64,000 bases of DNA from Chloroflexota bacterium (GTDB lineage: Bacteria > Chloroflexota > Anaerolineae > Anaerolineales > Villigracilaceae): the NCBI GenBank assembly GCA_019873655.1, contig JAIOAU010000005.1, positions 124,001 through 188,000 on the forward strand, read 5' to 3'. The translations under genes were made by a program, and so were the position numbers. Shown in pieces: positions 1 through 64,000 of the stretch. Position 1 is the stretch's first letter, and each line of letters opens with the position of its first letter. The notes below the pieces were generated by a model. That model did no database searches and was not told where the DNA came from. It saw only the letters and a list, made by a program, of their open reading frames with translations.

Positions 1-2
1 TG

Positions 3-1310
3 ATGGGGGCCGAGGAGGAGGAAATCCCGCCCGAGGCGGCCGCGCCCGTCTTCGCGATGGAGACGCCGGACTGGTTGTCCTCGCTGCGGCCCGAGGAGGG
101 GTCCAAGCCCTTCGCCGAGGAAACAGGCCAACCCCCGTCCGAAGAGACGGGGGGAGAAATCGCGCCCGCCGAACTTCCTTCCTGGGTGCAGGCCATGCGC
201 CCGGTCGAAGCGGTGGTTTCCGAGGTCGAACTCCCCGAGACGGAAGAAGAGCAGGTCGTCGAGTCGCAGGGGCCGCTGGCCGGGCTGCGAGGGGTGCTGC
301 CGGCCGCGCCGGGTCTGGGAGCGGTGCGCAAGCCGCCTCCGTATTCCATCAAACTGAGAGTAGATGAGGCCCAGCAGCGTTACGCCGCCTATCTGGAGCA
401 ACTGGTCACGCGCGAAAATCAGCCCCGCCGGGCGACGGCGGCGGCCAGAGCGGGAGCGGCCAATTGGCTGCGCTGGCTGATCGCCCTGCTCCTGCTGCTA
501 GTGGTCGGCCTGCCGCTCCTCGGCGGCATGCGCCTGGATGGAGTCCATCAATTCCTGACGCCGCCCGACGTAGCGGCGGCCAGCGATTTGGTCAGCGCCC
601 TGCCCGACAACGCGCCAGTGCTGGTGGCTTTCGACTACCAACCGGCGCTGGCGGGAGAACTGGAGGCCGCCGCCGGCCCGCTCATGCACCATCTGTTCTA
701 TCGCGGGGCGCGCCTGACCCTCGTCTCGACCAATCCCATGGGGCCGGCTCTGGCCGAACACTTCATGGGTCGCATGGCGGAGACCCACAATTTCCAGCCG
801 GCCGATCGTTATCTCAACCTGGGCTACCTGGCGGGCGGAGCGGCGGGCGTCTTTGACTTCATCCTCTACCCGCTTTCCTACGTCCCCTCGACGGGCGCGG
901 CCGACCCGCTCCAGTCCGCGCCTCTGCGCGGGGTTCAGCAGTTGTCGGATTACGCCCTGATCGTGGTCCTGACCGACGACGCCGATACCGGCCGCATCTG
1001 GGTCGAACAACTGACCGCGGCGGGCCTGCACGGCGAGATTCCCCTGGTGATGGTGGTCTCGGCCCAGGCCGAACCGATGATGCGCCCGTATTATGACTCG
1101 CGCCAAATGGACGGCCTGGTGAGCGGCCTGGCCGGCGCCCGTTTCTACGAACAACGGGTCAGCCTGCCGGTCGAGACGACGGCCCCTTACTGGAGCGCCT
1201 TCAGCCTGGGAATGCTCCTGGTCGTCATCACACTCGCGGTCGGCGGCGCCTGGAACGCCGTTCAGGCCTGGCGCAACCGCAAGCCGGTCATCGAGGAGAA
1301 AGAAGACTGA
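3..1310 (+). CDS. Membrane protein with WLSSLRP-type motifs (possibly 5'-truncated)
   Basis: I do not recognise the family. The first ~150 residues are acidic and Pro/Glu-rich and contain two related motifs, PDWLSSLRP (residues 22-30) and PSWVQAMRP (59-67). A transmembrane segment follows at about 155-175, then a ~220-residue extracytoplasmic-type domain, and a second membrane segment at about 397-417 before a basic tail. The ATG is only two bases from the window edge, so the true start may lie upstream. The next gene begins 2 bp after the stop, and the two membrane proteins probably form one operon with the MutL-like gene. The function is unknown; the paired W..LRP motifs may be short docking or interaction motifs, which is inference. 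Confidence 0.8.
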   Translation: MGAEEEEIPPEAAAPVFAMETPDWLSSLRPEEGSKPFAEETGQPPSEETGGEIAPAELPSWVQAMRPVEAVVSEVELPETEEEQVVESQGPLAGLRGVLPAAPGLGAVRKPPPYSIKLRVDEAQQRYAAYLEQLVTRENQPRRATAAARAGAANWLRWLIALLLLLVVGLPLLGGMRLDGVHQFLTPPDVAAASDLVSALPDNAPVLVAFDYQPALAGELEAAAGPLMHHLFYRGARLTLVSTNPMGPALAEHFMGRMAETHNFQPADRYLNLGYLAGGAAGVFDFILYPLSYVPSTGAADPLQSAPLRGVQQLSDYALIVVLTDDADTGRIWVEQLTAAGLHGEIPLVMVVSAQAEPMMRPYYDSRQMDGLVSGLAGARFYEQRVSLPVETTAPYWSAFSLGMLLVVITLAVGGAWNAVQAWRNRKPVIEEKED

Positions 1311-1312
1311 CC

Positions 1313-1975
1313 ATGACCAGTATGCCCTCGACCGAATGGATTGCCGGCCTGGTCAGTTTCCTGCTGACCGTGATGGTCTTCTCTTACTTGTGGAAAGACA
1401 ATGCGCTCTTCCGGCTGGCAGTCTATCTTTTCGTCGGCGTTTCGGCCGGTTACGTCGGCGCGGTGGCTTGCCGCCAGGTGTTGCTGCCGCGTCTGATTCT
1501 GCCGCTCCTGGAGGGCGATCTTCTGGCCGCCTTCCCGCTCCTGCTGGGACTGGCGCTGCTGGGCAAGTTGTCCCGGCGCACCGCCGCCTTGGGGAATCCC
1601 TCCCTGGCGTTGATGGTCGGCGTGGGGACGGCGGTGGCGATCGGCGGGGCTGTCTTGGGTACGCTCATCCCCCAGGTGCAGGCCACCATCAACAATTTCG
1701 AACTGGACCCGGCCCGCTCGATGGCCGAACAAATCCTGGACGCCAGCACCTTCCTGGTAGGGACGGTCACCACGCTGGTCTATTTCCACTACAGCGCCCG
1801 GCCGGGGGCGCAAGGCCCCCAACGCAGCAAACTGGTCACCCTGCTGGGCTGGGTGGGGCAGATTTTCATCGCCATCACCTTTGGCGTGATCTTCGCCGGC
1901 GTCTATGCCGCCGCGCTGACGGCCTTGATTGAGCGCCTGAGTTCTCTGCGCCTCTTCCTGGGATCGTTGTTCTGA
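1313..1975 (+). CDS. Multi-pass membrane protein of unknown function
   Basis: The 220-residue product is mostly hydrophobic, with about six predicted membrane helices and short loops; the longest polar stretch lies between helices 4 and 5 (around residues 120-140 and 160-180). No catalytic motif is visible. It starts 2 bp after the stop of the upstream membrane protein, with a GAGGAG-like sequence inside that gene's 3' end, and is followed 5 bp later by the MutL-like gene. This tight packing suggests that the three products work together at the membrane. Family not recognised. Confidence 0.8.
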   Translation: MTSMPSTEWIAGLVSFLLTVMVFSYLWKDNALFRLAVYLFVGVSAGYVGAVACRQVLLPRLILPLLEGDLLAAFPLLLGLALLGKLSRRTAALGNPSLALMVGVGTAVAIGGAVLGTLIPQVQATINNFELDPARSMAEQILDASTFLVGTVTTLVYFHYSARPGAQGPQRSKLVTLLGWVGQIFIAITFGVIFAGVYAAALTALIERLSSLRLFLGSLF

Positions 1976-1980
1976 CGCCT

Positions 1981-3732
1981 ATGCCTGCTTCGCTGATCGA
2001 CGCTGACTCTCTGCTCGCCATCGACATCGGAACGGTCACCACCCGCGCCGTGCTCTTCGACGTCGTCGAGGGTCATTACCGCTTTGTGGCCATCGGCCAG
2101 GCGCCCAGCACGGCCGCCGCCCCCTTCCGCGATGTCAGCGAGGGGGTGCGTCAGGCCATCGAAAACCTGCAGGCCATCACCGGCCGCACCCTGCTGACCA
2201 ACGACCACAAACTCATCATGCCCGTCCAGAACGGTCTGGGCGTGGACACCTTCGCCGCTTCGCTCTCGGCCGGCCCGCCCATCAAGACGGTGGTGGCTGG
2301 CCTGCTGGCCGACGTCTCGCTGGAGAGCGTCAAACGCCTGGCGCGTTCTACCTACGCCCGCGTGGTCGAGACGCTGGGGATGAACGACCAGCGCAAGCCG
2401 GAAGAACAGATCGACAGCATCCTGCGGCTGCGCCCGGACCTGATTCTGATCGCCGGCGGAACGGACGGCGGCGCGACCCGCTCGGTGCAAAAACTGATCG
2501 AGGTGATCGGCCTGGCCTGCTACCTTCTGCCAGCCGAAATCCGGCCGGTGATTTTGTACGCCGGCAACAACGCCCTGGCGGCGGAGGTCAAATCCGCCCT
2601 CGAACCGCTCTCCTCGGCCCTCTACATCAGCCCCAACCTGCGCCCCACCCTGGAGACGGAGGACCTCCAGCCGGCCCAGCGCATCCTGGCCGAACACTAC
2701 ACCCAAACCCGCCGCCGCCAGATGAGCGGCCTGGACGAATTGAACGCCTGGGCCGGCGGTATGCTCGTCCCGACCGCCTATGCTACCGGGCGCATGATTC
2801 GCTTCCTGAGCCAGGATTCACAAAATGGAATCCTGGGGGTAGATATCGGCGCTTCGGCGGTCAGCGTGGCGGCCGGCTTCGGCGGCGAACTGACGATGGG
2901 CGTGTATCCGCAATTGGGGCTGGGCGAGTCGCTCCCCGGTCTGCTGCGTTACACCAGCCTGGATGACATTTTGCGCTGGATTCCCCTCGATTTGCCAGCC
3001 GATGTCGTTCAGCAATACCTGTACCAGAAGGCGCTCTACCCGGGCAGCGTCCCGGCGCTGCCCGAGGACCTGGCCATCGAACAGGGCGTGGCCCGCCAGG
3101 CGCTGCACCTGGCGGTGCAGGCAGCCGCCAGAGATTTCCCGGCCGGCGTGAAACGGCTGGGCGCAGGCCTCTTGCCTCCTCTCGACCTGATCCTGGGCGG
3201 CGGCGGCATTCTGACCCAGGCCCCGACGCGCGGCCAGAGCCTGTTGATGCTGCTGGACGCCATCCAGCCGACCGGCTGCGTCACCGTCTTTCTCGATCAG
3301 AACGGCCTGTTGCCCGCCTTGGGCGCGGCGGCCAGCCGCAACCCGCTCCTGCCGGTGCAAGTCATCGAATCGGGCGCTTTCCTGCGCCTGGCGACGGTCG
3401 TCGCCCCGGTCGTCTCGGCCCGCCTGGGCACGCCCGTCCTGGATGTCCGGCTGGTGGATCAGAGCGGCAACGAAACGCGCCTGAACGTCAAGCAGGGCGC
3501 TCTGGAGATGCTCCCCCTTACGCCCGGACACTCAGGCCGTCTGTTCGTCCGTCCGCTTCATCATGCGGACATCGGCTTCGGCCCCGGCCGCGCCCCGGCG
3601 CAGGGCATACCGGTCAGCGGGGCGGTGCTGGGCGTGGTCATCGACGCGCGCGGCCGTCCGCTGCGTTTCCCGGCCGATCACGTCCGGCGGCGCGAAATCA
3701 TCAAAAAGTGGCTGTGGACGCTGGGAGGCTAG
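1981..3732 (+). CDS. MutL/GlmL-like ASKHA-fold ATPase
   Basis: This 583-residue protein has the signature of the MutL (GlmL) family, whose founding member is encoded beside coenzyme-B12-dependent glutamate mutase and is thought to act as a reactivating chaperone. Visible ASKHA elements are an N-terminal phosphate-1 loop (AIDIGTVTTRAV), IAGGTDGGA, a second phosphate-type loop (GVDIGASAVSVAAG) and GGGGILT in the C-terminal half. No mutase subunits lie nearby. Instead it sits between membrane proteins and a surface protein, so the role here is probably not glutamate mutase repair; ATP-dependent activation or a cell-envelope function are possibilities. No convincing Shine-Dalgarno precedes the ATG, but the frame is well supported by the family motifs. 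Confidence 0.85.
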   Translation: MPASLIDADSLLAIDIGTVTTRAVLFDVVEGHYRFVAIGQAPSTAAAPFRDVSEGVRQAIENLQAITGRTLLTNDHKLIMPVQNGLGVDTFAASLSAGPPIKTVVAGLLADVSLESVKRLARSTYARVVETLGMNDQRKPEEQIDSILRLRPDLILIAGGTDGGATRSVQKLIEVIGLACYLLPAEIRPVILYAGNNALAAEVKSALEPLSSALYISPNLRPTLETEDLQPAQRILAEHYTQTRRRQMSGLDELNAWAGGMLVPTAYATGRMIRFLSQDSQNGILGVDIGASAVSVAAGFGGELTMGVYPQLGLGESLPGLLRYTSLDDILRWIPLDLPADVVQQYLYQKALYPGSVPALPEDLAIEQGVARQALHLAVQAAARDFPAGVKRLGAGLLPPLDLILGGGGILTQAPTRGQSLLMLLDAIQPTGCVTVFLDQNGLLPALGAAASRNPLLPVQVIESGAFLRLATVVAPVVSARLGTPVLDVRLVDQSGNETRLNVKQGALEMLPLTPGHSGRLFVRPLHHADIGFGPGRAPAQGIPVSGAVLGVVIDARGRPLRFPADHVRRREIIKKWLWTLGG

Positions 3733-3737
3733 AGATT

Positions 3738-4793
3738 ATGCTGGCGCCTGTGACGCACATCCTGCCGCTGACTACCCTCCGCCGCGAACGGCTGCTGCCG
3801 GTGCCGGGCCGGGTGGTGGTGCGCCTGGACCAGAAAGTCAACCCGGTGGACGTCATCGCCGAGGCGGTGATGGGCACAGAACACGTCCTCTATGACGTTG
3901 CCCGCGCCTTTGGCGTCCGGCCCGAGGCAGCCGACAAGATGATGCGGGTCAGCAACAACGAGACCGTCCAGCGCGGTCAGGTGATCGCCCAGTCGGCCGG
4001 CCTGATTCCGCGCACCTTCCGCGCCGACCGCGACGGACGGGTGGTCGCGGCGGGCGGCGGCCAGGTGCTGCTGGAGGTCGGCGGCGGGACGGTCGAACTG
4101 TACGCCGGACTGCCCGGCGTGGTCACCCGCATCATCCCTGAGCGGGGGGCCGAAATCACCTTCATCGGCGCGTTGCTGCAAGGGGTGTGGGGAAACGGAC
4201 GGGTGGACACCGGCCTGATGCTCCCCCTCCTGAGTCAACCCGATGAGGTCCTCAAACCCGGCCGGCTGGACGTCAGCCTGCGCGGCTCGGTGCTGCTGGC
4301 CGGTCATTGCGGCGAGGCGGCCGTCTTGCAGGCGGCGGCGGAACTGCCGGTGCGCGGCCTGATTCTGGCGAGCATGTCTCCGGCGCTGATTCCGCTGGCC
4401 CTGCAAATGCGTTATCCCATCGTGGTCATGGACGGCTTTGGCCGCCAGGCGATGAACGCCGTGGCCTTCAAATTGCTCGCCACAAACGTCAAACGCGAAA
4501 CGACCCTGTGCGCCGAACCTTATGATCGCCACACCGGGACGCGGCCCGAAATCCTGATTCCGCTGCCAGCGGGTCAATCGCCCGCTCCGCCGCGCGACAT
4601 CGAGGCGTTTGCCCCCAATCAGCGCGTGCGCCTCTGCCGCGCCCCGCACCTGGGAGAGGCGGCCACCCTGCTGACCTTGTTGCCCGGCCTGACGACCATG
4701 CCCAGCGGAATCCGCGTCCCGGCCGCCGAAGTCAAACTGGAAAGCGGCGAGCAGATTGTCGTGCCGCTGGCCAATCTGGAAATCCTGGGGTGA
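3738..4793 (+). CDS. Conserved protein of unknown function, MutL-associated
   Basis: I chose the ATG at 3738 because GGAGG lies 10-14 bp upstream; an in-frame start at 3708 would overlap the MutL-like gene. The 351-residue soluble protein has an N-terminal part with LPVPGRVVVRLDQKVNPVDVIAEA and a Gly/Val-rich beta segment (around residues 70-130) that reads like a barrel-sandwich or biotinyl-like fold. A second segment around 185-240 resembles an alternating beta/alpha sub-domain. There are no signal peptide and no recognised catalytic motif. Its position directly after the MutL-like gene suggests a functional partnership (inference). Confidence 0.8.
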   Translation: MLAPVTHILPLTTLRRERLLPVPGRVVVRLDQKVNPVDVIAEAVMGTEHVLYDVARAFGVRPEAADKMMRVSNNETVQRGQVIAQSAGLIPRTFRADRDGRVVAAGGGQVLLEVGGGTVELYAGLPGVVTRIIPERGAEITFIGALLQGVWGNGRVDTGLMLPLLSQPDEVLKPGRLDVSLRGSVLLAGHCGEAAVLQAAAELPVRGLILASMSPALIPLALQMRYPIVVMDGFGRQAMNAVAFKLLATNVKRETTLCAEPYDRHTGTRPEILIPLPAGQSPAPPRDIEAFAPNQRVRLCRAPHLGEAATLLTLLPGLTTMPSGIRVPAAEVKLESGEQIVVPLANLEILG

Positions 4794-4799
4794 TATAAT
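4791..4799 (+). promoter_or_regulatory. Extended -10 promoter element
   Basis: TGATATAAT matches an extended -10 (TGnTATAAT) and overlaps the TGA stop of the preceding gene. A start near 4806 would give a short leader carrying the AGGAGG (4811-4816) of the surface-protein gene. No good -35 is visible, as is common for extended -10 promoters. Confidence 0.5.
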
Positions 4800-4821
4800 T
4801 GAGACAAGCGAGGAGGACGAC

Positions 4822-5370
4822 ATGTTGGACGAAGACTCAACCATGGACGTGGAAGGCGAACCCACCCCTCCCGAAGGGGAATCGAACAATCGCACTTTCT
4901 TGATCGTAGGGGGCATCCTGGCCGCGATTGTGCTGCTGACCCTCATCTGCATGGCCGTCTATGTGGTGGTGACCCTGCCAAACCGGCAGGCGCAGCGCGC
5001 CGCCGAACAGACGGCGATTGCCACCCAGAACCTGGGCCTGTCGATGCAGATGACGGCCACCGCCGACGCGGCGCTCTGGACCCCGACGCTGCCATCCCCC
5101 ACCCCGCCGCCGGCTACCCCCAGCTCGACGCCGGTCGTGGCGATGCCTTCCGAATCGCCCACCCCTGACATGCTGCCGTTGACTCAAACGATGGCGTATC
5201 TGCGCACCCAGGTGGAAATCAGCCGGCTGACCCCCACCGGGACGCTCGGCCTGCCGCGCAGCGGCTTTGCCGACGAGGTCGGCCTGCCGGGATTGTTCAT
5301 CGCCGCAGCGGCGCTGGTGGTGGTCATTCTCCTCGCCCGCCGTTTGCGCAGCGTGCCGGTCAGAAAATAA
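4822..5370 (+). CDS. Surface protein with TM anchor and LPxTG-like C-terminal sorting signal
   Basis: The ATG at 4822 is preceded by a strong AGGAGG (4811-4816). The 182-residue product has an acidic N-terminus, a membrane segment around residues 28-55, a Thr/Pro-rich linker rich in TPTLPSPTPPPATP-type sequence, and a C-terminal block beginning LPRSGFADEVGLPGLF (from residue 144) followed by a hydrophobic helix and a RRLRSVPVRK tail. This tripartite end is the layout of a sortase sorting signal, with Ser replacing the usual Thr of LPxTG. A sortase is not encoded in the window. The protein may be a spacer or stalk holding something outside the membrane. It is followed by a terminator. Confidence 0.75.
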   Translation: MLDEDSTMDVEGEPTPPEGESNNRTFLIVGGILAAIVLLTLICMAVYVVVTLPNRQAQRAAEQTAIATQNLGLSMQMTATADAALWTPTLPSPTPPPATPSSTPVVAMPSESPTPDMLPLTQTMAYLRTQVEISRLTPTGTLGLPRSGFADEVGLPGLFIAAAALVVVILLARRLRSVPVRK

Positions 5371-5405
5371 CCCCCCGCAGGATTTCCCCACAGACAATAA
5401 AAACG

Positions 5406-5442
5406 CGCAGAGACCACCCAGGGAGGTGGTTTCTGCGTTTTT
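5406..5442 (+). terminator. Rho-independent terminator after the surface-protein gene
   Basis: A 13-bp stem (CGCAGAGACCACC with GGTGGTTTCTGCG) closes on a short loop and is followed by TTTTT. It lies 36 bp after the stop codon and closes the plus-strand operon that starts at the window edge. Confidence 0.85.
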
Positions 5443-5518
5443 CTTAACCGTATGCGGCGGCCGGCCTTCTGCCCTGTATTTCGTTGTAAGTGCGGGCGCT
5501 CAAAAAGCGTCCGGAGGT

Positions 5519-5697
5519 ATTCCTTCCGCTCTGAAAGGATTCGCCCCGGCCTCATCCCTGCTGCTTCGGATGGGCTTTGCCCCGACCCCATTTCTTCCGT
5601 TTCGGAGGCGCTTCGCCCTGGCCTCATTTCTTCTGCTTCGGAGGGGCTTCGCCCCGGCTCCATTTCTTCCGTTTCGGAGGGGCTTCGCCCCGACTTT
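5519..5697. repeat. Tandem array of five 36-bp hairpin-bearing repeats
   Basis: Five head-to-tail 36-bp units start at about 5519, 5554, 5590, 5626 and 5662; the last three are nearly identical. Each unit carries TTTCGGAGG followed by an imperfect palindrome GGGGCTTCGCCCC, so the array can fold into successive small hairpins on either strand. Because 36 is divisible by three, every frame reads as a 12-residue repeat (for example SEGLRPGSISSV), which produces open frames that I do not regard as genes. The array fills the gap between a terminator and the 3' end of the phosphohexomutase gene. Confidence 0.85.
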
Positions 5698-5719
5698 CCT
5701 CTCCGCCCGAAACGCGCCC

Positions 5720-7180
5720 TCAAGTCACGCTGGCGGCGACGCTCTCCCCGTAAGCGAGCAAAGCGCGTACCATTTCCTGACTGCGGCCCTCGGCGTAGAC
5801 GCGCAAAACTGGTTCGGTGCCGGAGGGACGGATCAGCAGCCAGGAATCGTCTTTCAGCAGATACTTGACGCCATCCTGTCGCCCGATTTCGACCACTTTC
5901 TGGCCGCCGATTTCGGCGGGCGCGTGGTCGGTCAGGTAACGGGTCATCGTCTCTTTGGAGACCGGACGTTTCAGGCGCAAGTCGCTGCGCTCGTAGAAAG
6001 CCGGTCCCACGTCGGCCAGCAGTTCCTCCACCAGGACGGAGAGGGGTTTGCGCGCCGCGGCGATGATTTCGACCAGCAGCAAGCCCATGATCGGCCCATC
6101 GCCCTCGGGAATATGGCCCTTGAAGGAGATGCCGCCCGATTCCTCGCCGCCGATGAGCACGTCCTCGCTCAACATGTAATCGGCAATATGGTTGAACCCG
6201 ACCGGCGTCTCGTACAGTTTCAGGCCGTAGCGCTTCGCCAGCCGGTCCACCATCCGGGTGGTCGAAACCGTGCGCACCACCGCTCCGCTCCAGCCGCGCT
6301 GTTCGACCAGGTAGCGTAGCGCCAGAGCCATGATTTTGTGCGGATCCACGAAATGGCCGCGCTCGTCCATCGCGCCGATGCGGTCGGCGTCGCCGTCGGT
6401 GGCCAGGCCGAAGTTGCCCATGCCGGTGCTGATGGCGCCGGCCAGCGCGCCCAGGTACTTGGCAATCGGCTCGGGGTGGACGTTGCCGAAACCGGGATTC
6501 ATCTCGCCGCGAATCTCGGTCACCTCGCAGCCGGTTCCTTGCAGGAAGGCTTTGATCACGCCCCGGCCCGAACCGTACATCGAATCGACCACGAAGCGCT
6601 GAGGGTTATCGGCGATGATGTCCGTGTTGATGAGCGTGCGCAGGTGATCGAAGTAGGCCGGCAAGGGGTTGAATTTCTGAATCAGGCCTTGTTCGCGGGC
6701 CACGTCGAAGTCCATCAGGTTGGGGCCGCGGGCGCGTTCTTCATTGTCATTGAGGTAGATTTCCACCCGTTTGCATTGTTCGGGCAGCGCCGACCCGCCG
6801 TAGGCGGCTTTCAATTTGACTCCGTTGTAACGCGGGGCGTTGTGCGAGGCGGTGATGACCACGCCGGCAATGGCGCGGTGATACTTGACGGCATACGAAA
6901 TCGCCGGGGTGGGCGCGTCGGCCTGGGTCAGCAGAACGGTGAACCCGTTGGCCGCCAGGACGCGCGCCACCTCGCCAGCGTAGCGGTCGGAAAGGAAACG
7001 GGTGTCGAAGCCGACGACCACTTTGCGCGGGTCGGGGGTGAGGCCGCCATTGCCTACCTGGCCCCAGTCGGCGGAGGCCAGGGCGTCGGCGATGGCTTGG
7101 GTGAGCATGCGCAGGTTGCTGAAGGTGAAGGTGTCTGAGATGACGGCGCGCCAGCCGTCCGTCCCGAAATGGATGGTCAT
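5720..7180 (-). CDS. Phosphoglucomutase/phosphomannomutase (alpha-D-phosphohexomutase)
   Basis: This enzyme moves a phosphate between C6 and C1 of a hexose (or hexosamine) phosphate, feeding sugar-nucleotide synthesis or glycogen metabolism. The 486-residue protein has all family signatures: FGTDGWRA at the N-terminus, the phosphoserine loop TASHNAP (Ser112), the metal-binding DGDADR (262-267), the sugar-binding GGEESGG (344-350) and RPSGTEP in the C-terminal phosphate-binding domain. Length is normal. Substrate (Glc, Man or GlcN) cannot be fixed from sequence alone. It is the last gene of the minus-strand group; its 3' end abuts the 36-bp repeat array. Confidence 0.93.
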   Translation of the reverse strand: MTIHFGTDGWRAVISDTFTFSNLRMLTQAIADALASADWGQVGNGGLTPDPRKVVVGFDTRFLSDRYAGEVARVLAANGFTVLLTQADAPTPAISYAVKYHRAIAGVVITASHNAPRYNGVKLKAAYGGSALPEQCKRVEIYLNDNEERARGPNLMDFDVAREQGLIQKFNPLPAYFDHLRTLINTDIIADNPQRFVVDSMYGSGRGVIKAFLQGTGCEVTEIRGEMNPGFGNVHPEPIAKYLGALAGAISTGMGNFGLATDGDADRIGAMDERGHFVDPHKIMALALRYLVEQRGWSGAVVRTVSTTRMVDRLAKRYGLKLYETPVGFNHIADYMLSEDVLIGGEESGGISFKGHIPEGDGPIMGLLLVEIIAAARKPLSVLVEELLADVGPAFYERSDLRLKRPVSKETMTRYLTDHAPAEIGGQKVVEIGRQDGVKYLLKDDSWLLIRPSGTEPVLRVYAEGRSQEMVRALLAYGESVAASVT

Positions 7181-7211
7181 GAGAGGATCTCCAAGATATG
7201 GAATGAAATGC

Positions 7212-8399
7212 TTATGGATTGGGCGCCGGGGTGGCCGTGACCAGCACGGCTTGCAGGATCCAGCCTTCGATGCCGTTGGCGGTGCGGATTCGCACCCAGA
7301 CGGTGTTGTTGACCTGGCGCGTCTCCGGTAGGACTTCCACCAGGGTGTCGTTGAGCAGCGAGTTGACCACGCTGCCGCTGCCCGGCTCGGAGCGAATCAC
7401 CGCCCCGTCGCCGATGGGGGAATTGATGCGGGCGTAGACCGGCGTCGGCTGCGGCGTGGGGGTGGGCGAAGGAGTCGGGGTCGGCTCGACGCGCGGCAGG
7501 GTGGGAGTGGCCGTCGGCGGCGGCGTGGGGGTCTCGGTCGGCGGCGCGGGGGTGGCGGAGGGCAGCGCCGCGGTCGGGGTGACGGTCGGCGGCGGGCCGG
7601 GCAGACCGGGGATGAAGTACGAACCGAGGCCGGTCAGCACGACCAGGCCCGTCAGGGCGAGCAACGCCACCAGGCCGGTGAGAGGGACGCCGACGGCTCT
7701 GACCGGCCGGAAACGCAGAACGGCCAGGGTGATCATCCCGGCCAGGGTGGCCAGCGAAAGATGGACCAGGAAGACCAGCACGCCGTCGGGCCAGGCGCGC
7801 CCGCTGCCCAGGCCCAGCCCAAAACCGGCCGCGCCCAGCGGCAGGTACAGTTCGTAGGTCAGCATGACGCTCGGCAGGATGGGTTTGTCCTCCGAGCGGA
7901 TGAAAGAGATGACCAGCAGCACCGCGCCGATGGTCAGCACCATCAGGTTCGGCCACCAGAGATGCGAATGGATGCTGGCCTGTTGGAAGAAATCCCGCTC
8001 GACCAGCCGGGCGGCCAGCCCCGAAAGCAGGCCGCTGACGAAGACCAGCGCCCCGCCGACCAGCAGTCCGGCCAGGGTCAGCAGGAAGAAGCGCCACAGG
8101 CCGGTCGTGGAGGCCAGCGTCAGACCGACCCAGGGGGTCATCAGCGGCGCCAGGAGGATGCCCAGCAGGAGCAGGCTTTGCGCGTCCAGAATGAAACCCA
8201 GGCCGACGACAGCCCCGCAAAGCAGGGAAAAAATGAAGAATTCGACCGAAGGGAAAGCCCGGCGGGCCAGGCGGTTGATCAGCGCCGAGCGTTCGTCCTC
8301 ATCGGGCAGGACGAGGTAGCGGCGGGCGCGCCGGCGGCGCGGCGCCGGCGGCAGGCGGATGGGTTCGTCGGCAGGAGGCGGATTTTCGAGAAGACTCAT
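7212..8399 (-). CDS. DUF389-like membrane protein with C-terminal bacterial SH3 domain
   Basis: The 395-residue protein starts with a basic cytoplasmic stretch (RRRRAR), then six or seven membrane helices; the first pair contains GLGFILDAQSLLLLGILLAPLMTP, close to the DUF389 signature (GAM..SPLM.P). After the last helix comes a long Pro/Thr-rich linker (about residues 268-315), then an SH3b-type domain (INSPIGDGAVIRSEPGSGS to EGWILQAVL) that would lie outside the membrane. SH3b domains usually bind peptidoglycan or peptides, so the protein may tie a membrane module to the wall. Its ATG overlaps the stop of the HAD gene (ATGA), which indicates translational coupling. Confidence 0.8.
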   Translation of the reverse strand: MSLLENPPPADEPIRLPPAPRRRRARRYLVLPDEDERSALINRLARRAFPSVEFFIFSLLCGAVVGLGFILDAQSLLLLGILLAPLMTPWVGLTLASTTGLWRFFLLTLAGLLVGGALVFVSGLLSGLAARLVERDFFQQASIHSHLWWPNLMVLTIGAVLLVISFIRSEDKPILPSVMLTYELYLPLGAAGFGLGLGSGRAWPDGVLVFLVHLSLATLAGMITLAVLRFRPVRAVGVPLTGLVALLALTGLVVLTGLGSYFIPGLPGPPPTVTPTAALPSATPAPPTETPTPPPTATPTLPRVEPTPTPSPTPTPQPTPVYARINSPIGDGAVIRSEPGSGSVVNSLLNDTLVEVLPETRQVNNTVWVRIRTANGIEGWILQAVLVTATPAPNP

Positions 8400-8866
8400 G
8401 TCCGTAAACTCGCTACGATGCGCACCGGTTTGTCGAACAGGTCGAGGGCGGTCAGGATGTCGGGAACGACCAGGTCGGCGGCCAGCAGGCTGGAGGTCGC
8501 CGCGCCTTCGGGCGAGAGGACGCAGACGCCCAGGGCGGCCGTTTCCAGCATGGCGGCGTCGTTGGCGCCCTGGCCGATGGCAGCGACGCGCTCGGCTCCC
8601 AGGCGGCGCAGGTACTCGGCCTTTTGGGCGGCCTCGTCGCCGGGGCGGACGCGCACAGCCTGGAGGTTCAATTGGCGGTCGATCTCCGCCTGTCGGCCGT
8701 GGGTGTCGGCGGTCAGCAGGTGAATCTGCAAGCGGTCGCGCAGCGAGGCCAGCCGCCGCGCCACGCCCTCGATCAGCGCTCCATCCACGGCCAGGGTGCC
8801 GTTGACATCCAGGACGAGGTGTTCCAGTTGCAGCGTGCCGCGGCCGGGGATGGTCAATTCGATCAC
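8396..8866 (-). CDS. Small HAD-superfamily phosphatase (soluble P-type-ATPase-like)
   Basis: The start is probably the GTG at 8866 (VIELTIPGRG), because TATAAT lies just 6 bp upstream on the same strand, which puts the transcription start at or beside the start codon. The 156-residue product has the HAD nucleophile motif LVLDVNGTLAVDG, with Asn where phosphatases usually have the second Asp, motif II LLTADT, a conserved Lys region (AAQKAEYL), and motif III GQGANDAAML. This fits the cap-less subgroup resembling the phosphorylation domain of P-type ATPases. The substrate is unknown. It is coupled to the DUF389-like gene by a 4-bp overlap. Confidence 0.8.
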   Translation of the reverse strand: MIELTIPGRGTLQLEHLVLDVNGTLAVDGALIEGVARRLASLRDRLQIHLLTADTHGRQAEIDRQLNLQAVRVRPGDEAAQKAEYLRRLGAERVAAIGQGANDAAMLETAALGVCVLSPEGAATSSLLAADLVVPDILTALDLFDKPVRIVASLRT

Positions 8867-8872
8867 GGGCCT

Positions 8873-8878
8873 ATTATA
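8873..8878 (-). promoter_or_regulatory. -10 element for leaderless HAD mRNA
   Basis: A perfect TATAAT on the minus strand ends 6 bp before the GTG at 8866, so the predicted transcript begins at or beside the start codon. No clear -35 is seen. Confidence 0.5.
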
Positions 8879-8919
8879 CAACAGGCGGCCAAAGACGGGG
8901 AAAAAGGCGGCCAAAACCA

Positions 8920-8947
8920 TTGACAAAATGTCTGGACGGCGTATAAT
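8920..8947 (+). promoter_or_regulatory. trpB: Consensus sigma-70-type promoter for the trpB T-box transcript
   Basis: TTGACA (8920-8925), a 16-bp spacer and TATAAT (8942-8947) give a near-perfect promoter reading plus-strand into the T-box leader. Strong constitutive initiation suits control by attenuation downstream. It is divergent from the HAD/DUF389 transcription unit. Confidence 0.85.
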
Positions 8948-8953
8948 CACGCC

Positions 8954-9302
8954 CAATATAGAAAAACGGTGAAGAGGACGAGTACGCTTCGTACGACGGC
9001 CCAGAGAGCAGGCGGCAAGCGGTGGAAGTCCTGCCCGCACGGCGAAGCCGAATGGACCTCGGAGTTGCAGGATGAAAGTCAAGGCGTCGAACCGACGCGG
9101 ACGAGTAATCTGAGCCGGCAGCCGCAGCCGTTATCCCGCGGAGTCACTAGGAGACCGGTCAGACGATCTGACGGTTGACTGCTGACTACATGAGTGAGGC
9201 TGGCTTTTTCCCTGTGCATCACCACAGGGATTTTTGTTAGCCTAAATCGGGTGGCACCACGGACCAGACGCGTTCGTCCCGTAGCGGGACGAACGCGTTT
9301 TT
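8954..9302 (+). promoter_or_regulatory. T-box riboswitch, tryptophan specifier (UGG), upstream of trpB
   Basis: T-box leaders sense uncharged tRNA and switch between a terminator and an antiterminator. The signature T-box AAATCGGGTGGCACCACGG lies at 9244-9262, directly before a strong terminator. Stem I features are present upstream: GAGTACG near 8990, GGTGGAAGTCC near 9021, and GAATGGACCTCGGAG, which places the specifier codon TGG (Trp) at 9053-9055, followed by a purine as expected. The tRNA-acceptor-binding bulge reads TGGC (9252-9255); its C would pair with discriminator G73, the usual base in bacterial tRNA-Trp, giving independent support for Trp. The downstream trpB gene fits. Exact helix boundaries were not computed. 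Confidence 0.92.
9268..9302 (+). terminator. T-box-controlled intrinsic terminator
   Basis: A perfect 14-bp stem (9268-9281 with 9285-9298, loop TAG) is followed by a run of T. Its 5' arm lies just downstream of the T-box sequence, the expected arrangement for the competing terminator. Confidence 0.9.
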
Positions 9303-9329
9303 GATTACGAGAGACGAAAGGAGTAAGCG

Positions 9330-9503
9330 ATGTCCATCTTCTACGACCCACCGAGTCCGCCTGAGCGGGAGGAAGAGACGCCTCTCCAGGAACAGTTCGC
9401 CGGTCTGGCGGAGAGCAGCGAGGAGAGGCCGGCGGCGGCGATTCTCTCCGAGCGCGCCGCCGAGGCGGAAGCCGCCATCCCTGCTCCCATCTTCATCCCG
9501 TAG
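9330..9503 (+). CDS. Small ORF (57 aa) between T-box and trpB
   Basis: An ATG with a good AAAGGAG about 7 bp upstream opens a 57-codon frame starting MSIFYDPPSP, with a Glu/Ala-rich middle and ending PAPIFIP. It contains no Trp, so it is not a classical attenuation peptide. It lies after the T-box terminator and so would be made only when tRNA-Trp is uncharged. A second mini-ORF 14 bp downstream begins with a very similar sequence (MSIVFHPP). I do not recognise the peptide; the ribosome-binding site and the repeated start argue that it is translated. Confidence 0.5.
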   Translation: MSIFYDPPSPPEREEETPLQEQFAGLAESSEERPAAAILSERAAEAEAAIPAPIFIP

Positions 9504-9517
9504 GAAGGAGTGCAGCC

Positions 9518-9544
9518 ATGTCCATCGTTTTCCATCCGCCTTGA
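9518..9544 (+). CDS. Eight-codon mini-ORF resembling the start of the 57-aa ORF
   Basis: A GGAAGGAG about 7 bp upstream precedes ATG and eight codons, MSIVFHPP, then TGA. The peptide mirrors the first eight residues of the preceding ORF (MSIFYDPP), including the initiation region, suggesting a partial duplication or a functional leader peptide. Translation is unproven. Confidence 0.3.
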   Translation: MSIVFHPP

Positions 9545-9615
9545 AGGAACGCGCCTCCTGATTCCCTGTCCACGATATTGACCATTCCCCCTCTACCAAC
9601 CGAAAGGAGATTCTT

Positions 9616-10992
9616 ATGTCCGACCAAACCCGCTTCATCCTGAACGAAACCGATCTGCCGAAGGCCTGGTACAACATCCTGGCCGACAGCCCTGTTCCGC
9701 CCGCGCCGGTCCTGCATCCGCAGACCCTTGAGCCGGTCACCCCCGACTTCCTGTCGGTGTTGTTCCCGATGGAGTTGATTTTGCAGGAGATTTCGACCGA
9801 GCGTTTCATCGAGATCCCGGAGCCGGTGCGCGAAATCTACAAACTGTACCGCCCGACGCCGCTGGTGCGCGCCCGCCGCCTGGAGCAGATGCTGGATACC
9901 CCGGCGCACATTTACTTCAAGAACGAGTCGGTCTCGCCGGTGGGCAGCCACAAGCCGAACACGGCCATCGCCCAGGCCTACTACAACAAGGCCGCCGGGA
10001 CGAAAGCGATGACCACCGAAACCGGCGCCGGTCAGTGGGGCGCGGCGCTTTCGATGGCCTGCAACTTCTTCGGCATCGACCTGGAAGTGTATATGGTCAA
10101 GGTTTCTTACGAGCAGAAACCGTACCGACGGATTTTCATGCAGACGTATGGAGCGCAGGTCTTTCCCAGCCCTTCGGAACGGACACAGTACGGCCGCGCC
10201 CTGTTGGCCCGCGACCCCAATAACCGCGGCTCGCTCGGCATCGCCATCTCGGAGGCGGTCGAGGCGGCGGCGACCTCGGGCGGGACGAAGAAATACAGCC
10301 TGGGCTCGGTGCTGAATCACGTCCTGCTGCACCAGACGGTCATCGGCGAGGAAGCGCTCAAGCAGATGGACCTGGCCGGCGAATACCCGGACGTGGTCAT
10401 TGGCTGCGTCGGCGGCGGGTCGAATTTCGCCGGCCTGGCGTATCCCTTCCTGCGCCAGAATCTCAAGGATGGCCAGCGGACGCGCCTGGTGGCGGTCGAG
10501 CCGACGGCCACTCCGTCGCTGACGAAGGGCGTGTACACATTCGATTACGGCGACACCGCTCGCATGGCCCCGATCGTCAAGATGTACACCCTCGGCCATA
10601 CCTTTATGCCGGCCGGAATCCACGCCGGGGGTCTGCGCTATCACGGCATGGCGCCCAGCCTGTCGGCGTTGTACGACGCCGGACTCATCGAGGCGGCAGC
10701 CGTCCCGCAGGTGGCGACGTTCGAGGCGGCGGTTCTGTTCACCCGCGCCGAGGGCATCCTTCCGGCCCCCGAATCGGCCCACGCCGTGCGGGTGGCCATC
10801 GACGAGGCACTGGAAGCCAAAAAGCGCGGCGAGAAGCGCGTCATCCTGTTCAATCTCTCCGGCCACGGCCATTTCGACATGGCCGCCTATCAATCGTATC
10901 TGGCGGGCGAGTTGCAGGACTACGCCTACCCTGCCGAGGCGGTGGCCGAAGCCATGAAAGAGTTGCCGCAGGTGGAAATGGCGGCCGTCTAG
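9616..10992 (+). CDS. trpB: Tryptophan synthase beta chain, TrpB2-like
   Basis: This PLP enzyme condenses indole with L-serine to give tryptophan. The 458-residue protein has the PLP lysine in GSHKPNTA (Lys113), ETGAGQWG, the phosphate-binding GCVGGGSNF and a C-terminal NLSGHGHFD. Its length, the N-terminal extension and the GSHKPNTA form fit the TrpB2 subgroup, which often works without TrpA. No trpA or other trp gene lies nearby. A GAAAGGAG lies upstream of the ATG. The Trp T-box in the leader ties expression to tryptophan shortage and supports a real biosynthetic or indole-salvage role. Confidence 0.93.
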
Positions 10993-11021
10993 CGGTTTGT
11001 CTCTCCTTTCTCCTCGAAGAG

Positions 11022-11095
11022 GGAACTCCGGGGCCGCGGGGCCTCGGAGTTCCGCCATTGAGAGAGCCCCGGTCTCTTCGAGAGGCCGGGGCTCT
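11022..11095. terminator. Two strong hairpins between trpB and the FIST gene
   Basis: Stem-loop one (11022-11053) pairs GGAACTCCG with CGGAGTTCC around a GC-rich core. Stem-loop two (11063-11095) pairs AGAGCCCCGGTCTC with its complement around TTCG. The two genes converge here, so the hairpins probably end both transcripts, although neither side has a proper T run. Confidence 0.6.
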
Positions 11096-11102
11096 AAGGA
11101 GA

Positions 11103-12263
11103 CTATTTCTGCTCCGCCTCGCCGAAGACGACGACCACGATGTGTTGATTCAAGAAGCGCGGCTGCGCCTCGCCGCCGGGGACGATTTGCCCCAGGGTGT
11201 AGCCGCCGATGATTGGCACATCAATGCCCAGCGCTTCCTGGACGGCGGCGACGTCGGCGCCCGGCTGGGCCTCGTAGAGCATCTGCCAGGCAACGTCCGA
11301 GAGGACGAGCGCCAGCGCCGGGCGAGCGCCTTCGAGGGCATCTAACGCCTGCCGGACGGCGTTTTGGGCGGCCTGACGGCAGGCGCTCAAACTGCCAATC
11401 ATCAGGTAGGCGTCTGCGCCGTCGTTGATGCTGGCGTTCATGCGGAAGGAACCGTCGGCCTCGACCCGCAGGGGCGCGCGCAGCAGCAGGGATTTGTCGG
11501 CCTGTTCCACGCCGAGGGGGTAGAGGCGGGCCAACAGGTTGAGCGGCGGGAAGGCCCATTCGCGCGCCGGATAATCGAACAGGTGGGCATAGGCCTCGGA
11601 AGCCGGACGTCCGTCCAGGGTGCGCACCCAAAAGCCGCGCGAGCGCGTGACCCGGAAATGGGTGCCGACCGGCTGCCAGCCGTGTCCCCACCCGACGCCG
11701 ACCTTGAGGCGGCCCTCGACGCGCGCCACGGCCAGACCGCCGGCGCCGTATTGCGCCCCGCCGATCTGATAGGCGTTGCCGGCGTACAGGTCTCCGCTGG
11801 AGAGCGCCCCGGCGACAAAGGCGGCAGGCGGCAGGCTGTTGCACAGTTGCTCGGCGTCGGCGTTGAAACCGTCGGCGAAGAGCAGGGTCGGTTGTTTGGG
11901 GTTGCGGGCCAGGAGGTCGGCCAGCGTCTGGGCGACCTCGCGGCTGCCCTGCGTGTATCCCGCCAGCCACTGGACGTCGACGCGGGCGTCGGAGGCGGCC
12001 AGCAAACCAACGACAACGGACTGAGGATGCAGGCCCTCGGAGGTCATACCGACCGGCGTGCTGAAACCGAGCAAGGGGATGTTGCCGGTCAGGCTGGCCA
12101 CGCCGTTGACCACCTGCTGGGGATCGTACTGGTAGGAAGCAATGACGATGCCCAGCACCGGCGTGACGCTGTTCAAGAGGTTGAGGGCTTGATGAGTGGC
12201 CTGCAAACCGGCTTCGCGCCCATCCAGGGCGCGGGCCTGTCCAACGGCTGCGCTAAGTGTCAT
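11103..12263 (-). CDS. FIST-domain sensory protein
   Basis: FIST proteins are soluble input modules of signal transduction, proposed to bind small ligands such as amino acids. The 386-residue protein has the FIST_N pattern (IVIASYQYDPQQVVNGV, IPLLGFSTPVGMTSEG, LLFADGFNADAEQL, AFVAGALSSGD) and a FIST_C half beginning around residue 225 (SRGFWVRTLDGRPASEAYA) and ending in SDVAWQMLYEAQPGADV and IIGGYTLGQIVP. It is encoded 76 bp downstream of the large histidine kinase on the same strand, so the two are probably co-transcribed, with the FIST protein acting as its sensor or partner (inference). Confidence 0.9.
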   Translation of the reverse strand: MTLSAAVGQARALDGREAGLQATHQALNLLNSVTPVLGIVIASYQYDPQQVVNGVASLTGNIPLLGFSTPVGMTSEGLHPQSVVVGLLAASDARVDVQWLAGYTQGSREVAQTLADLLARNPKQPTLLFADGFNADAEQLCNSLPPAAFVAGALSSGDLYAGNAYQIGGAQYGAGGLAVARVEGRLKVGVGWGHGWQPVGTHFRVTRSRGFWVRTLDGRPASEAYAHLFDYPAREWAFPPLNLLARLYPLGVEQADKSLLLRAPLRVEADGSFRMNASINDGADAYLMIGSLSACRQAAQNAVRQALDALEGARPALALVLSDVAWQMLYEAQPGADVAAVQEALGIDVPIIGGYTLGQIVPGGEAQPRFLNQHIVVVVFGEAEQK

Positions 12264-12288
12264 GCGTTCGTCCTCGCTTGCGATGCCT

Positions 12289-12331
12289 CTGACAGAAAGC
12301 GCCGGGAAGCGCGGGTCTCGCCTTCTGTCAG
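12289..12331. other. Intergenic hairpin between kinase and FIST genes
   Basis: CTGACAGAA (12289-12297) pairs with TTCTGTCAG (12323-12331), with GC-rich pairing possible inside. It could act as a processing site or partial terminator setting the kinase:FIST ratio. Confidence 0.45.
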
Positions 12332-12339
12332 GGAAATGC

Positions 12340-15300
12340 TCACGCCTCGGAGACCGGCACGGTGAAGTGGAAGGTGGTCCCCTGGCGGAATTCGCTCTCG
12401 AACCAGACCTTGCCGCCCATCATCTCGATCAGGCTCTTGGTGATGTTCAGGCCCAGGCCGGTGCCGGGGGCTTCGCGCGCCTTCTGGTCATCGGAGCGGA
12501 AGAATTTCTGGAAGATTTTCTTCTGGTCTTCGAGGCTGATGCCGATGCCGTTGTCCTGAACCCAAATGTGGACGACGCGGGCGGCGCCCTCCGGGTCCCA
12601 CTGATTGATGGCGCTCTCGGCGCCGATGTTGATGAAGCCGCCTTCCTGGGTGTATTTGTGGGCGTTGCTGACGAAGTTGGTCAGGATTTGCGCCAGGCGG
12701 GTGCGGTCCGCCCAGACTTTGGGCAAGTCTTTCGGCAACTTGACGTTGATGACCTGTTTCTTTTCTTCCACCTGACGGCTGACCGAACGGACGACTTCGT
12801 CCACCACCTCGGCCACCTCCACGGCTTTGAAATCGAGGCGCAGGCGGCCGGCTTCGATCTTGGAATTGTCGTTCAGGTCCGAGACCAGGGTGGACATACG
12901 CTCGACATTCGAGCGGATGGTGTTCAGGAAGTTGGCCTGCATTTCGGTAATCGGGCCGACTGCGCCGGCGGCGAGCAGTTCGGTGTAACCTTTGATGGAC
13001 GTCATCGGGTTCTTCAACTCGTGGGCGACGAAGGAGACGAATTCGCTCTTGGCGACGTTGGCAGCCTGGACTTCGTTGTAGAGTTGGGCGTTGGCGATGG
13101 CAATGGCGGCGTGATCGCTCAGGCGCGAGAGGAAGGCCATCGCTTCCTCGCTCTGTTCGAACGGCGAGCGGCTTTCCATCAGGATAACGCCGATGACGTT
13201 GGCTTCGCGCCGGATGGGCACGGCCACCTGGCTGCGGGCGTCTCCCAGCAGGCCGGGCTGGTTTTCTTGCAGGCGGACGCGCTGCGGCTGGCCGCTGGCG
13301 ACCGCGCCGCGCAGGGCGGGCTGTTCGAGCGGCATGAGGGTGTCTTTGTAGGTTTCGGCCAGGGCGTCGTAGCCCTGCTGAGCCATCAGACGCAGGCCTT
13401 TGTCCTCGACGATGCCGATCAGGCCGGCGTCCGCCTGGAACTGGCGCATGGCCCATTCGAGGGTGATGCGCATGGCGCGGGCGACGTCCAGGCTGGCGTT
13501 CAGTTCGCGGTCGATGCGCTGCATGACCGAGAGTTCTTCGACGCGGGCGTTCAATTCCTGGTCGGTCAGGGTGTAGAGGCGGGCGTTTTCGAGGGCCACC
13601 GCCGCCTGGCCAGCGAAGGCGGCCAGCAGATTCTGGTCGTCTTCCACGAAGGGCAGATTGTCTTTGCGGTTGATGACTTCCAGGACGCCCACGACCCGGT
13701 CCTTGACGATCATCGGCACGGCCAGGATGGATTTGGTGATGAAACCGGTCTTCTGGTCAGTCGAGGCCGACCAGGACGTTGTGTCGAGGACGTTGTTCGA
13801 GATGATGGGGCGGCGCTTCTGCACCGCCTCGCCGACGATGCCGGTGCCGGGCGGCAGGCGCGTCCCGACCAGGTCGGCGGCGACCGGCCCCATGACCACG
13901 CGGAAGACGAGTTCGTCGGTCTGCTCGTCCACCAGGAAGAGGGTCCCGGCTTCGCAGTTGAGGATGCTGATGGCGCTTTCGAGGATCTTGCGCAGCAGGG
14001 GTTCGCTTTCGAGCGTTCCGGTCAACTGACGGGTGATTTCGGTCAGGTAGGTCAATTGACGGGCGCGCCGCTCGCTTTCCTGCAGCAGACGGGCCTTGAC
14101 GATGGCGCCGGCGGCCTGTTCGGCGATGGCCTGGAGCAGGTCCTGCTGGGCAGGGGTGTAGACCACGCTCGGGTCGCGGCTGGCGATGCTCAGCGCGCCG
14201 ATCGTCTCGGCCCCAGCGTTCATCGGGACGCCCATCCAGGCGAAGATGCCGCTGCTGGCGGGGGTGACGCCGCGCGCCTGACATTCGCGGGCGTAATCGT
14301 TGGTCATCAGTCCGCGCCGCAGGCGGATGACCTCCGGGCTGAGGCCCTGGGAGGGCGGCAGAGGAATGTTCTCGCGGCTGGGCAGGCGGTCATCCTGCTC
14401 GAGGCAGAAAGCGTAGTAGTAGTAATCGTTCTCTTTGTTGTAGAGGGTGATGTGGAAGTTGTCAACCGGCAGGACCTGGTCGGTCTGGGCGTAGATGAGT
14501 TCGAGGATGTCGTCGAAGGCGACGGTGATGTTGACGCCGCTGGCCACCCGCGACAGGATGTTCATTTCGCGCACGCGCCGTTCCAGGTTGTAGATGACCT
14601 GGGCGCGCTCGATGGCGATGGAAGCCTGAGCGCTGAGCAGGTCGAGGAATTTGACGTCCTGGCTGCGATAGAGTTCGCCGGAGCGGCGCGGACCGAGAGC
14701 CAGCCAGCCGGTCAGATGTTCGCCGCCGGGCAGGGGGACGAAGAGTTGCGCGCCCAGCAAGGCCAGGCGGGTGCGGTCAGGCTGCAGAGCAGGCGGCAGG
14801 GTTTCCTGGTCGATGAAAATGGGCAAGCGGTCGCGGGTCAGGGTCTGCACCAGGGCGCTGTCCATGCCGAAGCGGATGTCGCTGGTCGGGTGGCCGTTTT
14901 CGTCGGGAGCGGCGAGGTATTGCTCGTTGAGCGAGTCGTAAATGTAAATGTGCAGCCGGTCGGGAAGCAGGCTGTTGTTGATGTGCTGGCGCAGGATGCG
15001 CAGGATGGCGTTCAGGTCGATGATGTTGGTCAGTTCGCGGGTCACGCTTTCGACCCGTTGCTGGTAGACGCGCTCGCCGCGGAAGAAGACCGAGTCGATG
15101 ACTTGCTGCAGACGGTTGCGGAAAGGATTGAGCGCCAGGGCCAGCACAAAGACAATCAGGCCAACCAATACCGGATGGTCGGCCTGCAAGGCCTGGCCGA
15201 AAATGAGGCTCAAGCCGCTGACCAGCAGGGCGTAGCCGCCGACCGCCAGGACGGTTAGGAGGGCGTACAGAGCGGCCTGCCGCGTCAGGTAGTCGCTTTG

Positions 15301-16386
15301 GAGGAAGCGGAAACGCAGAATCGTGAAGCCGGTGACGAAGGGAAAGATGGCCAGCGGGGCCAGAATCCAGGACGAGTAGGGGATGGGGCCGGCGGCGATG
15401 AAGAGCAGCCAGACGCCGATGGCGCCAAAGGACGGGATCACTCCCCAAAGGAGAATGGTGCGCGCCTGGGTGCGCACGATGGGCGAGCGCGAAGTGAGAC
15501 TGCGGTAGATGAGCATGCCCAGGAAGAAAGCGATGCCCAGGCCGACAAAGCGATAGGTAAGCCGCCAGGCGTCGATGTAAGCGGTGGGATGCTCGTAGTC
15601 GAAGACGGTGAGCGCCGCGTAGACGAACAATCCCAGGGCGATGAAGTAGCCAATCCAGCGCAGGTACGGATACTTGTCCGACCAGCGCACGGGCTGAGGG
15701 AAGACCAGCGCCAGGTCAATGAGAGCGCCGCCCGTCAGCGGCAGCGCCAGCGACCAAAGATAGGTGAGGGAGTGGGTGGTGAACAGGTCGAACAGCCCGC
15801 CGGTGACCAGGGCGACGGAGGTGGCAAAGATGGCGAAGGCCCGGCCGGCCGATTCGTTGCGCCGCAGGCCAAAGATCCACAGGCTCATGATGAGATAAAC
15901 CAGCCCGACGCCGAAGGGAATATACAACTGTCCCAGCCGGTCGGCGGGCGGGAAAATGCCGAGGGTCACCTCGACCGTTTCGTGTCCGGTGGGGGTGCGC
16001 AGGCCGATGGGGATGGTCTCGCCGGGGACGAAGCGGGAGAGGACCTGCCGCATTTCCGCCGAGGTGGAGACCGGCGTCCCGCCGATGCTTTCGATGAAAT
16101 GGTTGCCCGATTGTCCGTACTCGAAGAGCGGCCAGGCCGAGGGGTCGGCGGGCAGGGTGTTGTTGATCATCAGGGTTTGTTCGACGAAACCGCCGATGAA
16201 AGGCAGCCTGAGCCAGTAGGAAGCCAGGAAGGGGATGACGAGGAAGGCCATCAGCGCGATGCCCTGGTAGAGCAGGACGATGAGGGGCAGGGCGCGGTCG
16301 AGAAGAAGACGGAAGCGCTCAGATCGAGACATGACGAGAGAACCGTTGGGAGATACGTTCGCGTTCGGGAGGCGAATGACAGACAT
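12340..16386 (-). CDS. Large membrane histidine kinase: TM, PDZ-like, 7+ TM, four GAF, HisKA, HATPase
   Basis: The 1348-residue protein begins with a membrane helix (about 33-58), then an extracytoplasmic region with a PDZ-like segment (GNHFIESIGGTPVSTSAEM, about 95-140), a block of membrane helices (about 155-400), and four GAF-type domains (roughly 445-590, 605-760, 780-930 and 945-1090). The kinase core follows: H-box VAHELKNP with phospho-acceptor His1122, N-box (NFVSNAHKYT), G1 (DNGIG) and G2 (GTGLGL). No receiver or HAMP domain is seen, and no response regulator lies nearby. An alternative start at 16332 (MSRSERF) is possible; neither has a strong ribosome-binding site. The FIST gene follows. 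Confidence 0.92.
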   Translation of the reverse strand: MSVIRLPNANVSPNGSLVMSRSERFRLLLDRALPLIVLLYQGIALMAFLVIPFLASYWLRLPFIGGFVEQTLMINNTLPADPSAWPLFEYGQSGNHFIESIGGTPVSTSAEMRQVLSRFVPGETIPIGLRTPTGHETVEVTLGIFPPADRLGQLYIPFGVGLVYLIMSLWIFGLRRNESAGRAFAIFATSVALVTGGLFDLFTTHSLTYLWSLALPLTGGALIDLALVFPQPVRWSDKYPYLRWIGYFIALGLFVYAALTVFDYEHPTAYIDAWRLTYRFVGLGIAFFLGMLIYRSLTSRSPIVRTQARTILLWGVIPSFGAIGVWLLFIAAGPIPYSSWILAPLAIFPFVTGFTILRFRFLQSDYLTRQAALYALLTVLAVGGYALLVSGLSLIFGQALQADHPVLVGLIVFVLALALNPFRNRLQQVIDSVFFRGERVYQQRVESVTRELTNIIDLNAILRILRQHINNSLLPDRLHIYIYDSLNEQYLAAPDENGHPTSDIRFGMDSALVQTLTRDRLPIFIDQETLPPALQPDRTRLALLGAQLFVPLPGGEHLTGWLALGPRRSGELYRSQDVKFLDLLSAQASIAIERAQVIYNLERRVREMNILSRVASGVNITVAFDDILELIYAQTDQVLPVDNFHITLYNKENDYYYYAFCLEQDDRLPSRENIPLPPSQGLSPEVIRLRRGLMTNDYARECQARGVTPASSGIFAWMGVPMNAGAETIGALSIASRDPSVVYTPAQQDLLQAIAEQAAGAIVKARLLQESERRARQLTYLTEITRQLTGTLESEPLLRKILESAISILNCEAGTLFLVDEQTDELVFRVVMGPVAADLVGTRLPPGTGIVGEAVQKRRPIISNNVLDTTSWSASTDQKTGFITKSILAVPMIVKDRVVGVLEVINRKDNLPFVEDDQNLLAAFAGQAAVALENARLYTLTDQELNARVEELSVMQRIDRELNASLDVARAMRITLEWAMRQFQADAGLIGIVEDKGLRLMAQQGYDALAETYKDTLMPLEQPALRGAVASGQPQRVRLQENQPGLLGDARSQVAVPIRREANVIGVILMESRSPFEQSEEAMAFLSRLSDHAAIAIANAQLYNEVQAANVAKSEFVSFVAHELKNPMTSIKGYTELLAAGAVGPITEMQANFLNTIRSNVERMSTLVSDLNDNSKIEAGRLRLDFKAVEVAEVVDEVVRSVSRQVEEKKQVINVKLPKDLPKVWADRTRLAQILTNFVSNAHKYTQEGGFINIGAESAINQWDPEGAARVVHIWVQDNGIGISLEDQKKIFQKFFRSDDQKAREAPGTGLGLNITKSLIEMMGGKVWFESEFRQGTTFHFTVPVSEA

Positions 16387-16481
16387 CTCTTGCCGCCAGC
16401 GAGAAATTCACAATCATTTTACCCGACTTTCAGGCGTTGAAAACAACTTTATCATAACATTTTTGGCGGCCAACCTGTTCT

Positions 16482-16528
16482 TTCGGGGGCTAAGCCCCCG
16501 AAAAAAACAAGAGGCCAAGCCCCGAAGA
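16482..16528. repeat. Dispersed GGGGGCTAAGCCCCC palindrome
   Basis: A nearly perfect palindrome, TTTCGGGGGCTAAGCCCCCGAAA (given as arms TTTCGGGGGC and its complement), lies at 16482-16504, followed by a degenerate second copy (GGCCAAGCCCCGAAGAAG). The same core occurs at about 54688-54754 and is related to the hairpin inside the 36-bp repeats at 5519-5697. Confidence 0.7.
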
Positions 16529-16560
16529 AGCAAGTGGCTAGATTTGCGCCGTCTCTTGAC

Positions 16561-16589
16561 TTGACTCGGGCAGGAAAAAGGCCGATAAT
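16561..16589 (+). promoter_or_regulatory. deoC: Promoter for deoC
   Basis: TTGACT (16561-16566), a 17-bp spacer and GATAAT (16584-16589), about 48 bp before the deoC start. An overlapping second TTGACT at 16556 gives a poorer 22-bp spacing. Confidence 0.7.
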
Positions 16590-16637
16590 CCAACGGACTG
16601 GAATCCGTCCAAACGCTCTTCACAAAGGAGGTTGCCA

Positions 16638-17369
16638 GTGACCACGAAAAAGGGAGAAGACAGGCGAAATCAATCCGAGGGCGAACGGCCGGGCGCGGCT
16701 CTGGCCAAGAAGATCGATCACACCCTGCTCAAGCCCGACGCCACGCCGGAGCAGATTGCCCAGTTGTGCTCCGAGGCCCGCCAGTACGGGTTTGCCTCGG
16801 TGTGCGTCAACCCGGTCTGGGTCGGGTTGTGCGCCCGCTTGCTCGCAGGCTCAGAGGTCAAGGTCTGCACGGTGGTTGGCTTTCCGCTCGGGGCCAACGC
16901 GCCGGAGGTCAAGGTCTTCGAGACGGAGAAAGCCATCGAACACGGCGCCAGCGAAATCGACATGGTCCTCAACATCGGGGCGCTGAAAGGGCGAGACCTC
17001 GATCTGGTCGCCCGCGACATTCGCGGGGTGACAGCGGCCGCGCACGCCCGCGGCGCGATCGTCAAGGTCATCATCGAGGCGGCTCTCCTGACCGATGAGG
17101 AGAAGACCACCGCCTGCCTGCTGGCGAAGGAAGCGGGCGCAGACTTCGTCAAGACCTCGACCGGTTTTGCCAGCGGCGGAGCGACCGTCCACGACGTGGA
17201 GTTGATGCGCCGGACCGTCGGGCCGGAGATGGGCGTCAAGGCGGCCGGCGGCGTGCGCACCTACGAGGACGCCGAGAAGATGCTGCGCGCCGGAGCGACG
17301 CGCATCGGCACCAGCGCAGGCGTCCAGATTGTCCAGGGGGCCGGCGCGTCGGCGGCGACGGGGTATTGA
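16638..17369 (+). CDS. deoC: Deoxyribose-phosphate aldolase
   Basis: DeoC cleaves 2-deoxyribose-5-phosphate to glyceraldehyde-3-phosphate and acetaldehyde in deoxynucleoside catabolism. The start is the GTG at 16638, placed 6 bp after AAAGGAGG; the TTG at 16632 touches the ribosome-binding site. The 243-residue protein shows [43 protein letters not shown] and the Schiff-base lysine region FVKTSTGF, then VKAAGGVRT. Length is normal. It has its own promoter and a hairpin after the stop, so it appears monocistronic. Confidence 0.95.
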
Positions 17370-17409
17370 GCCGCGCCGGGGCTGGCGGCACAAACGGCTG
17401 GAAATGGCA

Positions 17410-17436
17410 AGCCGGTTCCTGGGGCAGGAACCGGCT
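17410..17436. terminator. Bidirectional hairpin between deoC and gyrB
   Basis: A perfect 12-bp stem (AGCCGGTTCCTG with its complement) and a GGG loop lie between the convergent deoC and gyrB stops. The following T tract is weak (ATCTTTG), so termination may be partial. Confidence 0.65.
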
Positions 17437-17456
17437 CATCTTTGTCGGCGGCGGGG

Positions 17457-20422
<2,966 letters not shown>

Positions 20423-20479
20423 CGGGCTTTATTCTACCACACGCGCTTGCCGCCGCCGTCGCTCGGTCAACGGCGGGGC

Positions 20480-20508
20480 TTGGCAGACCGGCAGGAGACA
20501 GGTACAAT
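20480..20508 (+). promoter_or_regulatory. Promoter placing the transcription start at the ATG
   Basis: TTGGCA (20480-20485), a 17-bp spacer and TACAAT (20503-20508). Initiation about 7 bp downstream falls on or next to the ATG at 20516, so the message would be leaderless. Confidence 0.6.
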
Positions 20509-20515
20509 GCAGGCG

Positions 20516-21328
20516 ATGTCTGCGCCTCGCTATTCTCCCGATCCTGGCCGTCTGAGTGTCCTGACGGCGACCGTCCTGCTGACCTACGCGCTGACGCACG
20601 TCATCCATACGCCGCTGTACCCGGTCAGTTTTTCGCTGGCGGGATGGAGTCTGGATTTCGAGATCAATCTGAACGTCGCCTTTGCGATGCTGGCCGCCGG
20701 TTTGAGCGCGGCTGGCGTGGACTGGCTGCTGCGCGCCCATCCCTCCCTCCAGCCCGGCGAGACGGTCGAACACTGGCTGGCGCCGATGCTGACCGCCCTG
20801 GTGGTGGGGATCGCCCTGGCGACGCTGCCGGCCGGGGGCGTCTGGTGGGCGGCGTTCGGGATGGGCGGTTTGTTGCTGACAGCGGTTTTCGTGGCCGAAT
20901 ATGTGGTGGTGGACCCGGCCGATACGCGCTATCCGCTGGCCTCGGCCGCGTTGACGGTCCTGGCGTTTGCGTTGTATCTCATCCTGGCGGTGGCGTTGCG
21001 GGCCAGCGGGGCGCGCCTATTCTTCCTGGTCCTGGCTTTGTTCCTGGCCGGCGGACTGGTCGCGTTGCGGACGCTGCACCTGCGCCTGAACGAACGCTGG
21101 GAGTTTGCCTGGACTCTGGTGATCGCCCTGGTGAGTATGCAACTGGCCGCCGGCCTGTATTTCTGGCCGCTGACGCCCATCCGCTTCGGCTTGATTTTGC
21201 TCGGCCCGGTCTATGGGCTGACCGGCCTGGCCGCGGCGCTGGCGGAGGGGGAAACGTTGCGGCGGGCGGTCATCGAACCGGCGGTGATGTTGAGCGTATT
21301 CTGGGGGCTGGCGTTCTGGCTTGGATAA
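20516..21328 (+). CDS. Membrane protein, eight or so helices (possibly DUF5656-like)
   Basis: The 270-residue protein is almost entirely hydrophobic with eight to nine predicted helices and short loops (for example LTALVVGIALATLPAGGVWW, FLVLALFLAGGLVAL and the C-terminal VMLSVFWGLAFWLG). No catalytic motif is seen. The start could be 20507 (MQAMSAP, with AGGAG 9 bp upstream) or 20516 (leaderless from the promoter at 20480); I prefer 20516 because the -10 overlaps the earlier ATG. The resemblance to DUF5656 proteins common in Chloroflexota is an impression only. plsY follows 98 bp downstream. Confidence 0.75.
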   Translation: MSAPRYSPDPGRLSVLTATVLLTYALTHVIHTPLYPVSFSLAGWSLDFEINLNVAFAMLAAGLSAAGVDWLLRAHPSLQPGETVEHWLAPMLTALVVGIALATLPAGGVWWAAFGMGGLLLTAVFVAEYVVVDPADTRYPLASAALTVLAFALYLILAVALRASGARLFFLVLALFLAGGLVALRTLHLRLNERWEFAWTLVIALVSMQLAAGLYFWPLTPIRFGLILLGPVYGLTGLAAALAEGETLRRAVIEPAVMLSVFWGLAFWLG

Positions 21329-21426
21329 GCAGGACAAGATTAGACTTTTTTAATCTTCAGCAACGGCAGAGGCCGATTCGTGTTACCATTTGTGCCACTT
21401 CTCGCGCGCCCCGAAGGAGTTTTTTC

Positions 21427-22122
21427 ATGTCGATTTTGATCGATCTTGGGCTGATGCTGGCAGCCTATCTCTTCGGTTCGATTCCCTTTGGACTCATCAT
21501 CGTTAAACTGATCAGCGGCAAGGATGTCCGTCAGGTAGAAAGCGGGCGGACGGGGGGGACGAATGCCATGCGCGCCGCCGGTTTCGGGGCCGGCCTGTTC
21601 ACCGCGATTCTCGACATTTTCAAGGCGGCCTCGACCGTTTGGCTGGCGCGAGCGGCGACGGCGAATCCCTGGATTCACGCCCTCGCGCCGGTAGCCGCCA
21701 TCGTGGGACACAATTACTCCATTTTCCTGGCCGAGCGCGGCCCAAACGGCCGCCTGCGTCTGCGCGGCGGGGCGGGAGGGGCGGCGGCCTTCGGCGGCGC
21801 AGTCGGGTTGTGGCCGCCCGCGGCCTTGATTATGTTCCCGATCGGCTTTCTGATCTGGTTCGGGGTGGGGTACGCCTCCATCACCACGCTGAGCATCGGC
21901 GTAATGGCGATTGTCATCTTCGGCGTTCGCGCCGCCCTGGGGCTTTCTCCCTGGGCAAACGTGCTCTACGGCGTGCTGGCGGAAATCCTGCTCCTGTGGG
22001 CGCTTCGGCCGAATCTCAAACGCCTCAAGGAAGGGACCGAACGCATGCACGGTTTGCGGGCGATGATTCGAAAGCGCCGGCAGGCGCGTCAGACGGCCGA
22101 TGCAGCCGAGGCGCACAAATAA
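21427..22122 (+). CDS. plsY: Glycerol-3-phosphate acyltransferase PlsY
   Basis: PlsY transfers an acyl group from acyl-phosphate to glycerol-3-phosphate, the first step of phosphatidic acid synthesis, in the membrane. The 231-residue protein shows the family motifs: GSIPFGLII in helix one, SGRTGGTNAMRAAG (matching the GSGNxGATNxxR motif), and GHNYSIFL with a GxRGGAGGA-like loop. About five helices are predicted. The ATG has GAAGGAG 7 bp upstream. The terminal Arg/Lys-rich tail (RKRRQARQTADAAEAHK) is cytoplasmic-type. A terminator follows directly. Confidence 0.9.
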   Translation: MSILIDLGLMLAAYLFGSIPFGLIIVKLISGKDVRQVESGRTGGTNAMRAAGFGAGLFTAILDIFKAASTVWLARAATANPWIHALAPVAAIVGHNYSIFLAERGPNGRLRLRGGAGGAAAFGGAVGLWPPAALIMFPIGFLIWFGVGYASITTLSIGVMAIVIFGVRAALGLSPWANVLYGVLAEILLLWALRPNLKRLKEGTERMHGLRAMIRKRRQARQTADAAEAHK

Positions 22123-22130
22123 TGAGACAA

Positions 22131-22155
22131 GACCTCACCCCCGCCGGGTGAGGTC
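22131..22155 (+). terminator. Terminator after plsY
   Basis: GACCTCACCC pairs with GGGTGAGGTC around CCGCC; outer GAGAC/TCTC bases extend the stem. It is followed only by CGATT, so it is a stable but T-poor hairpin. Confidence 0.65.
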
Positions 22156-22215
22156 TCGATTGACGGACCGCCAGCGCGCCTTCGCCAGAAGGCTCTCTTC
22201 GACCTCGCGCCGGCG

Positions 22216-23067
22216 TCAATGAGACGGTTGATCGCCGCCGCTGCTTTTCTCGCGCTGATAGAGGGCGCGCAGGTTGCGGCGGTGCAATTCCTCCGCCAGT
22301 CCGCTCAGGTAGACGCGGCTCTTCCCGCAGGCTTCGATGTTCATCTCGTTGAGATACTCCTCCGCCGCCCGCCGCCGGACAGCGGTCTTGACCACTTTGC
22401 GGATGTTATTCAGGTAGGCAATGCTTTCCTTGACCGCCGCGTCGATCTCGCCGCGCAGGATGATGTCGCCGTGGCCCTGGATGATGTTCTCCAATCCCAT
22501 GCGCCCGATTTTCTTGATGGAGGCGCTCATCTCCTCCAGATCGCCGTCGACCACATAGGGCAGAGGCATAAAGGAATCGCCGGCGAACAACACCCGATCC
22601 TCCTCCACCAGGACGGCGATTCCATCCGGGCTGTGACCCGGCGCCGGAAAGAGAGTCAGGTTCTTCTTCCCGACTCGCAGGACGAGGCTGCCCTGGGAAA
22701 AGGTCAGATGCGGCAGGACAATCTTGACCTGCCGGAAGGCCTGGTTCTGTTTGCGGACGGCTTCCAGCGAGGGAACGCCGCGCTCGGCCAGCAAAGTGCG
22801 GCAAAGAGAATGGGCCACCACCGTCGCGCCGGGGAAGAAGCAATTTCCCCAGGTATGGTCGGCGTGGTAATGGGTGTTGATCACATAGCGAACCTGAACC
22901 CCCAGTTCATGTTCGATGAATTCGCGCATGGCCAGCGTTTCTTCAGGGAGGGCCAGCGTATCAATGACGACCGCCCATTGCGGTCCGGCGACGACGCCGG
23001 CAGCCACCTGGGCGTAGATTTCGGATTGAAACCAGTAGACGTTTTCAGAGACGCGTTCGCGATGCAT
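22216..23067 (-). CDS. Metallo-beta-lactamase-fold hydrolase
   Basis: I chose the ATG at 23067 (MHRERVSENVYWFQ) with AGGA upstream, rather than an earlier in-frame start that adds an unlikely N-terminus. The 283-residue protein has the dinuclear metal motifs NTHYHADHTWGN (HxHxDH, residues 66-71), a His in ATVVAHS, GHSPDG, and GDSF, then a GHGD-type His. It is a member of the large group of cyclase-like or glyoxalase II-like MBL proteins; the substrate is not predictable. It is a single gene, convergent with plsY. Confidence 0.85.
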   Translation of the reverse strand: MHRERVSENVYWFQSEIYAQVAAGVVAGPQWAVVIDTLALPEETLAMREFIEHELGVQVRYVINTHYHADHTWGNCFFPGATVVAHSLCRTLLAERGVPSLEAVRKQNQAFRQVKIVLPHLTFSQGSLVLRVGKKNLTLFPAPGHSPDGIAVLVEEDRVLFAGDSFMPLPYVVDGDLEEMSASIKKIGRMGLENIIQGHGDIILRGEIDAAVKESIAYLNNIRKVVKTAVRRRAAEEYLNEMNIEACGKSRVYLSGLAEELHRRNLRALYQREKSSGGDQPSH

Positions 23068-23254
23068 AGAATTTCCTGTGAAGCGAGATAGCCTAAATCT
23101 AGCACAAAAGAGGGGCAAAAGTCAAGTTTTTTGCCATTCTTGGCCGCTGTGCGGAGGATTCTTGGGTTGGATGACTTGCTGGGCAAATTGCAAGTCGTGT
23201 CAACAAATCCAATGCGGAGGGAACGGCTTCTCCTGTCGCTTCTTTACCGTAAAG

Positions 23255-23271
23255 TTCGTGTCATTCGATGC
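23255..23271. repeat. Copy of a dispersed TTCGTGTCATTCGATGC element
   Basis: This 17-bp sequence matches the repeat found two to three times before the cluster at 36335-36435, at a position 13 kb away. It lies in the gap before tRNA-Gly. Confidence 0.6.
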
Positions 23272-23326
23272 GTTCCCGGCCTCGCGCTTGACCGCCGGAT
23301 GGCCTCACGGTAGAATTATGCTCCGC

Positions 23327-23398
23327 GCGGGCGTCGCCAAGCGGTAAGGCATTAGCCTTCCAAGCTAACATTCGCGGGTTCGAATCCCGTCGCCCGCT
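23327..23398 (+). tRNA. tRNA-Gly (TCC)
   Basis: The acceptor stem GCGGGCG pairs with CGCCCGC, the anticodon stem TTAGC/GCTAA holds loop CTTCCAA with anticodon TCC (23359-23361), and the T arm reads GCGGGTTCGAATCCCGT. Discriminator is T, as expected for glycine tRNAs. CCA is not encoded. Confidence 0.97.
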
Positions 23399-23408
23399 CT
23401 GCGCGAAA

Positions 23409-23452
23409 CGTTCGGCAGTCGCTGTCGCAGCAGACTGCCGAACGCTTTTTTT
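23409..23452 (+). terminator. Terminator after tRNA-Gly
   Basis: A 12-bp stem, CGTTCGGCAGTC with GACTGCCGAACG, is followed by a run of seven T residues, 11 bp after the tRNA end. Confidence 0.9.
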
Positions 23453-23483
23453 GAATTGCCAGGCCAGCAAGTCACCCCGACGC

Positions 23484-24449
23484 TCAAGCGCCTCTTTCAG
23501 GGAGGGGTTGCTTGCTCTCGCCGTACAGTCGCCGGTGCACCGCGCTGAGCGCCCGCACCTGTTCCGCGGCGTGGTACGACGAGCGCACCAGCGGGGCCGA
23601 CTCGACCCAGCGGAATCCGATCTCGCGGCCGTAGTCGCGCAATTCTTTGAATTCCTCCAGCGTGTAGTAGCGCGCAATCGGCAGGTGCTTTTTGCTCGGC
23701 TGCAGGTACTGTCCGATCGTCAGGATGTCCACGCCCCAGGCGCGCAGGTCGCGCATCACCGCCTTGACCTCCTCGATCTCCTCCCCCAGCCCGACCATGA
23801 TGCCCGACTTGGTCAACACCTCGGGATCGAGTTTCTTGGCCGAAGAGAGAATCGCCGCGCTCCACTCGTAGCGATCCTGCGGCTGGACCAACTTGAACAG
23901 CCGCGGCACAGTCTCGACGTTGTGATTGAGAATCTCCGGCCGGGCGTCCATGACGATTTTCAGCGCCTCCAGCGAGCCTTTGAAGTCCGGAATCAGCACC
24001 TCGACCGAGCAGCCCGGCAACAGTTCGCGGATGCGGCGGATGACCATGGCAAAGATCGGCGCGCCGCCGTCCCGCCGGTCGTCACGGTTGACCGAGGTGA
24101 TGACGGCATGCTGCAGGTTCATCGCCTTGACCGCCTGGGCGACGCGTTCCGGCTCGAGCCAGTCGAGCGCCTCCGGGCGGCCGTGTTTGATGTCGCAGAA
24201 GCCGCAGGTGCGCGTGCAGATGTCGCCAAGCATCAAGAAAGTGGCCGTGCCGCTGCCCCAGCACTCGCCCATGTTCGGGCACATGGCCTCCTCGCAGACG
24301 GTGTGCAGCGCCTTGGCGCGCATCAATTTCACCAGGTTCTGATAGGTTTCGCCCGTCGGGGCGCGCACCCGAATCCACTCCGGACGCCGCAGGGGCGCGG
24401 TATTGATCGTTTCGGGATCGACCCGTTCGCGGGTGGGAATGACCGACAT
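23484..24449 (-). CDS. lipA: Lipoyl synthase
   Basis: LipA is a radical SAM enzyme inserting two sulfurs into octanoyl groups on lipoyl domains. The 321-residue protein has both cluster motifs: the auxiliary cluster [13 protein letters not shown] near residue 52 and the radical [18 protein letters not shown], then [27 protein letters not shown] and the C-terminal Ser region PLVRSSYHA with the conserved R-S-S-Y. Length is normal. It begins 27 bp after the NfeD-type protease on the same strand, so they are probably co-transcribed; lipB is not in the window. Confidence 0.96.
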
Positions 24450-24476
24450 TCGTTTCCTCTCCTGGACCTTCCGGTC

Positions 24477-25787
24477 TCACAATTTCTTCACCTTTAAACG
24501 CAACCCTTCGACTTGAACGACCTGGACGCGGTCGCCCTTGCGAATCCTCCCCGACCCTTCGGCCGGCTCGGCGCTCCACAACTCGCCCGCCGCCTGGACC
24601 TGGCCGCGCGGGTTCAGGTCGCTGACCGCCACGCCGGTCACGCCGATCAGGCTCTCCTGCCCGGTGCGGACGCGCGTTTTCTGCGCCCGCAAGGCGAAGC
24701 CGACGATGACGGCAAACGTCGCCCCGACGACGATTCCCACCAGGATGACCAGCGGCACCGAAACGCGCTGGAACGACGGCGTAGCCGGCGAATTGAACAG
24801 CACCAGCGCCCCGACGATGAACGAACCGATGCCCGCCGCCGTCAGCCCGCCGTGAGTCGGGGCTTTGATGTCCAGGATGAACAGCACAAAGGCGATGACC
24901 AAAAAGATCAGGCCGAACCAGTTGACGTCCAGTACGCCCAGGCCGTAGGCCGCCAGCGCCAGGCAAACTACGCCAATGAAACCGGCCACCCAGCCGCCCG
25001 GGCTGGAAAGTTCGATGAGAATGGCCTGCACGCCAATCGACAGAAGCAAGAAGACGATGTTGGGATTGGTCAGAACGCGCAACAATTCTTCGATGAAAGA
25101 CATCGTCAGAGATTGGAGGCGCATCTCGCCGGTCTCGAGGACGACCGGCTGGTCGCCGACGTAGACGGTAAACCCGTCCAACTGGGCGAGTAAATCGTTT
25201 ACATCGGCGGCGATGAAGTCAATCAGGCCCGCCGTCAGGGCCTCCTCCGCCGAGACGGCCCGCGCCTCGAAGATCATCGCCTCGGCCAGGGACTGCGCTT
25301 CCGGCGGACGGCGGGTGGTCAGCGAGCGCACCAACGCCGCCGTGCTTTCCTTGACCTTGGCCTCCATCGTCTCGCCCAGGTCCTCGCCCTCGCCGCCGAC
25401 CGGGCTGGCGGCCCCGATGGCGGTTTCGGGGGCCATGGCGGCGGCGTGCCCGGCCAGGGTGATGATGGCCCCGGCCGAGGCCGCCCAGGCGCCGCGCGGC
25501 GCGACATAGACGACCACCGGAATCGAACTGGCGCGTATCTGCTGGACGATCTCCTGCGTCGTCCCCAGCGAACCGCCGGGGGTGTTGAGTTGCACAATGA
25601 CCAGGTCAGCGCCTTGCTGTTCGGCTGTCTGCAGGCCGCGCTTCAGGTAGGCCTCCACCGAGGGCATGATGGCGTCGTCGATGGTCAGCACCAGGGCGGT
25701 GGGCTGAGCGGCAGCCGCTGCCGTCAGGGGCTGGAGCAGGAACAAGGTCAACGCCAGGGTGAACAGGAACAGACGCAGTATTTTCAT
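24477..25787 (-). CDS. Membrane-bound serine protease, long-form NfeD/ClpP class
   Basis: The start at 25787 (MKILRLFLFTLAL) has GGAG upstream and gives a 436-residue protein with an N-terminal signal peptide ending near AAAAQP. The periplasmic-side domain has the ClpP-class fold with NTPGGSLGTTQEI and the nucleophile Ser in AWAASAGAIITLAGHAAAMAPETAIGAASPV. About five membrane helices (roughly residues 230-360) follow, then an OB-fold NfeD domain ending LRLKVKKL. Such long-form NfeD proteases cleave membrane proteins such as stomatins. A TATAAT (25811-25816, minus) lies about 24 bp upstream of the start codon. lipA follows downstream. Confidence 0.85.
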   Translation of the reverse strand: MKILRLFLFTLALTLFLLQPLTAAAAAQPTALVLTIDDAIMPSVEAYLKRGLQTAEQQGADLVIVQLNTPGGSLGTTQEIVQQIRASSIPVVVYVAPRGAWAASAGAIITLAGHAAAMAPETAIGAASPVGGEGEDLGETMEAKVKESTAALVRSLTTRRPPEAQSLAEAMIFEARAVSAEEALTAGLIDFIAADVNDLLAQLDGFTVYVGDQPVVLETGEMRLQSLTMSFIEELLRVLTNPNIVFLLLSIGVQAILIELSSPGGWVAGFIGVVCLALAAYGLGVLDVNWFGLIFLVIAFVLFILDIKAPTHGGLTAAGIGSFIVGALVLFNSPATPSFQRVSVPLVILVGIVVGATFAVIVGFALRAQKTRVRTGQESLIGVTGVAVSDLNPRGQVQAAGELWSAEPAEGSGRIRKGDRVQVVQVEGLRLKVKKL

Positions 25788-25822
25788 GATTCTGGTCTCC
25801 AATGTCCAGCATTATAACCGAA

Positions 25823-25857
25823 AGACTTCCGAAGTCACCTGCAGGCTTCGGAAGTCT
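25823..25857 (-). terminator. Hairpin after beta-glucosidase gene
   Basis: AGACTTCCGAAG (25823-25834) pairs with CTTCGGAAGTCT (25846-25857). It lies just after the GH3 stop (minus strand) and upstream of the NfeD promoter, so it is a likely terminator without a strong T tract. Confidence 0.6.
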
Positions 25858-25874
25858 CTGGGGTTGCCGCTGGC

Positions 25875-28307
25875 TCAGTCGCTCAGAACGAACCGGCCGC
25901 GCAGGCGGAGGTCGCGCGACGAACTGCCGATCAACACTTCGAACTCGCCGGCTTCGGCCACCCAGCGCTTCCGCGCCGGATCGTAGAAGGACAGGGCGCG
26001 CTCGTCGAGCGTGAACGTGACCGTCTGCGATTCGCCCGGTTTGAGGGACACTTTGGCGAAGCCCTTCAGTTCCTTGGGCGGGCGCGGCAGGCTGGACTGC
26101 GGGTCGGCCAGGTACAATTGAACCACCTCTTTGCCCGCCCGCGGGCCGCTGTTCGTCACCGTCAGCGTCACCGTGACCGGCTGGCCGCGCCGGACTTTGC
26201 GGGGCAATTTCAGCCCGCCGTATTCGAAGGTCGTGTACGACAGGCCATGCCCGAAGGGAAAGAGCGGTTCGATTTGACGGGCGTCATAGTAACGGTAGCC
26301 GACGAAGATTCCCTCGCCGTAGCGCACCTCGCGGCAGCCGGGATAGGCGGCGTTGAGGAAGGCCGGCGAATCTTCCAGCCGCTTGGGGAAGGTGACCGGC
26401 AGTTTGCCCGAGGGGTTGACTTCGCCCAGCAGGACGGCCGCCACGGCGTTGCCGTTCTCCTGGCCGGGATAGTAGGCCAGCACCACCGCCGCGACCTGTT
26501 CGACCCAGGGCATGGTCACCGGCGCGCCGACGTTGAGCACCACCGCCGTGCGCGGGTTGACCGCCGCCAGGGCGGCGATCAAGTCGTCCTGGCCGCCGAG
26601 CAGGCGGATGTGGTCGCGGTCCCAGCCCTCCGACTCGAAGGCTTCGGGGTAGCCGCCGAAGAACAGGACCGCGTCGCAGCGGGAGGCCAGGTCGAGGGCG
26701 CGCTGCCGGCGCGGGTCCCGGCCCGCCTCGAAGGCGCGCGCCAGGCCGAGTTTGAAGAAGACGATCTCCTCGTTCAGCGGGCGGACGAGTTCGAGGCGCA
26801 GGGCGTGTTTGCCGGCTTTCAAGGACGCCGTCGCCGCCGCAGCGCCGCCACGCTCCTTGCCGGACGGCCGGTCCTCCAGCACAGGCTGCCCATCCAGCAG
26901 GAGGCGCACGCCGCCCGAATGGCGCAGAGAGAAGCGGTACAGGCCGTCGGCGGGCAGGGTCAGGTTGCCCTCCCAGCAGAATCCCTGCGGTTTGACCGGC
27001 TGATCCGACCAGCCGGTGTGATACCACATCTCGGCCGGGACGCCGTCCCGCTCCATCAAGGGCTGGCCGCTGAAGTCGGCCGCCGCGTAGGCGCGCAGGC
27101 GCAGGCCGCCCAGCCAGGCGGAGGGGACGTCGTGCGGCTCGTCGAAATTGTCGCAGCCCTGCTCGTACTCGATGCGCACCTTCTTGCCCAGTTTCTTCTG
27201 CAGGGCCTCCAGCGGGCTGACGCGGTAAGGGGCCGGGACGCGCGAACTGCCGCCGCCCTGGATGACCGCCTCGGCGGCGTTCGGCCCGATGACCGCCAGC
27301 GAGCGGATGCCCTCCAGCGGCAGCAGGCCGCCGTCGTTCTTGAGCAGGGTGATGGCCTCCTCGGCCAGACGGCGCGCCAGGGCCTGATGGGCCGGGGTGT
27401 TGACCGCGCCCTTGGGCATCTTCCCGTCCATGCGCCCCGAGAGGACGATCAGCCGCAGGACGCGCCGGACGGCGGCGTCCACCGCCTCGGCCGGAATTTG
27501 CCAGTTCTGCACCGCCTCGGCCAGCAGTTTATAGTAGCGCGCCGGGCCGGGCATTTCCAGGTCCAGCCCGCCGGCGATCGACTCGAAGATGGTGTGATTG
27601 GCGCCCCAGTCCGAGATGACCGCGCCCTCGAAGCCCCATTCCTGGCGCAGGATTTTGTTCAATAAATAATCGTGCTGGCTGGCATAGACGCCGTTGACGC
27701 GGTTGTAGGAGCACATCACCGTCCAGGGCTGGCTCTCCTTGACCGCCATCTCGAACTGCGTCAGGTAGATTTCGCGCAGCGTGCGCTCGTCCACCTCGGA
27801 GGAGGCGCGGAAGCGCTCGATCTCGTAGTTGTTGACGGCGTAATGCTTGAGCGAAGTCCCCACGCCCTGGCTCTGGACGCCGCGGATGTAGGCCGCCGCC
27901 GTCCGCCCGGCCAGGTAGGGATCCTCGGCATAGGTTTCGAAGTTGCGGCCGCCGCGCGGGTCGCGCACGATGTTGACGCACGGGCCGAGGAGGATGTCGC
28001 AATCCATGCCGCGCGTCTCCTCGCCCAGGGCGCGGCCGACCTGCTCGACCAAGTCGGGGTTCCAGCAGGCGCCCATCGAGACGCCGGTCGGAAAGGCCGT
28101 CGCCGGGCCGATTTTGCGGCCGGTGGCGGGGTCGGCGGCGCGCACTCCGTGCGGGCCGTCGGTCATGGCGATGGATGGAATCCCCAGCCGTTCGATCGGA
28201 ACGGTGTGCCAGAGGTCGCGCCCGGAGAGTAGGGCCACCTTCTCGGCCAGAGTCATCCTGGCCAGCAGGGACTCGACTTGTTGTTCGATCTGTTTCTTGG
28301 TTTTCAT
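25875..28307 (-). CDS. GH3-family beta-glucosidase with PA14 and Fn3-like domains
   Basis: The 810-residue protein has the GH3 layout: N-terminal TIM-barrel (about 1-300) with MTDGPHGVR, LLGPCVNIVRDPRGGRNFE and LKHYAVNN, the nucleophile Asp in AVISDWGANH, a second alpha/beta domain with LLKNDGGLLPL, a PA14-like insertion (around residues 390-520, CWEGNLTLPADGLYRFSL), and a C-terminal Fn3-like domain (YTTFEYGGLKL to VLIGSSSRDLRL). No signal peptide is seen, so it is probably cytoplasmic. It hydrolyses terminal beta-linked glucose (or a related sugar) from short oligosaccharides or glycosides. Start 28307 has GAGG about 9 bp upstream; 28328 is an in-frame alternative. Confidence 0.93.
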   Translation of the reverse strand: MKTKKQIEQQVESLLARMTLAEKVALLSGRDLWHTVPIERLGIPSIAMTDGPHGVRAADPATGRKIGPATAFPTGVSMGACWNPDLVEQVGRALGEETRGMDCDILLGPCVNIVRDPRGGRNFETYAEDPYLAGRTAAAYIRGVQSQGVGTSLKHYAVNNYEIERFRASSEVDERTLREIYLTQFEMAVKESQPWTVMCSYNRVNGVYASQHDYLLNKILRQEWGFEGAVISDWGANHTIFESIAGGLDLEMPGPARYYKLLAEAVQNWQIPAEAVDAAVRRVLRLIVLSGRMDGKMPKGAVNTPAHQALARRLAEEAITLLKNDGGLLPLEGIRSLAVIGPNAAEAVIQGGGSSRVPAPYRVSPLEALQKKLGKKVRIEYEQGCDNFDEPHDVPSAWLGGLRLRAYAAADFSGQPLMERDGVPAEMWYHTGWSDQPVKPQGFCWEGNLTLPADGLYRFSLRHSGGVRLLLDGQPVLEDRPSGKERGGAAAATASLKAGKHALRLELVRPLNEEIVFFKLGLARAFEAGRDPRRQRALDLASRCDAVLFFGGYPEAFESEGWDRDHIRLLGGQDDLIAALAAVNPRTAVVLNVGAPVTMPWVEQVAAVVLAYYPGQENGNAVAAVLLGEVNPSGKLPVTFPKRLEDSPAFLNAAYPGCREVRYGEGIFVGYRYYDARQIEPLFPFGHGLSYTTFEYGGLKLPRKVRRGQPVTVTLTVTNSGPRAGKEVVQLYLADPQSSLPRPPKELKGFAKVSLKPGESQTVTFTLDERALSFYDPARKRWVAEAGEFEVLIGSSSRDLRLRGRFVLSD

Positions 28308-28406
28308 AAATGGTGTCCTCGTTTTCATTGACTGGATTCCGGCTCTCATGTAAGATTGTCGGGCCGGAGTCAACGTCCGATTGTAGCACGCTCCCGCCGA
28401 TTTGAG

Positions 28407-29708
28407 ATGGAAAATCCGCCGCCTCCCACGATCCGTCTGCGCTCGCGACTGTGGCCCGCCCTGGCCGTCCTCCTGTTCGTCCTGCAAGTCCTGTGGCCCG
28501 ATAAAACCTGGACGGCCCTGCTGGGCATCCTGGGCGGCGGCTGGCTGCTGGCCTGGCTGTGGGTGCGCAGCCTGGCGCGTGGCCTGTCCATCGAGCGCGA
28601 GATGCGCTACGGCTGGACGCAGGTCGGCGACCGGCTGGAGGAACGTTTCACCATCTCGAACACCGGGTGGGCGCCGGCCGTCTGGCTGGAGGTGCGCGAT
28701 CACTCCAATTTGCCCCATTACACCGCCAGCCGGGTGACCGGCGTCGGCGCGGAGGACATCACCCAGTGGCGCACCGAGGGCGTCTGCACCCGGCGCGGCC
28801 TCTACACCCTCGGCCCGACCACCCTGCACTGCAGCGACCCGATCGGCCTCTACAGCCTGGAAATGCATTTGCCCGATTCGGCCATCCTGCTCGTCCTGCC
28901 GCCGGTGCTGCCGCTGCCGGCCATCGAGGTCGCCTCCGGCGGACGGGCGGGCGAGGGCAGCCGTCACCGCCGCTCGGCGCTCGAGCGCACCGTCTCAGTT
29001 CAGACGGTGCGCGAATATATTGAAGGCGATCCGCTCAAGGCCATCCACTGGCCGACCTCCGCCCGGCGCGGCAGTCTCTATGTGCGCCAGTTCGAGCAAA
29101 TGCCCTCCAGCGACTGGTGGATTTTCCTCGACCTGAACGCCAGCGTCCAGATCGGGGAGGACGACCGCTCGACCGAGGAGCACGGCGTGGTGCTGGCCGC
29201 CTCGCTGGCCGACCGCGGTCTGCGTCAGGGCCACGCCGTCGGCCTGGTGACCTGCGGCCGCGAACTGACCTGGATTCCTCCCCGCCGCTCGCCGACGCAG
29301 TTGATGGACATCCTGCGCGCCCTGGCGCTGGCCAGCCGCGGCGAGCGGCCGCTGGAAGACCTGCTCGACCAGGCGCGCAAATCCATCCGCAGGGGGGCCA
29401 GCCTGGTGCTGATCACCCCCGACCTCCGGCCCGGCTGGGTCGGCGCGTTGCTGCAACTCTCCCGCCTCGGCGTCATCCCGACCGTTCTGCTTTTCGATCC
29501 GGCCAGTTTCGGCGGGCAGGGAAACGCCCGCGGCCTGTCCGATCTCTTCCAGGAACACGGCCTCAGCCACACCATCGTCACCGCTGACCTGCTCGACCGG
29601 CCCGAAAGGCGCGGCCGCGAAGGCGAGTGGGAATGGCGCATCACCGGGCCGGGCAAGGCCGTCCCCGTCCGCCGCCCGCTGCAGGTCGAATGGAGGCGGG
29701 TGCGATGA
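28407..29708 (+). CDS. DUF58-domain membrane-associated protein
   Basis: The 433-residue protein has two hydrophobic helices near its N-terminus (about 10-55), then a beta-rich region (EERFTISNTGWAPAVWLEV) and the DUF58 core near residues 190-260: VSVQTVREYIEGDPLKAIHWPTSARRGSLYVRQFE, the hallmark YxxGDxxRxIdWkxSAR variant. The rest is a VWA-like domain (WWIFLDLNASVQ to TILVTPDL-type strands) without an obvious full MIDAS. DUF58 proteins typically accompany MoxR ATPases or transglutaminases; here the transglutaminase follows with a 4-bp overlap. No strong ribosome-binding site is visible before the ATG. Confidence 0.9.
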   Translation: MENPPPPTIRLRSRLWPALAVLLFVLQVLWPDKTWTALLGILGGGWLLAWLWVRSLARGLSIEREMRYGWTQVGDRLEERFTISNTGWAPAVWLEVRDHSNLPHYTASRVTGVGAEDITQWRTEGVCTRRGLYTLGPTTLHCSDPIGLYSLEMHLPDSAILLVLPPVLPLPAIEVASGGRAGEGSRHRRSALERTVSVQTVREYIEGDPLKAIHWPTSARRGSLYVRQFEQMPSSDWWIFLDLNASVQIGEDDRSTEEHGVVLAASLADRGLRQGHAVGLVTCGRELTWIPPRRSPTQLMDILRALALASRGERPLEDLLDQARKSIRRGASLVLITPDLRPGWVGALLQLSRLGVIPTVLLFDPASFGGQGNARGLSDLFQEHGLSHTIVTADLLDRPERRGREGEWEWRITGPGKAVPVRRPLQVEWRRVR

Positions 29709-32056
29709 TCCTCGAATGGACGGCCGCCCTGCTGCGCTGGCTGGCCCGCCGCCTGGGGGGCCTGAATCTCATCTACATTTCCCTGCTCATCCTGAGCCTG
29801 GGCAGCATGGCGGTCGGATTGTCCAGCCTGGTGCAGGACATCTCCGGGCGCGCGGCCCTGCTGACCGTCCTGTGCGGCGCGCTGCTGGCCTGGCAACTGG
29901 CGCGCTCGCGCCTGAAGACCGGCTGGGCGGCGCTGATTTCCTTGCCGGCCGGCGTCCCCGTCCTCCTGCTGACGACCGGCGGCCTGGCCGCCCCGCTCTG
30001 GGTTTTGACCGTCGCCGCCTGGCGCGCTCTGTTCGCCTTCGTACGCCGCCAGCCGCCCGACCCGGCCGCCCTGGCCGAGGCCTGGAACGCCCTGGCCGGC
30101 CGCCTGACTCTGCTCTGGGAGCGCCTGCTCAACTGGTCGCGGCTGGTCGGCGGGGAGGTCATCGCCGCCGACCCGCTGGCGGTCGGCCTGTTCTGGGGGG
30201 CCGTCTTGTGGCTGATCGCCCTGTGGGCCGCCTGGCTGACGCGGCGGCGGGAGGCCGTCCTGCTGGGCTTGCTGCCCGGAGCGGCGCTGCTGGTCTTCAA
30301 CGTTTACTACACGAATTCGCGCGCCGGCCTGGTCTGGATTCTCCTGCTCGGCGCTTCGATGCTGGCCCTGCAGGCCATACAAACCTTCGCCGCCGCCCGC
30401 CGCCGCTGGCAGGCCGACCGCCTCGACCAGGCCGAGGTCGAACCCTCGCTCGCGGCGGCCGTCTTCGCCCTGACGCTGGGGCTGGTGGTGTTCTCGGCTC
30501 TCCTGCCCTCGGTGTCCATCCCCAAACTGGTCGAGCGCGTGGACGAGATGTTGACACGGCGCGATGAACGGCTGGCCGAATCCCTGGGCCTCCAGCAGAC
30601 GCCCGAACCGGGCGAGGGCGGGGCCGGCAGTTTCATCTCCGGCAGTCACCTCATCGGCCCGGGCCCGCGCCTGTCGCGGGAGGTGGTCATGTACGTCACC
30701 GTCGAGGGCTACGAACCGGTCCCCGAAACCGCCCGCCTGCACGGCGAGGTGCCCGAGGAGCCGATTCGCTACTACTGGCGCAGTCAGACCTTCGACCTGT
30801 ACAACGGGCGCGGCTGGAACGTCTCCACCGGCCGCCCCGAGGAACTGCCCGCCAACCAGCCGATTTACCCCGATCTCGCCCCCCAGCCGGACCTCTACGT
30901 GCCCATCGTCCAGCACGTCCAGCGGGTCAACCGCGGGACGGCCGTCCTGGCGACCGGCGAACTGCTGATGCTCGATCAGCCGGCGCGGGTGGCCTGGCAT
31001 GCCCCGGGCGACTTCGCCAGCGCCGAGAGCAGCGCCGAAGAGTACACGGCCGTCTCGCGGGCGGCGGTCGTCTCGGTCGAGCGGCTGCGGGCCGCCGGGA
31101 CCGACTACCCCGAGGAGATTCGCGCCCGCTACCTGCAACTGCCCGACAACCTGCCGTCGCGGGTGCGCAGCCTGGCCTTCGAGATCACCGCCGGACAGCC
31201 GACCCCCTACGACCAGGCCGCCGCCATCGAGGCCTATCTGCGCCGTTTCCCTTACAACCTCGACGTCCCCGCCCCGCCGCTCGGGCGCGACGCCGTCGAT
31301 TTCTTCCTGTTCGACCTGCAAGAGGGCTACTGCGACTACTACGCCGCCTCGATGGTCGTCCTGGCGCGTTCGGTCGGCGTCCCGGCCCGGCTGGTCATCG
31401 GCTACTCGCGCGGCTTCTACGAAGAGGGCAACCGGCGCTTCGTGGTGCGCGAGAATCACGCCCACGCCTGGGTCGAGGTGTACTTCCCCAACATCGGCTG
31501 GATCGAATTCGAGCCGACCTCCAACCAGCCGCGCATCTTCCGGCCGCGCGACCTGCCCCTGGTCAGCGCAGCCGAACTGGCCGCCGCTTCCCGCCAGGCG
31601 CAGGAGGAAAGCGCCGCCGCCGAGGGACAGGCTGGCTTTCAAATCCCTCGTCCCTGGGTATGGGGGGGACTGGCCGTCCTGTTTCTGGCCTTGCTTCTCT
31701 CGTTGGATGGCTGGTTGCTGCTGTTTCAGCCCGGCGACGCCGCCATCCGCGGCATCTACCGGCGGCTGTACCGGCTGGGGCGCGGCTGGTCCCTGACCGG
31801 GGCCGGCGCGCTGACCCCCGGCGAATTTGCCGCCGCCCTGTCTGCCCGCCTGGAAACGTTCGCCGGGACGCCGCGCCTCATCGCCCTGGCCGCCGCCGTC
31901 CGCCGCGACCTGGACTGGCTGACCGGACTCTATGTCCGCAGTTTGTACGCCGAGCGTCCTCCTTCCCGTCAGGAAAGCCGCCGGGCGGTGCGGGTCTGGT
32001 CTGCCCTGCGCTGGCGTCTCTGGCTGGCGCGGCGGGTCGTCTGGCGCAGAGGGTGA
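29705..32056 (+). CDS. Transglutaminase-like membrane protein (TgpA-like) with DUF4129
   Basis: The ATG overlaps the DUF58 stop (ATGA). The 783-residue protein has about six N-terminal membrane helices (15-270), an extracytoplasmic transglutaminase-core domain with Cys543 (EGYCDYYAAS), His587 (NHAHAWVEVYF) and, in the usual Asp position, Glu603 (GWIEFEPT), a membrane helix near 655-680, and a C-terminal cytoplasmic DUF4129-type segment (RGIYRRLYRLGRGWSLTGAGALTP onward). This is the TgpA/YebA layout, commonly paired with DUF58 and MoxR genes. Its substrate is unknown. Confidence 0.88.
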   Translation: MILEWTAALLRWLARRLGGLNLIYISLLILSLGSMAVGLSSLVQDISGRAALLTVLCGALLAWQLARSRLKTGWAALISLPAGVPVLLLTTGGLAAPLWVLTVAAWRALFAFVRRQPPDPAALAEAWNALAGRLTLLWERLLNWSRLVGGEVIAADPLAVGLFWGAVLWLIALWAAWLTRRREAVLLGLLPGAALLVFNVYYTNSRAGLVWILLLGASMLALQAIQTFAAARRRWQADRLDQAEVEPSLAAAVFALTLGLVVFSALLPSVSIPKLVERVDEMLTRRDERLAESLGLQQTPEPGEGGAGSFISGSHLIGPGPRLSREVVMYVTVEGYEPVPETARLHGEVPEEPIRYYWRSQTFDLYNGRGWNVSTGRPEELPANQPIYPDLAPQPDLYVPIVQHVQRVNRGTAVLATGELLMLDQPARVAWHAPGDFASAESSAEEYTAVSRAAVVSVERLRAAGTDYPEEIRARYLQLPDNLPSRVRSLAFEITAGQPTPYDQAAAIEAYLRRFPYNLDVPAPPLGRDAVDFFLFDLQEGYCDYYAASMVVLARSVGVPARLVIGYSRGFYEEGNRRFVVRENHAHAWVEVYFPNIGWIEFEPTSNQPRIFRPRDLPLVSAAELAAASRQAQEESAAAEGQAGFQIPRPWVWGGLAVLFLALLLSLDGWLLLFQPGDAAIRGIYRRLYRLGRGWSLTGAGALTPGEFAAALSARLETFAGTPRLIALAAAVRRDLDWLTGLYVRSLYAERPPSRQESRRAVRVWSALRWRLWLARRVVWRRG

Positions 32057-32076
32057 TCATTCGAGTTTGTGAATAA

Positions 32077-32214
32077 CCGCCAGGACGCGGAGAACGCCAA
32101 GAAAGATTCCAAATACGCCAAGAGCAGACCTTGGCGACCTTGTTAAAAACCGCCAGGACGCGGAGAACGCCAAGAAAGATTCCAAATACGCCAAGAGCAG
32201 ACCTTGGCGGCCTT
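32077..32214. repeat. Tandem duplicate of a ~65-bp element (73-bp period)
   Basis: Two nearly identical copies beginning CCGCCAGGACGCGGAGAACG start at 32077 and 32150; each ends in GCAGACCTTGGCGRCCTT. They are separated by 8 bp of non-repeat sequence and are related to the CGCCAAGAACGCCAAG-type short repeats common in some bacteria. They lie between the transglutaminase gene and the tRNA cluster. Confidence 0.75.
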
Positions 32215-32314
32215 AATTCCGTCTGGCGTCTTTGCGTCTTGGCGGTGAAAGTAATTCGCGCAGCGCCCCCGAAGGGGGAATCCAAAACGAGCCCTTGCGG
32301 ACTCGTCTGTTCAG

Positions 32315-32385
32315 AGGCGTCGACGGGATTTGAACCCGTGATCAGGGTTTTGCAGACCCTTGCCTTGCCACTTGGCCACGACGCC
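32315..32385 (-). tRNA. tRNA-Cys (GCA)
   Basis: On the minus strand, acceptor GGCGTCG pairs with CGACGCC, anticodon loop CTGCAAA shows GCA, and the T arm reads CACGGGTTCAAATCCCGTC. Discriminator is T as expected for cysteine tRNAs. It is the last of three minus-strand tRNA genes. Confidence 0.95.
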
Positions 32386-32395
32386 ATAGAAATTG

Positions 32396-32465
32396 ATTGC
32401 TGATTGTGAATTGGTGATTGCTGATCAGCGCGGCAATCCACAATCTTCAATCCACAATCAGCAAT
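32396..32465. repeat. Inverted repeat between tRNA-Cys and tRNA-Gly
   Basis: ATTGCTGATTGTG (32396-32408) and its exact complement CACAATCAGCAAT (32453-32465) bracket further partial copies (GGTGATTGCTGATCAG, CAATCCACAATC). It may influence processing of the polycistronic tRNA transcript. Confidence 0.6.
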
Positions 32466-32471
32466 GTCCAG

Positions 32472-32543
<72 letters not shown>

Positions 32544-32570
32544 AAAATGCCTCGCCTTGTCGGCCGAGAG

Positions 32571-32643
32571 TGCCGAGAGCCAGAATCGAACTGGCGACAC
32601 CGCGATTTTCAGTCGCGTGCTCTACCAACTGAGCTATCTCGGC
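32571..32643 (-). tRNA. tRNA-Phe (GAA)
   Basis: On the minus strand the acceptor GCCGAGA/TCTCGGC, D arm AGCTCAGTTGGTAGAGC, anticodon loop CTGAAAA (GAA), and T arm GCCAGTTCGATTCTGGC are present; discriminator is A. It is the first gene of the tRNA cluster. Confidence 0.96.
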
Positions 32644-32674
32644 CTGGTAACGTTCTCCTTCTTGAGCGGGTGTG

Positions 32675-32703
32675 ATTTTACACGTAGAAAAGAAGATTGT
32701 CAA
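32675..32703 (-). promoter_or_regulatory. tRNA-cluster promoter
   Basis: Minus-strand TTGACA (32703-32698), exactly 17 bp, and TAAAAT (32680-32675), about 30 bp upstream of tRNA-Phe. It probably drives tRNA-Phe, tRNA-Gly and tRNA-Cys as one transcript. Confidence 0.85.
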
Positions 32704-32749
32704 GCACGGTCGTTTCGGGAAGCGCTATTTCACTGCGGTCTGGAAAACA

Positions 32750-32777
32750 TTGTCGGCGAGCCGTTTTTCTTTATAAT
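32750..32777 (+). promoter_or_regulatory. Promoter upstream of the YcxB-like gene
   Basis: TTGTCG (32750-32755), 16 bp, and TATAAT (32772-32777) point towards the 32941 gene, giving a leader of about 155 nt with nothing recognisable in it except a short open frame. Confidence 0.55.
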
Positions 32778-32940
32778 AGGGCTATGAAGAACCCCGTCCT
32801 GCGCAAGGGTGGAGCGAGAAAATCGGTTCGTAGGCGCGCCTCCCTGGCTCTTTCCTTGCATTTCGAGAAGGAATCGTCGTTTTCGGCCTCCAACAACTCA
32901 GGCGATCATTTATCCCACTCTTCTTCAAGATGAGGCAAAG

Positions 32941-34032
32941 ATGAACGAACAACGAATCACTTTTCGCAATCAGCTCTCTGACCTGGAAGTTTATTCTGAT
33001 TACTATGCCCACACTCCTGAAGGCAGGCGCTACGGGCGAAGAGGCTTCTTCAGCGTTCAGATTGTGTGGTTGGCACTGAGCATAGGAATCGGCGGACTTT
33101 TTCAGATGATCGTAGGATCGTCCTGGTTGGCGATCGCCTTTGCCCTTTTGATCTTTCTTTTGATCGAGTGTGCTACACTTTTGCTAAGTGATTTTCAGCC
33201 TTCAGTCCACTATGCGCGCTTGGGAGTGGAAAGAAGCATCCGCCAATTGAACCAGCGCGACAAAGAAATCTTTTTACTCTCCAAAGAATGCCGCATTGCG
33301 CCAGAAGGGTTTGGCATCCGTCATGAACTGGCCGAGCATTTCTGGAAGTGGGAGGCGATCGATCGCGTTGTCTATCTCCCCGGCTTTCTGGTCATCCAAA
33401 TAGGCTCATCCTTTTCCCCTATTCCGCAGCGCGCTTTTGAAAGCAATCAGCAATTCGAAGACTTTGTCCGGGCGGCTCAAGAATTCCATCGCGCCCAACG
33501 CGAGACGCCGACGTCCGCGCAAGTGGATGACAAGCAGGTTGTCCCCGCGCGCGCTCCTCGTCGTCCGCGAACATTCTTGCGCATTCTTGCAGTCGTTTTT
33601 CTTTTTTTGTTTTCCTGCATTTTGTTAATGGGTATCATTAACTTATTTGAGAGTAAAGTCCCTTCGACAGAACAAGCCCAGGCGGTGCTGGATGAATACA
33701 TGCGCGCCATGCAAGCGCAGGACACGATGCAGGCGCTTTCCTGTCTTTCCCAACCGACGTTGGCGCAAAAAGCGTCGCTGGACGAACAACTGCAGGGGAT
33801 TGATCTGGCGCGCTATGCCGGCTATCAGGGGCTGGAAATCACCTATTTCGAAGCAGGCGTCTTGCCGGGAGGCGCGCAGGCCACGGTCATCGCTGACGTG
33901 CGCTATCAGAACCAGCATTCGGGTCTGATATATGCCCGTCTGCTCGCCTGGGGAGACGAGTGGAAAATCGAAGAGATTGGGATCTACCTCTCGCCTCAAG
34001 AAGTGGAACAATTCTTGCGGAATGCCAGATGA
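32941..34032 (+). CDS. YcxB-like membrane protein with C-terminal NTF2-like domain
   Basis: The 363-residue protein has the N-terminal layout of YcxB-like proteins: a short beta-rich start, a pair of membrane helices (about 40-85), then a cytoplasmic domain with a KECRIAPEGFGIRHELAEHFWKW segment. A third helix (about 205-235) precedes a C-terminal ~110-residue domain (QAVLDEYMRAMQAQDTMQALSCL) resembling the NTF2-like/DUF4878-type fold of lipoproteins. Base composition is visibly lower in GC and richer in A/T-ending codons than the neighbours, and it borders a tRNA cluster, so acquisition by transfer is possible. GAGG lies about 8 bp upstream of the ATG. Function unknown. Confidence 0.8.
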   Translation: MNEQRITFRNQLSDLEVYSDYYAHTPEGRRYGRRGFFSVQIVWLALSIGIGGLFQMIVGSSWLAIAFALLIFLLIECATLLLSDFQPSVHYARLGVERSIRQLNQRDKEIFLLSKECRIAPEGFGIRHELAEHFWKWEAIDRVVYLPGFLVIQIGSSFSPIPQRAFESNQQFEDFVRAAQEFHRAQRETPTSAQVDDKQVVPARAPRRPRTFLRILAVVFLFLFSCILLMGIINLFESKVPSTEQAQAVLDEYMRAMQAQDTMQALSCLSQPTLAQKASLDEQLQGIDLARYAGYQGLEITYFEAGVLPGGAQATVIADVRYQNQHSGLIYARLLAWGDEWKIEEIGIYLSPQEVEQFLRNAR

Positions 34033-34098
34033 GTCTCGTCGATCGGTTTAACCGGCGGCCGACTTCGAGAAAGCCCTGAAGAGGACGCGGATTTTCAT

Positions 34099-34127
34099 TG
34101 ACGATTTTCGCAGGGTTATGGTATCAT
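34099..34127 (+). promoter_or_regulatory. infC: Promoter for infC-rpmI-rplT
   Basis: TTGACG (34099-34104), 17 bp, TATCAT (34122-34127), with TGG before the -10 (extended -10). The start near 34134 gives a leader of about 53 nt that includes the hairpin-capable AAACCAGC...GCTGGGTTT. Confidence 0.75.
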
Positions 34128-34186
34128 CAGCCCGCTAAAAAACCAGCCCTGCGCTGGGTTTGCGTTATTGAAACGAGGAGAAGCAT

Positions 34187-34774
34187 ATCAGCGCCAACGA
34201 ATATCGAGTCAATGAGGGCATTCGATCTCCCGAAGTACGGCTGATCGGCCCGACAGGTGAAAACATTGGCGTCGTCGCCATCCGCGAGGCCTTGCGCATC
34301 GCCCGCGAAGCGGAACTCGACCTGGTCGAAGTCTCGCCGACCGCCAACCCGCCCGTCTGCCGGGTGATGGACTTTGGCAAATTCCTCTATGAGCGCGAGA
34401 AAAAAGAGCGCGAGGCGCGCAAAGCGCAGACCAAGATCGAGGTCAAGGAAATCCGCCTGCGGCCCAAGACGACCGACCATCACCGCGAATTCAAGGTCGA
34501 GGACGCTCGCCGCTGGCTGGAACACAACATGAAAGTCCGTGTGACCATCCGCTTCCGCGGCCGCGAAATCACCTACCCGGAGATTGCCCTCGAGGACTTG
34601 AAAGAGATCGCCCAAAGTCTCAGCGACGTCAGCATCGTCGAACAACCGCCTGCGATCGAGGGGCGGGGCATGTCGATGGTGCTGGCGCCTTCCAAAGGCG
34701 GCAAAAAGAAACCCGCATCTCCGCCGCCAGGCGCTGAAGAGAAAGCCAAAGAGAGCCAATCACCGCGGGAGTGA
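34187..34774 (+). CDS. infC: Translation initiation factor IF-3, non-canonical AUC start
   Basis: IF-3 binds the 30S subunit, rejects wrong start codons and recycles ribosomes. The reading frame shows ISANEYRVNEGIRSPEVRL at its N-terminus, the conserved IF3 N-domain start, but no ATG, GTG or TTG precedes it: upstream in-frame is TGA (34168-34170), and the sequence between is AAC GAG GAG AAG CAT. The only sensible start is ATC at 34187, spaced 6 bp after GAGGAG. Non-AUG (AUU, AUA, AUC) starts of infC allow IF-3 to repress its own translation. The 195-residue product continues through the linker, CDFGKF-like MDFGKFLYE and KEIRLRPKT to a Pro/Lys-rich tail. Confidence 0.93.
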   Translation: MSANEYRVNEGIRSPEVRLIGPTGENIGVVAIREALRIAREAELDLVEVSPTANPPVCRVMDFGKFLYEREKKEREARKAQTKIEVKEIRLRPKTTDHHREFKVEDARRWLEHNMKVRVTIRFRGREITYPEIALEDLKEIAQSLSDVSIVEQPPAIEGRGMSMVLAPSKGGKKKPASPPPGAEEKAKESQSPRE

Positions 34775-34809
34775 ACTCCCGCGGAATCATGTGTAAAGGA
34801 GTGATTGCT

Positions 34810-35040
34810 GTGCCTCGCAAGCCGAGAGAAGGTAAGTTCAAACTCAAGACCCACAAGGCCACGTCCAAACGCTTTGGCGTGACCGGCTCGGGCATGGTCG
34901 TGCGCACGAAGGGCGGCAAGGCCCACCTGCGGCGGAAATCCGCCAAGCGGGTCAAGGCTTTGTTCCCCAAGATGATTCCCGTCCAGGGACGCGGCATCAT
35001 CAAGCGCATCCGGCGCCTGGCGCCGAACATGAAGCCCTAG
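34810..35040 (+). CDS. rpmI: 50S ribosomal protein bL35
   Basis: The GTG at 34810 follows AAAGGAG by 8 bp and gives MPRKPREGKFKLKTHKATSKRF, a 76-residue protein slightly longer than usual bL35 because of the N-terminal insert before KLKTHKA. It has the conserved KTHKATSKRFGVTGSG, LRRKSAKRVKAL and the C-terminal KRIRRLAPNMKP. It lies between infC and rplT, the standard arrangement. Confidence 0.93.
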   Translation: MPRKPREGKFKLKTHKATSKRFGVTGSGMVVRTKGGKAHLRRKSAKRVKALFPKMIPVQGRGIIKRIRRLAPNMKP

Positions 35041-35145
35041 GCTTCAGGTATCGTATCCGTTTCGTTTGCGGACTACCGGGTGTATGCAACTGGAGAGCAG
35101 GCAAGCCCTGCGCCGGCGCCCGGCGGCTCGCAGGAGGTAAAAAAA

Positions 35146-35493
35146 ATGGCACGTGTAAAAGGTGGACCTTACGGTCACCGACGTCACAAAAAGGTTCTGA
35201 AATACACTCAGGGACAGCGGGGCGCGAAACATCGCCTCTTCAAGCGCGCCAATGAGGCTCGCCTCAAGAGCATGTGGTACGCCACCCGCGACCGGCGCAT
35301 GCGCCGCCGCGACATGCGCAAGTTGTGGATCGCCCGCATCAACGCCGCCGCCCGTCTGAACGGCACCACCTACAGCCGTCTGGTGGCGGCCATGAAGAAA
35401 GCCGGAATCGGCCTGAACCGCAAGATGCTGGCCGATCTGGCCGTGCGCGATCCGCAGGCGTTTGCCGCTGTGGTGGCCCAGGCAAACAAGTAA
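35146..35493 (+). CDS. rplT: 50S ribosomal protein bL20
   Basis: CAGGAGGTAA precedes the ATG by 6 bp. The 115-residue protein starts [26 protein letters not shown] and contains [26 protein letters not shown], the family hallmark, with a C-terminal [26 protein letters not shown]. bL20 is an assembly protein of the 50S subunit; in other bacteria it represses this operon by binding its leader. A terminator follows. Confidence 0.97.
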
Positions 35494-35515
35494 GCCAACC
35501 TTATCCATCACAAAG

Positions 35516-35552
35516 CAAGACCCGCGTCTCACCCAGCGCGGGTCTTGTTTTT
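35516..35552 (+). terminator. Terminator after rplT
   Basis: CAAGACCCGCG pairs with CGCGGGTCTTG, followed by TTTTT, 22 bp after the stop. Confidence 0.92.
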
Positions 35553-35604
35553 GTTTCCACTCCTGGCAGAAGAATTTTTTATTGACCGAAATTCTTGCGG
35601 GCTA

Positions 35605-35633
35605 TTGACATGATATCGAAAATTTGCTATCAT
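35605..35633 (+). promoter_or_regulatory. Promoter of the XRE-cupin regulator
   Basis: TTGACA (35605-35610), 17 bp, TATCAT (35628-35633). The start would lie near 35640, about 32 nt before the ATG, with the AT-rich region between the -35 and -10 containing two similar GAAAATTT-type motifs. Confidence 0.7.
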
Positions 35634-35645
35634 AATACTGAAAAA

Positions 35646-35661
35646 TTTCTATATTTAGAAA
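35646..35661. promoter_or_regulatory. Putative operator, TTTCTA-N4-TAGAAA
   Basis: A perfect 6-bp inverted repeat with a 4-bp spacer lies between the transcription start and the ATG of the XRE-cupin gene. Helix-turn-helix repressors of this class commonly repress themselves through such palindromes. A related GAAAATTT-gCTAT / GAAAAATTTCTAT direct repeat overlaps it. Confidence 0.5.
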
Positions 35662-35671
35662 AGAGTTCCCC

Positions 35672-36283
35672 ATGCCCAACATCGGTCTCCGTCTTCGAGA
35701 ATTGCGTCTCGCACGCGGCCTGACCCTCGAGCAGGTCGCCGCCGATACGGGCCTGTCGGTCTCCTTCCTGAGCATGCTGGAGCGCGACAAGGTCTCCGTC
35801 AGCGTGGACAACCTCGAGCGGCTGGCGCGCTACTACCAGGTCCACATGGTGCATTTCTTCAGCGGCGAGGCCGACAGCCCGGTGCTGGTCACCCGCCGCG
35901 CCGACATCCTGCGCCGCCTGACCGAGAACGGCGAAGCCCCGGCCTCGGTCACCCTGCTGGTCAACCGCCCCAATCCGCGCATGGAGCCGCTCCTCGTCCA
36001 CATTGCGCCGGGGCGCGAGGAGCCGCACTTCCGCCAGCACGAGGCCGACACCCTGGTCTACGTCCTGAGCGGACGCGCCCGCCTCGTCTCGGAGACGGGC
36101 GAGGAGACGATGCTGGAGCAGGGTGACCTGGCCTACTACGTCAACCTGCCGCACCGCCGCTTCATCAACGCTAGTCAGAGCGAGCCGCTGACGCTGGTCA
36201 TCATCACCGCCCCGCCGACCAGTTCGCTGGACGAGTTGCTCAAGGCCCGTCAGGGGTTCTGGGCGATGGGAGAGCAGAAATGA
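35672..36283 (+). CDS. XRE-type HTH regulator with C-terminal cupin
   Basis: The 203-residue protein has an N-terminal XRE helix-turn-helix (IGLRLRELRLARGLTLEQVAADTGLSVSFLSMLERDKVSVSVDNLERLA, written as residues 4-52) and a cupin domain (about 100-190) with HEADTLVYVLSGRARLV, EEPHFRQHEAD and GDLAYYVNLPHRRFIN. The cupin probably binds a small effector. It directly precedes, in the same direction, the ten-gene cluster at 36450, but is separated by its own terminator, so it may regulate the cluster in trans. An AT-rich operator-like region lies upstream. Confidence 0.9.
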   Translation: MPNIGLRLRELRLARGLTLEQVAADTGLSVSFLSMLERDKVSVSVDNLERLARYYQVHMVHFFSGEADSPVLVTRRADILRRLTENGEAPASVTLLVNRPNPRMEPLLVHIAPGREEPHFRQHEADTLVYVLSGRARLVSETGEETMLEQGDLAYYVNLPHRRFINASQSEPLTLVIITAPPTSSLDELLKARQGFWAMGEQK

Positions 36284-36289
36284 GTCTTC

Positions 36290-36312
36290 GCCGCGCGTAC
36301 GCGCGGCTTTTT
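36290..36312 (+). terminator. Terminator after the XRE-cupin gene
   Basis: GCCGCGCG and CGCGCGGC flank a TA loop and are followed by TTTTT, 7 bp after the stop. Confidence 0.92.
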
Positions 36313-36334
36313 ATTTGCGCCGTCCTGTCCGCAC

Positions 36335-36435
36335 AATTCGTGTCATCCGGTGCAAAGACCATAACTTGTTCGTGAAATTCGTGCCATTCGATGCCAAAAC
36401 CATAACTTATTCGTGAAATTCGTGTCATTCGATGC
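36335..36435. repeat. Two to three direct repeats, period 41-43 bp
   Basis: TTCGTGNCATYCGRTGC recurs at 36335, 36378 and 36419, separated by CAAAxACCATAACTTxTTCGTGAAA. The 17-bp core also occurs at 23255-23271. It fills the gap between the regulator terminator and the ribosome-binding site of the first cluster gene. Confidence 0.7.
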
Positions 36436-36449
36436 AAAAAGGAGAGAAG

Positions 36450-37487
36450 ATGCACTACGACGAATTCCACAATCACAAATGGGCGCGCAACCTGAAGCAC
36501 GCCCGCCAACTGCTGGCCGAAAACCGGCTGGAGGCCTTCTATCACGGCGAAGACCTGCCGGACGACGACGTCTACCCGGGGATGCGCGTCATGGCCGCCT
36601 ACTGGGTCTCGGTGGAACATGAGATGAAACTGCGCTTCCGTACCCTGCTCGAAGGGGCGGGACACCCCGAATGGATGCACGACCCGGAATTGACCGCCCA
36701 GGCGCAGGACTTCTTCGCCCGCTACCTGGACGACATGCGTGAACTGGTCGTCCGCGACGGAATCGTCCCCGCGGCGCGGCTCGACGCCCTGTCCGCCGCC
36801 GGCTGGGAGACGCCCGCCGACTGGGCCGAACAAATGCAGGCCTGGCAGCAGGCCTCGCTGGCGGCCATCGAGGCCGGGCAGTTCCCCGCCGACCTGGCCG
36901 AGAAGTGGTTCGATTCCTGCCTGCGCGCGGTGGCAAACTACAACCGCTACCTCATCGGGGGCGCGGTCAACGCCGCCGCGCTCGTCCGGCGCGAGGGTCC
37001 CGAGGCGCTGCAGAGGGCGGTGGACGCGACCTCGGAGCAGTTCATGTGGGCGGTCAGCAAGGAATTCTTCGCCACCGTCCTGCCTGCCGCCGGCTTCGAG
37101 GACATCGGCGACCTGATGGAACTCGGCCTGCGCGGCATGTACGCCGACCAGTATTACCGCAAGGGCGAAGACCGCGAGGAGGGCGAGAAGACCATCCGCC
37201 AGAGCATTCTCAAGAACTGTGAACTGGCGGGCATCTATTCCCGCGTGGCCGAGTGGAACGGCCTGCCCCGCCTGGCGCTCGGCTACGGAATCTGCCGCTA
37301 CTGCGAGGTGCACGGCCAGGCGACGATGATGATTACCATGCCGCCGATGGTCTCGCCGCAGTACCGCCGGGTCGTCTCGCTCGGCATGGACGGCGAGGCC
37401 TGTCTCTTCGAGTTGACCACCGTCCCCGCCGATGACATGGAACGCATCCTGATGGTGCAGGAAAAAATCTTCGGCGCGGTGGAATAG
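36450..37487 (+). CDS. Unrecognised protein, first gene of the ten-gene cluster
   Basis: The ATG at 36450 follows AAAGGAGA. The 345-residue soluble protein is rich in aromatic and acidic residues. Its C-terminal ~100 residues contain SILKNCELAGIYSRVAEWNGL, then a Cys pair in YGICRYCEVHGQ, and GMDGEACLFEL, which loosely recalls L-2-amino-thiazoline-4-carboxylate hydrolase-like (ATC hydrolase) proteins; I cannot confirm this. The N-terminal half has no recognised motif. The downstream membrane gene starts 8 bp after its stop, so it belongs to the cluster. Confidence 0.75.
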   Translation: MHYDEFHNHKWARNLKHARQLLAENRLEAFYHGEDLPDDDVYPGMRVMAAYWVSVEHEMKLRFRTLLEGAGHPEWMHDPELTAQAQDFFARYLDDMRELVVRDGIVPAARLDALSAAGWETPADWAEQMQAWQQASLAAIEAGQFPADLAEKWFDSCLRAVANYNRYLIGGAVNAAALVRREGPEALQRAVDATSEQFMWAVSKEFFATVLPAAGFEDIGDLMELGLRGMYADQYYRKGEDREEGEKTIRQSILKNCELAGIYSRVAEWNGLPRLALGYGICRYCEVHGQATMMITMPPMVSPQYRRVVSLGMDGEACLFELTTVPADDMERILMVQEKIFGAVE

Positions 37488-37495
37488 GAGGCGGG

Positions 37496-38026
37496 ATGAA
37501 AACCGAACGCTTTCCCCTGTGGGGCAAAGTCCTGATTTTGCAGGCCGTCTTCCTGGTGCTGCATTTTCTCTACGACTGGGCCCCCGGCCCGGCGACGGCC
37601 ATCTTCAGCGGGACGAACGAGTCCATTTACCAGCACATGAAGGTGGCGTTCTTTGCTTATCTGTTCGTCTCGGCGCTCGAATATCTTCTGGTTCGCAAAT
37701 CTCTCGCCGCGCCCGCCCGTTTTCTGCACGCCCGCGCCCTGACGGCGGTGCTGTTCCCGCTGCTGGTCATCCCCTGGTACTACACCTCGGCGGCCTACTT
37801 CGTCAGAATTGAGTCCGTGTTCCTGGAAATCCTGTTCGCCAATCTGGCCACCCTGCTGAACTCCATCTCCGGCGTGCTGATTGAACAGCATCTCGAAAAG
37901 GTCGTCTTCAGCCGCGGCCTGAAGTGGTGCACCGCGGCGCTGTTCGTCATCACCTTGTCCGAGTTCATCATTTTCACCTACCGCCTGCCCTGGCTGGATG
38001 TCTTTGCCAATCCGCCGGGCTGGTAA
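37496..38026 (+). CDS. Small four- to five-helix membrane protein (DUF6512-like), paralogue A
   Basis: The 176-residue protein has about five helices (roughly 10-30, 45-65, 75-95, 105-125 and 140-165). The segment SGTNESIYQHMKVAFFAYLFVSALEYLL around residues 38-65 resembles the NES-x-x-H-K motif of DUF6512 proteins. It is paralogous to the 43314 gene of this cluster (shared SG-x-x-ES-x-x-QH-x-K, FFAYL, LEILF/LEILW and FRLPW-x-DVF). Location in the cluster suggests a membrane function such as a transporter or scaffold, unproven. The ATG is preceded by GGAGG. Confidence 0.85.
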   Translation: MKTERFPLWGKVLILQAVFLVLHFLYDWAPGPATAIFSGTNESIYQHMKVAFFAYLFVSALEYLLVRKSLAAPARFLHARALTAVLFPLLVIPWYYTSAAYFVRIESVFLEILFANLATLLNSISGVLIEQHLEKVVFSRGLKWCTAALFVITLSEFIIFTYRLPWLDVFANPPGW

Positions 38027-38134
38027 TCAATTGGAATCAACCGCAAAGGCCGCAGCGTGGTTGATGATTTTCAAAATCTGCGCCGCTGCGTCAATCTGCG
38101 GATTAACTCTCACCTCTCGAAAGGAGAACCCAAA

Positions 38135-38467
38135 ATGTCCACAATCAAGGAAGTCATGATGAGTCTGCCCGGCCTGTTCAAGCCCGAAAAGGCCAAAGGC
38201 TGGAACCGCGTCATCCTGTTCGATTTGCAGGGACAGGAACCCTCGCAATGGACGCTCATCGTCCAGGACGGCACGGCGACCATCGAGGAGGGCCAGACGC
38301 GCGAACCCAAACTGGTCATCAGCGGCAACAGCGAATACATCGTCCAGATGTTCACCGGCGAAGTACCGCCGATGAAACTGGTCAACGCCAAACTGCTGAA
38401 GATGAAAGGCCCGATGATGGACGCCATCGCCTTCTCCGGGCTGTGGAATTTGCCGAAGAAGTATTAG
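38135..38467 (+). CDS. SCP2-like sterol-carrier-domain protein
   Basis: The 110-residue protein is a single SCP2-type domain: IKEVMMSLPGLFKPEKAKGWNRVILFDLQG to KLVISGNSEYIVQMFTGEVPPMKLVNAKLLKMKGPMMDAIAFSGLW. SCP2 domains bind lipids or acyl-CoA in a hydrophobic pocket and commonly serve as carriers for CoA-linked enzymes. It is preceded by AAAGGAG. The gap of 108 bp before it contains nothing else recognised. Next to thiolase-fold enzymes, this protein probably carries their hydrophobic substrate. Confidence 0.88.
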   Translation: MSTIKEVMMSLPGLFKPEKAKGWNRVILFDLQGQEPSQWTLIVQDGTATIEEGQTREPKLVISGNSEYIVQMFTGEVPPMKLVNAKLLKMKGPMMDAIAFSGLWNLPKKY

Positions 38468-38526
38468 ACCGACCGCAGACCGCGGACGGCCGTCGGCTGT
38501 CTGCGGTCTGAAAACAGGAGGTTCCC

Positions 38527-39609
38527 TTGAAGACAGGCATTCTCTCCTACGGCGTGGCCCTGCCGCGCTACCGCATCGAGGCCGGCGAAATCTGGAAGGT
38601 CTGGAAGAATCTCTCGACCTCCTTCTTCGACCTGCTCTCGATTGGCGAACGCGGCGTGCTGGGACCCGAAGAAGACACCCTGACCCTGGCCGTCGCGGCC
38701 GCCAAACAGGCCCTCGAGCGCGGCGGGGTCGGGACCGAAAAGATTGGCGCGCTGTTCCTGGGCAGCGGCACCAGCCCCTATGCGACCAAGGCCGCCGCGA
38801 CCGTCATGCTGGACGCCCTCGGTCTGCCCGAAACGGCCCTGACCAGCGACATCCAGTGCGCCGACAAATCCGGCTCCACCGCCCTGTGGCTGGCCGCCGG
38901 GCTGATTGAATCCGGCCAGGTGGACTACGCCCTGGTCGTCGCCGCCGACAGCATCAACCGTCACACCCAGCCCGGCATGGTGCTGGAATACGTCGCCTCG
39001 GCGGGGGCGGTGGCTTTCCTGCTCGGCAAAGAGAATCCGATTGCCATGCTGGAGGCCTTCGCCACCCACAGCCACGACCAGAACGATTACTTCCGCGTCG
39101 AGGGCGAGCGCTTCATCCAGCCGGGGGCGGGATTCTACGGCTGGGTGGCGAACTGGGGCCTGCTCGACCACGTCGTCCCGGCGGGCAAGGCGCTCTTCGA
39201 GAAGACCGGCCTGACCCCGGCCGACTTCGCCAAGTTCGCCGTCCCGCAGAAGACCGGCATCCGCCCGCTGATGACGATGGGCAAACTCGAACTGGACATG
39301 ATGCAGGTGCTGCCCTACGTGCTGACCGCCCAAATCGGCGACTGCGGCGCGGCGGGAGTCCCGCTTTCGCTGGCGCACATCCTCGACTTCGCCGAGCCGG
39401 GCGAGCGCATCGGCGTCATTGACTATGGCGCGGGGGCCGGCTGCGACGCCTGGTCGCTGGTCACCACCGAGGCCGTCGCCGAGCGCCGTCCGCAGAGCGG
39501 GCTGGTCATCCAGCAACTCGAGGACAAAATCATGGTGGACTACGCGACGATGAGCAAGTACGAGCAGAAGTACATCCAGTCGCCGCACCGCCTGAGCAAT
39601 TTCTACTAA
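38527..39609 (+). CDS. HMG-CoA synthase-like thiolase-fold enzyme (archaeal type), possibly altered active site
   Basis: The TTG start follows AGGAGG by 5 bp. The 360-residue protein aligns with archaeal-type HMG-CoA synthases: GILSYGVALPRYRIE..EIW, PEEDTLTLAVAAAKQAL, FLGSGTSPYATK, and the nucleophile region SDIQCADKSGS (Cys111). GSAG-type and ALxxADS segments follow. In the region where the catalytic His is expected (archaeal VVFHQPN-type), the protein reads FAVPQKTG, with Val/Pro at the His position, so classical HMG-CoA synthesis may be lost or chemistry altered. With thiolase and DUF35 immediately downstream, it forms a likely enzyme complex. Condensation of acyl-CoA units is the expected reaction class. 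Confidence 0.85.
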   Translation: MKTGILSYGVALPRYRIEAGEIWKVWKNLSTSFFDLLSIGERGVLGPEEDTLTLAVAAAKQALERGGVGTEKIGALFLGSGTSPYATKAAATVMLDALGLPETALTSDIQCADKSGSTALWLAAGLIESGQVDYALVVAADSINRHTQPGMVLEYVASAGAVAFLLGKENPIAMLEAFATHSHDQNDYFRVEGERFIQPGAGFYGWVANWGLLDHVVPAGKALFEKTGLTPADFAKFAVPQKTGIRPLMTMGKLELDMMQVLPYVLTAQIGDCGAAGVPLSLAHILDFAEPGERIGVIDYGAGAGCDAWSLVTTEAVAERRPQSGLVIQQLEDKIMVDYATMSKYEQKYIQSPHRLSNFY

Positions 39610-39611
39610 AC

Positions 39612-39682
39612 GTAGGGCAGGCTTTCCAGCCTGCCAGGATGGTCTGGAAAGGCTCAATGACAGCCTGGAAAGGCTGTCCTAC
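39612..39682. repeat. Inverted pair of GTAGG-bracketed hairpins (REP-like)
   Basis: GTAGGGCAGGCTTTCCAGCCTGCC (start 39612) and a converging copy ending AGGCTGTCCTAC at 39682, each with an internal hairpin, form an inverted pair. The GTAG start before the hairpin matches the hallmark of REP/BIME elements mobilised by RAYT transposases. It lies in the 84-bp gap between the HMGCS-like and thiolase genes. Confidence 0.65.
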
Positions 39683-39693
39683 TGGAGGAAGTT

Positions 39694-40887
39694 ATGGGAA
39701 AAATTCTACGCAGAGTGATGATGATTGGCGGGGCGATTACGCCTCCCAATATCCCGATGGATTGGACCTGGCGGCAGATGGCGGCGGAGGCTTTCTGGAA
39801 CGCCCTGCAGGACGCCGGCGTGCCGGTCAAAGATGTGGACCTGGTGGCCTGCAACTACAACGACCGCGCCATCGCCGACTCCTCGCCCGGGCCGCAGATT
39901 GCCGACGCCCTGGGCATCCTGCCCAAGCCGGTCATCCCGATTGCCAACGCCTGCGCCGGGAACGGCATCGCCTCCTACACGGCCTGGAACGCGATTGCCT
40001 CCGGCCGCTGCGACGTGGTCGTCTCGATGGGCTTCGCCCGCTCCGACAACTACGACGCCATGGAAGCGATGAACTCGCAGGGCAACTATGTAGACTTCGA
40101 CTACATGCTCGGCCTGACGCACATCAACTACGGCGCGATGCGCGACGCCTATTACCGCCGCAAGTACAACGTGCCGCTCGAAGCCGCCGGTCATTGGGCC
40201 TACTGGTGCAACTGGTACGCCCGCCGCAACCCGCTGGCGGCCAGTTACTCCAAGCCGATGCCCGTCCTGGAGGAACTGTGCGCCGACACGCCCGAAGCGG
40301 AGCGCGACCGTCAGGCCACCAACCGCGGCGGCGTCGCCAGCGCGATGGTCTTCGTCGGCGAGGACGTGGCCCGCAGGTACACCGACAAACCGGTCTTCTT
40401 CGACGTGGCCTACGCCTTCCGCCCGCCGTATGTGGGCAATTTCTTCCACTATCCGGTGGACGGGATGCGCGAGTACGACATGGCCGAACTGCCCGGCCTG
40501 ATGGCCGCCGCCCGCGAAGCCTATGAAGTCGCCGGAATCAAGAAAGAGGACATCAATCTGGTTCAGGTTCACGACCTGACCGCCTACGAAGGGATGATGG
40601 CCCTCGAGGCCCTCGGTCTGTGCGAACTGGGCAAGGGCAAGGATTACGTCCTTTCGGGCGGGATGACGCTGGAGAGCAAATGCCCGGTCAACACCTACGG
40701 AGGCGGCCCGGCCTTCGGTCACGGCTCGGCCGGTTCGGACTTCCAGGCCGGGGTGCTGGAAAACTACTGGCAGATTCTCGGCAAATGCGGCGAGCGGCAG
40801 GTCAAGGACGCCCGCGTCGGCGTCAACACTTCCTACGGCACGCACCACTCGCTGGACGTGGTCGGCGTGGTGCAGAAAGGCTGGTAA
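39694..40887 (+). CDS. SCP2-type (non-specific lipid-transfer) thiolase
   Basis: The 397-residue protein has the thiolase nucleophile Cys87 (IANACAGNGIASYTAWNAI), the His region QVHDLTAYEGM (His293) and GGGPAFGHGSAGS (His343), the usual catalytic set, with the C-terminal NTSYGTHHSLDVVGVV. The VHD variant places it in the SCP2-type thiolase subfamily, typical of lipid and steroid beta-oxidation and archaeal acetoacetyl-CoA thiolases. The DUF35 gene begins 2 bp after the stop. Direction of reaction (condensation or cleavage) cannot be told from sequence. The ATG has GGAGG about 7 bp upstream. Confidence 0.92.
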   Translation: MGKILRRVMMIGGAITPPNIPMDWTWRQMAAEAFWNALQDAGVPVKDVDLVACNYNDRAIADSSPGPQIADALGILPKPVIPIANACAGNGIASYTAWNAIASGRCDVVVSMGFARSDNYDAMEAMNSQGNYVDFDYMLGLTHINYGAMRDAYYRRKYNVPLEAAGHWAYWCNWYARRNPLAASYSKPMPVLEELCADTPEAERDRQATNRGGVASAMVFVGEDVARRYTDKPVFFDVAYAFRPPYVGNFFHYPVDGMREYDMAELPGLMAAAREAYEVAGIKKEDINLVQVHDLTAYEGMMALEALGLCELGKGKDYVLSGGMTLESKCPVNTYGGGPAFGHGSAGSDFQAGVLENYWQILGKCGERQVKDARVGVNTSYGTHHSLDVVGVVQKGW

Positions 40888-40889
40888 CG

Positions 40890-41342
40890 ATGAGCGAACA
40901 ATTCCCCGAACAATTCGTCCGCTGGGACACGTTCTCCTCCGCCCTGTGGTACCGCACCCGCGCCGCCCGCTACCGGCTGGAGGGGACGCGCTGCACGGCC
41001 TGCGGCGAGAAGTTCTTCCCGCCGCGCACGGGGCTGATTTGCCCGTCCTGCCACGCCCGCGCCATGGAGCCGTATCCGTGCGCCCAGAGCGGCGAAATCG
41101 TCGCCGTGGCGCTCGATGACGTCGGTTTCCCGGCCGTCGGCTACGGCGACTACATGCCGCGCGTCCAGGCCATCGTCCGCCTCGACGACGGCATCCACCT
41201 GATGGTGGACATCATGCAAATCGCCGACCCGGCCGAGGTGCAGGTGGGGGCGCGCGTCAAGATGGTCCTGCGCAAGCACAAACGCGAGGACACCGGCGCG
41301 TGGGTCTATGGCTACGGCTTCATTCTCGACAAAGGAGCGTGA
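40890..41342 (+). CDS. DUF35 protein: rubredoxin-like zinc ribbon plus OB-fold
   Basis: The 150-residue protein has Cys35, Cys38, Cys51 and Cys54 (CTACGE...LICPSC), a zinc-ribbon, then an OB-fold domain (GEIVAVALDDVGFPAVGYGDY to VKMVLRK). In archaea DUF35 bridges acetoacetyl-CoA thiolase and HMG-CoA synthase to channel the intermediate; in actinobacteria it partners SCP2-thiolases or aldolases in steroid degradation. The adjacent thiolase and HMGCS-like genes fit both. Start is ATG 40890; no strong ribosome-binding site, so translation is probably coupled to the thiolase (2-bp gap). Confidence 0.92.
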   Translation: MSEQFPEQFVRWDTFSSALWYRTRAARYRLEGTRCTACGEKFFPPRTGLICPSCHARAMEPYPCAQSGEIVAVALDDVGFPAVGYGDYMPRVQAIVRLDDGIHLMVDIMQIADPAEVQVGARVKMVLRKHKREDTGAWVYGYGFILDKGA

Positions 41343-41343
41343 G

Positions 41344-41949
41344 ATGGAAACCTATCCCCTTTCGATTGCGATGTTCGACTTCGTCCCCGTGACGCTGTTC
41401 CTGGTGGGGGCGTTCTTCCTCGTGCGGATGGCCCTCCAGATGCGCGGCTCGCCCTGCGGACGGATGGCGATGGCCGGTTCGCTGCTGGTCTTCCTGGGCG
41501 GCTTCCTCAAGGCGACCTGGAAACTGCTCTACGCCGCCGAGGTGGCCGACATCCGCTGGATGAGCGAGGTGCAGTTCGCGCTGGTCGCGCCGGGCTTCCT
41601 GGCCCTGCTGGTGACGGCCATCCTGATGGCGCGCGGCCGGCGCAAGGCCGCCGCGTCGCCCGTGATGGCCATCGCCGCCTGGAAGATTCCCCTGCTGGCG
41701 GTCATGACCCTCTCCAGCATGGGCGCGCAGGGCATCCTGGCCTATCTTTCCTTCCAGCGGCGCGTCCCGCTGGCGGCGGTTGGCTTCATCGTCGCCTTCC
41801 TGTGCCTGGTGGCGATGGGCGGCATGGCCTCCGGCGAGCAGACGGTCGCCAAGCAGTGGATTGAAGAGAGCATCAACACCCTGGGGCAACTGGGCTTCAT
41901 GGTCGGCGCGATTTTGCTCCAGCGGGATGTCCGCGCCAAAGGATGCTGA
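41344..41949 (+). CDS. Small polytopic membrane protein in the cluster
   Basis: The 201-residue product has five to six helices: about 10-30, 40-60, 75-100, 120-140, 145-165, and a final hydrophobic stretch near 180-195. No motif is recognised. It starts 1 bp after the DUF35 stop, with an AAAGGAG in the end of DUF35, so it is in the same operon. Likely a membrane component or permease of the pathway, by location only. Confidence 0.8.
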   Translation: METYPLSIAMFDFVPVTLFLVGAFFLVRMALQMRGSPCGRMAMAGSLLVFLGGFLKATWKLLYAAEVADIRWMSEVQFALVAPGFLALLVTAILMARGRRKAAASPVMAIAAWKIPLLAVMTLSSMGAQGILAYLSFQRRVPLAAVGFIVAFLCLVAMGGMASGEQTVAKQWIEESINTLGQLGFMVGAILLQRDVRAKGC

Positions 41950-41960
41950 GAGGAGAAGAG

Positions 41961-43304
41961 ATGAACGACAAAAAACTGAAGAAGAAATACGGCAAGCAGT
42001 ACGGCTACGAGGTCTTGTTCAAGAATCAGCCGCGGCAGGTCGTCGGCAAGGTCGGCGTCATCATCGGCGAACTGGGCATGCCGGAGGAGTACGAGCCGGA
42101 ATTCTACAGCCGCTTCATGGAGCACGTCTTCGAGTACATCATGCCGCCCTTCCTGGTGGGGATGATTCTGGCCGACCGAGGCATGGGGCTGGTGGACCCG
42201 GAAAATCCGCTGGCGCGCGAGCCGTTCCAGCCGCGCCAATTGATTGACTCGAACGGCTCCTTCGTCAACAAGGCCGGCAAGCCGTACGTGGAATGCCCGG
42301 TCAAGTGGGTCAATCCCATCAAGAAGAACCCCTGGGATCACGGCTACTTCCTCTACAAGGGCGACGGCCCCAGCGGCCGCCCGGATGTGTGCGACAAAGT
42401 CGGGGCCAAAATCATCGGCTGGTACTACGGACACCTCCTGCCGGAGAAGAAGGTCGCCTGGCGTTCTCAACTGCGCAAGGTCTATGAAGAGGCGGTCGCC
42501 GAACTCGCCAAACGCTTTCCCGGGACGGAATTCCGCAACGCCTACTACATGTACCCGGAGACCATCCATCAGGCGGTCGAGGAATTGCTCGCCGCCGGCT
42601 GCGAGACCATCGTCTATCAGAACATCAACAACCCCATCTACTGCGACTTCGAGGACTACGGCTACGCTCTGGTGACCGCCCACGAGGCCGTCGCCGGACG
42701 GGCGCGGGTCATCATGGCCGACCAGCTCGGCAATCAGCCGTCGCTGCGGGAGGCCTACCTTCAGATTTTGCGCGACCGGCTCGCAGGTCTGGAGCGGAAC
42801 GCCAGCGTGCTGGTGATTCTTTCCCGGCACGGACATCCCTTCAAGAAGGAGACGCAGGATGAACGCGCTCCCCTCTACCGCGGACCGCTCGAGGCGGGCG
42901 TCCGCCAGGTGATGGCCGGCTGGCCCGGCAAGTGGGAGGTGGTCTGGTCATTCGATGAGTACGCCGACGAGTACTGGGACCCCAAGCGCACCAAGTTCGG
43001 CACCTACGACGCCTACCGCAAGGCCATCGAGGAAGGCTACGACTACGCCATCGAACTGCCGACCGAGTTCCCGGCCGAGAACACCGACCTGATGATTTTC
43101 CACGCCATGAAGAAATTCTGTGCCTTCGCCGAATACGACCGCAACGCCCCGATTCCGTACCCGGACTGGGAACAGCCGCTCGTGCGCACCTTCCGCGAGG
43201 GCAGGACGACCGGCATCTACGCCGGCTGTCCGGTCGGGCCGTACCGCAAGTACGTGGCGCAGGCGGTGGTGGATTCGCTCGGTCAGGTTTTGTCTGCACG
43301 ATAG
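41961..43304 (+). CDS. Protein of unknown function, possibly chelatase-like fold
   Basis: The 447-residue soluble protein is rich in aromatic residues, Asp and Glu. The central segment reads KVGVIIGELGMPEEYEPEFYSR near the N-terminus, EELLAAGCETIVYQNINNP around 220-240, and VLVILSRHGHPFKKETQDERAPLY, which resembles the HGS/HG metal-binding loop of chelatases (HemH/CbiX superfamily). A second His cluster lies near the C-terminus (MIFHAMKKFCAF). The similarity is weak, and other alpha/beta folds are possible. GAGAGGAG lies upstream of ATG, 11 bp after the membrane protein. It may be the pathway's carrier-activating or cofactor-handling enzyme. Confidence 0.7.
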   Translation: MNDKKLKKKYGKQYGYEVLFKNQPRQVVGKVGVIIGELGMPEEYEPEFYSRFMEHVFEYIMPPFLVGMILADRGMGLVDPENPLAREPFQPRQLIDSNGSFVNKAGKPYVECPVKWVNPIKKNPWDHGYFLYKGDGPSGRPDVCDKVGAKIIGWYYGHLLPEKKVAWRSQLRKVYEEAVAELAKRFPGTEFRNAYYMYPETIHQAVEELLAAGCETIVYQNINNPIYCDFEDYGYALVTAHEAVAGRARVIMADQLGNQPSLREAYLQILRDRLAGLERNASVLVILSRHGHPFKKETQDERAPLYRGPLEAGVRQVMAGWPGKWEVVWSFDEYADEYWDPKRTKFGTYDAYRKAIEEGYDYAIELPTEFPAENTDLMIFHAMKKFCAFAEYDRNAPIPYPDWEQPLVRTFREGRTTGIYAGCPVGPYRKYVAQAVVDSLGQVLSAR

Positions 43305-43313
43305 GAGGCGGCG

Positions 43314-43877
43314 ATGAAAACGGCAACCGGTTTCCGCCCCTGGCTGAAGGGCCTGCTCTTCTGGGTGACCTTTCTGCTCCTGTACGTGCTGCGCAAACTC
43401 GCGCCGGTCATCCCCATCACCCTCATCAGCGGTGTGGACGAGTCGAACTTCCAGCACTACAAGGCGACCTTCTTCGCCTATCTCATCATCTCATTGGTCG
43501 AATACCTGATTTTCCGCAAGCGGGTGAACGACCGCGCCCCCTACTGGTACGCCCGGCTGACGGCGGCCATCTTTGCCCCCTGGATGGTCTTTCTGGTTTG
43601 GTATGGGATGGTTGCAGTGGCAGGCCAGTTGCCCCTCCCGCTGGAAATCCTCTGGGGCAACGTCGCCACTCTGCTGGTGGGCATCCTGGCGGCCACCTTC
43701 GAGCGCGGCTTCGAGCAGATGCCGTACAGCCGCTCTTTGAAAGCCGTCATCTGGGCGCTGTTCGTCATCTCCATTCTCACCTATGTCATCCTGACCTTCC
43801 GGCTGCCGTGGGCGGACGTTTTCACCGAGCCGGACTGGCAGAATCATTCTCTCTTGTTGTGGAGGCAGTATGTGTAA
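43314..43877 (+). CDS. Small membrane protein (DUF6512-like), paralogue B
   Basis: The 187-residue protein has about five helices and shares with the 37496 gene the motifs SGVDESNFQHYKATFFAYLIISLVEYLI, the LPLEILWGNVATLLVG stretch and a C-terminal FRLPWADVFTEP, showing paralogy within the same operon. A strong AGGAGG precedes the ATG. Its last 8 bp overlap the SDR gene (start 43870). Function unknown; two copies suggest a heterodimer or substrate-specific pair. Confidence 0.88.
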   Translation: MKTATGFRPWLKGLLFWVTFLLLYVLRKLAPVIPITLISGVDESNFQHYKATFFAYLIISLVEYLIFRKRVNDRAPYWYARLTAAIFAPWMVFLVWYGMVAVAGQLPLPLEILWGNVATLLVGILAATFERGFEQMPYSRSLKAVIWALFVISILTYVILTFRLPWADVFTEPDWQNHSLLLWRQYV

Positions 43878-44631
43878 ACGTTTCGAGAACAAAGTCGCCA
43901 TCGTGACCGGCGCGGCCTCGGGCATCGGACGCGCCGCGGCGGTGCTGTTCGGGCGCGAGGGCGCCAAAGTGACCGTCTGCGACGTGAACGAGGCCGGGCT
44001 GGAGGAGACCCGCGCCCTGGTCGCCGCCGAAGGGGCCGAGTGCCTGAGCATGATTGTGGACGTCCGCAAGCAGGAACAGGTCGAGGCCTGCGTGGCGGCC
44101 ACGCTGGAGAAATTCGGCACGATTGACATCCTGGTCAACAACGCCGGGACCGGGCAGTTCGTCCCCTTCGCGATGATGGACAACGAGGAATACGACCGCG
44201 TCATGGACATCAACGTGCGCGGCATGTTCTTCTTCAGCCGTGCCGTTCTGCCAACCATGATGGACAAGGACTACGGCAAGATTGTCAACGTCACCTCCAT
44301 CATGGGCGAGGTGGCCGGACAGGGACAGTCCATCTACAACACCAGCAAGGGCGCGGCCAAGATGATGACGCAGGGCATCGCCGTGGACTGCTCCGGCTAT
44401 CACATCAACGTCAACGCCGTCGCGCCCGGCATGGTGCTGACCGGCCTGACCAAGAACATGCTCGGCGACCCCGACCAGGTGCAGTATTTCCTGGAGAAAA
44501 TCCCCATGCGGCGCATCGGCGAGCCGGAAGACATCGCCCACGCCATCCTCTTCCTCGCCAGCGACCAGGCCTCCTACATCCACGGCGCGACCCTGCACGT
44601 GGACGGCGGCATGATGTGCACGCGCATGTGA
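43870..44631 (+). CDS. Short-chain dehydrogenase/reductase (FabG-like)
   Basis: The 253-residue protein is a classical SDR: cofactor loop VTGAASGIGRAA, VNNAGTG, catalytic Ser in VTSIMGEV and Tyr-x-x-x-Lys in YNTSKGA, PGMVLT, and the C-terminal VDGGMMCTRM. D41-type cofactor preference cannot be settled reliably. It probably reduces a 3-oxoacyl-CoA or a related ketone made by the upstream thiolase-fold enzymes. Its start overlaps the stop of paralogue B by 8 bp, showing operon membership. It is the last gene of the cluster. Confidence 0.93.
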   Translation: MCKRFENKVAIVTGAASGIGRAAAVLFGREGAKVTVCDVNEAGLEETRALVAAEGAECLSMIVDVRKQEQVEACVAATLEKFGTIDILVNNAGTGQFVPFAMMDNEEYDRVMDINVRGMFFFSRAVLPTMMDKDYGKIVNVTSIMGEVAGQGQSIYNTSKGAAKMMTQGIAVDCSGYHINVNAVAPGMVLTGLTKNMLGDPDQVQYFLEKIPMRRIGEPEDIAHAILFLASDQASYIHGATLHVDGGMMCTRM

Positions 44632-44656
44632 GAGAAGAACGTTTCTAAAAGCCCGC

Positions 44657-44683
44657 GTAGGTCGGATTGCCAATCCGACCTAC
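44657..44683. repeat. Perfect 27-bp palindrome (GTAGG... REP-like)
   Basis: GTAGGTCGGATTG pairs exactly with CAATCCGACCTAC around a single C. It starts with the GTAG hallmark and follows the end of the ten-gene cluster. It may also act as a transcription terminator, although no T tract follows. Confidence 0.7.
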
Positions 44684-44702
44684 TGCACTTAAAATACACT
44701 TG

Positions 44703-45263
44703 ATGAACACCGTTTTGGCCGAAACCCGTCTGCCCGGCGGGGCGCTGCTCCAACTCGTGCAGGGCGACCTCACCGACGAGACGACCGACGCCATCGTCAA
44801 CGCCGCCAACGAATACCTCCATCACGGCGGCGGCCTGGCCTGGTCCATCGTCCAGCGCGGCGGCGAGCGCATCCAGCAGGAATCGGACGCCTGGGTGCGG
44901 GAACACGGCCTCGTAACCCACGACTCGCCCGCCGTGACCTCCGGCGGACGCCTGCCCTGCCGCTACGTCATCCACGCCGTCGGCCCGGTCTGGGGCGAAG
45001 GGGAGGAGGACGCCAAACTGGCCGCGGCCGTCGCCGGGTCGCTGCGCGCCGCCGACGAGTTGGGGCTGGCCTCCCTCGCCCTGCCCGCCATCTCGACCGG
45101 CATCTTCGGCTTCCCCAAAGACCGCGCCGCCGGGGTCATCCTCGCCGCCATTCGGGACTATTTCGCCGCCCGCCCTTCCCATCTCCAGTTGATTCGGCTG
45201 GTCTTGTTCGACAGCGACACCGTCCAATCTTTTCGCGTTGCCTGGAATCTCCTCCTCGGATGA
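44703..45263 (+). CDS. Macrodomain protein (ADP-ribose-processing)
   Basis: The 186-residue protein has the macro fold motifs: VQGDLTDETTDAIVNAANEYLHHGGGLAWSIVQRGG, the ADP-ribose-binding glycine-rich loop, and LPAISTGIFGFPKDRAA. Related enzymes remove ADP-ribose from proteins or convert O-acetyl-ADP-ribose. It starts just after a palindrome and is 10 bp before the SpoU-type methyltransferase, so the two may be cotranscribed. Confidence 0.93.
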   Translation: MNTVLAETRLPGGALLQLVQGDLTDETTDAIVNAANEYLHHGGGLAWSIVQRGGERIQQESDAWVREHGLVTHDSPAVTSGGRLPCRYVIHAVGPVWGEGEEDAKLAAAVAGSLRAADELGLASLALPAISTGIFGFPKDRAAGVILAAIRDYFAARPSHLQLIRLVLFDSDTVQSFRVAWNLLLG

Positions 45264-45273
45264 CCGCCTCCCC

Positions 45274-46065
45274 ATGATTACCTCGGCCCAAAACCCCAAG
45301 CTCAAACTCGTCCGCGCCCTGATGGGCCGCCCGAAAGAACGTCGCGAGGCGAATGCCTTCGTCGCCGAGGGCGTGCGGCTGGTGGAGGAAGCCCTCGCCG
45401 CCGGCTGGCCGTTCCGCTTCGCGCTGGCCGGCGAGACGCTCAGCGAACGCGGCGAGTCGCTGGTCGCCGGTCTCCACTCTCGTGGGGTGGAAGTGGAACG
45501 GGTCGCCGATTCCCTGCTCAACTCGCTGAGCGATACCGGCAACACCCAGGGCGTCCTGGCCGTCCTCGACCTGCCGACCTCCGACTTTCGACTTGCGACT
45601 TGCGACTTTATCTTGATCCCCGACCAGATTCGCGACCCCGGCAACCTCGGCACGCTCCTGCGCACGGCGGCCGCGGCCGGGGTGCAGGCCGTCTTCCTCC
45701 CGCCGGAGACGACCGACGCCTTTGCGCCGAAAGTCGTCCGCGCCGGCATGGGGGCGCACTTCCGCCTGCCGATTCTCCCCCTGACCTGGGACGAGATTCG
45801 GGCGCGGACCTCGGGTCTGCGTCTCCTCCTGGCCGACATGGACGGCCTCTCCTGCTGGGAGAGCGACCTGCGCGCGCCCCTGGCACTCATCGTCGGCGGC
45901 GAGGCGGAGGGGGCCTCGCCTGCGGCGCGGGCGCTGGCGACCGATTCCATCAGCATCCCCATGCCCGGCGGGATGGAGTCGCTCAACGCCGGTGTGGCGG
46001 GAGCCATTTTGATGTTCGAAGTGGTGCGGCAGAGACAGCCACAAATGAGGATGGCAGGACAATGA
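45274..46065 (+). CDS. SpoU/TrmH-family RNA 2'-O-methyltransferase
   Basis: The ATG at 45274 (MITSAQNPKLKLVRAL) gives 263 residues. Motifs of the SPOUT fold are IPDQIRDPGNLGTLLRTAAAAG (motif 1), LIVGGEAEGAS (motif 2) and SIPMPGGMESLNAGVAGAILMFE (motif 3). The N-terminal RNA-binding part (VAEGVRLVEEALAAG) is present. It most likely methylates a ribose in 23S rRNA or tRNA. It overlaps the following DUF711 gene by ATGA at 46062. Confidence 0.93.
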   Translation: MITSAQNPKLKLVRALMGRPKERREANAFVAEGVRLVEEALAAGWPFRFALAGETLSERGESLVAGLHSRGVEVERVADSLLNSLSDTGNTQGVLAVLDLPTSDFRLATCDFILIPDQIRDPGNLGTLLRTAAAAGVQAVFLPPETTDAFAPKVVRAGMGAHFRLPILPLTWDEIRARTSGLRLLLADMDGLSCWESDLRAPLALIVGGEAEGASPAARALATDSISIPMPGGMESLNAGVAGAILMFEVVRQRQPQMRMAGQ

Positions 46066-47291
46066 AAATCCGCTCCATCACCTACTTTTGCAACCCCGGC
46101 TGGCCGCTGAACGAGAAGACCTTGCGGCAGGCGGGCGCGTTCCTGGCGGAGGCCAAAGCCGCCTTCGAGGCCGAAGGATACGAAGTTCAGACCACGCGCC
46201 TGGCGACGATTCCCTTCCCGCGCCTGCTGGGACAAGAGGTCGGCGAGACGCCGCGCCTGGCCGAGGCCCTCAGCCGCCTCCTACCGGAAATCGGCGTCGC
46301 CTACGCCGCCCTCGGGCCGGCGCGGCCGGATTCCCCGCAGAGTTACGCGCTGATTCCCGATGCAGTCACCGCTTCCGAAAACATTTTCTTCGGCGGGGTG
46401 ATGGCCGAAAAGGGGAAGATTTTTCCCCAGGCGGTGCAGGCCTGCGCCGAGGTCATCGTCCGCCTGGCGCCGCTCGACCCGAGCGGTTTCGCCAACCTGC
46501 GCTTTGCCGCGCTGGCGAACGTCCCGGCGGGCGCGCCGTTCTTCCCCGCCGCCTACCACGAGGGCGACAGTCCCGCCTTTGCCCTGGCGATGGAGGCCGC
46601 CGACGCGGCCGTCCGCGCTTTCGAAGCGGCCCAGACCGCGGACGACGGGCGGCAGACGATGATCGCGGAACTGGAACAGCACGCCCGCAAACTGGTCCGC
46701 GTGGCCGATTTTCTGAAATCCAAGCGCCGGGCGCGCTTCGGCGGCATTGACTTTTCGCTCGCCCCCTTCCCGGAAGAATCAAAGTCGCTCGGCGCGGCGG
46801 TGGAACGGCTGGGCGTCCCGAAAGTCGGCCTGCACGGTTCGCTGGCGGCGGCCGCCCTCCTGACCGAAGCCATCGAGCGCGCGAACTTCCCGCGCGTCGG
46901 CTTCAGCGGCTTCATGCAGCCGGTACTGGAGGACGCCGTCCTCGCCCGCCGCGCCGCCGAGGGGACGCTGACCGTCAAAGACCTGCTGCTCTACTCCGCC
47001 GTCTGCGGCGCGGGGCTGGATACCGTCCCTCTTCCCGGCGACGCAACCGCCGGTCAGATAGCCGCCCTCCTGCTCGACCTCGCCGCCCTGGCCCTGCGCC
47101 TCGACAAGCCCCTCACGGCGCGGCTGATGCCCATCCCCGGCAAAGGGGCGGGCGAGCCGACCGCGTTCGATTTTGGCTTCTTCGCCAACAGCCGGGTGAT
47201 GGCCCTCCAGGCCGAGCCGCTGAGCGGCCCGCTGGGGGAAGGATGCCGTCTGGCGCTGTCCGCCTCCCGCAAGGGGCGGCGCGCTCGTTGA
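46062..47291 (+). CDS. DUF711 family protein
   Basis: The 409-residue protein matches the DUF711 family (relatives of PFL-like proteins of unknown role): MKIRSITYFCNPGWPLNEKTL, GVAYAALGPARPDSPQSYALIPDA, SENIFFGGVMAEKGKIFP, IDFSLAPFPEESKSLGAAVERLG and LLYSAVCGAGLDTVPLPGDATAGQIAALLLDLAALALRLDKPL. A DUF711 member is Asp/Glu-rich at the metal-like centre, but its reaction is not established. Its start overlaps the SpoU stop by 4 bp. Confidence 0.88.
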   Translation: MKIRSITYFCNPGWPLNEKTLRQAGAFLAEAKAAFEAEGYEVQTTRLATIPFPRLLGQEVGETPRLAEALSRLLPEIGVAYAALGPARPDSPQSYALIPDAVTASENIFFGGVMAEKGKIFPQAVQACAEVIVRLAPLDPSGFANLRFAALANVPAGAPFFPAAYHEGDSPAFALAMEAADAAVRAFEAAQTADDGRQTMIAELEQHARKLVRVADFLKSKRRARFGGIDFSLAPFPEESKSLGAAVERLGVPKVGLHGSLAAAALLTEAIERANFPRVGFSGFMQPVLEDAVLARRAAEGTLTVKDLLLYSAVCGAGLDTVPLPGDATAGQIAALLLDLAALALRLDKPLTARLMPIPGKGAGEPTAFDFGFFANSRVMALQAEPLSGPLGEGCRLALSASRKGRRAR

Positions 47292-47329
47292 CGGCCGCCG
47301 CCTCTTTCCTTAAAATTTCCCGATTACAC

Positions 47330-47357
47330 TTGACCAGACAAACAATCTGGATATACT
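47330..47357 (+). promoter_or_regulatory. Promoter of the beta-propeller lipoprotein gene
   Basis: TTGACC (47330-47335), a 16-bp spacer and TATACT (47352-47357), about 31 bp before the ATG. GAGGGG lies between. Confidence 0.65.
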
Positions 47358-47388
47358 AGCCCCAGTCCCACCGTTCGAGGGGGTGACG

Positions 47389-48528
47389 ATGAAGGGGAAT
47401 TTCCGTCTGTGTCGAACGCGACGAATCGTGCAGGCCTGGTTCTGCCTGGCTCTGATCTTTCTGCAGGGCTGCCGGGGAGAACGCCAGGCGGCGGCGCGCC
47501 TGAGCCTGCCGCCCACCCCCGTCCCCTCGCCGACGCCGACGACCTCGCCCACGCCCGTCCCGCCCGCCGACCTGCCGATGGTCGCCCCGCCGCCGCTGAC
47601 CGACTTTTCTCTCCCCGTCGGTCCCGCCTTCGAGTTGCCGGAAGCGATCCTGTTCACGGCCAGTCCCGGCGCGGCCCAGTGGATGGACCTCTATGTCCTG
47701 AGCGCGGCCGGCGGCGAAGCCATCTGCCTGACCTGCGACCTGCGCCTGGCGCTGGAACAGAACGGCTGGTACAACGCTCCGCGCTTCGACTCGCCCGCCT
47801 GGGCGCCGGACGGCGGGCGGTTTGCTTTCGTTTTCCAGTCCGTCCAGCGGAACAGCATCCTGATCGCCGACCGGCAGGGCGCGTTGCACGAACTGCGCGC
47901 CAGCCGCGACGAGTGGTTCGCCGATTTGGCCTGGTCGCCAACGGGCGACGCCCTGGCGTTCAGCGTCGGCCCGCTGGCCGGCGAGGACTACGGCGCCAGC
48001 CGGATTTGCATGCTGAGGCTCGAGACGCGCCGCGCCGGCCCCTTGTGCGTTGCGCCCGAGCGGGCCAATCGTTTCCCGGCCTGGTCGCCGGAGGGGGAGC
48101 GCCTCCTCTTTTCGGGCGGCCAGGGACGCTACCACCCCGACGGCCGCCCGATGGATCTCTTCCTCTGGGATCTCGAGACGCGCGCCCTGACCCGTCTGAC
48201 CGAGACGGCCGACCGGTCAGAGGTCGCCGCCCGCTGGTCGCCGGACGGGGCGCGCCTGGCTTACCTCGTCCAGGCGCGGCGGGGCGAATCGCGCCTGTGG
48301 ATTGCCGCGGCGGGGAGCGAGGCGGCCCCCCTGCCCGGCGCGGAGGACGTCCTCGCCTTCGGCTGGTCGCCGGACGGCGGGCGGATGGTGTTCACCCGCC
48401 GGGCCTCGCCGTCAACCGGCGACTGCCTGCCGCGGACCGAGATGCTCTTGTTCGATTGGGAAAGCGGAAACATCGTCCCCCTGACCGAGGCGAGTCAATG
48501 GGTCGGTCAGCCCGCCTGGCGGCCCTGA
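47389..48528 (+). CDS. TolB-like beta-propeller lipoprotein
   Basis: The 379-residue protein has a signal peptide with lipobox LIFLQGC (Cys near residue 28), a Pro/Thr-rich linker (TPVPSPTPTTSPTPVPP), then repeated WD40-like/TolB units: FDSPAWAPDGGRFAF, DLAWSPTGDALAF, FPAWSPEGERLLFSGG, RWSPDGARLAYL, GWSPDGGRMVFTRR. It is anchored to the outside of the membrane and probably recognises protein or sugar partners. Its stop overlaps the 3' end of the opposite-strand M20 gene by 22 bp (48507-48528). A GTG six bases upstream is an alternative start. Confidence 0.88.
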   Translation: MKGNFRLCRTRRIVQAWFCLALIFLQGCRGERQAAARLSLPPTPVPSPTPTTSPTPVPPADLPMVAPPPLTDFSLPVGPAFELPEAILFTASPGAAQWMDLYVLSAAGGEAICLTCDLRLALEQNGWYNAPRFDSPAWAPDGGRFAFVFQSVQRNSILIADRQGALHELRASRDEWFADLAWSPTGDALAFSVGPLAGEDYGASRICMLRLETRRAGPLCVAPERANRFPAWSPEGERLLFSGGQGRYHPDGRPMDLFLWDLETRALTRLTETADRSEVAARWSPDGARLAYLVQARRGESRLWIAAAGSEAAPLPGAEDVLAFGWSPDGGRMVFTRRASPSTGDCLPRTEMLLFDWESGNIVPLTEASQWVGQPAWRP

Positions 48529-49634
48529 CCGTCCTGGAGAGTCCAGATTCTCTCGACCAGCCGAATCAGTTGTTCGAGGCCCTTTTCCAGCGGCGGCAGG
48601 TGAATGTACTCATGAACGGTGTGCGCCCCACCGCCGGTCGTCAGGCCGATGGTGACCGCCGGCAGGCCGCGGCTGAGGGGCAGATTGGCGTCGGTCGAGC
48701 CGATGTTCAGCCGCGGTTCCAGGTCGAGGCCGCGCAGGGTCTCCTGGGCCAGCCGGACGAGCGGGTGCAAGGCGGGGATTTCGCCCGCCGGCCGCGCCCC
48801 AATCGTCTCCGCCTCGACCGCCACCCCCGGCCGACGCGCCGCCGCGCACAAAGCCTCCACCCGTTCCGCCAGCGCCTGCAAGGCGGCGGGCGATTCCGAG
48901 CGCAGGTCGAGTTCCAGGGAGGCCTCGGCGGCGATGGTGTTGACCGAGGTGCCGCCGGCGATGACGCCGATGTTGAGGGTGGTGCGCGGTTCGGTTGGCG
49001 GTTTCAGGGCGGTCAGGCGGGTCGCCAGGGCGGTCAGTTCGTGGACGGCGGAGGGATTGCCGTAATCGATCCACGAGTGACCGCCAGCGGTGCGGACGAC
49101 GACGCGGTAGCGGCGCACGCCCAGGCCGCGGTGGTAGACCTGGCCGAGGGCCATGCCTTCCAGGACGAGGTAGGCCAGCGGCCGTTCCCCGAAGCGTTCG
49201 ACGACCGCCCTCATGCCGCGCAGGTCGCCCAGGCCCTCCTCGCAGACGTTGGCGACCAGCCACAGGTCGCCGGGCAGGCGCAGACGGCGGCGGCGCAGTT
49301 CCCACAGCAGACCGAAGAGGCCCGCCACGCCGACGGCGTTGTCGCCGATTCCGGGGCCGGCCAGGCGGCCGGCCTCGCGCTGAATGGCGAGCGTCACGCT
49401 GAGGGGGAAGACGGTGTCCAGATGGGCGCTGACGACCAGCGGCTGGGCGGCGCGGCGCGTCCCGTTCAGGCAGGCGTAGACGTTGCCCAGCCGGTCGCTT
49501 TCCACGGGATGCAGCCCCTCGGCCTCGAAGCGGGCGCGCACGAAGGCGGCCCGCTCCGCCTCGTGGAAGGTCGGGGCGGGGATTTGCTGGATTTGGACGG
49601 CCAGGTCAACCAGGCGCGAGAGGACGTCTGACAT
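48507..49634 (-). CDS. M20-family metallopeptidase
   Basis: The 375-residue protein has the M20 signature: SAHLDTVFPL (metal His and the D downstream), GPGIGDNAVGVAGL, CEEGLGDLRGM and the C-terminal GGGAHTVHEYI. A dimerisation domain (TAGGHSWIDYGNPSAVHELTAL) lies in the middle. It hydrolyses peptides or N-acylated amino acids; specificity is unknown. The PfkB-like gene ends 1 bp upstream (its stop codon at 49636-49638), so expression is coupled. The 3' end overlaps the convergent lipoprotein gene by 22 bp. Start MSDVLSRL has no strong ribosome-binding site of its own. Confidence 0.9.
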   Translation of the reverse strand: MSDVLSRLVDLAVQIQQIPAPTFHEAERAAFVRARFEAEGLHPVESDRLGNVYACLNGTRRAAQPLVVSAHLDTVFPLSVTLAIQREAGRLAGPGIGDNAVGVAGLFGLLWELRRRRLRLPGDLWLVANVCEEGLGDLRGMRAVVERFGERPLAYLVLEGMALGQVYHRGLGVRRYRVVVRTAGGHSWIDYGNPSAVHELTALATRLTALKPPTEPRTTLNIGVIAGGTSVNTIAAEASLELDLRSESPAALQALAERVEALCAAARRPGVAVEAETIGARPAGEIPALHPLVRLAQETLRGLDLEPRLNIGSTDANLPLSRGLPAVTIGLTTGGGAHTVHEYIHLPPLEKGLEQLIRLVERIWTLQDGQGRQAG

Positions 49635-49635
49635 C

Positions 49636-50634
49636 TTACACCTGCCGGACGAGGCCGCGTAGCGACTCGAGGCGGGCGCGGGCCAGGCCGGGCAACGCAT
49701 CCAAAGCGTGGAAAGCGCCCGAACCCTCGATGGTCAGCGAGGCCGAGATGTTGCCGTGCAGGACGGCCTCGAGCGGATCGTAGGTCTGCTGGTAGCCGAA
49801 GAGGAAGCCGCCGCAGAAGGACGCCCCCGCGCCGGTCGGGTCGGCCAGGCGGACGGGGTAGGCGGGCGCTTCCCAGCGTTTGCGGGAGGCGGAGTCGTAG
49901 AGAATCTGGCCGCGTCCGCCGCGCTTGACGACCACCAGTTCGCAGCCGCAGGCGGCGACCGCCTCGGCCATGGCCCACAGGTCGTCGGTCTGGCCCCAGA
50001 AGAGGGAGCGCAGTTCCTCCTCGGAGGGGAGGAAGGCGGTCAGCCCCTGGAGGAGGGCGCGCACTTCGTTCCAGGCGCGCGGCTGCATGTACCCGGCGGC
50101 CGGGTCGAGGGCGCGGGTCGTGACGCCGGCTTGCTGAAAGGCAGCCAGCAAACGGCTGGCCGTCGGGTAGTCGAGCGGACAGAGATGAACGGCGCGGGCT
50201 TCCAGGTACTCGTCGGGGATGTCGGTCAGGCGCGGCGAGGCCGGATGGATCTGGCGCAAGTCGTCGCCGGGCGTCGGCTGGTAGCCGAGCAGCGCCTTGG
50301 GGAAGGTCAGCCCCAGGCGGGCGAAGTGAGAGACAGGATTGGTGGTCCGGGGCGTGTTCGGGTCGAGGTAGGCCAGAAAGTAGCGCAGGTCGAGCGGCTC
50401 GGGCAGGATGTGGACGCCGCGCGTGTCCCAGCCGCGGCGGTTGAAGTCCTTGAGCCATTCCTGCGGATACTCTTCCCCGACCCGCGCCAGGAGCGCCGGC
50501 GCGCCTCCCCAGACGGCCAGGCCGGCGGCGGCGTAGAGCAGGTCGCCGCCCGGCGCGTCGATCAGCGGGCGGCCTAAAGGCGGGAGCAAATAGTCGCGGC
50601 GCAGACGACCGGCCAGCACGAAGACAGGATTCAT
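49636..50634 (-). CDS. PfkB/ribokinase-family protein with a missing catalytic Asp
   Basis: The 332-residue protein has the PfkB-type fold with VFVLAGRLRRDYLLPPLG, an internal ALLARVGEE and the C-terminal motif DPTGAGASFCGGFLFGY (265-281). Here the GAGD motif reads GAGA: the codon at Asp position 271 is GCG (Ala). The Asp is the catalytic base in active members, so this protein is likely inactive as a kinase, or uses another residue. It sits between a GAF-containing kinase and an M20 peptidase on the same transcript and may be a sugar-binding regulator rather than a kinase. Confidence 0.82.
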   Translation of the reverse strand: MNPVFVLAGRLRRDYLLPPLGRPLIDAPGGDLLYAAAGLAVWGGAPALLARVGEEYPQEWLKDFNRRGWDTRGVHILPEPLDLRYFLAYLDPNTPRTTNPVSHFARLGLTFPKALLGYQPTPGDDLRQIHPASPRLTDIPDEYLEARAVHLCPLDYPTASRLLAAFQQAGVTTRALDPAAGYMQPRAWNEVRALLQGLTAFLPSEEELRSLFWGQTDDLWAMAEAVAACGCELVVVKRGGRGQILYDSASRKRWEAPAYPVRLADPTGAGASFCGGFLFGYQQTYDPLEAVLHGNISASLTIEGSGAFHALDALPGLARARLESLRGLVRQV

Positions 50635-50638
50635 AAGA

Positions 50639-51898
50639 TTAGGGCAGGAAGACCCGGCTGGCGGCGCTGGGCTGGCCCGAATCCAGCGGCAGGATGAACG
50701 TAAAGTTGCTGCCCTTGCCCTCCACGCTTTCGGCCCAGATGCGCCCGCCGTGCATTTCGACCATCACTTTGGCGACCGAGAGGCCCAGTCCCATGCCGCC
50801 GTGGCGGCGGGTGAGGTGCGATTCGACCTGGTAGAAACGCTCGAAGATGCGGCCGAGGTCCTTGGCGGGGATGCCGATGCCGTCGTCGATGACCGAGACC
50901 TTGACGTAGCCGGGGATGCGCTCGGCCGCCACGAAGACGTGCCCGCCGGGGTTGGTGAAAGTCAGGGCGTTCTTGACCAGGTTGGTGAGGGCAATCGAAA
51001 TCTTGGAGGCGTCGCCCTCGACCAGCAAATCGTCCTGACCGGGGTCGATCCGCAGGCTGATTCTCTTCTCTTTGGCCTCGTCCTGGAAACTGGCCGCGAC
51101 TTCCTCGATGACGCGGCGGATGGAGACGGAGCGACGGCGGACGCTGGCCATGCCGCGCTCGACGTTGTCCATGTTGGCGATGTTGTCGATGATTTCCTTG
51201 AGGCGCATGGCGTTGCGGACGATGATGTCCAGTTGCGAGCGGTGCTCGGCCTGAATCGCCTCGCGCAGGAAGGTGGCGTGGCCGAGAATCAGGCCGAGCG
51301 GGGTGCGCAATTCGTGCGAGGCGACGGCGATGAAATCGCTCTTCATCCGGTCGAGGTGGCTGGCCTCCTCCTGCACCTGGCGGACGCGGTTCACGAGGCG
51401 GTTGTTCTGCATGGCGACGGCCAACTGCGAGGCCAGCGTCTCTAGAATTGTCAGGTCGTCTTCGGTATAATGGGCCTGGTTTGCCTTGTTGACCGCCTCC
51501 AGGACGCCGAGGGTTTCCCCCCTGTAGATGATAGGAACGGCCAGAATCGAATGAGTCTGGTATTGGGTCGCCTGGTCGGCGCCTTTGAAATGCCGCTCCG
51601 ACTTTTGCGCGTTTGGCACGACAGCCGGTTTGCCATTCTGGAACACCCAGCCGGCGACGCTGGAGTCCATCGGCACCTGAACCGTCTGGAGCGCCTCGCG
51701 GTGGAACCAGGGCACGGCCAGGAAGCGCAGCGTATCTTTGTCCGCGGCTTCCAAAATGGAAGCGACCTCGCTGCCGGTCAATTCTGTGGCCACCGACAGC
51801 ACGGTCTGCAGGAAAGGTTCCCAATCCAGCGAGGCGCTGAGATTGCGGCTGACTTCCAGCAACCGTTCCAGGCGTTGAATGCGTTCGTTCGTCGTCAT
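50639..51898 (-). CDS. Soluble GAF histidine kinase
   Basis: The 419-residue protein lacks membrane helices. It has a GAF domain (about 15-165), HisKA with SDFIAVASHELRTPLGLIL (phospho-acceptor His195), N-box (LTNLVKNALTF), G1 (DDGIG) and G2 (GGMGLGLSV). No receiver or adjacent regulator is visible. A TATAAT (51932-51927, minus) sits about 28 bp upstream. It is the first gene of an operon with the PfkB-like and M20 genes; the spacing to PfkB is 4 bp. The GAF may read a metabolite and control expression through an unlinked regulator. Confidence 0.92.
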   Translation of the reverse strand: MTTNERIQRLERLLEVSRNLSASLDWEPFLQTVLSVATELTGSEVASILEAADKDTLRFLAVPWFHREALQTVQVPMDSSVAGWVFQNGKPAVVPNAQKSERHFKGADQATQYQTHSILAVPIIYRGETLGVLEAVNKANQAHYTEDDLTILETLASQLAVAMQNNRLVNRVRQVQEEASHLDRMKSDFIAVASHELRTPLGLILGHATFLREAIQAEHRSQLDIIVRNAMRLKEIIDNIANMDNVERGMASVRRRSVSIRRVIEEVAASFQDEAKEKRISLRIDPGQDDLLVEGDASKISIALTNLVKNALTFTNPGGHVFVAAERIPGYVKVSVIDDGIGIPAKDLGRIFERFYQVESHLTRRHGGMGLGLSVAKVMVEMHGGRIWAESVEGKGSNFTFILPLDSGQPSAASRVFLP

Positions 51899-52003
51899 GG
51901 GCGGTTCGAGGTCCGAGGATGATTCGATTATACAACAATCGCCGGAAATGAGACTCCCTCCCTCTTCTCGCCGGCGCAATCTATTGCAGAACAAGGAGAA
52001 ACT

Positions 52004-53095
52004 ATGAGCAAAAAGAAAGTGCGTGTGGCCATTATCGGTGTAGGCAATTGCGCCTCCTCGCTCGTCCAGGGCGTCGAGTTCTACAAAGACACGCCCGACG
52101 ACGCCTCCGTCCCCGGCCTGATGCACGTCAACCTGGGCGGCTATCACGTCCGCGACATTGAGTTCACCCTCGGCATCGACATCAATATCACCAAGGTCGG
52201 CAAGGACTTGTCGGAGGCCATCTTTGCCGAGCCGAACAACACCTACAAATTTTGCGACGTCCCCCGCCTGAACGCCCCGGTGGTGCGCGGCATGACCCAC
52301 GACGGCCTGGGCAAATACCTGTCGCAGATCATCCAGAAAGCCCCCGGCCCGACCGCCGACATCGTCGGCCTGCTCAAGAAGACCAAGACCGACGTGGTCG
52401 TTTCGTACCTGCCGGTCGGATCCGAAATGGCCACCAAGTGGTACGTCGAACAGGTGCTGGAGGCCGGCTGCGCCTTCGTCAACTGCATCCCGGTCTTCAT
52501 CGCCTCGCAGGACTACTGGGCGCGGCGCTTCCGGGAGCGCGGCCTGCCCATCATCGGCGACGACATCAAGAGCCAGGTCGGGGCCACCATCCTGCACCGC
52601 GTCCTGACCAGCCTGTTCGTCGACCGCGGCGTGCGCATCGACCGCACCTATCAGCTCAATTTCGGCGGCAACACTGATTTCCTCAACATGCTCGAACGCG
52701 AACGCCTCGAGTCCAAGAAAATCTCCAAAACCGGCGCGGTCACCTCGATGATTCCCTACCCCCTGCCCGAAGACGACGTCCACGTCGGCCCCTCCGACCA
52801 TGTGCCGTGGCTGACCGACCGCAAGTGGTGCTACATCCGCATGGAGGGGACGACCTTCGGCGAGGTGCCGCTCAACGTCGAACTCAAACTGGAGGTCTGG
52901 GACAGCCCCAATTCGGCCGGCGTGGTCATCGACGCCATCCGCTGCGCCAAACTGGCCCTCGACCGCGGCCTGAGCGGCCCGCTGTACGGACCGTCGGCCT
53001 ATTTCATGAAGACCCCGCCGCGCCAGTTCAAGGATGAGATCGCCCGCGCCAAGACCGAGGCCTTCATCCGCGGCGAAGAGGACCGGCCTGAATGA
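52004..53095 (+). CDS. ino1: Myo-inositol-1-phosphate synthase
   Basis: The NAD-dependent enzyme isomerises glucose-6-phosphate to inositol-3-phosphate, the first step of inositol (phospho)lipid and mycothiol-like synthesis. The 363-residue protein has the Rossmann motif [63 protein letters not shown] and [11 protein letters not shown], matching the shorter actinobacterial/archaeal form rather than the eukaryotic one. AAGGAGAA precedes the ATG. Its stop overlaps the next gene (ATGA, 53092), so it is coupled with the deacetylase-like lipoprotein. Confidence 0.95.
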
Positions 53096-54258
53096 AGACA
53101 TCCCGCCCGATCTGGTTCGGCGTCCTTATCCTCTTGCTGGCCCTGAGCGCCTGCGGCCGCGACCCCGCGCCGGCCCCCTTCGACCCGAACGCGGCCGCCA
53201 CCCAGGCCGTCGCCACCCTCTACGCCGGCATGACTCAGACCGCCCAGGCGGTCATCCCCACCCCCACCGCGACCGCCGCGCCGACGCCCGTCCGCACCCC
53301 GCCGGCCCTGCCGCCGCCCTATCCGGCCGCCGGTTACCTCAACCCGCTCGACACACCGCACACTTACATCGAAGACACTTGCCAGTACCTGCGCGCCCGC
53401 TGGACCTCGACCAACGCCGCCCCCGGCACGGTCGTCATGGTCATCATGTTCCATTCTATTGTCGCCCCCGGCGGCCAGGCCACCGACTATAACCAGATCG
53501 AGGCCGGCCGCTTCGACATCCTGATGCGCGACCTGCACGAGCAGAACTTCGTCGCCATCACCACCGCCCAACTGGCCGACTTCCTGGAAACCAACGCCTA
53601 CATCCCGCCGCGCTCCGTCCTGCTGGTGGTGGACGACCGGCACTATGCCCAGTACTTCGACGTTTACTTCCGGCCGTATTACGAGCAGTGGGGCTGGCCG
53701 GTGGTCAATTCCTGGATCAGCCTGAACGATTCGATCGGCGCGGCGGCCCTGCCCGAGAACGTGGCGCTCTCCCAGGAGGGCTGGGTGGATTACCAGGCCC
53801 ACGGCGTGGTGCACAACACGCCCATCTCGGAATTCGTCAGCGAGGAATACATGCTCAGCGAACTGCAAGGTTCGTGGGACGCCATCGCCGCCAATTTCGG
53901 GCGGCCGCCGATCGCCTACATCTGGCCGGGCGGCGGCTTCACCCCGCGGGCGGCGGAACTGGCCCGCCAGGTCGGCTACCGCCTCGGCTTCACCGTCAAC
54001 CCGCGCGGCCCGCTGATGTTCAACTGGATTCCCCTCGCCGACGTCGCCGACCCGATGCGGCCCTCGTACCTCCCCGAGGGCGCGGTCGGCGACCCGCTGA
54101 TGGTCCTGCCGCGCTACTGGGCGCCCGACGCCGACCAGCAGATCGACAACGTCCGCGCCATGGGGCAGGAGGCCGCCGCCTACGCCGAGGCCCACCGCGC
54201 CGTCGAACTGGAATACTACGACATCGTCTGCGCCCCGCAATATGGGCCGATTCCGTGA
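53092..54258 (+). CDS. Polysaccharide deacetylase-like lipoprotein
   Basis: The 388-residue protein has a signal peptide with lipobox LALSAC, a Pro/Thr-rich linker ([19 protein letters not shown]), and a CE4/NodB-type domain: [16 protein letters not shown] (Asp pair), AHGVVHN (metal His-x3-His), [12 protein letters not shown] and VNPRGPL. This fold deacetylates chitin-like, peptidoglycan or exopolysaccharide substrates outside the membrane. Linkage to ino1 is by a 4-bp overlap, and to HIT by an 8-bp gap. Exact substrate unknown. Confidence 0.87.
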
Positions 54259-54266
54259 GGCTAGAG

Positions 54267-54608
54267 ATGGACTGCATCTTTTGCAAAATCGTGGCCGGAG
54301 AGGCCCCCGCCCGAATCGTCTACCGCGACGACCTGGTGACCGCTTTCCACGACCTGCGCCCGGCCGCGCCGGTCCATATTCTCATCGTCCCCAACCGGCA
54401 CGTCGCCACCCTGAACGACCTGACCCCCGCCGACGAAACCTGGAGCGGACATCTGCTGGAAACAGCCCGCCGCCTCGCCGCCGAACAGGGACTGACGGGC
54501 TACCGCCTGGTGCTCAACGTCGGCGCGGAGGGCGGCCAGTCCGTCTTCCACCTACACCTGCACCTGGTGGGCGGACGGCGGCTGCAATCTCATCTGGGGC
54601 TGGCGTAG
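54267..54608 (+). CDS. HIT-family nucleotide hydrolase
   Basis: The 113-residue protein has the Zn-binding-type N-terminal CIFCKIVAGEAPA, HILIVPNRHVATL and the catalytic histidine triad QSVFHLHLHLVGGR. It matches the HINT branch of the HIT superfamily (nucleoside phosphoramidases). It begins 8 bp after the deacetylase-like gene. A terminator-like hairpin follows 34 bp downstream. Confidence 0.95.
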   Translation: MDCIFCKIVAGEAPARIVYRDDLVTAFHDLRPAAPVHILIVPNRHVATLNDLTPADETWSGHLLETARRLAAEQGLTGYRLVLNVGAEGGQSVFHLHLHLVGGRRLQSHLGLA

Positions 54609-54642
54609 AGGCAAGCAGGGTTGCCTAAAAAGCCTTTTCAAA

Positions 54643-54683
54643 AACATCATGGCCGCCCAATTGGACGGTCATGATGTTCTTTT
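54643..54683 (+). terminator. Terminator after the HIT gene
   Basis: AACATCATGGCCG pairs with CGGTCATGATGTT, followed by CTTTTG, 34 bp after the stop. Confidence 0.75.
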
Positions 54684-54687
54684 GCTT

Positions 54688-54754
54688 CTTCGGGGGCCAA
54701 GTCCAACACTCGTTTCTTCGGGGGCCGAGTCGTTTTTTCAGGGGCTTAGCCCCC
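54688..54754. repeat. Dispersed GGGGGC..AAG..GCCCC palindromic elements
   Basis: CTTCGGGGGCCAAGTCC, TTCTTCGGGGGCCGAGT and a compact GGGGCTTAGCCCC (54741-54753) form three related copies of the palindrome also seen at 16482-16504. They fill the gap between the HIT terminator and the next terminator. Confidence 0.65.
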
Positions 54755-54768
54755 GAAGAAACGGGCTG

Positions 54769-54797
54769 GAGCAGGTTCGTATCCTGCTCTACTTTTT
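54769..54797 (+). terminator. Second terminator before the convergent UbiA gene
   Basis: GAGCAGG pairs with CCTGCTC across a 7-nt loop and is followed by TACTTTTT. Confidence 0.65.
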
Positions 54798-54811
54798 GGA
54801 CAGCCTCTCAA

Positions 54812-55861
54812 TTAAGCCATCGGCCAGAAGGTCGGCAGGAAGACCCGCAGGAGCGTATCGGCCAGCAGGCCCAGGATGAGCAGGCCGCCGAACATGCGGT
54901 TGTGATAGAAGGCAAAACCCGAGAACCAGGTCGGCCAGGCCGGCCAGTCTTTGGGCGGCTCGGCGGGACGCGGTCGCGTCAGCACGCGCAGGGCCAGCAG
55001 AGCGCGCTTGCCAGCCAGGAAGACGATCAACATGACCGGCGTGAAGTAGCGCGGCGCAAAGACCAAATAGACGATGACGGCATAGGTCAGCACCAGCGCG
55101 GCCATGTTGACATAGCGGGCGGCCTTCTCGCCGATCTTGACCGGCAGCGTGCCGACGCCCTTGCGCTTGTCCTCCTCCAACTTGTCAATGTGCTTGCCGA
55201 CGTTGATGCTCGCCACGCTCAGGCCGAACGGCACGCCCGCCAGGGCGACCTTCCAGAGGTTGGTCAAGTTCTCTGGCTGGCCCTTGGCGAGGACGATGTA
55301 CACGCCGGCAAAGAAGATCGGCCCCCAGATGAGAAAGATCATCAACTCGCCCAGGCCGATGTACTTGAGCGGCCAGGTGTAGAACAGCACCATCAGCGCC
55401 CCAAAGCCGAACAGGCCAAGGACGATCGGCGAGAAGCCGGTGTACCACAGGGCGTAAAAACCGGCCGCGCAGGCCAGCGCCCCGCTGACGACGAACCAGC
55501 GCAACTGCTGTCGCTTGGTCCAGAAGCCCTGCACCAGCGGGTGGACGCCGTATTGGATGCGGAAATAATCGTCCTTGTCCACGCCCTTGCTGAAGTCGGT
55601 GTAATCGTTGAGCAAATTGTTCGTGCCGTGGGCGAGGAACAGGCCGAGGGTCACGATCAGCCAGGGCAGCCAGGCGAAATAGCCGTCGCGCCAGGCCAGG
55701 AATCCGGCCATGACACAGGCGTAGATCGTCACCGTCGTCACGGCCGAGCGGGTGGCGATCAGCCACTTCGAGACGACATCCAGCGCATCCCACTCCTCTT
55801 TGCTGTCCATCTTGACCAGAGTCGAGAGCGCCTTGCCCCACATGTTGAAATTGATTTTCAT
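54812..55861 (-). CDS. UbiA-type prenyltransferase
   Basis: The 349-residue membrane enzyme has eight to nine helices and both Asp motifs: NNLLNDYTDFSKGVDKDDY (NDxxD, near residues 83-100) and GKHIDKLEEDKRKGVGTLPVKIG. It joins a polyprenyl chain to an aromatic or other acceptor, for example menaquinone (MenA-like) or a haem/chlorophyll-like precursor; the sequence does not settle which. GAGGAGG precedes the start. It is a single gene convergent with the HIT operon. Confidence 0.9.
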   Translation of the reverse strand: MKINFNMWGKALSTLVKMDSKEEWDALDVVSKWLIATRSAVTTVTIYACVMAGFLAWRDGYFAWLPWLIVTLGLFLAHGTNNLLNDYTDFSKGVDKDDYFRIQYGVHPLVQGFWTKRQQLRWFVVSGALACAAGFYALWYTGFSPIVLGLFGFGALMVLFYTWPLKYIGLGELMIFLIWGPIFFAGVYIVLAKGQPENLTNLWKVALAGVPFGLSVASINVGKHIDKLEEDKRKGVGTLPVKIGEKAARYVNMAALVLTYAVIVYLVFAPRYFTPVMLIVFLAGKRALLALRVLTRPRPAEPPKDWPAWPTWFSGFAFYHNRMFGGLLILGLLADTLLRVFLPTFWPMA

Positions 55862-55894
55862 GGTGTCTCCTCCTCAGAGATTATAGAATGCGCT

Positions 55895-57367
55895 TCAACC
55901 GGCCGACTGACCGGCCAATTGCCGGGCGCGTTCGATGACCTTGCGAATCAGCCCGCTGAAGATGAAGCCGTGGATGGGATAGAGCAGATACCAGTATAGC
56001 AGGCCGGGCAGACCTTTGGGCTCGTAAAAGGCGGTCTGCACGACCAGGTTCTTCCCCGGCGATTGAGGAATGACCTCGAATTGCAGCCAGGCCTTGCCAG
56101 CGACTTTCATCTCCGCCCGCAGACGCATCAGCCGGTCGGGTTCGAGGGCCTCCACACGCCAGAAGTCGAGGGCGTCGCCGACGCGCAGTTCGTCGGGGTG
56201 GCGGCGGCCGCGCCGGAAGCCCACCCCGCCGAGCAGCCGGTCAATGACGCCGCGCACCTGCCAGACCCAGTTGGCGTACAGCCAGCCGCGCTCCCCGCCC
56301 AGGCCGGTAAAACTGCGATAGACGGCCTCGGCCGGCAGGGTCGTCAGATAGCGGCGGCGTTCGATGAGCAGGCCCTCCTGGGTGGTCAGCGTGACCGGGA
56401 CGACGTCGCCGGTGGCGGAGACTTGGGCGTCGCTCCAGGTCGTCTCGACCTGGTCGGTGTAGATGCGCGCCAGGGCGCGCTGGAGCGAGGTGGCGTAGTC
56501 GCGCGGCTGGATGTCGGGGAAGAGGCGGCGGGCAGAATCATCGCGCACGATCACCTCATTCCGCATGCCTTCGATGAGCGCAAAGACCAGCCGCGCCGGG
56601 ATGGGCGTAATCCAGTGCAGCCAGGCGGCGCAGAGTTTCAACGGTAGGAAGGGCAGAATGATCATCTTCCGGCGCAGGCCGCGCGCCCGAGCGTAGCCGC
56701 GCATCATCTCATGATAGGTGATCACGTCCGCGCCGCCGATCTCGATAATGCGGTGCTGCCCAATGTGTTCCTCGGCCAGCGTCAGGGCGGCGATGAGGTA
56801 ATCGAGGACATCGCGCACCGAGATGGGCTGCATGCGCGTCTCGACCCAGGGCGGGCAAAACAGGATGGGCATGCCCTCGACCGTGTAGCGCATCATCTCG
56901 AAGGCGGCGCTGCCTGAACCGATGATGACCGCGGCCCGGAATTCGATGGTCGGGACGCCATACGCGGCAAGCGCTTTGCCGACCTCCTGCCGGGAACGCA
57001 GGTGCGGCGAGAGGCTCTGTTCCGGGTCGCCCAGGCCGCCCAGGTAAATGATGCGCTTCACGCCCGCCTGCTGGGCCGCCAGGCCGAAGGCGCGGGCGGC
57101 GGCCAAATCGCGCTGATGGAAGTTGCTCCCCTTGCTCATGCTGTGAATCAGATAATAAGCCGCATCGACCCCCTCCATGGCCGCGGCCAAAGCGGTCGGA
57201 TTCAAGACATCCCCCTGGACGACTTCGACCCGCGGCCGCCAGGCGCGTCCCTGCAATTGGGCCGGGTTGCGGACCAGGACGCGCACTTCATAGCCGCGTT
57301 CGAGCAGGCGCGGCGTCAGCCGCCCGCCGATGTAACCGGTTGCGCCGGTGACCAGGATGCGTTTCAT
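55895..57367 (-). CDS. NAD(P)-binding SDR with C-terminal DUF2867 domain
   Basis: The 490-residue protein has an N-terminal atypical SDR domain (GATGYIGGRLTPRLLERGYEVRVLVR, VVQGDVLNP, YYLIHSM, IIYLGGLGD) of about 300 residues, then a DUF2867 domain from about residue 335 (WSDAQVSATGDVVPVTLTT to FYEPKGLPGLLYWYLLYPIHGFIFSGLI). The last part has a hydrophobic segment. Similar proteins occur in cyanobacteria and Chloroflexi as membrane-proximal oxidoreductases. The UbiA gene follows downstream (33 bp gap), so the two may act in one pathway for a quinone or lipid. Confidence 0.9.
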   Translation of the reverse strand: MKRILVTGATGYIGGRLTPRLLERGYEVRVLVRNPAQLQGRAWRPRVEVVQGDVLNPTALAAAMEGVDAAYYLIHSMSKGSNFHQRDLAAARAFGLAAQQAGVKRIIYLGGLGDPEQSLSPHLRSRQEVGKALAAYGVPTIEFRAAVIIGSGSAAFEMMRYTVEGMPILFCPPWVETRMQPISVRDVLDYLIAALTLAEEHIGQHRIIEIGGADVITYHEMMRGYARARGLRRKMIILPFLPLKLCAAWLHWITPIPARLVFALIEGMRNEVIVRDDSARRLFPDIQPRDYATSLQRALARIYTDQVETTWSDAQVSATGDVVPVTLTTQEGLLIERRRYLTTLPAEAVYRSFTGLGGERGWLYANWVWQVRGVIDRLLGGVGFRRGRRHPDELRVGDALDFWRVEALEPDRLMRLRAEMKVAGKAWLQFEVIPQSPGKNLVVQTAFYEPKGLPGLLYWYLLYPIHGFIFSGLIRKVIERARQLAGQSAG

Positions 57368-57390
57368 GCCTCTATTCTAATTCACTTTAC

Positions 57391-57417
57391 AAAAAACCTC
57401 CCGGCGGCGGGAGGTTT
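57391..57417 (-). terminator. Terminator for the Ddl-like gene
   Basis: On the minus strand a 10-bp stem (AAACCTCCCG with CGGGAGGTTT) ends in six T residues, just after the stop at 57428. Confidence 0.88.
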
Positions 57418-57427
57418 CAGGAGCGAT

Positions 57428-58594
57428 TCAGTGGCCGGATGAACGCCGTCTGGGAATCATGGCCGGTTCGCGCGGCGGAATCATGCCCCAGCGGCTGGCG
57501 CCCAGGTAGAGGATTTCGAGAATCAGATCGGCGTAGGAAATGCCCTGGGCGTTGGCCATCAGGCACAGGTCCGAGTAGTCGGGAGTCAGGCCGGGGAGGG
57601 TGTTGATTTCGAGCAGACGGGGATTGCCCTCGGCGTCCAGGCGGATGTCGGTGCGGGAGACGTCCAGCGCGCCGAGGGTGATGTGCGCCCGCAGGGCCAG
57701 GTGCTGAAGTTTCTTTTCCAGTTCCGGTTCGATGTTCGCCGGGCAAATGTACCCCGGCGCGCCCTCCGCGCCGACCGACTGGGCCTTGGCCTCGATGCCG
57801 TACACGCCCGGCGTGACCGAGCGGCTGCTGTCCAGTTCGAGGATGGGGAAGCGGTGGAAGCCGTCCTTTTCGTACCAGGTTGGATGGCGGGAGTAGCGGG
57901 CGGCGTCGGGGCGGCCGAGGACGCCGACGGTGAATTCGCGGCCGGGCAGGAAGATTTCGACCAGCGCCGGCTGCTGGTAGGTGCGGATGATGTAATTGGC
58001 GCGCTCGCGCAATTCGGCCGGGTTGTTGACGATGGCATGCTGGTCCACGCCCATGCCGGTGCCCTCGCGGGCCGGTTTGACGAAGAGCGGGAAATGTTTT
58101 TCCAGTTCGGGGCGCAGCGGCTCGTCGCCGAAGGTGAACTCCTGGAAGGGCGCAACCGGCAGGTTGCGGTCGCGCCAGATGCGTTTGGTCAGGGTCTTGT
58201 CGAGCGAGATGGCGTTGGCCAGGACGCGCGAGCCGGTGTAGGGAATCTTGAGCAGTTCCAGCAGGGCAGGGGTCTGGGCCTCGCGGGCGTCGCCTCCCAG
58301 CCCTTCGGCGATGTTGAAACAAATATCGGGCTGGACCTCGCGCAGGGCATACGGCAGATTGGAGTCGGCCGGGATGAAGACAGTCGTATGCCCATCGGTC
58401 TCGATGGCAGCCCGGATGTGATCGATGGTCTCGATGTAATCATAGTCCGCGCCAGCGTCAGGGGGAACGTCGGGCGGCAGGGGTTTGCCGCGCTCCTTAA
58501 TGTTGGCCAGGACGGCCACCCGCCAGTACCGCGCCAGGCGCGGCCGGGGACTGGGGGGCTTTTTGGTTTCCTTTCCTTGTTGGGTTGATTTCAT
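57428..58594 (-). CDS. D-alanine--D-alanine ligase-like ATP-grasp enzyme
   Basis: The 388-residue protein has the ATP-grasp fold: the N-terminal FIPADSNLPYALREVQPDICFNIAEGLGGDAREAQTPALLELL (residues about 72-114), SDKTLTKRIW-like LDKTLTKRIW, LPLFVKPAREGTGMGVDQ, and the C-terminal DIRLDAEGNPRLLEINTLPGLTPDYS. The core matches Ddl and its relatives that ligate D-amino acids or other carboxylates. No mur genes lie near, so substrate may differ from D-Ala. It is slightly longer than typical Ddl (N-terminal extension KSTQQGKETKKPPSPRPR, basic). Terminator downstream at 57391. Confidence 0.88.
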   Translation of the reverse strand: MKSTQQGKETKKPPSPRPRLARYWRVAVLANIKERGKPLPPDVPPDAGADYDYIETIDHIRAAIETDGHTTVFIPADSNLPYALREVQPDICFNIAEGLGGDAREAQTPALLELLKIPYTGSRVLANAISLDKTLTKRIWRDRNLPVAPFQEFTFGDEPLRPELEKHFPLFVKPAREGTGMGVDQHAIVNNPAELRERANYIIRTYQQPALVEIFLPGREFTVGVLGRPDAARYSRHPTWYEKDGFHRFPILELDSSRSVTPGVYGIEAKAQSVGAEGAPGYICPANIEPELEKKLQHLALRAHITLGALDVSRTDIRLDAEGNPRLLEINTLPGLTPDYSDLCLMANAQGISYADLILEILYLGASRWGMIPPREPAMIPRRRSSGH

Positions 58595-58695
58595 GAGAGT
58601 CCTCGTTTGATAAGATTTTGCAGAGGAGTAGTATATAACAATCTCCCTAAATGACAAGAGGAAAAAGGTCTGATTCGCCGCCCGGAGAATCAAAC

Positions 58696-58724
58696 TGGAC
58701 AATCATCCCTCTTTCAGGTATCAT
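58696..58724 (+). promoter_or_regulatory. atpA: Promoter for the atp operon
   Basis: TGGACA (58696-58701), 17 bp, TATCAT (58719-58724). It gives a leader of about 195 nt before atpA, which contains a GC hairpin (GCCCGGA...GTCCGGGC, near 58839-58862) but no recognised RNA element. The rest of the 330-bp gap back to 58595 holds only AT-rich sequence upstream of the Ddl-like gene. Confidence 0.55.
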
Positions 58725-58924
58725 TAGCGTCGCCTTTCACCAGGTGCAAGTCCGAGACAGCCTGATCTTGCCTGTGGAGACGCCCCATCGCATGAAGTGG
58801 TTCGGACGCGTTCGACAATCGAAGCGCCTGCCGCGCCCGGATTGGGATTCCCGTCCGGGCTGTTGTGCGTAGAACGAGAGAGACTTAACGGCGCTCACCG
58901 TTTGCATCCAAGCCCGGAGGCCAA

Positions 58925-60586
<1,662 letters not shown>

Positions 60587-60590
60587 GCGG

Positions 60591-60674
60591 GTGACGAGTG
60601 ACGAGTGAAGAGTGACGAGTGAAGAGTGACGAGTGAAGGGTGACGAGTGACGAGAAACGAGTGGCGAGTGACGA
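60591..60674. repeat. GTGACGA-type heptamer tandem repeat between atpA and atpG
   Basis: Variants of GTGACGA and GTGAAGA repeat about twelve times over 84 bp (GTGACGAGTGACGAGTGAAG and similar). It lies in the gap between atpA and atpG and would change length easily by slippage. Confidence 0.85.
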
Positions 60675-60706
60675 TCAGACTCCTGATTAACGACTAGAGA
60701 CGATTT

Positions 60707-61606
60707 ATGCCCTCAGCCCGTGAAATGCGGATGCGAATCCGCAGTGTCAAGAACATTTCGCAGGTGACGCGCGCCCTCGAGGCGGTCAGCGCCAGCAAGG
60801 TACGCAAGGCGGTGGCGGCCGTCCAGGCGACGCGTCCCTACGCGACCAAAGCCTGGCAGGTGTTGACGCACATCGCCGGCCAGCCCGGGCAGGCGACTCT
60901 GCATCCGCTGCTCAGCCGCAGGCCCGAGGTCCGCAACGTGCTGGTGGTGGTCATCAGCAGCGACCGCGGCCTGGCCGGGGCGTACAACACCAACATCATC
61001 CGCTACGCTACGCAGCGCTTCGAGGGGCTGACTGCGAATGTCAGTTACATCGCCGTCGGCCGCAAGGGACGCGACATGCTGCTGCGCCGCCGCAAGCAGG
61101 TGATCGCCGAGTTCAGCAACCTGCCGCCGGCGCCGTCCTTCGCCGATGTCTCGGCGATCGGCCGCCTGGCCGTGGACGATTTTCTGAACGGCGTGGCAGA
61201 TGAAGTGTGGTTGGTTTACACAGACTTTATCAACATGGTGCGGCAGGAACCGGTCGTCCGCAAACTCCTGCCGCTGGAGATCGGCGAAGCGCAGGACCGC
61301 GTTCAGGTCTTCGAACATCAGCATTTGAAGGCGGCTTACATTTACGAGCCGGGCGAGCGCGAAATCCTGGACAACATCATCCCGCGCTTTACGGCGTTGC
61401 AGGTCTATCAGGCCATTCTCGAAGCGCAGGCCTCGGAACACGCCGCCCGCATGGTGGCGATGCGCAACGCGACCGACAATGCGCTGGAACTGGTGGGGCA
61501 GTTGCAGTTGGATTACAACAAGGCCCGCCAGCAGACAATCACCAACGACTTGCTGGATATTGCCGGCGGCGCGGAAGCGCTGGCGCGGGCAAACGCCCAG
61601 CAGTAG
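60707..61606 (+). CDS. atpG: F-type ATP synthase subunit gamma
   Basis: AtpG is the rotating central stalk. The 299-residue protein starts SAREMRMRIRSVKNISQVTRALEAVSASKVRKA, the conserved N-terminal helix, and ends with the C-terminal helix ARMVAMRNATDNALELVGQLQLDYNKARQQTITNDLLDIAGGAEAL. Length is normal. The start has no strong ribosome-binding site; the ATG follows the repeat array. atpD starts 18 bp later. Confidence 0.95.
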   Translation: MPSAREMRMRIRSVKNISQVTRALEAVSASKVRKAVAAVQATRPYATKAWQVLTHIAGQPGQATLHPLLSRRPEVRNVLVVVISSDRGLAGAYNTNIIRYATQRFEGLTANVSYIAVGRKGRDMLLRRRKQVIAEFSNLPPAPSFADVSAIGRLAVDDFLNGVADEVWLVYTDFINMVRQEPVVRKLLPLEIGEAQDRVQVFEHQHLKAAYIYEPGEREILDNIIPRFTALQVYQAILEAQASEHAARMVAMRNATDNALELVGQLQLDYNKARQQTITNDLLDIAGGAEALARANAQQ

Positions 61607-63031
<1,425 letters not shown>

Positions 63032-63039
63032 GTGTCCCA

Positions 63040-63089
63040 GTGTCAAGGGTCGCGTGCGCCAAATCACGTGACACCGGAACACTTGACAC
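63040..63089. repeat. Inverted repeat between atpD and atpC
   Basis: GTGTCAAG (63040-63047) and its complement CTTGACAC (63082-63089) flank a GTGTC/GACAC-rich stretch, with further partial copies (AGTGTCC, GTGACACC). It resembles low-complexity repeat expansions in other intergenic regions of the window. Confidence 0.6.
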
Positions 63090-63101
63090 GGGAGAACCGA
63101 T

Positions 63102-63548
63102 ATGCCGATCCGTTGTGAAATCGTTTCGCAAGACAAGATGGTCTTCGAAGGCGATGCCGATATCGTCATCCTGCCGGGGTCGGAGGGCGAGATGGGCATC
63201 CTGCCCAATCACGGCCCGCTGTTGACCTCGCTGAAATACGGCATCATCACCGTGCGGATGGGCGGGCGGGAGGAGCATTTCACCGTCGCCGGCGGGATTG
63301 CAGAAGTCCAGCCGGACATCATCACCATCCTGGCCGACGCCGCCGAGAACGTGGAGGAAATCGACGTGGCCCGCGCCGAGGCGGCGCGCAAGCGCGCCGA
63401 GGAAGCCCTGGCCAAAGGCCCGCCGCCCGATACCGACGCGTATCTGGCCATCGAAGCCGCCCTGCGGCGCTCCAACCTGCGCTTGGAGGCGGCCAAGCGT
63501 TACCGGCGGAGCGGCCCAAAGCCGGGCCGAGTCGGGGAGGAGAGATAA
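63102..63548 (+). CDS. atpC: F-type ATP synthase subunit epsilon
   Basis: AtpC regulates and couples F1. The 148-residue protein shows the beta-sandwich start PIRCEIVSQDKMVFEGDADIVILPGSEGEMGILPNHGPLLTSLKYG and the C-terminal helical hairpin. Ends with a basic stretch (RYRRSGPKPGRVGEER). Start at ATG 63102 has GGAGAA upstream. The mreB-like gene follows 3 bp after its stop. Confidence 0.95.
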   Translation: MPIRCEIVSQDKMVFEGDADIVILPGSEGEMGILPNHGPLLTSLKYGIITVRMGGREEHFTVAGGIAEVQPDIITILADAAENVEEIDVARAEAARKRAEEALAKGPPPDTDAYLAIEAALRRSNLRLEAAKRYRRSGPKPGRVGEER

Positions 63549-63551
63549 GAA

Positions 63552-64000
63552 ATGAGCGCCTTCTCGAAAGATTTGGGCATCGATTTGGGGACGGTTCAAA
63601 CCCGCATTGCCGATTCCAGCGGCGTGCTGGTGGATGAGCCGACCGTAGCCGCCATCGTGGTGGAAGAGCAAAAGGTGGTCGAATATGGCAAGGCGGCCCG
63701 CGATATGCAGGGCCGGGTCTTGCCGGACACGATCGAACTGGCCCGTCCGCTGCAGAACGGGGTGGTCGCCGATTACGAAATCACCGAGGTGCTGCTGCGG
63801 GAACTGCTGAAACGCGTCAGCGGGCCGATGCGCATCTTCCGGCCGCGGGCGATGATCACTGTCCCCTATGGCGTGACCAGCGTGGAGTCTCGGGCGGTCC
63901 ACGAGGCGGTTCTGGCAGCGGGCAGCCGCGAAGCCTACCTCATCCAGCAGCCGCTGGCCGCCGCGATCGGCATGGACCTGCCCATCGGCTCGCCGACCGG
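63552..64000 (+). CDS. mreB: MreB-like rod-shape protein (3' truncated by window)
   Basis: The visible 149 residues start MSAFSKDLGIDLGTVQTRIADSSGVL, then VDEPTVAAIV, YGKAARDMQGR, ARPLQNGVVADYEITEVLLREL and PYGVTSVESRAV, all hallmarks of MreB (actin-fold ATPase guiding lateral wall synthesis). A strong GGAGGAGAG overlaps the end of atpC. The gene continues beyond base 64000. A cell-shape gene so tightly linked to the ATP synthase operon is unusual. Confidence 0.92.
   Translation, partial: MSAFSKDLGIDLGTVQTRIADSSGVLVDEPTVAAIVVEEQKVVEYGKAARDMQGRVLPDTIELARPLQNGVVADYEITEVLLRELLKRVSGPMRIFRPRAMITVPYGVTSVESRAVHEAVLAAGSREAYLIQQPLAAAIGMDLPIGSPT

Follow-up and report, generated by a model that had tools for sequence, protein, structure and literature searches.

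What chemistry is served by a gene cluster that places a thiolase, an HMG-CoA synthase (HMGCS)-like protein, and a DUF35 protein beside a lipid carrier, a reductase, and paired membrane proteins? This question is raised by a locus in a window of 64,000 nucleotides (the whole stretch of DNA analyzed) from an uncultured Anaerolineales-type bacterium. The preliminary description read the locus as ten co-directional genes for a multi-enzyme complex that makes or breaks C-C bonds. All ten genes indeed lie on the + strand, and the spacing, described as mostly 1-11 bp, is of that size in 5/9 gaps, with three wider gaps and one overlap (8, 108, 59, 84, 2, 1, 11, 9, and -8 bp from g1 to g10). The family labels held as well (a DUF6512 pair, SCP2, HMGCS/KAS III-like, SCP2-type thiolase, zf-ChsH2 plus OB for DUF35, and SDR).

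The first gene, g1 (36450..37487), encodes a 345-aa protein that is unrecognized, as noted earlier, and has no match in Pfam or NCBIfam. It is followed by g2 (37496..38026; Pfam 3.8e-10), encoding DUF6512 membrane protein A, and g3 (38135..38467; Pfam 2.8e-12), encoding a stand-alone SCP2 lipid-carrier domain. The trio consists of the HMGCS-fold subunit g4 (38527..39609), whose TTG start codon is preceded by GGAGG, the thiolase-fold subunit g5 (39694..40887), and the DUF35 subunit g6 (40890..41342). Downstream are g7 (41344..41949), a membrane protein with four hydrophobic segments and no Pfam match; g8 (41961..43304), a ferrochelatase-fold protein with an insertion of ~100 residues; g9 (43314..43877; Pfam 6.7e-6), DUF6512 membrane protein B, which is 40% identical to g2 and thus its paralogue, as proposed; and g10 (43870..44631; Pfam adh_short_C2 2.9e-69), a classical SDR oxidoreductase in which Ser143, Tyr156, and Lys160 are present.

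The best PDB matches of g4, g5, and g6 are PhlA (4.1e-68), PhlC (1.4e-52), and PhlB (4.7e-37) of 5m3k, which outrank the archaeal HMGCS complex among solved structures. Judged by sequence, the trio is a distant relative of PhlACB (PDB 5m3k, 9skh), the complex that finishes the antibiotic 2,4-diacetylphloroglucinol (DAPG), and it shares with PhlACB the three subunits, the gene order A-C-B, an HMGCS-fold subunit without catalytic residues, an acyl-Cys in the thiolase-fold subunit, and the N-terminal arm of the DUF35 subunit. A three-gene set with PhlA-, PhlC-, and PhlB-like subunits is found in 8/8 loci. The alignments demonstrate that g5 carries Cys87 and several residues of the PhlC pocket, that g4 lacks the HMGCS catalytic residues, and that g6 has a zinc ribbon and the arm. 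Both Cys114 and Glu82 of HMGCS are missing from g4 in all eight loci, with Asp or Glu replacing the catalytic Cys each time, and PhlA is likewise reported to lack them (PMC6392133); seven mevalonate-type HMGCS copies were found, and the six of them that were aligned keep both. Residues C87, H143, H293, H343, and D349 of g5 are present in 8/8 copies. Cys87, the presumed nucleophile, corresponds to PhlC Cys88, His143 to His144, His343 to His347, and Asp349 to Asp352. In the alignment, His143 is present in 4/4 PhlC-like proteins and absent from four mevalonate thiolases and the Halococcus thiolase. The g6 ribbon is of the Cys4 type in 8/8 loci, and the arm aligns by sequence with that of PhlB; the mevalonate DUF35 of the same genome has no arm, and the archaeal complex is reported to lack it (PMC6392133).

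The identity of g4 is 38% to PhlA versus 31-36% to HMGCS, and for g5, identity to PhlC is 32-33%, while mevalonate thiolases reach 22-26%. In trees, g4 and g5 each fall in a clade of their own, and the placement of g4 nearer to PhlA or to HMGCS carries a UFBoot value of only 56 with FabH as the outgroup. The position of PhlC His56 is Asn in all eight g5 copies (and non-His in two plasmid trios), that of Tyr298 is His (shared with two intact thiolases in the alignment), and that of Asn87 is Ala. Replacing His56 abolishes PhlC activity, and Tyr298 or Asn87 exchanges leave minute activity at best (PMC6392133). Given that this essential His is Asn throughout, the acceptor is probably a compound other than phloroglucinol. 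The gene for phloroglucinol synthase, phlD, was not found in the clusters, which carry SCP2, SDR, ferrochelatase-fold, and DUF6512 proteins instead. The type III PKS model PF00195 matched in just 1/8 genomes, where it overlapped a sub-threshold FabH match, so that there is no obvious acceptor maker, and a DAPG-like pathway was rejected for this reason. In a published resorcinol formylation test, 4/8 enzymes were active; formylation was undetected for homologues at 73, 63, and 30% PhlC identity and also for one at 98% (PMC12955522).

The same three-gene block occurs on plasmids of Priestia and Lactiplantibacillus (the plasmid trios) and in the 9vbo complex, with Glu or Gly at the HMGCS Cys. We take these to be perhaps of the reutericyclin/mutanocyclin (muc) type. 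The annotation of mucB gives a protein of the thiolase family (PMC9112991). Two plasmid trios precede NRPS or PKS-like genes, suggesting that these relatives serve biosynthesis, but such genes are absent from the cluster studied here. A plasmid search with g5 gave 4 records, each at <28% identity.

Rather than being scattered in relatives, the core genes stand together in 7 other loci, and the recurrence of the gene order in these (g4 identity, 61-97%) argues against chance. The genes g4, g5, g6, g8, and g10 are present in 8/8 clusters, SCP2 in 7/7 readable loci (g3 is 75-100% identical in six other loci), and g7 in 6/8, and only a remnant of g2 is left in L004. A literature search, at the level of search results, found neither a description of the cluster nor a paper naming the DUF6512 family, in line with the earlier suggestion that the system may be undescribed.

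An eleventh gene joins these ten in an inserted module at 35495..44655 (+; borders approximate), between rplT and a macro-domain gene. In a genome of the same genus (G001), the rplT, macro, and trmH genes adjoin one another and the block is missing; nucleotide homology to G001 stops at 35494 and starts again at 44656, and its own cluster copy is on another contig. Since the flanking genes of this sister genome stand side by side and its copy lies at a different place, the block is a discrete insert. From such comparisons, we read the eleven genes as a pathway module that moves horizontally and as one. The eleventh gene, g0 (35672..36283, +), encodes an XRE-HTH plus cupin regulator (Pfam HTH_3 3e-14, Cupin_2 4.8e-10) that probably controls the unit. 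It precedes the cluster in 6/7 loci readable at that place, with the same position in L003, L004, L005, L006, and L009; the end of an SDR-like ORF occupies its place in L010, and L007 was left out of the count because its contig begins inside the cluster. A sigma-70-like promoter (35605..35633, +; TTGACA-17-TATCAT, 11/12 match) lies upstream of g0, and the g0/g1 gap holds a terminator-like hairpin (36290..36307, +) of 7 pairs followed by TTTTTATTTG, for which 0.8 are expected in shuffles. Similar promoter sites and hairpins are found at the same places in L003 and L004. The preliminary description had omitted both g0, directly upstream, and PhlACB as the nearest solved relative.

The chelatase fold suspected for g8 was borne out. 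Pfam Ferrochelatase matched 13/13 proteins scanned with E values up to 1; g8 itself stays below threshold (23.3 versus a gathering score of 27 bits), and 4 homologues exceed it. Its model (pLDDT 70) matched 1ak1 in Foldseek at 3.9e-10 and 8aw7 in VIA with a Z of 22.5 and an rmsd of 3.3 over 291 aligned residues, and in this prediction g8 has the two-domain class II chelatase fold. The ferrochelatases HemH/CpfC share this fold (288-310 residues), but identity is 9-15% and g8 has the large insertion. The catalytic Glu of ferrochelatase is replaced by Asp in g8. HemB, HemC, and a further ferrochelatase were not found in the 99.82% complete genome, and de novo heme synthesis was rejected as the role of g8 given that HemB and HemC were not found. 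The control of each of the HemB and HemC searches matched 11/14 genomes, the L016 genome lay outside these and the ferrochelatase search, and the PF00762 search passed over g8 itself in 5/15 genomes, so its negative result covers canonical ferrochelatases only. Eight of 15 g8 loci have g8 without any other cluster gene. The protein g1 was found by sequence search only in this cluster (1/400 phylum genomes, its own). Its C-terminal part is weakly like V4R, aromatic-sensor, H-NOX, and Bet3 folds: Foldseek gave a probability of 0.99 but a weak E of 0.022 to 5kbe, and VIA gave a Z of 5.0 to 5kbg, with another fold rather than V4R on top (Z 6.3). Among six g7 homologues compared with Pfam, one had a match below 0.001 (DUF6796, 4.9e-4), the rest being weaker.

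We consider it an even call that the locus encodes a new lineage of PhlACB-type C-acyltransferase, set together with SCP2 and SDR in a pathway module that moves horizontally. In the proposed mechanism, g4, g5, and g6 would form one complex, with g4 and g6 as scaffold and cavity. Cys87 of g5 would be loaded with an acyl group, which would pass to a nucleophilic carbon of a hydrophobic acceptor that SCP2 carries, and the SDR could then reduce the new ketone. The g1, g7, g8, and DUF6512 proteins may bind, shape, or transport the substrate or product, although their exact roles are guesses.

A C-C bond made or broken is also what the preliminary description expected of a thiolase/HMGCS-fold/DUF35 set, and this part of it stands together with the conserved unit. 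Its archaeal model, in which acetoacetyl-CoA is channelled to HMG-CoA synthase, is extremely improbable here and was rejected: the archaeal complex (6esq) has the same fold and presumed architecture, and g4 scores 312 bits against the 244-bit cut-off of the NCBIfam HMGCS model PRK04262, but g4 falls well under TIGR00748 (250 versus 353 bits), has neither catalytic residue, and shares its genome with another HMGCS/thiolase/DUF35 set that keeps both HMGCS residues and adjoins HMG-CoA reductase. In the genus of this bacterium, the thiolase of the mevalonate set has Gly for its nucleophile Cys, so that g5 could stand in for it; the genome holds a mirror pair, one set with the HMGCS residues kept and the thiolase Cys lost and the other reversed. 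This loss of the thiolase Cys favors a Claisen condensing enzyme, in which g5 as a biosynthetic thiolase would make a 3-ketoacyl product bound to CoA or a different carrier, which the SDR would reduce to the 3-hydroxyacyl product, on a lipid held by SCP2. The residues of g5 point the same way: at the site where PhlC has Tyr, g5 shows His293-Asp, matching the HDAF of two intact thiolases in the alignment, and its Cys87 and His343 are retained. The SDR exceeds, among other models, the FabG-type 3-oxoacyl reductase model PRK12826.1-2 (224 versus 222 bits). We nevertheless regard Claisen condensation as unlikely, given that the thiolase Cys is kept in the mevalonate sets of two other cluster genomes, that g5 has GHGS and not the thiolase GHP, that it keeps the PhlC residues His143 and Asp349, missing from the thiolases aligned, and that its identity favors PhlC.

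The trio could also run in the direction of breakdown, stripping an acyl or side chain by retro-Claisen or retro-acylation while SCP2, the SDR, and the regulator serve the use of an exogenous hydrophobic compound. The PhlACB reaction is reversible (PMC6392133), SCP2-fold thiolase relatives with DUF35 cleave steroid side chains (PMC12329534), and the distribution of the cluster is patchy. Such a degradative module is quite unlikely, however: in the 7 other loci, the stretch from the first to the last cluster gene holds no listed extra ORF of at least 90 aa besides an MFS transporter (L003) and one of 123 aa (L005), so hydratase, acyl-CoA dehydrogenase, and ligase are absent there. The steroid aldolases Ltp2/ChsH2 and Sal share the SCP2-thiolase fold and DUF35, but their YDHF/YDCY position is HDLT in g5 in 8/8 loci with the acyl-Cys kept, and no HMGCS-fold partner is described for them (PMC12329534); the steroid comparison of the preliminary description is accordingly weak, and a steroid aldolase was rejected. 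Very unlikely is a scavenged tetrapyrrole as acceptor, with g8 handling the porphyrin metal, V4R-like g1 binding the ring, the trio C-acylating it, and the SDR reducing the new acyl group. V4R is named after the 4-vinyl reductase BchJ. A ferrochelatase fold occurs here in a genome where searches found no HemB, HemC, or second ferrochelatase, and the cluster-less g8 of L013 lies amid UbiA, CcmB, and cytochrome c assembly genes. Against this, no C-acyltransferase is known to act on tetrapyrroles, a ferrochelatase fold alone does not reveal the ligand, the g1 match is weak, and two cluster genomes (G448 and G453) possess both HemB and HemC.

C-acylation enzymes that work without CoA-activated reagents are rare and desired as biocatalysts. 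As a long shot, a third lineage of thiolase/HMGCS-fold/DUF35 complexes might C-acylate a scavenged tetrapyrrole or similar ring on the ferrochelatase-fold protein, in a bacterium that would be unable to make tetrapyrroles, giving a modified cofactor or an antimicrobial. With g8, a ferrochelatase-fold protein is found in a genome in which neither HemB nor HemC was detected, so that a new role for the fold becomes testable. As a C-acyltransferase, the trio would represent a distant PhlACB-like lineage whose acceptor site is altered and whose partner genes come ready-made, and the borders of the insertion would define the natural unit for transfer into a host.

The preliminary description had proposed ten co-directional genes, and all ten (g1 to g10) are present where it placed them, with a gene for an XRE-cupin regulator (g0) directly upstream; together they occupy window 35672-44631 on the + strand. 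The gaps from g1 to g10 measure 8, 108, 59, 84, 2, 1, 11, 9, and -8 bp. Matches in Pfam and NCBIfam identify g2 and g9 as DUF6512 proteins that are paralogues of each other, g3 as SCP2, g4 as an HMGCS/KAS III-fold protein, g5 as an SCP2-type thiolase, g6 as zf-ChsH2 plus OB, g8, below threshold, as Ferrochelatase, and g10 as an SDR, in which the SDR residues Ser143, Tyr156, and Lys160 are present. Neither g1 nor g7 had a Pfam or NCBIfam match; a simple hydropathy scan detected four hydrophobic segments in g7. For g1, modeled at a pLDDT of 73 (two of five models exceeded 70), Foldseek ranked phenol-sensor V4R domains first but weakly (best E 0.022), and the top rows in VIA were other folds (Z at most 6.3); the V4R likeness of the model is a lead only. 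Before g0, window 35605-35661 contains a sigma-70-like promoter (TTGACA-17-TATCAT), also found in the homologous loci L003 and L004, and a perfect palindrome (TTTCTA-N4-TAGAAA), seen in the window only among six loci scanned. The gap between g0 and g1 (window 36290-36448) holds a terminator-like hairpin, common to the window, L003, and L004, and then three 41-nt direct repeats, none of which was seen by eye in other loci. Given the hairpin between the two genes, g0 may be transcribed partly on its own.

The sequence search of the PDB placed g4, g5, and g6 closest to the subunits of the DAPG C-acyltransferase PhlACB (5m3k), ahead of the archaeal acetoacetyl-CoA thiolase/HMGCS/DUF35 complex (6esq): PhlA was the top match of g4 (4.1e-68 versus 1.1e-59), PhlC of g5 (1.4e-52 versus 6.1e-23), and PhlB of g6 (4.7e-37 versus 4e-12). 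For g4, the gap in overall identity between PhlA (38%) and HMGCS (31-36% to six second copies in the cluster genomes, 35% to that of Methanothermococcus) is small. In a tree that included PhlA-like proteins of two plasmids and a FabH outgroup, g4 formed its own clade with full support, and the branch bearing on whether it is closer to PhlA or HMGCS (SH-aLRT 6.9, UFBoot 56) does not settle the question. PhlA has been described as being without the HMGCS catalytic Cys114 and Glu82 (PMC6392133). Across all eight clusters (the window and seven homologous loci), g4 carries Asp or Glu at the Cys position and Gly, Ala, or Cys at the Glu position. A control for this residue loss comes from the second HMGCS, which a search with the g4 alignment detected in seven of the eight cluster genomes (split across two contig ends in G448) and did not find in the Spirochaetaceae genome: Cys and Glu are kept in the six copies aligned, the split copy being left out. 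HMG-CoA reductase is present in the same seven genomes; next to the reductase gene of the window's genome, the second HMGCS gene is lined up with genes for a thiolase and a DUF35 protein.

In g5, Cys87, His143, His343, and Asp349 match PhlC Cys88, His144, His347, and Asp352 in all eight clusters; g5 is unlike PhlC in having Asn at His56, Ala at Asn87, and His at Tyr298. Replacement of Cys88 or His56 abolished PhlC activity, and exchanges at the other sites compared with g5 left minute activity at best (PMC6392133). An unrooted tree placed g5 in its own clade with full support. All eight g6 copies have a Cys4 zinc ribbon, and the N-terminal arm of g6 aligns to PhlB and has no equivalent in the mevalonate DUF35 encoded by the window's genome. 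The mevalonate thiolase of the window's genus (L036:6276-7436, equivalent to G000:C2, beside HMG-CoA reductase; also L028) has Gly for the nucleophile Cys (EAAGASG), and its GHP and HDAF motifs carry Asn and Tyr, respectively, instead of His. This set is a mirror image of the window trio, its HMGCS retaining Cys and Glu and its thiolase being without Cys, and the Cys loss may speak for another reading of the trio. The thiolase Cys is kept in the two other cluster genomes aligned. Beyond these genomes, NRPS or PKS-like genes follow the plasmid trios of Priestia and Lactiplantibacillus, which may resemble mucA-C of the mutanocyclin cluster. The published description of that cluster gives mucB as a thiolase family protein (PMC9112991). 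In a panel study of resorcinol formylation, four of eight enzymes were active and none at 73, 63, or 30% PhlC identity, so phenol activity should not be read into distant PhlC relatives (PMC12955522).

A genome-collection scan with g8 as the query returned 15 loci, and the cluster is present in seven (L003 to L007, L009, and L010), six labeled Anaerolineales, Anaerolineae, or Chloroflexi and one Spirochaetaceae. The other eight (L008 and L011 to L017) have g8 without any other cluster gene on the stretch examined (tblastn, E 1e-4), which spans just 5.4 and 3.6 kb in two of them. The genes g4, g5, g6, g8, and g10 are kept in all eight clusters, counting the g6 of L010, which runs into unread bases. 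We found g3 in 7/7 readable loci and g0 in 6/7, the contig of L007 beginning within the cluster; in L010, what precedes g1 is the tail of an SDR-like ORF, beyond which the contig ends. Less constant are g7 (6/8), g1 (5/7, with none in L006), and the DUF6512 proteins (4/8, one of the two in L004 being a remnant). At g1's place, L005:4919-5059 encodes 46 residues, the first and last of them g1-like, as though the central part had been deleted. L006 lies on a MAG contig of 7 kb that may have been binned wrongly. The g8 of L006 (4842-6173) has one in-frame stop close to its start and that of L017 (3000-4336) is broken across two frames, each an error or a pseudogene. In L003, an MFS transporter gene sits between g6 and g7, and the adjoining g7 (9388-9978) shares 65% identity with the window copy versus 83-100% for the other cluster genes; this region is probably a replaced stretch.

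The best reading of the ~9.16-kb block is that it was inserted, because its flanking genes are adjacent in G001, a genome of the same genus, and nucleotide homology between the two stops at window position 35494, behind rplT, and restarts at 44656. The infC, rpmI, rplT, macro-domain, and trmH genes of G001 adjoin without the cluster, which lies on a different contig (G001, L003, and G447 are the same genome by contig number and coordinates, recorded as Anaerolineales). In G002, a congener where no g8 was found, a 239-aa ORF separates rplT from the macro-domain gene, and in G003, of another genus, the two adjoin. The block's genes recognized by Pfam or NCBIfam include no transposase or integrase. 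A search of 61 relatives found g8 in two, the genome of the window and one of its two congeners among them. With scoring restricted to at most four or five initial candidates in each genome, a search across 400 genomes in the phylum yielded g1 and a close g5 in the window's own genome only, besides one weak g5 match (5e-35) in G086, where a short DUF35 match adjoins it and no g4 lies within the 4.2 kb examined; among 344 genomes of L006's phylum, scored likewise, that of L006 was the sole g5 match at 1e-40.

The AlphaFold model of g8 (pLDDT 70, with residues 67-164 largely poorly modeled) best matched 1ak1 in Foldseek (3.9e-10) and aligned over 291 residues to 8aw7 in VIA (Z 22.5, rmsd 3.3), where ferrochelatases filled rows 1-40 and SirB, CbiX, FetB, and CbiK ranked lower. 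Pfam Ferrochelatase was matched by 13/13 aligned g8 copies, with E values no higher than 1 and 2e-8 as the lowest, and g8 was the sole PF00762 match in its own genome. His290 (SRHGHP) and Asp376 would correspond to the ferrochelatase catalytic His and Glu. HemB and HemC were not found in the window's own genome; both occur in 2 of 15 genomes, G448 and G453, which carry the cluster. G452, whose g8 (L008) lies outside a cluster, has an additional canonical ferrochelatase (1e-98) and no HemB or HemC match, which may reflect porphyrin scavenging. The g8 of L013 neighbors UbiA, cytochrome c assembly, CcmB, and carotenoid-synthesis genes, and that of L011 a PEP-utilizing enzyme and a G3P-acyltransferase-family protein; by eye, L015 and L017 are similar to L013 and L011, respectively.

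Collectively, we hypothesize that g4, g5, and g6 would form a complex that transfers an acyl group to carbon, with the SCP2 protein g3 as a putative carrier, the SDR g10 performing a reduction, and g0 perhaps controlling the unit. Our literature search found no paper describing the cluster or the gene set around the trio, and the trio itself is a new lineage of an already known kind of complex.
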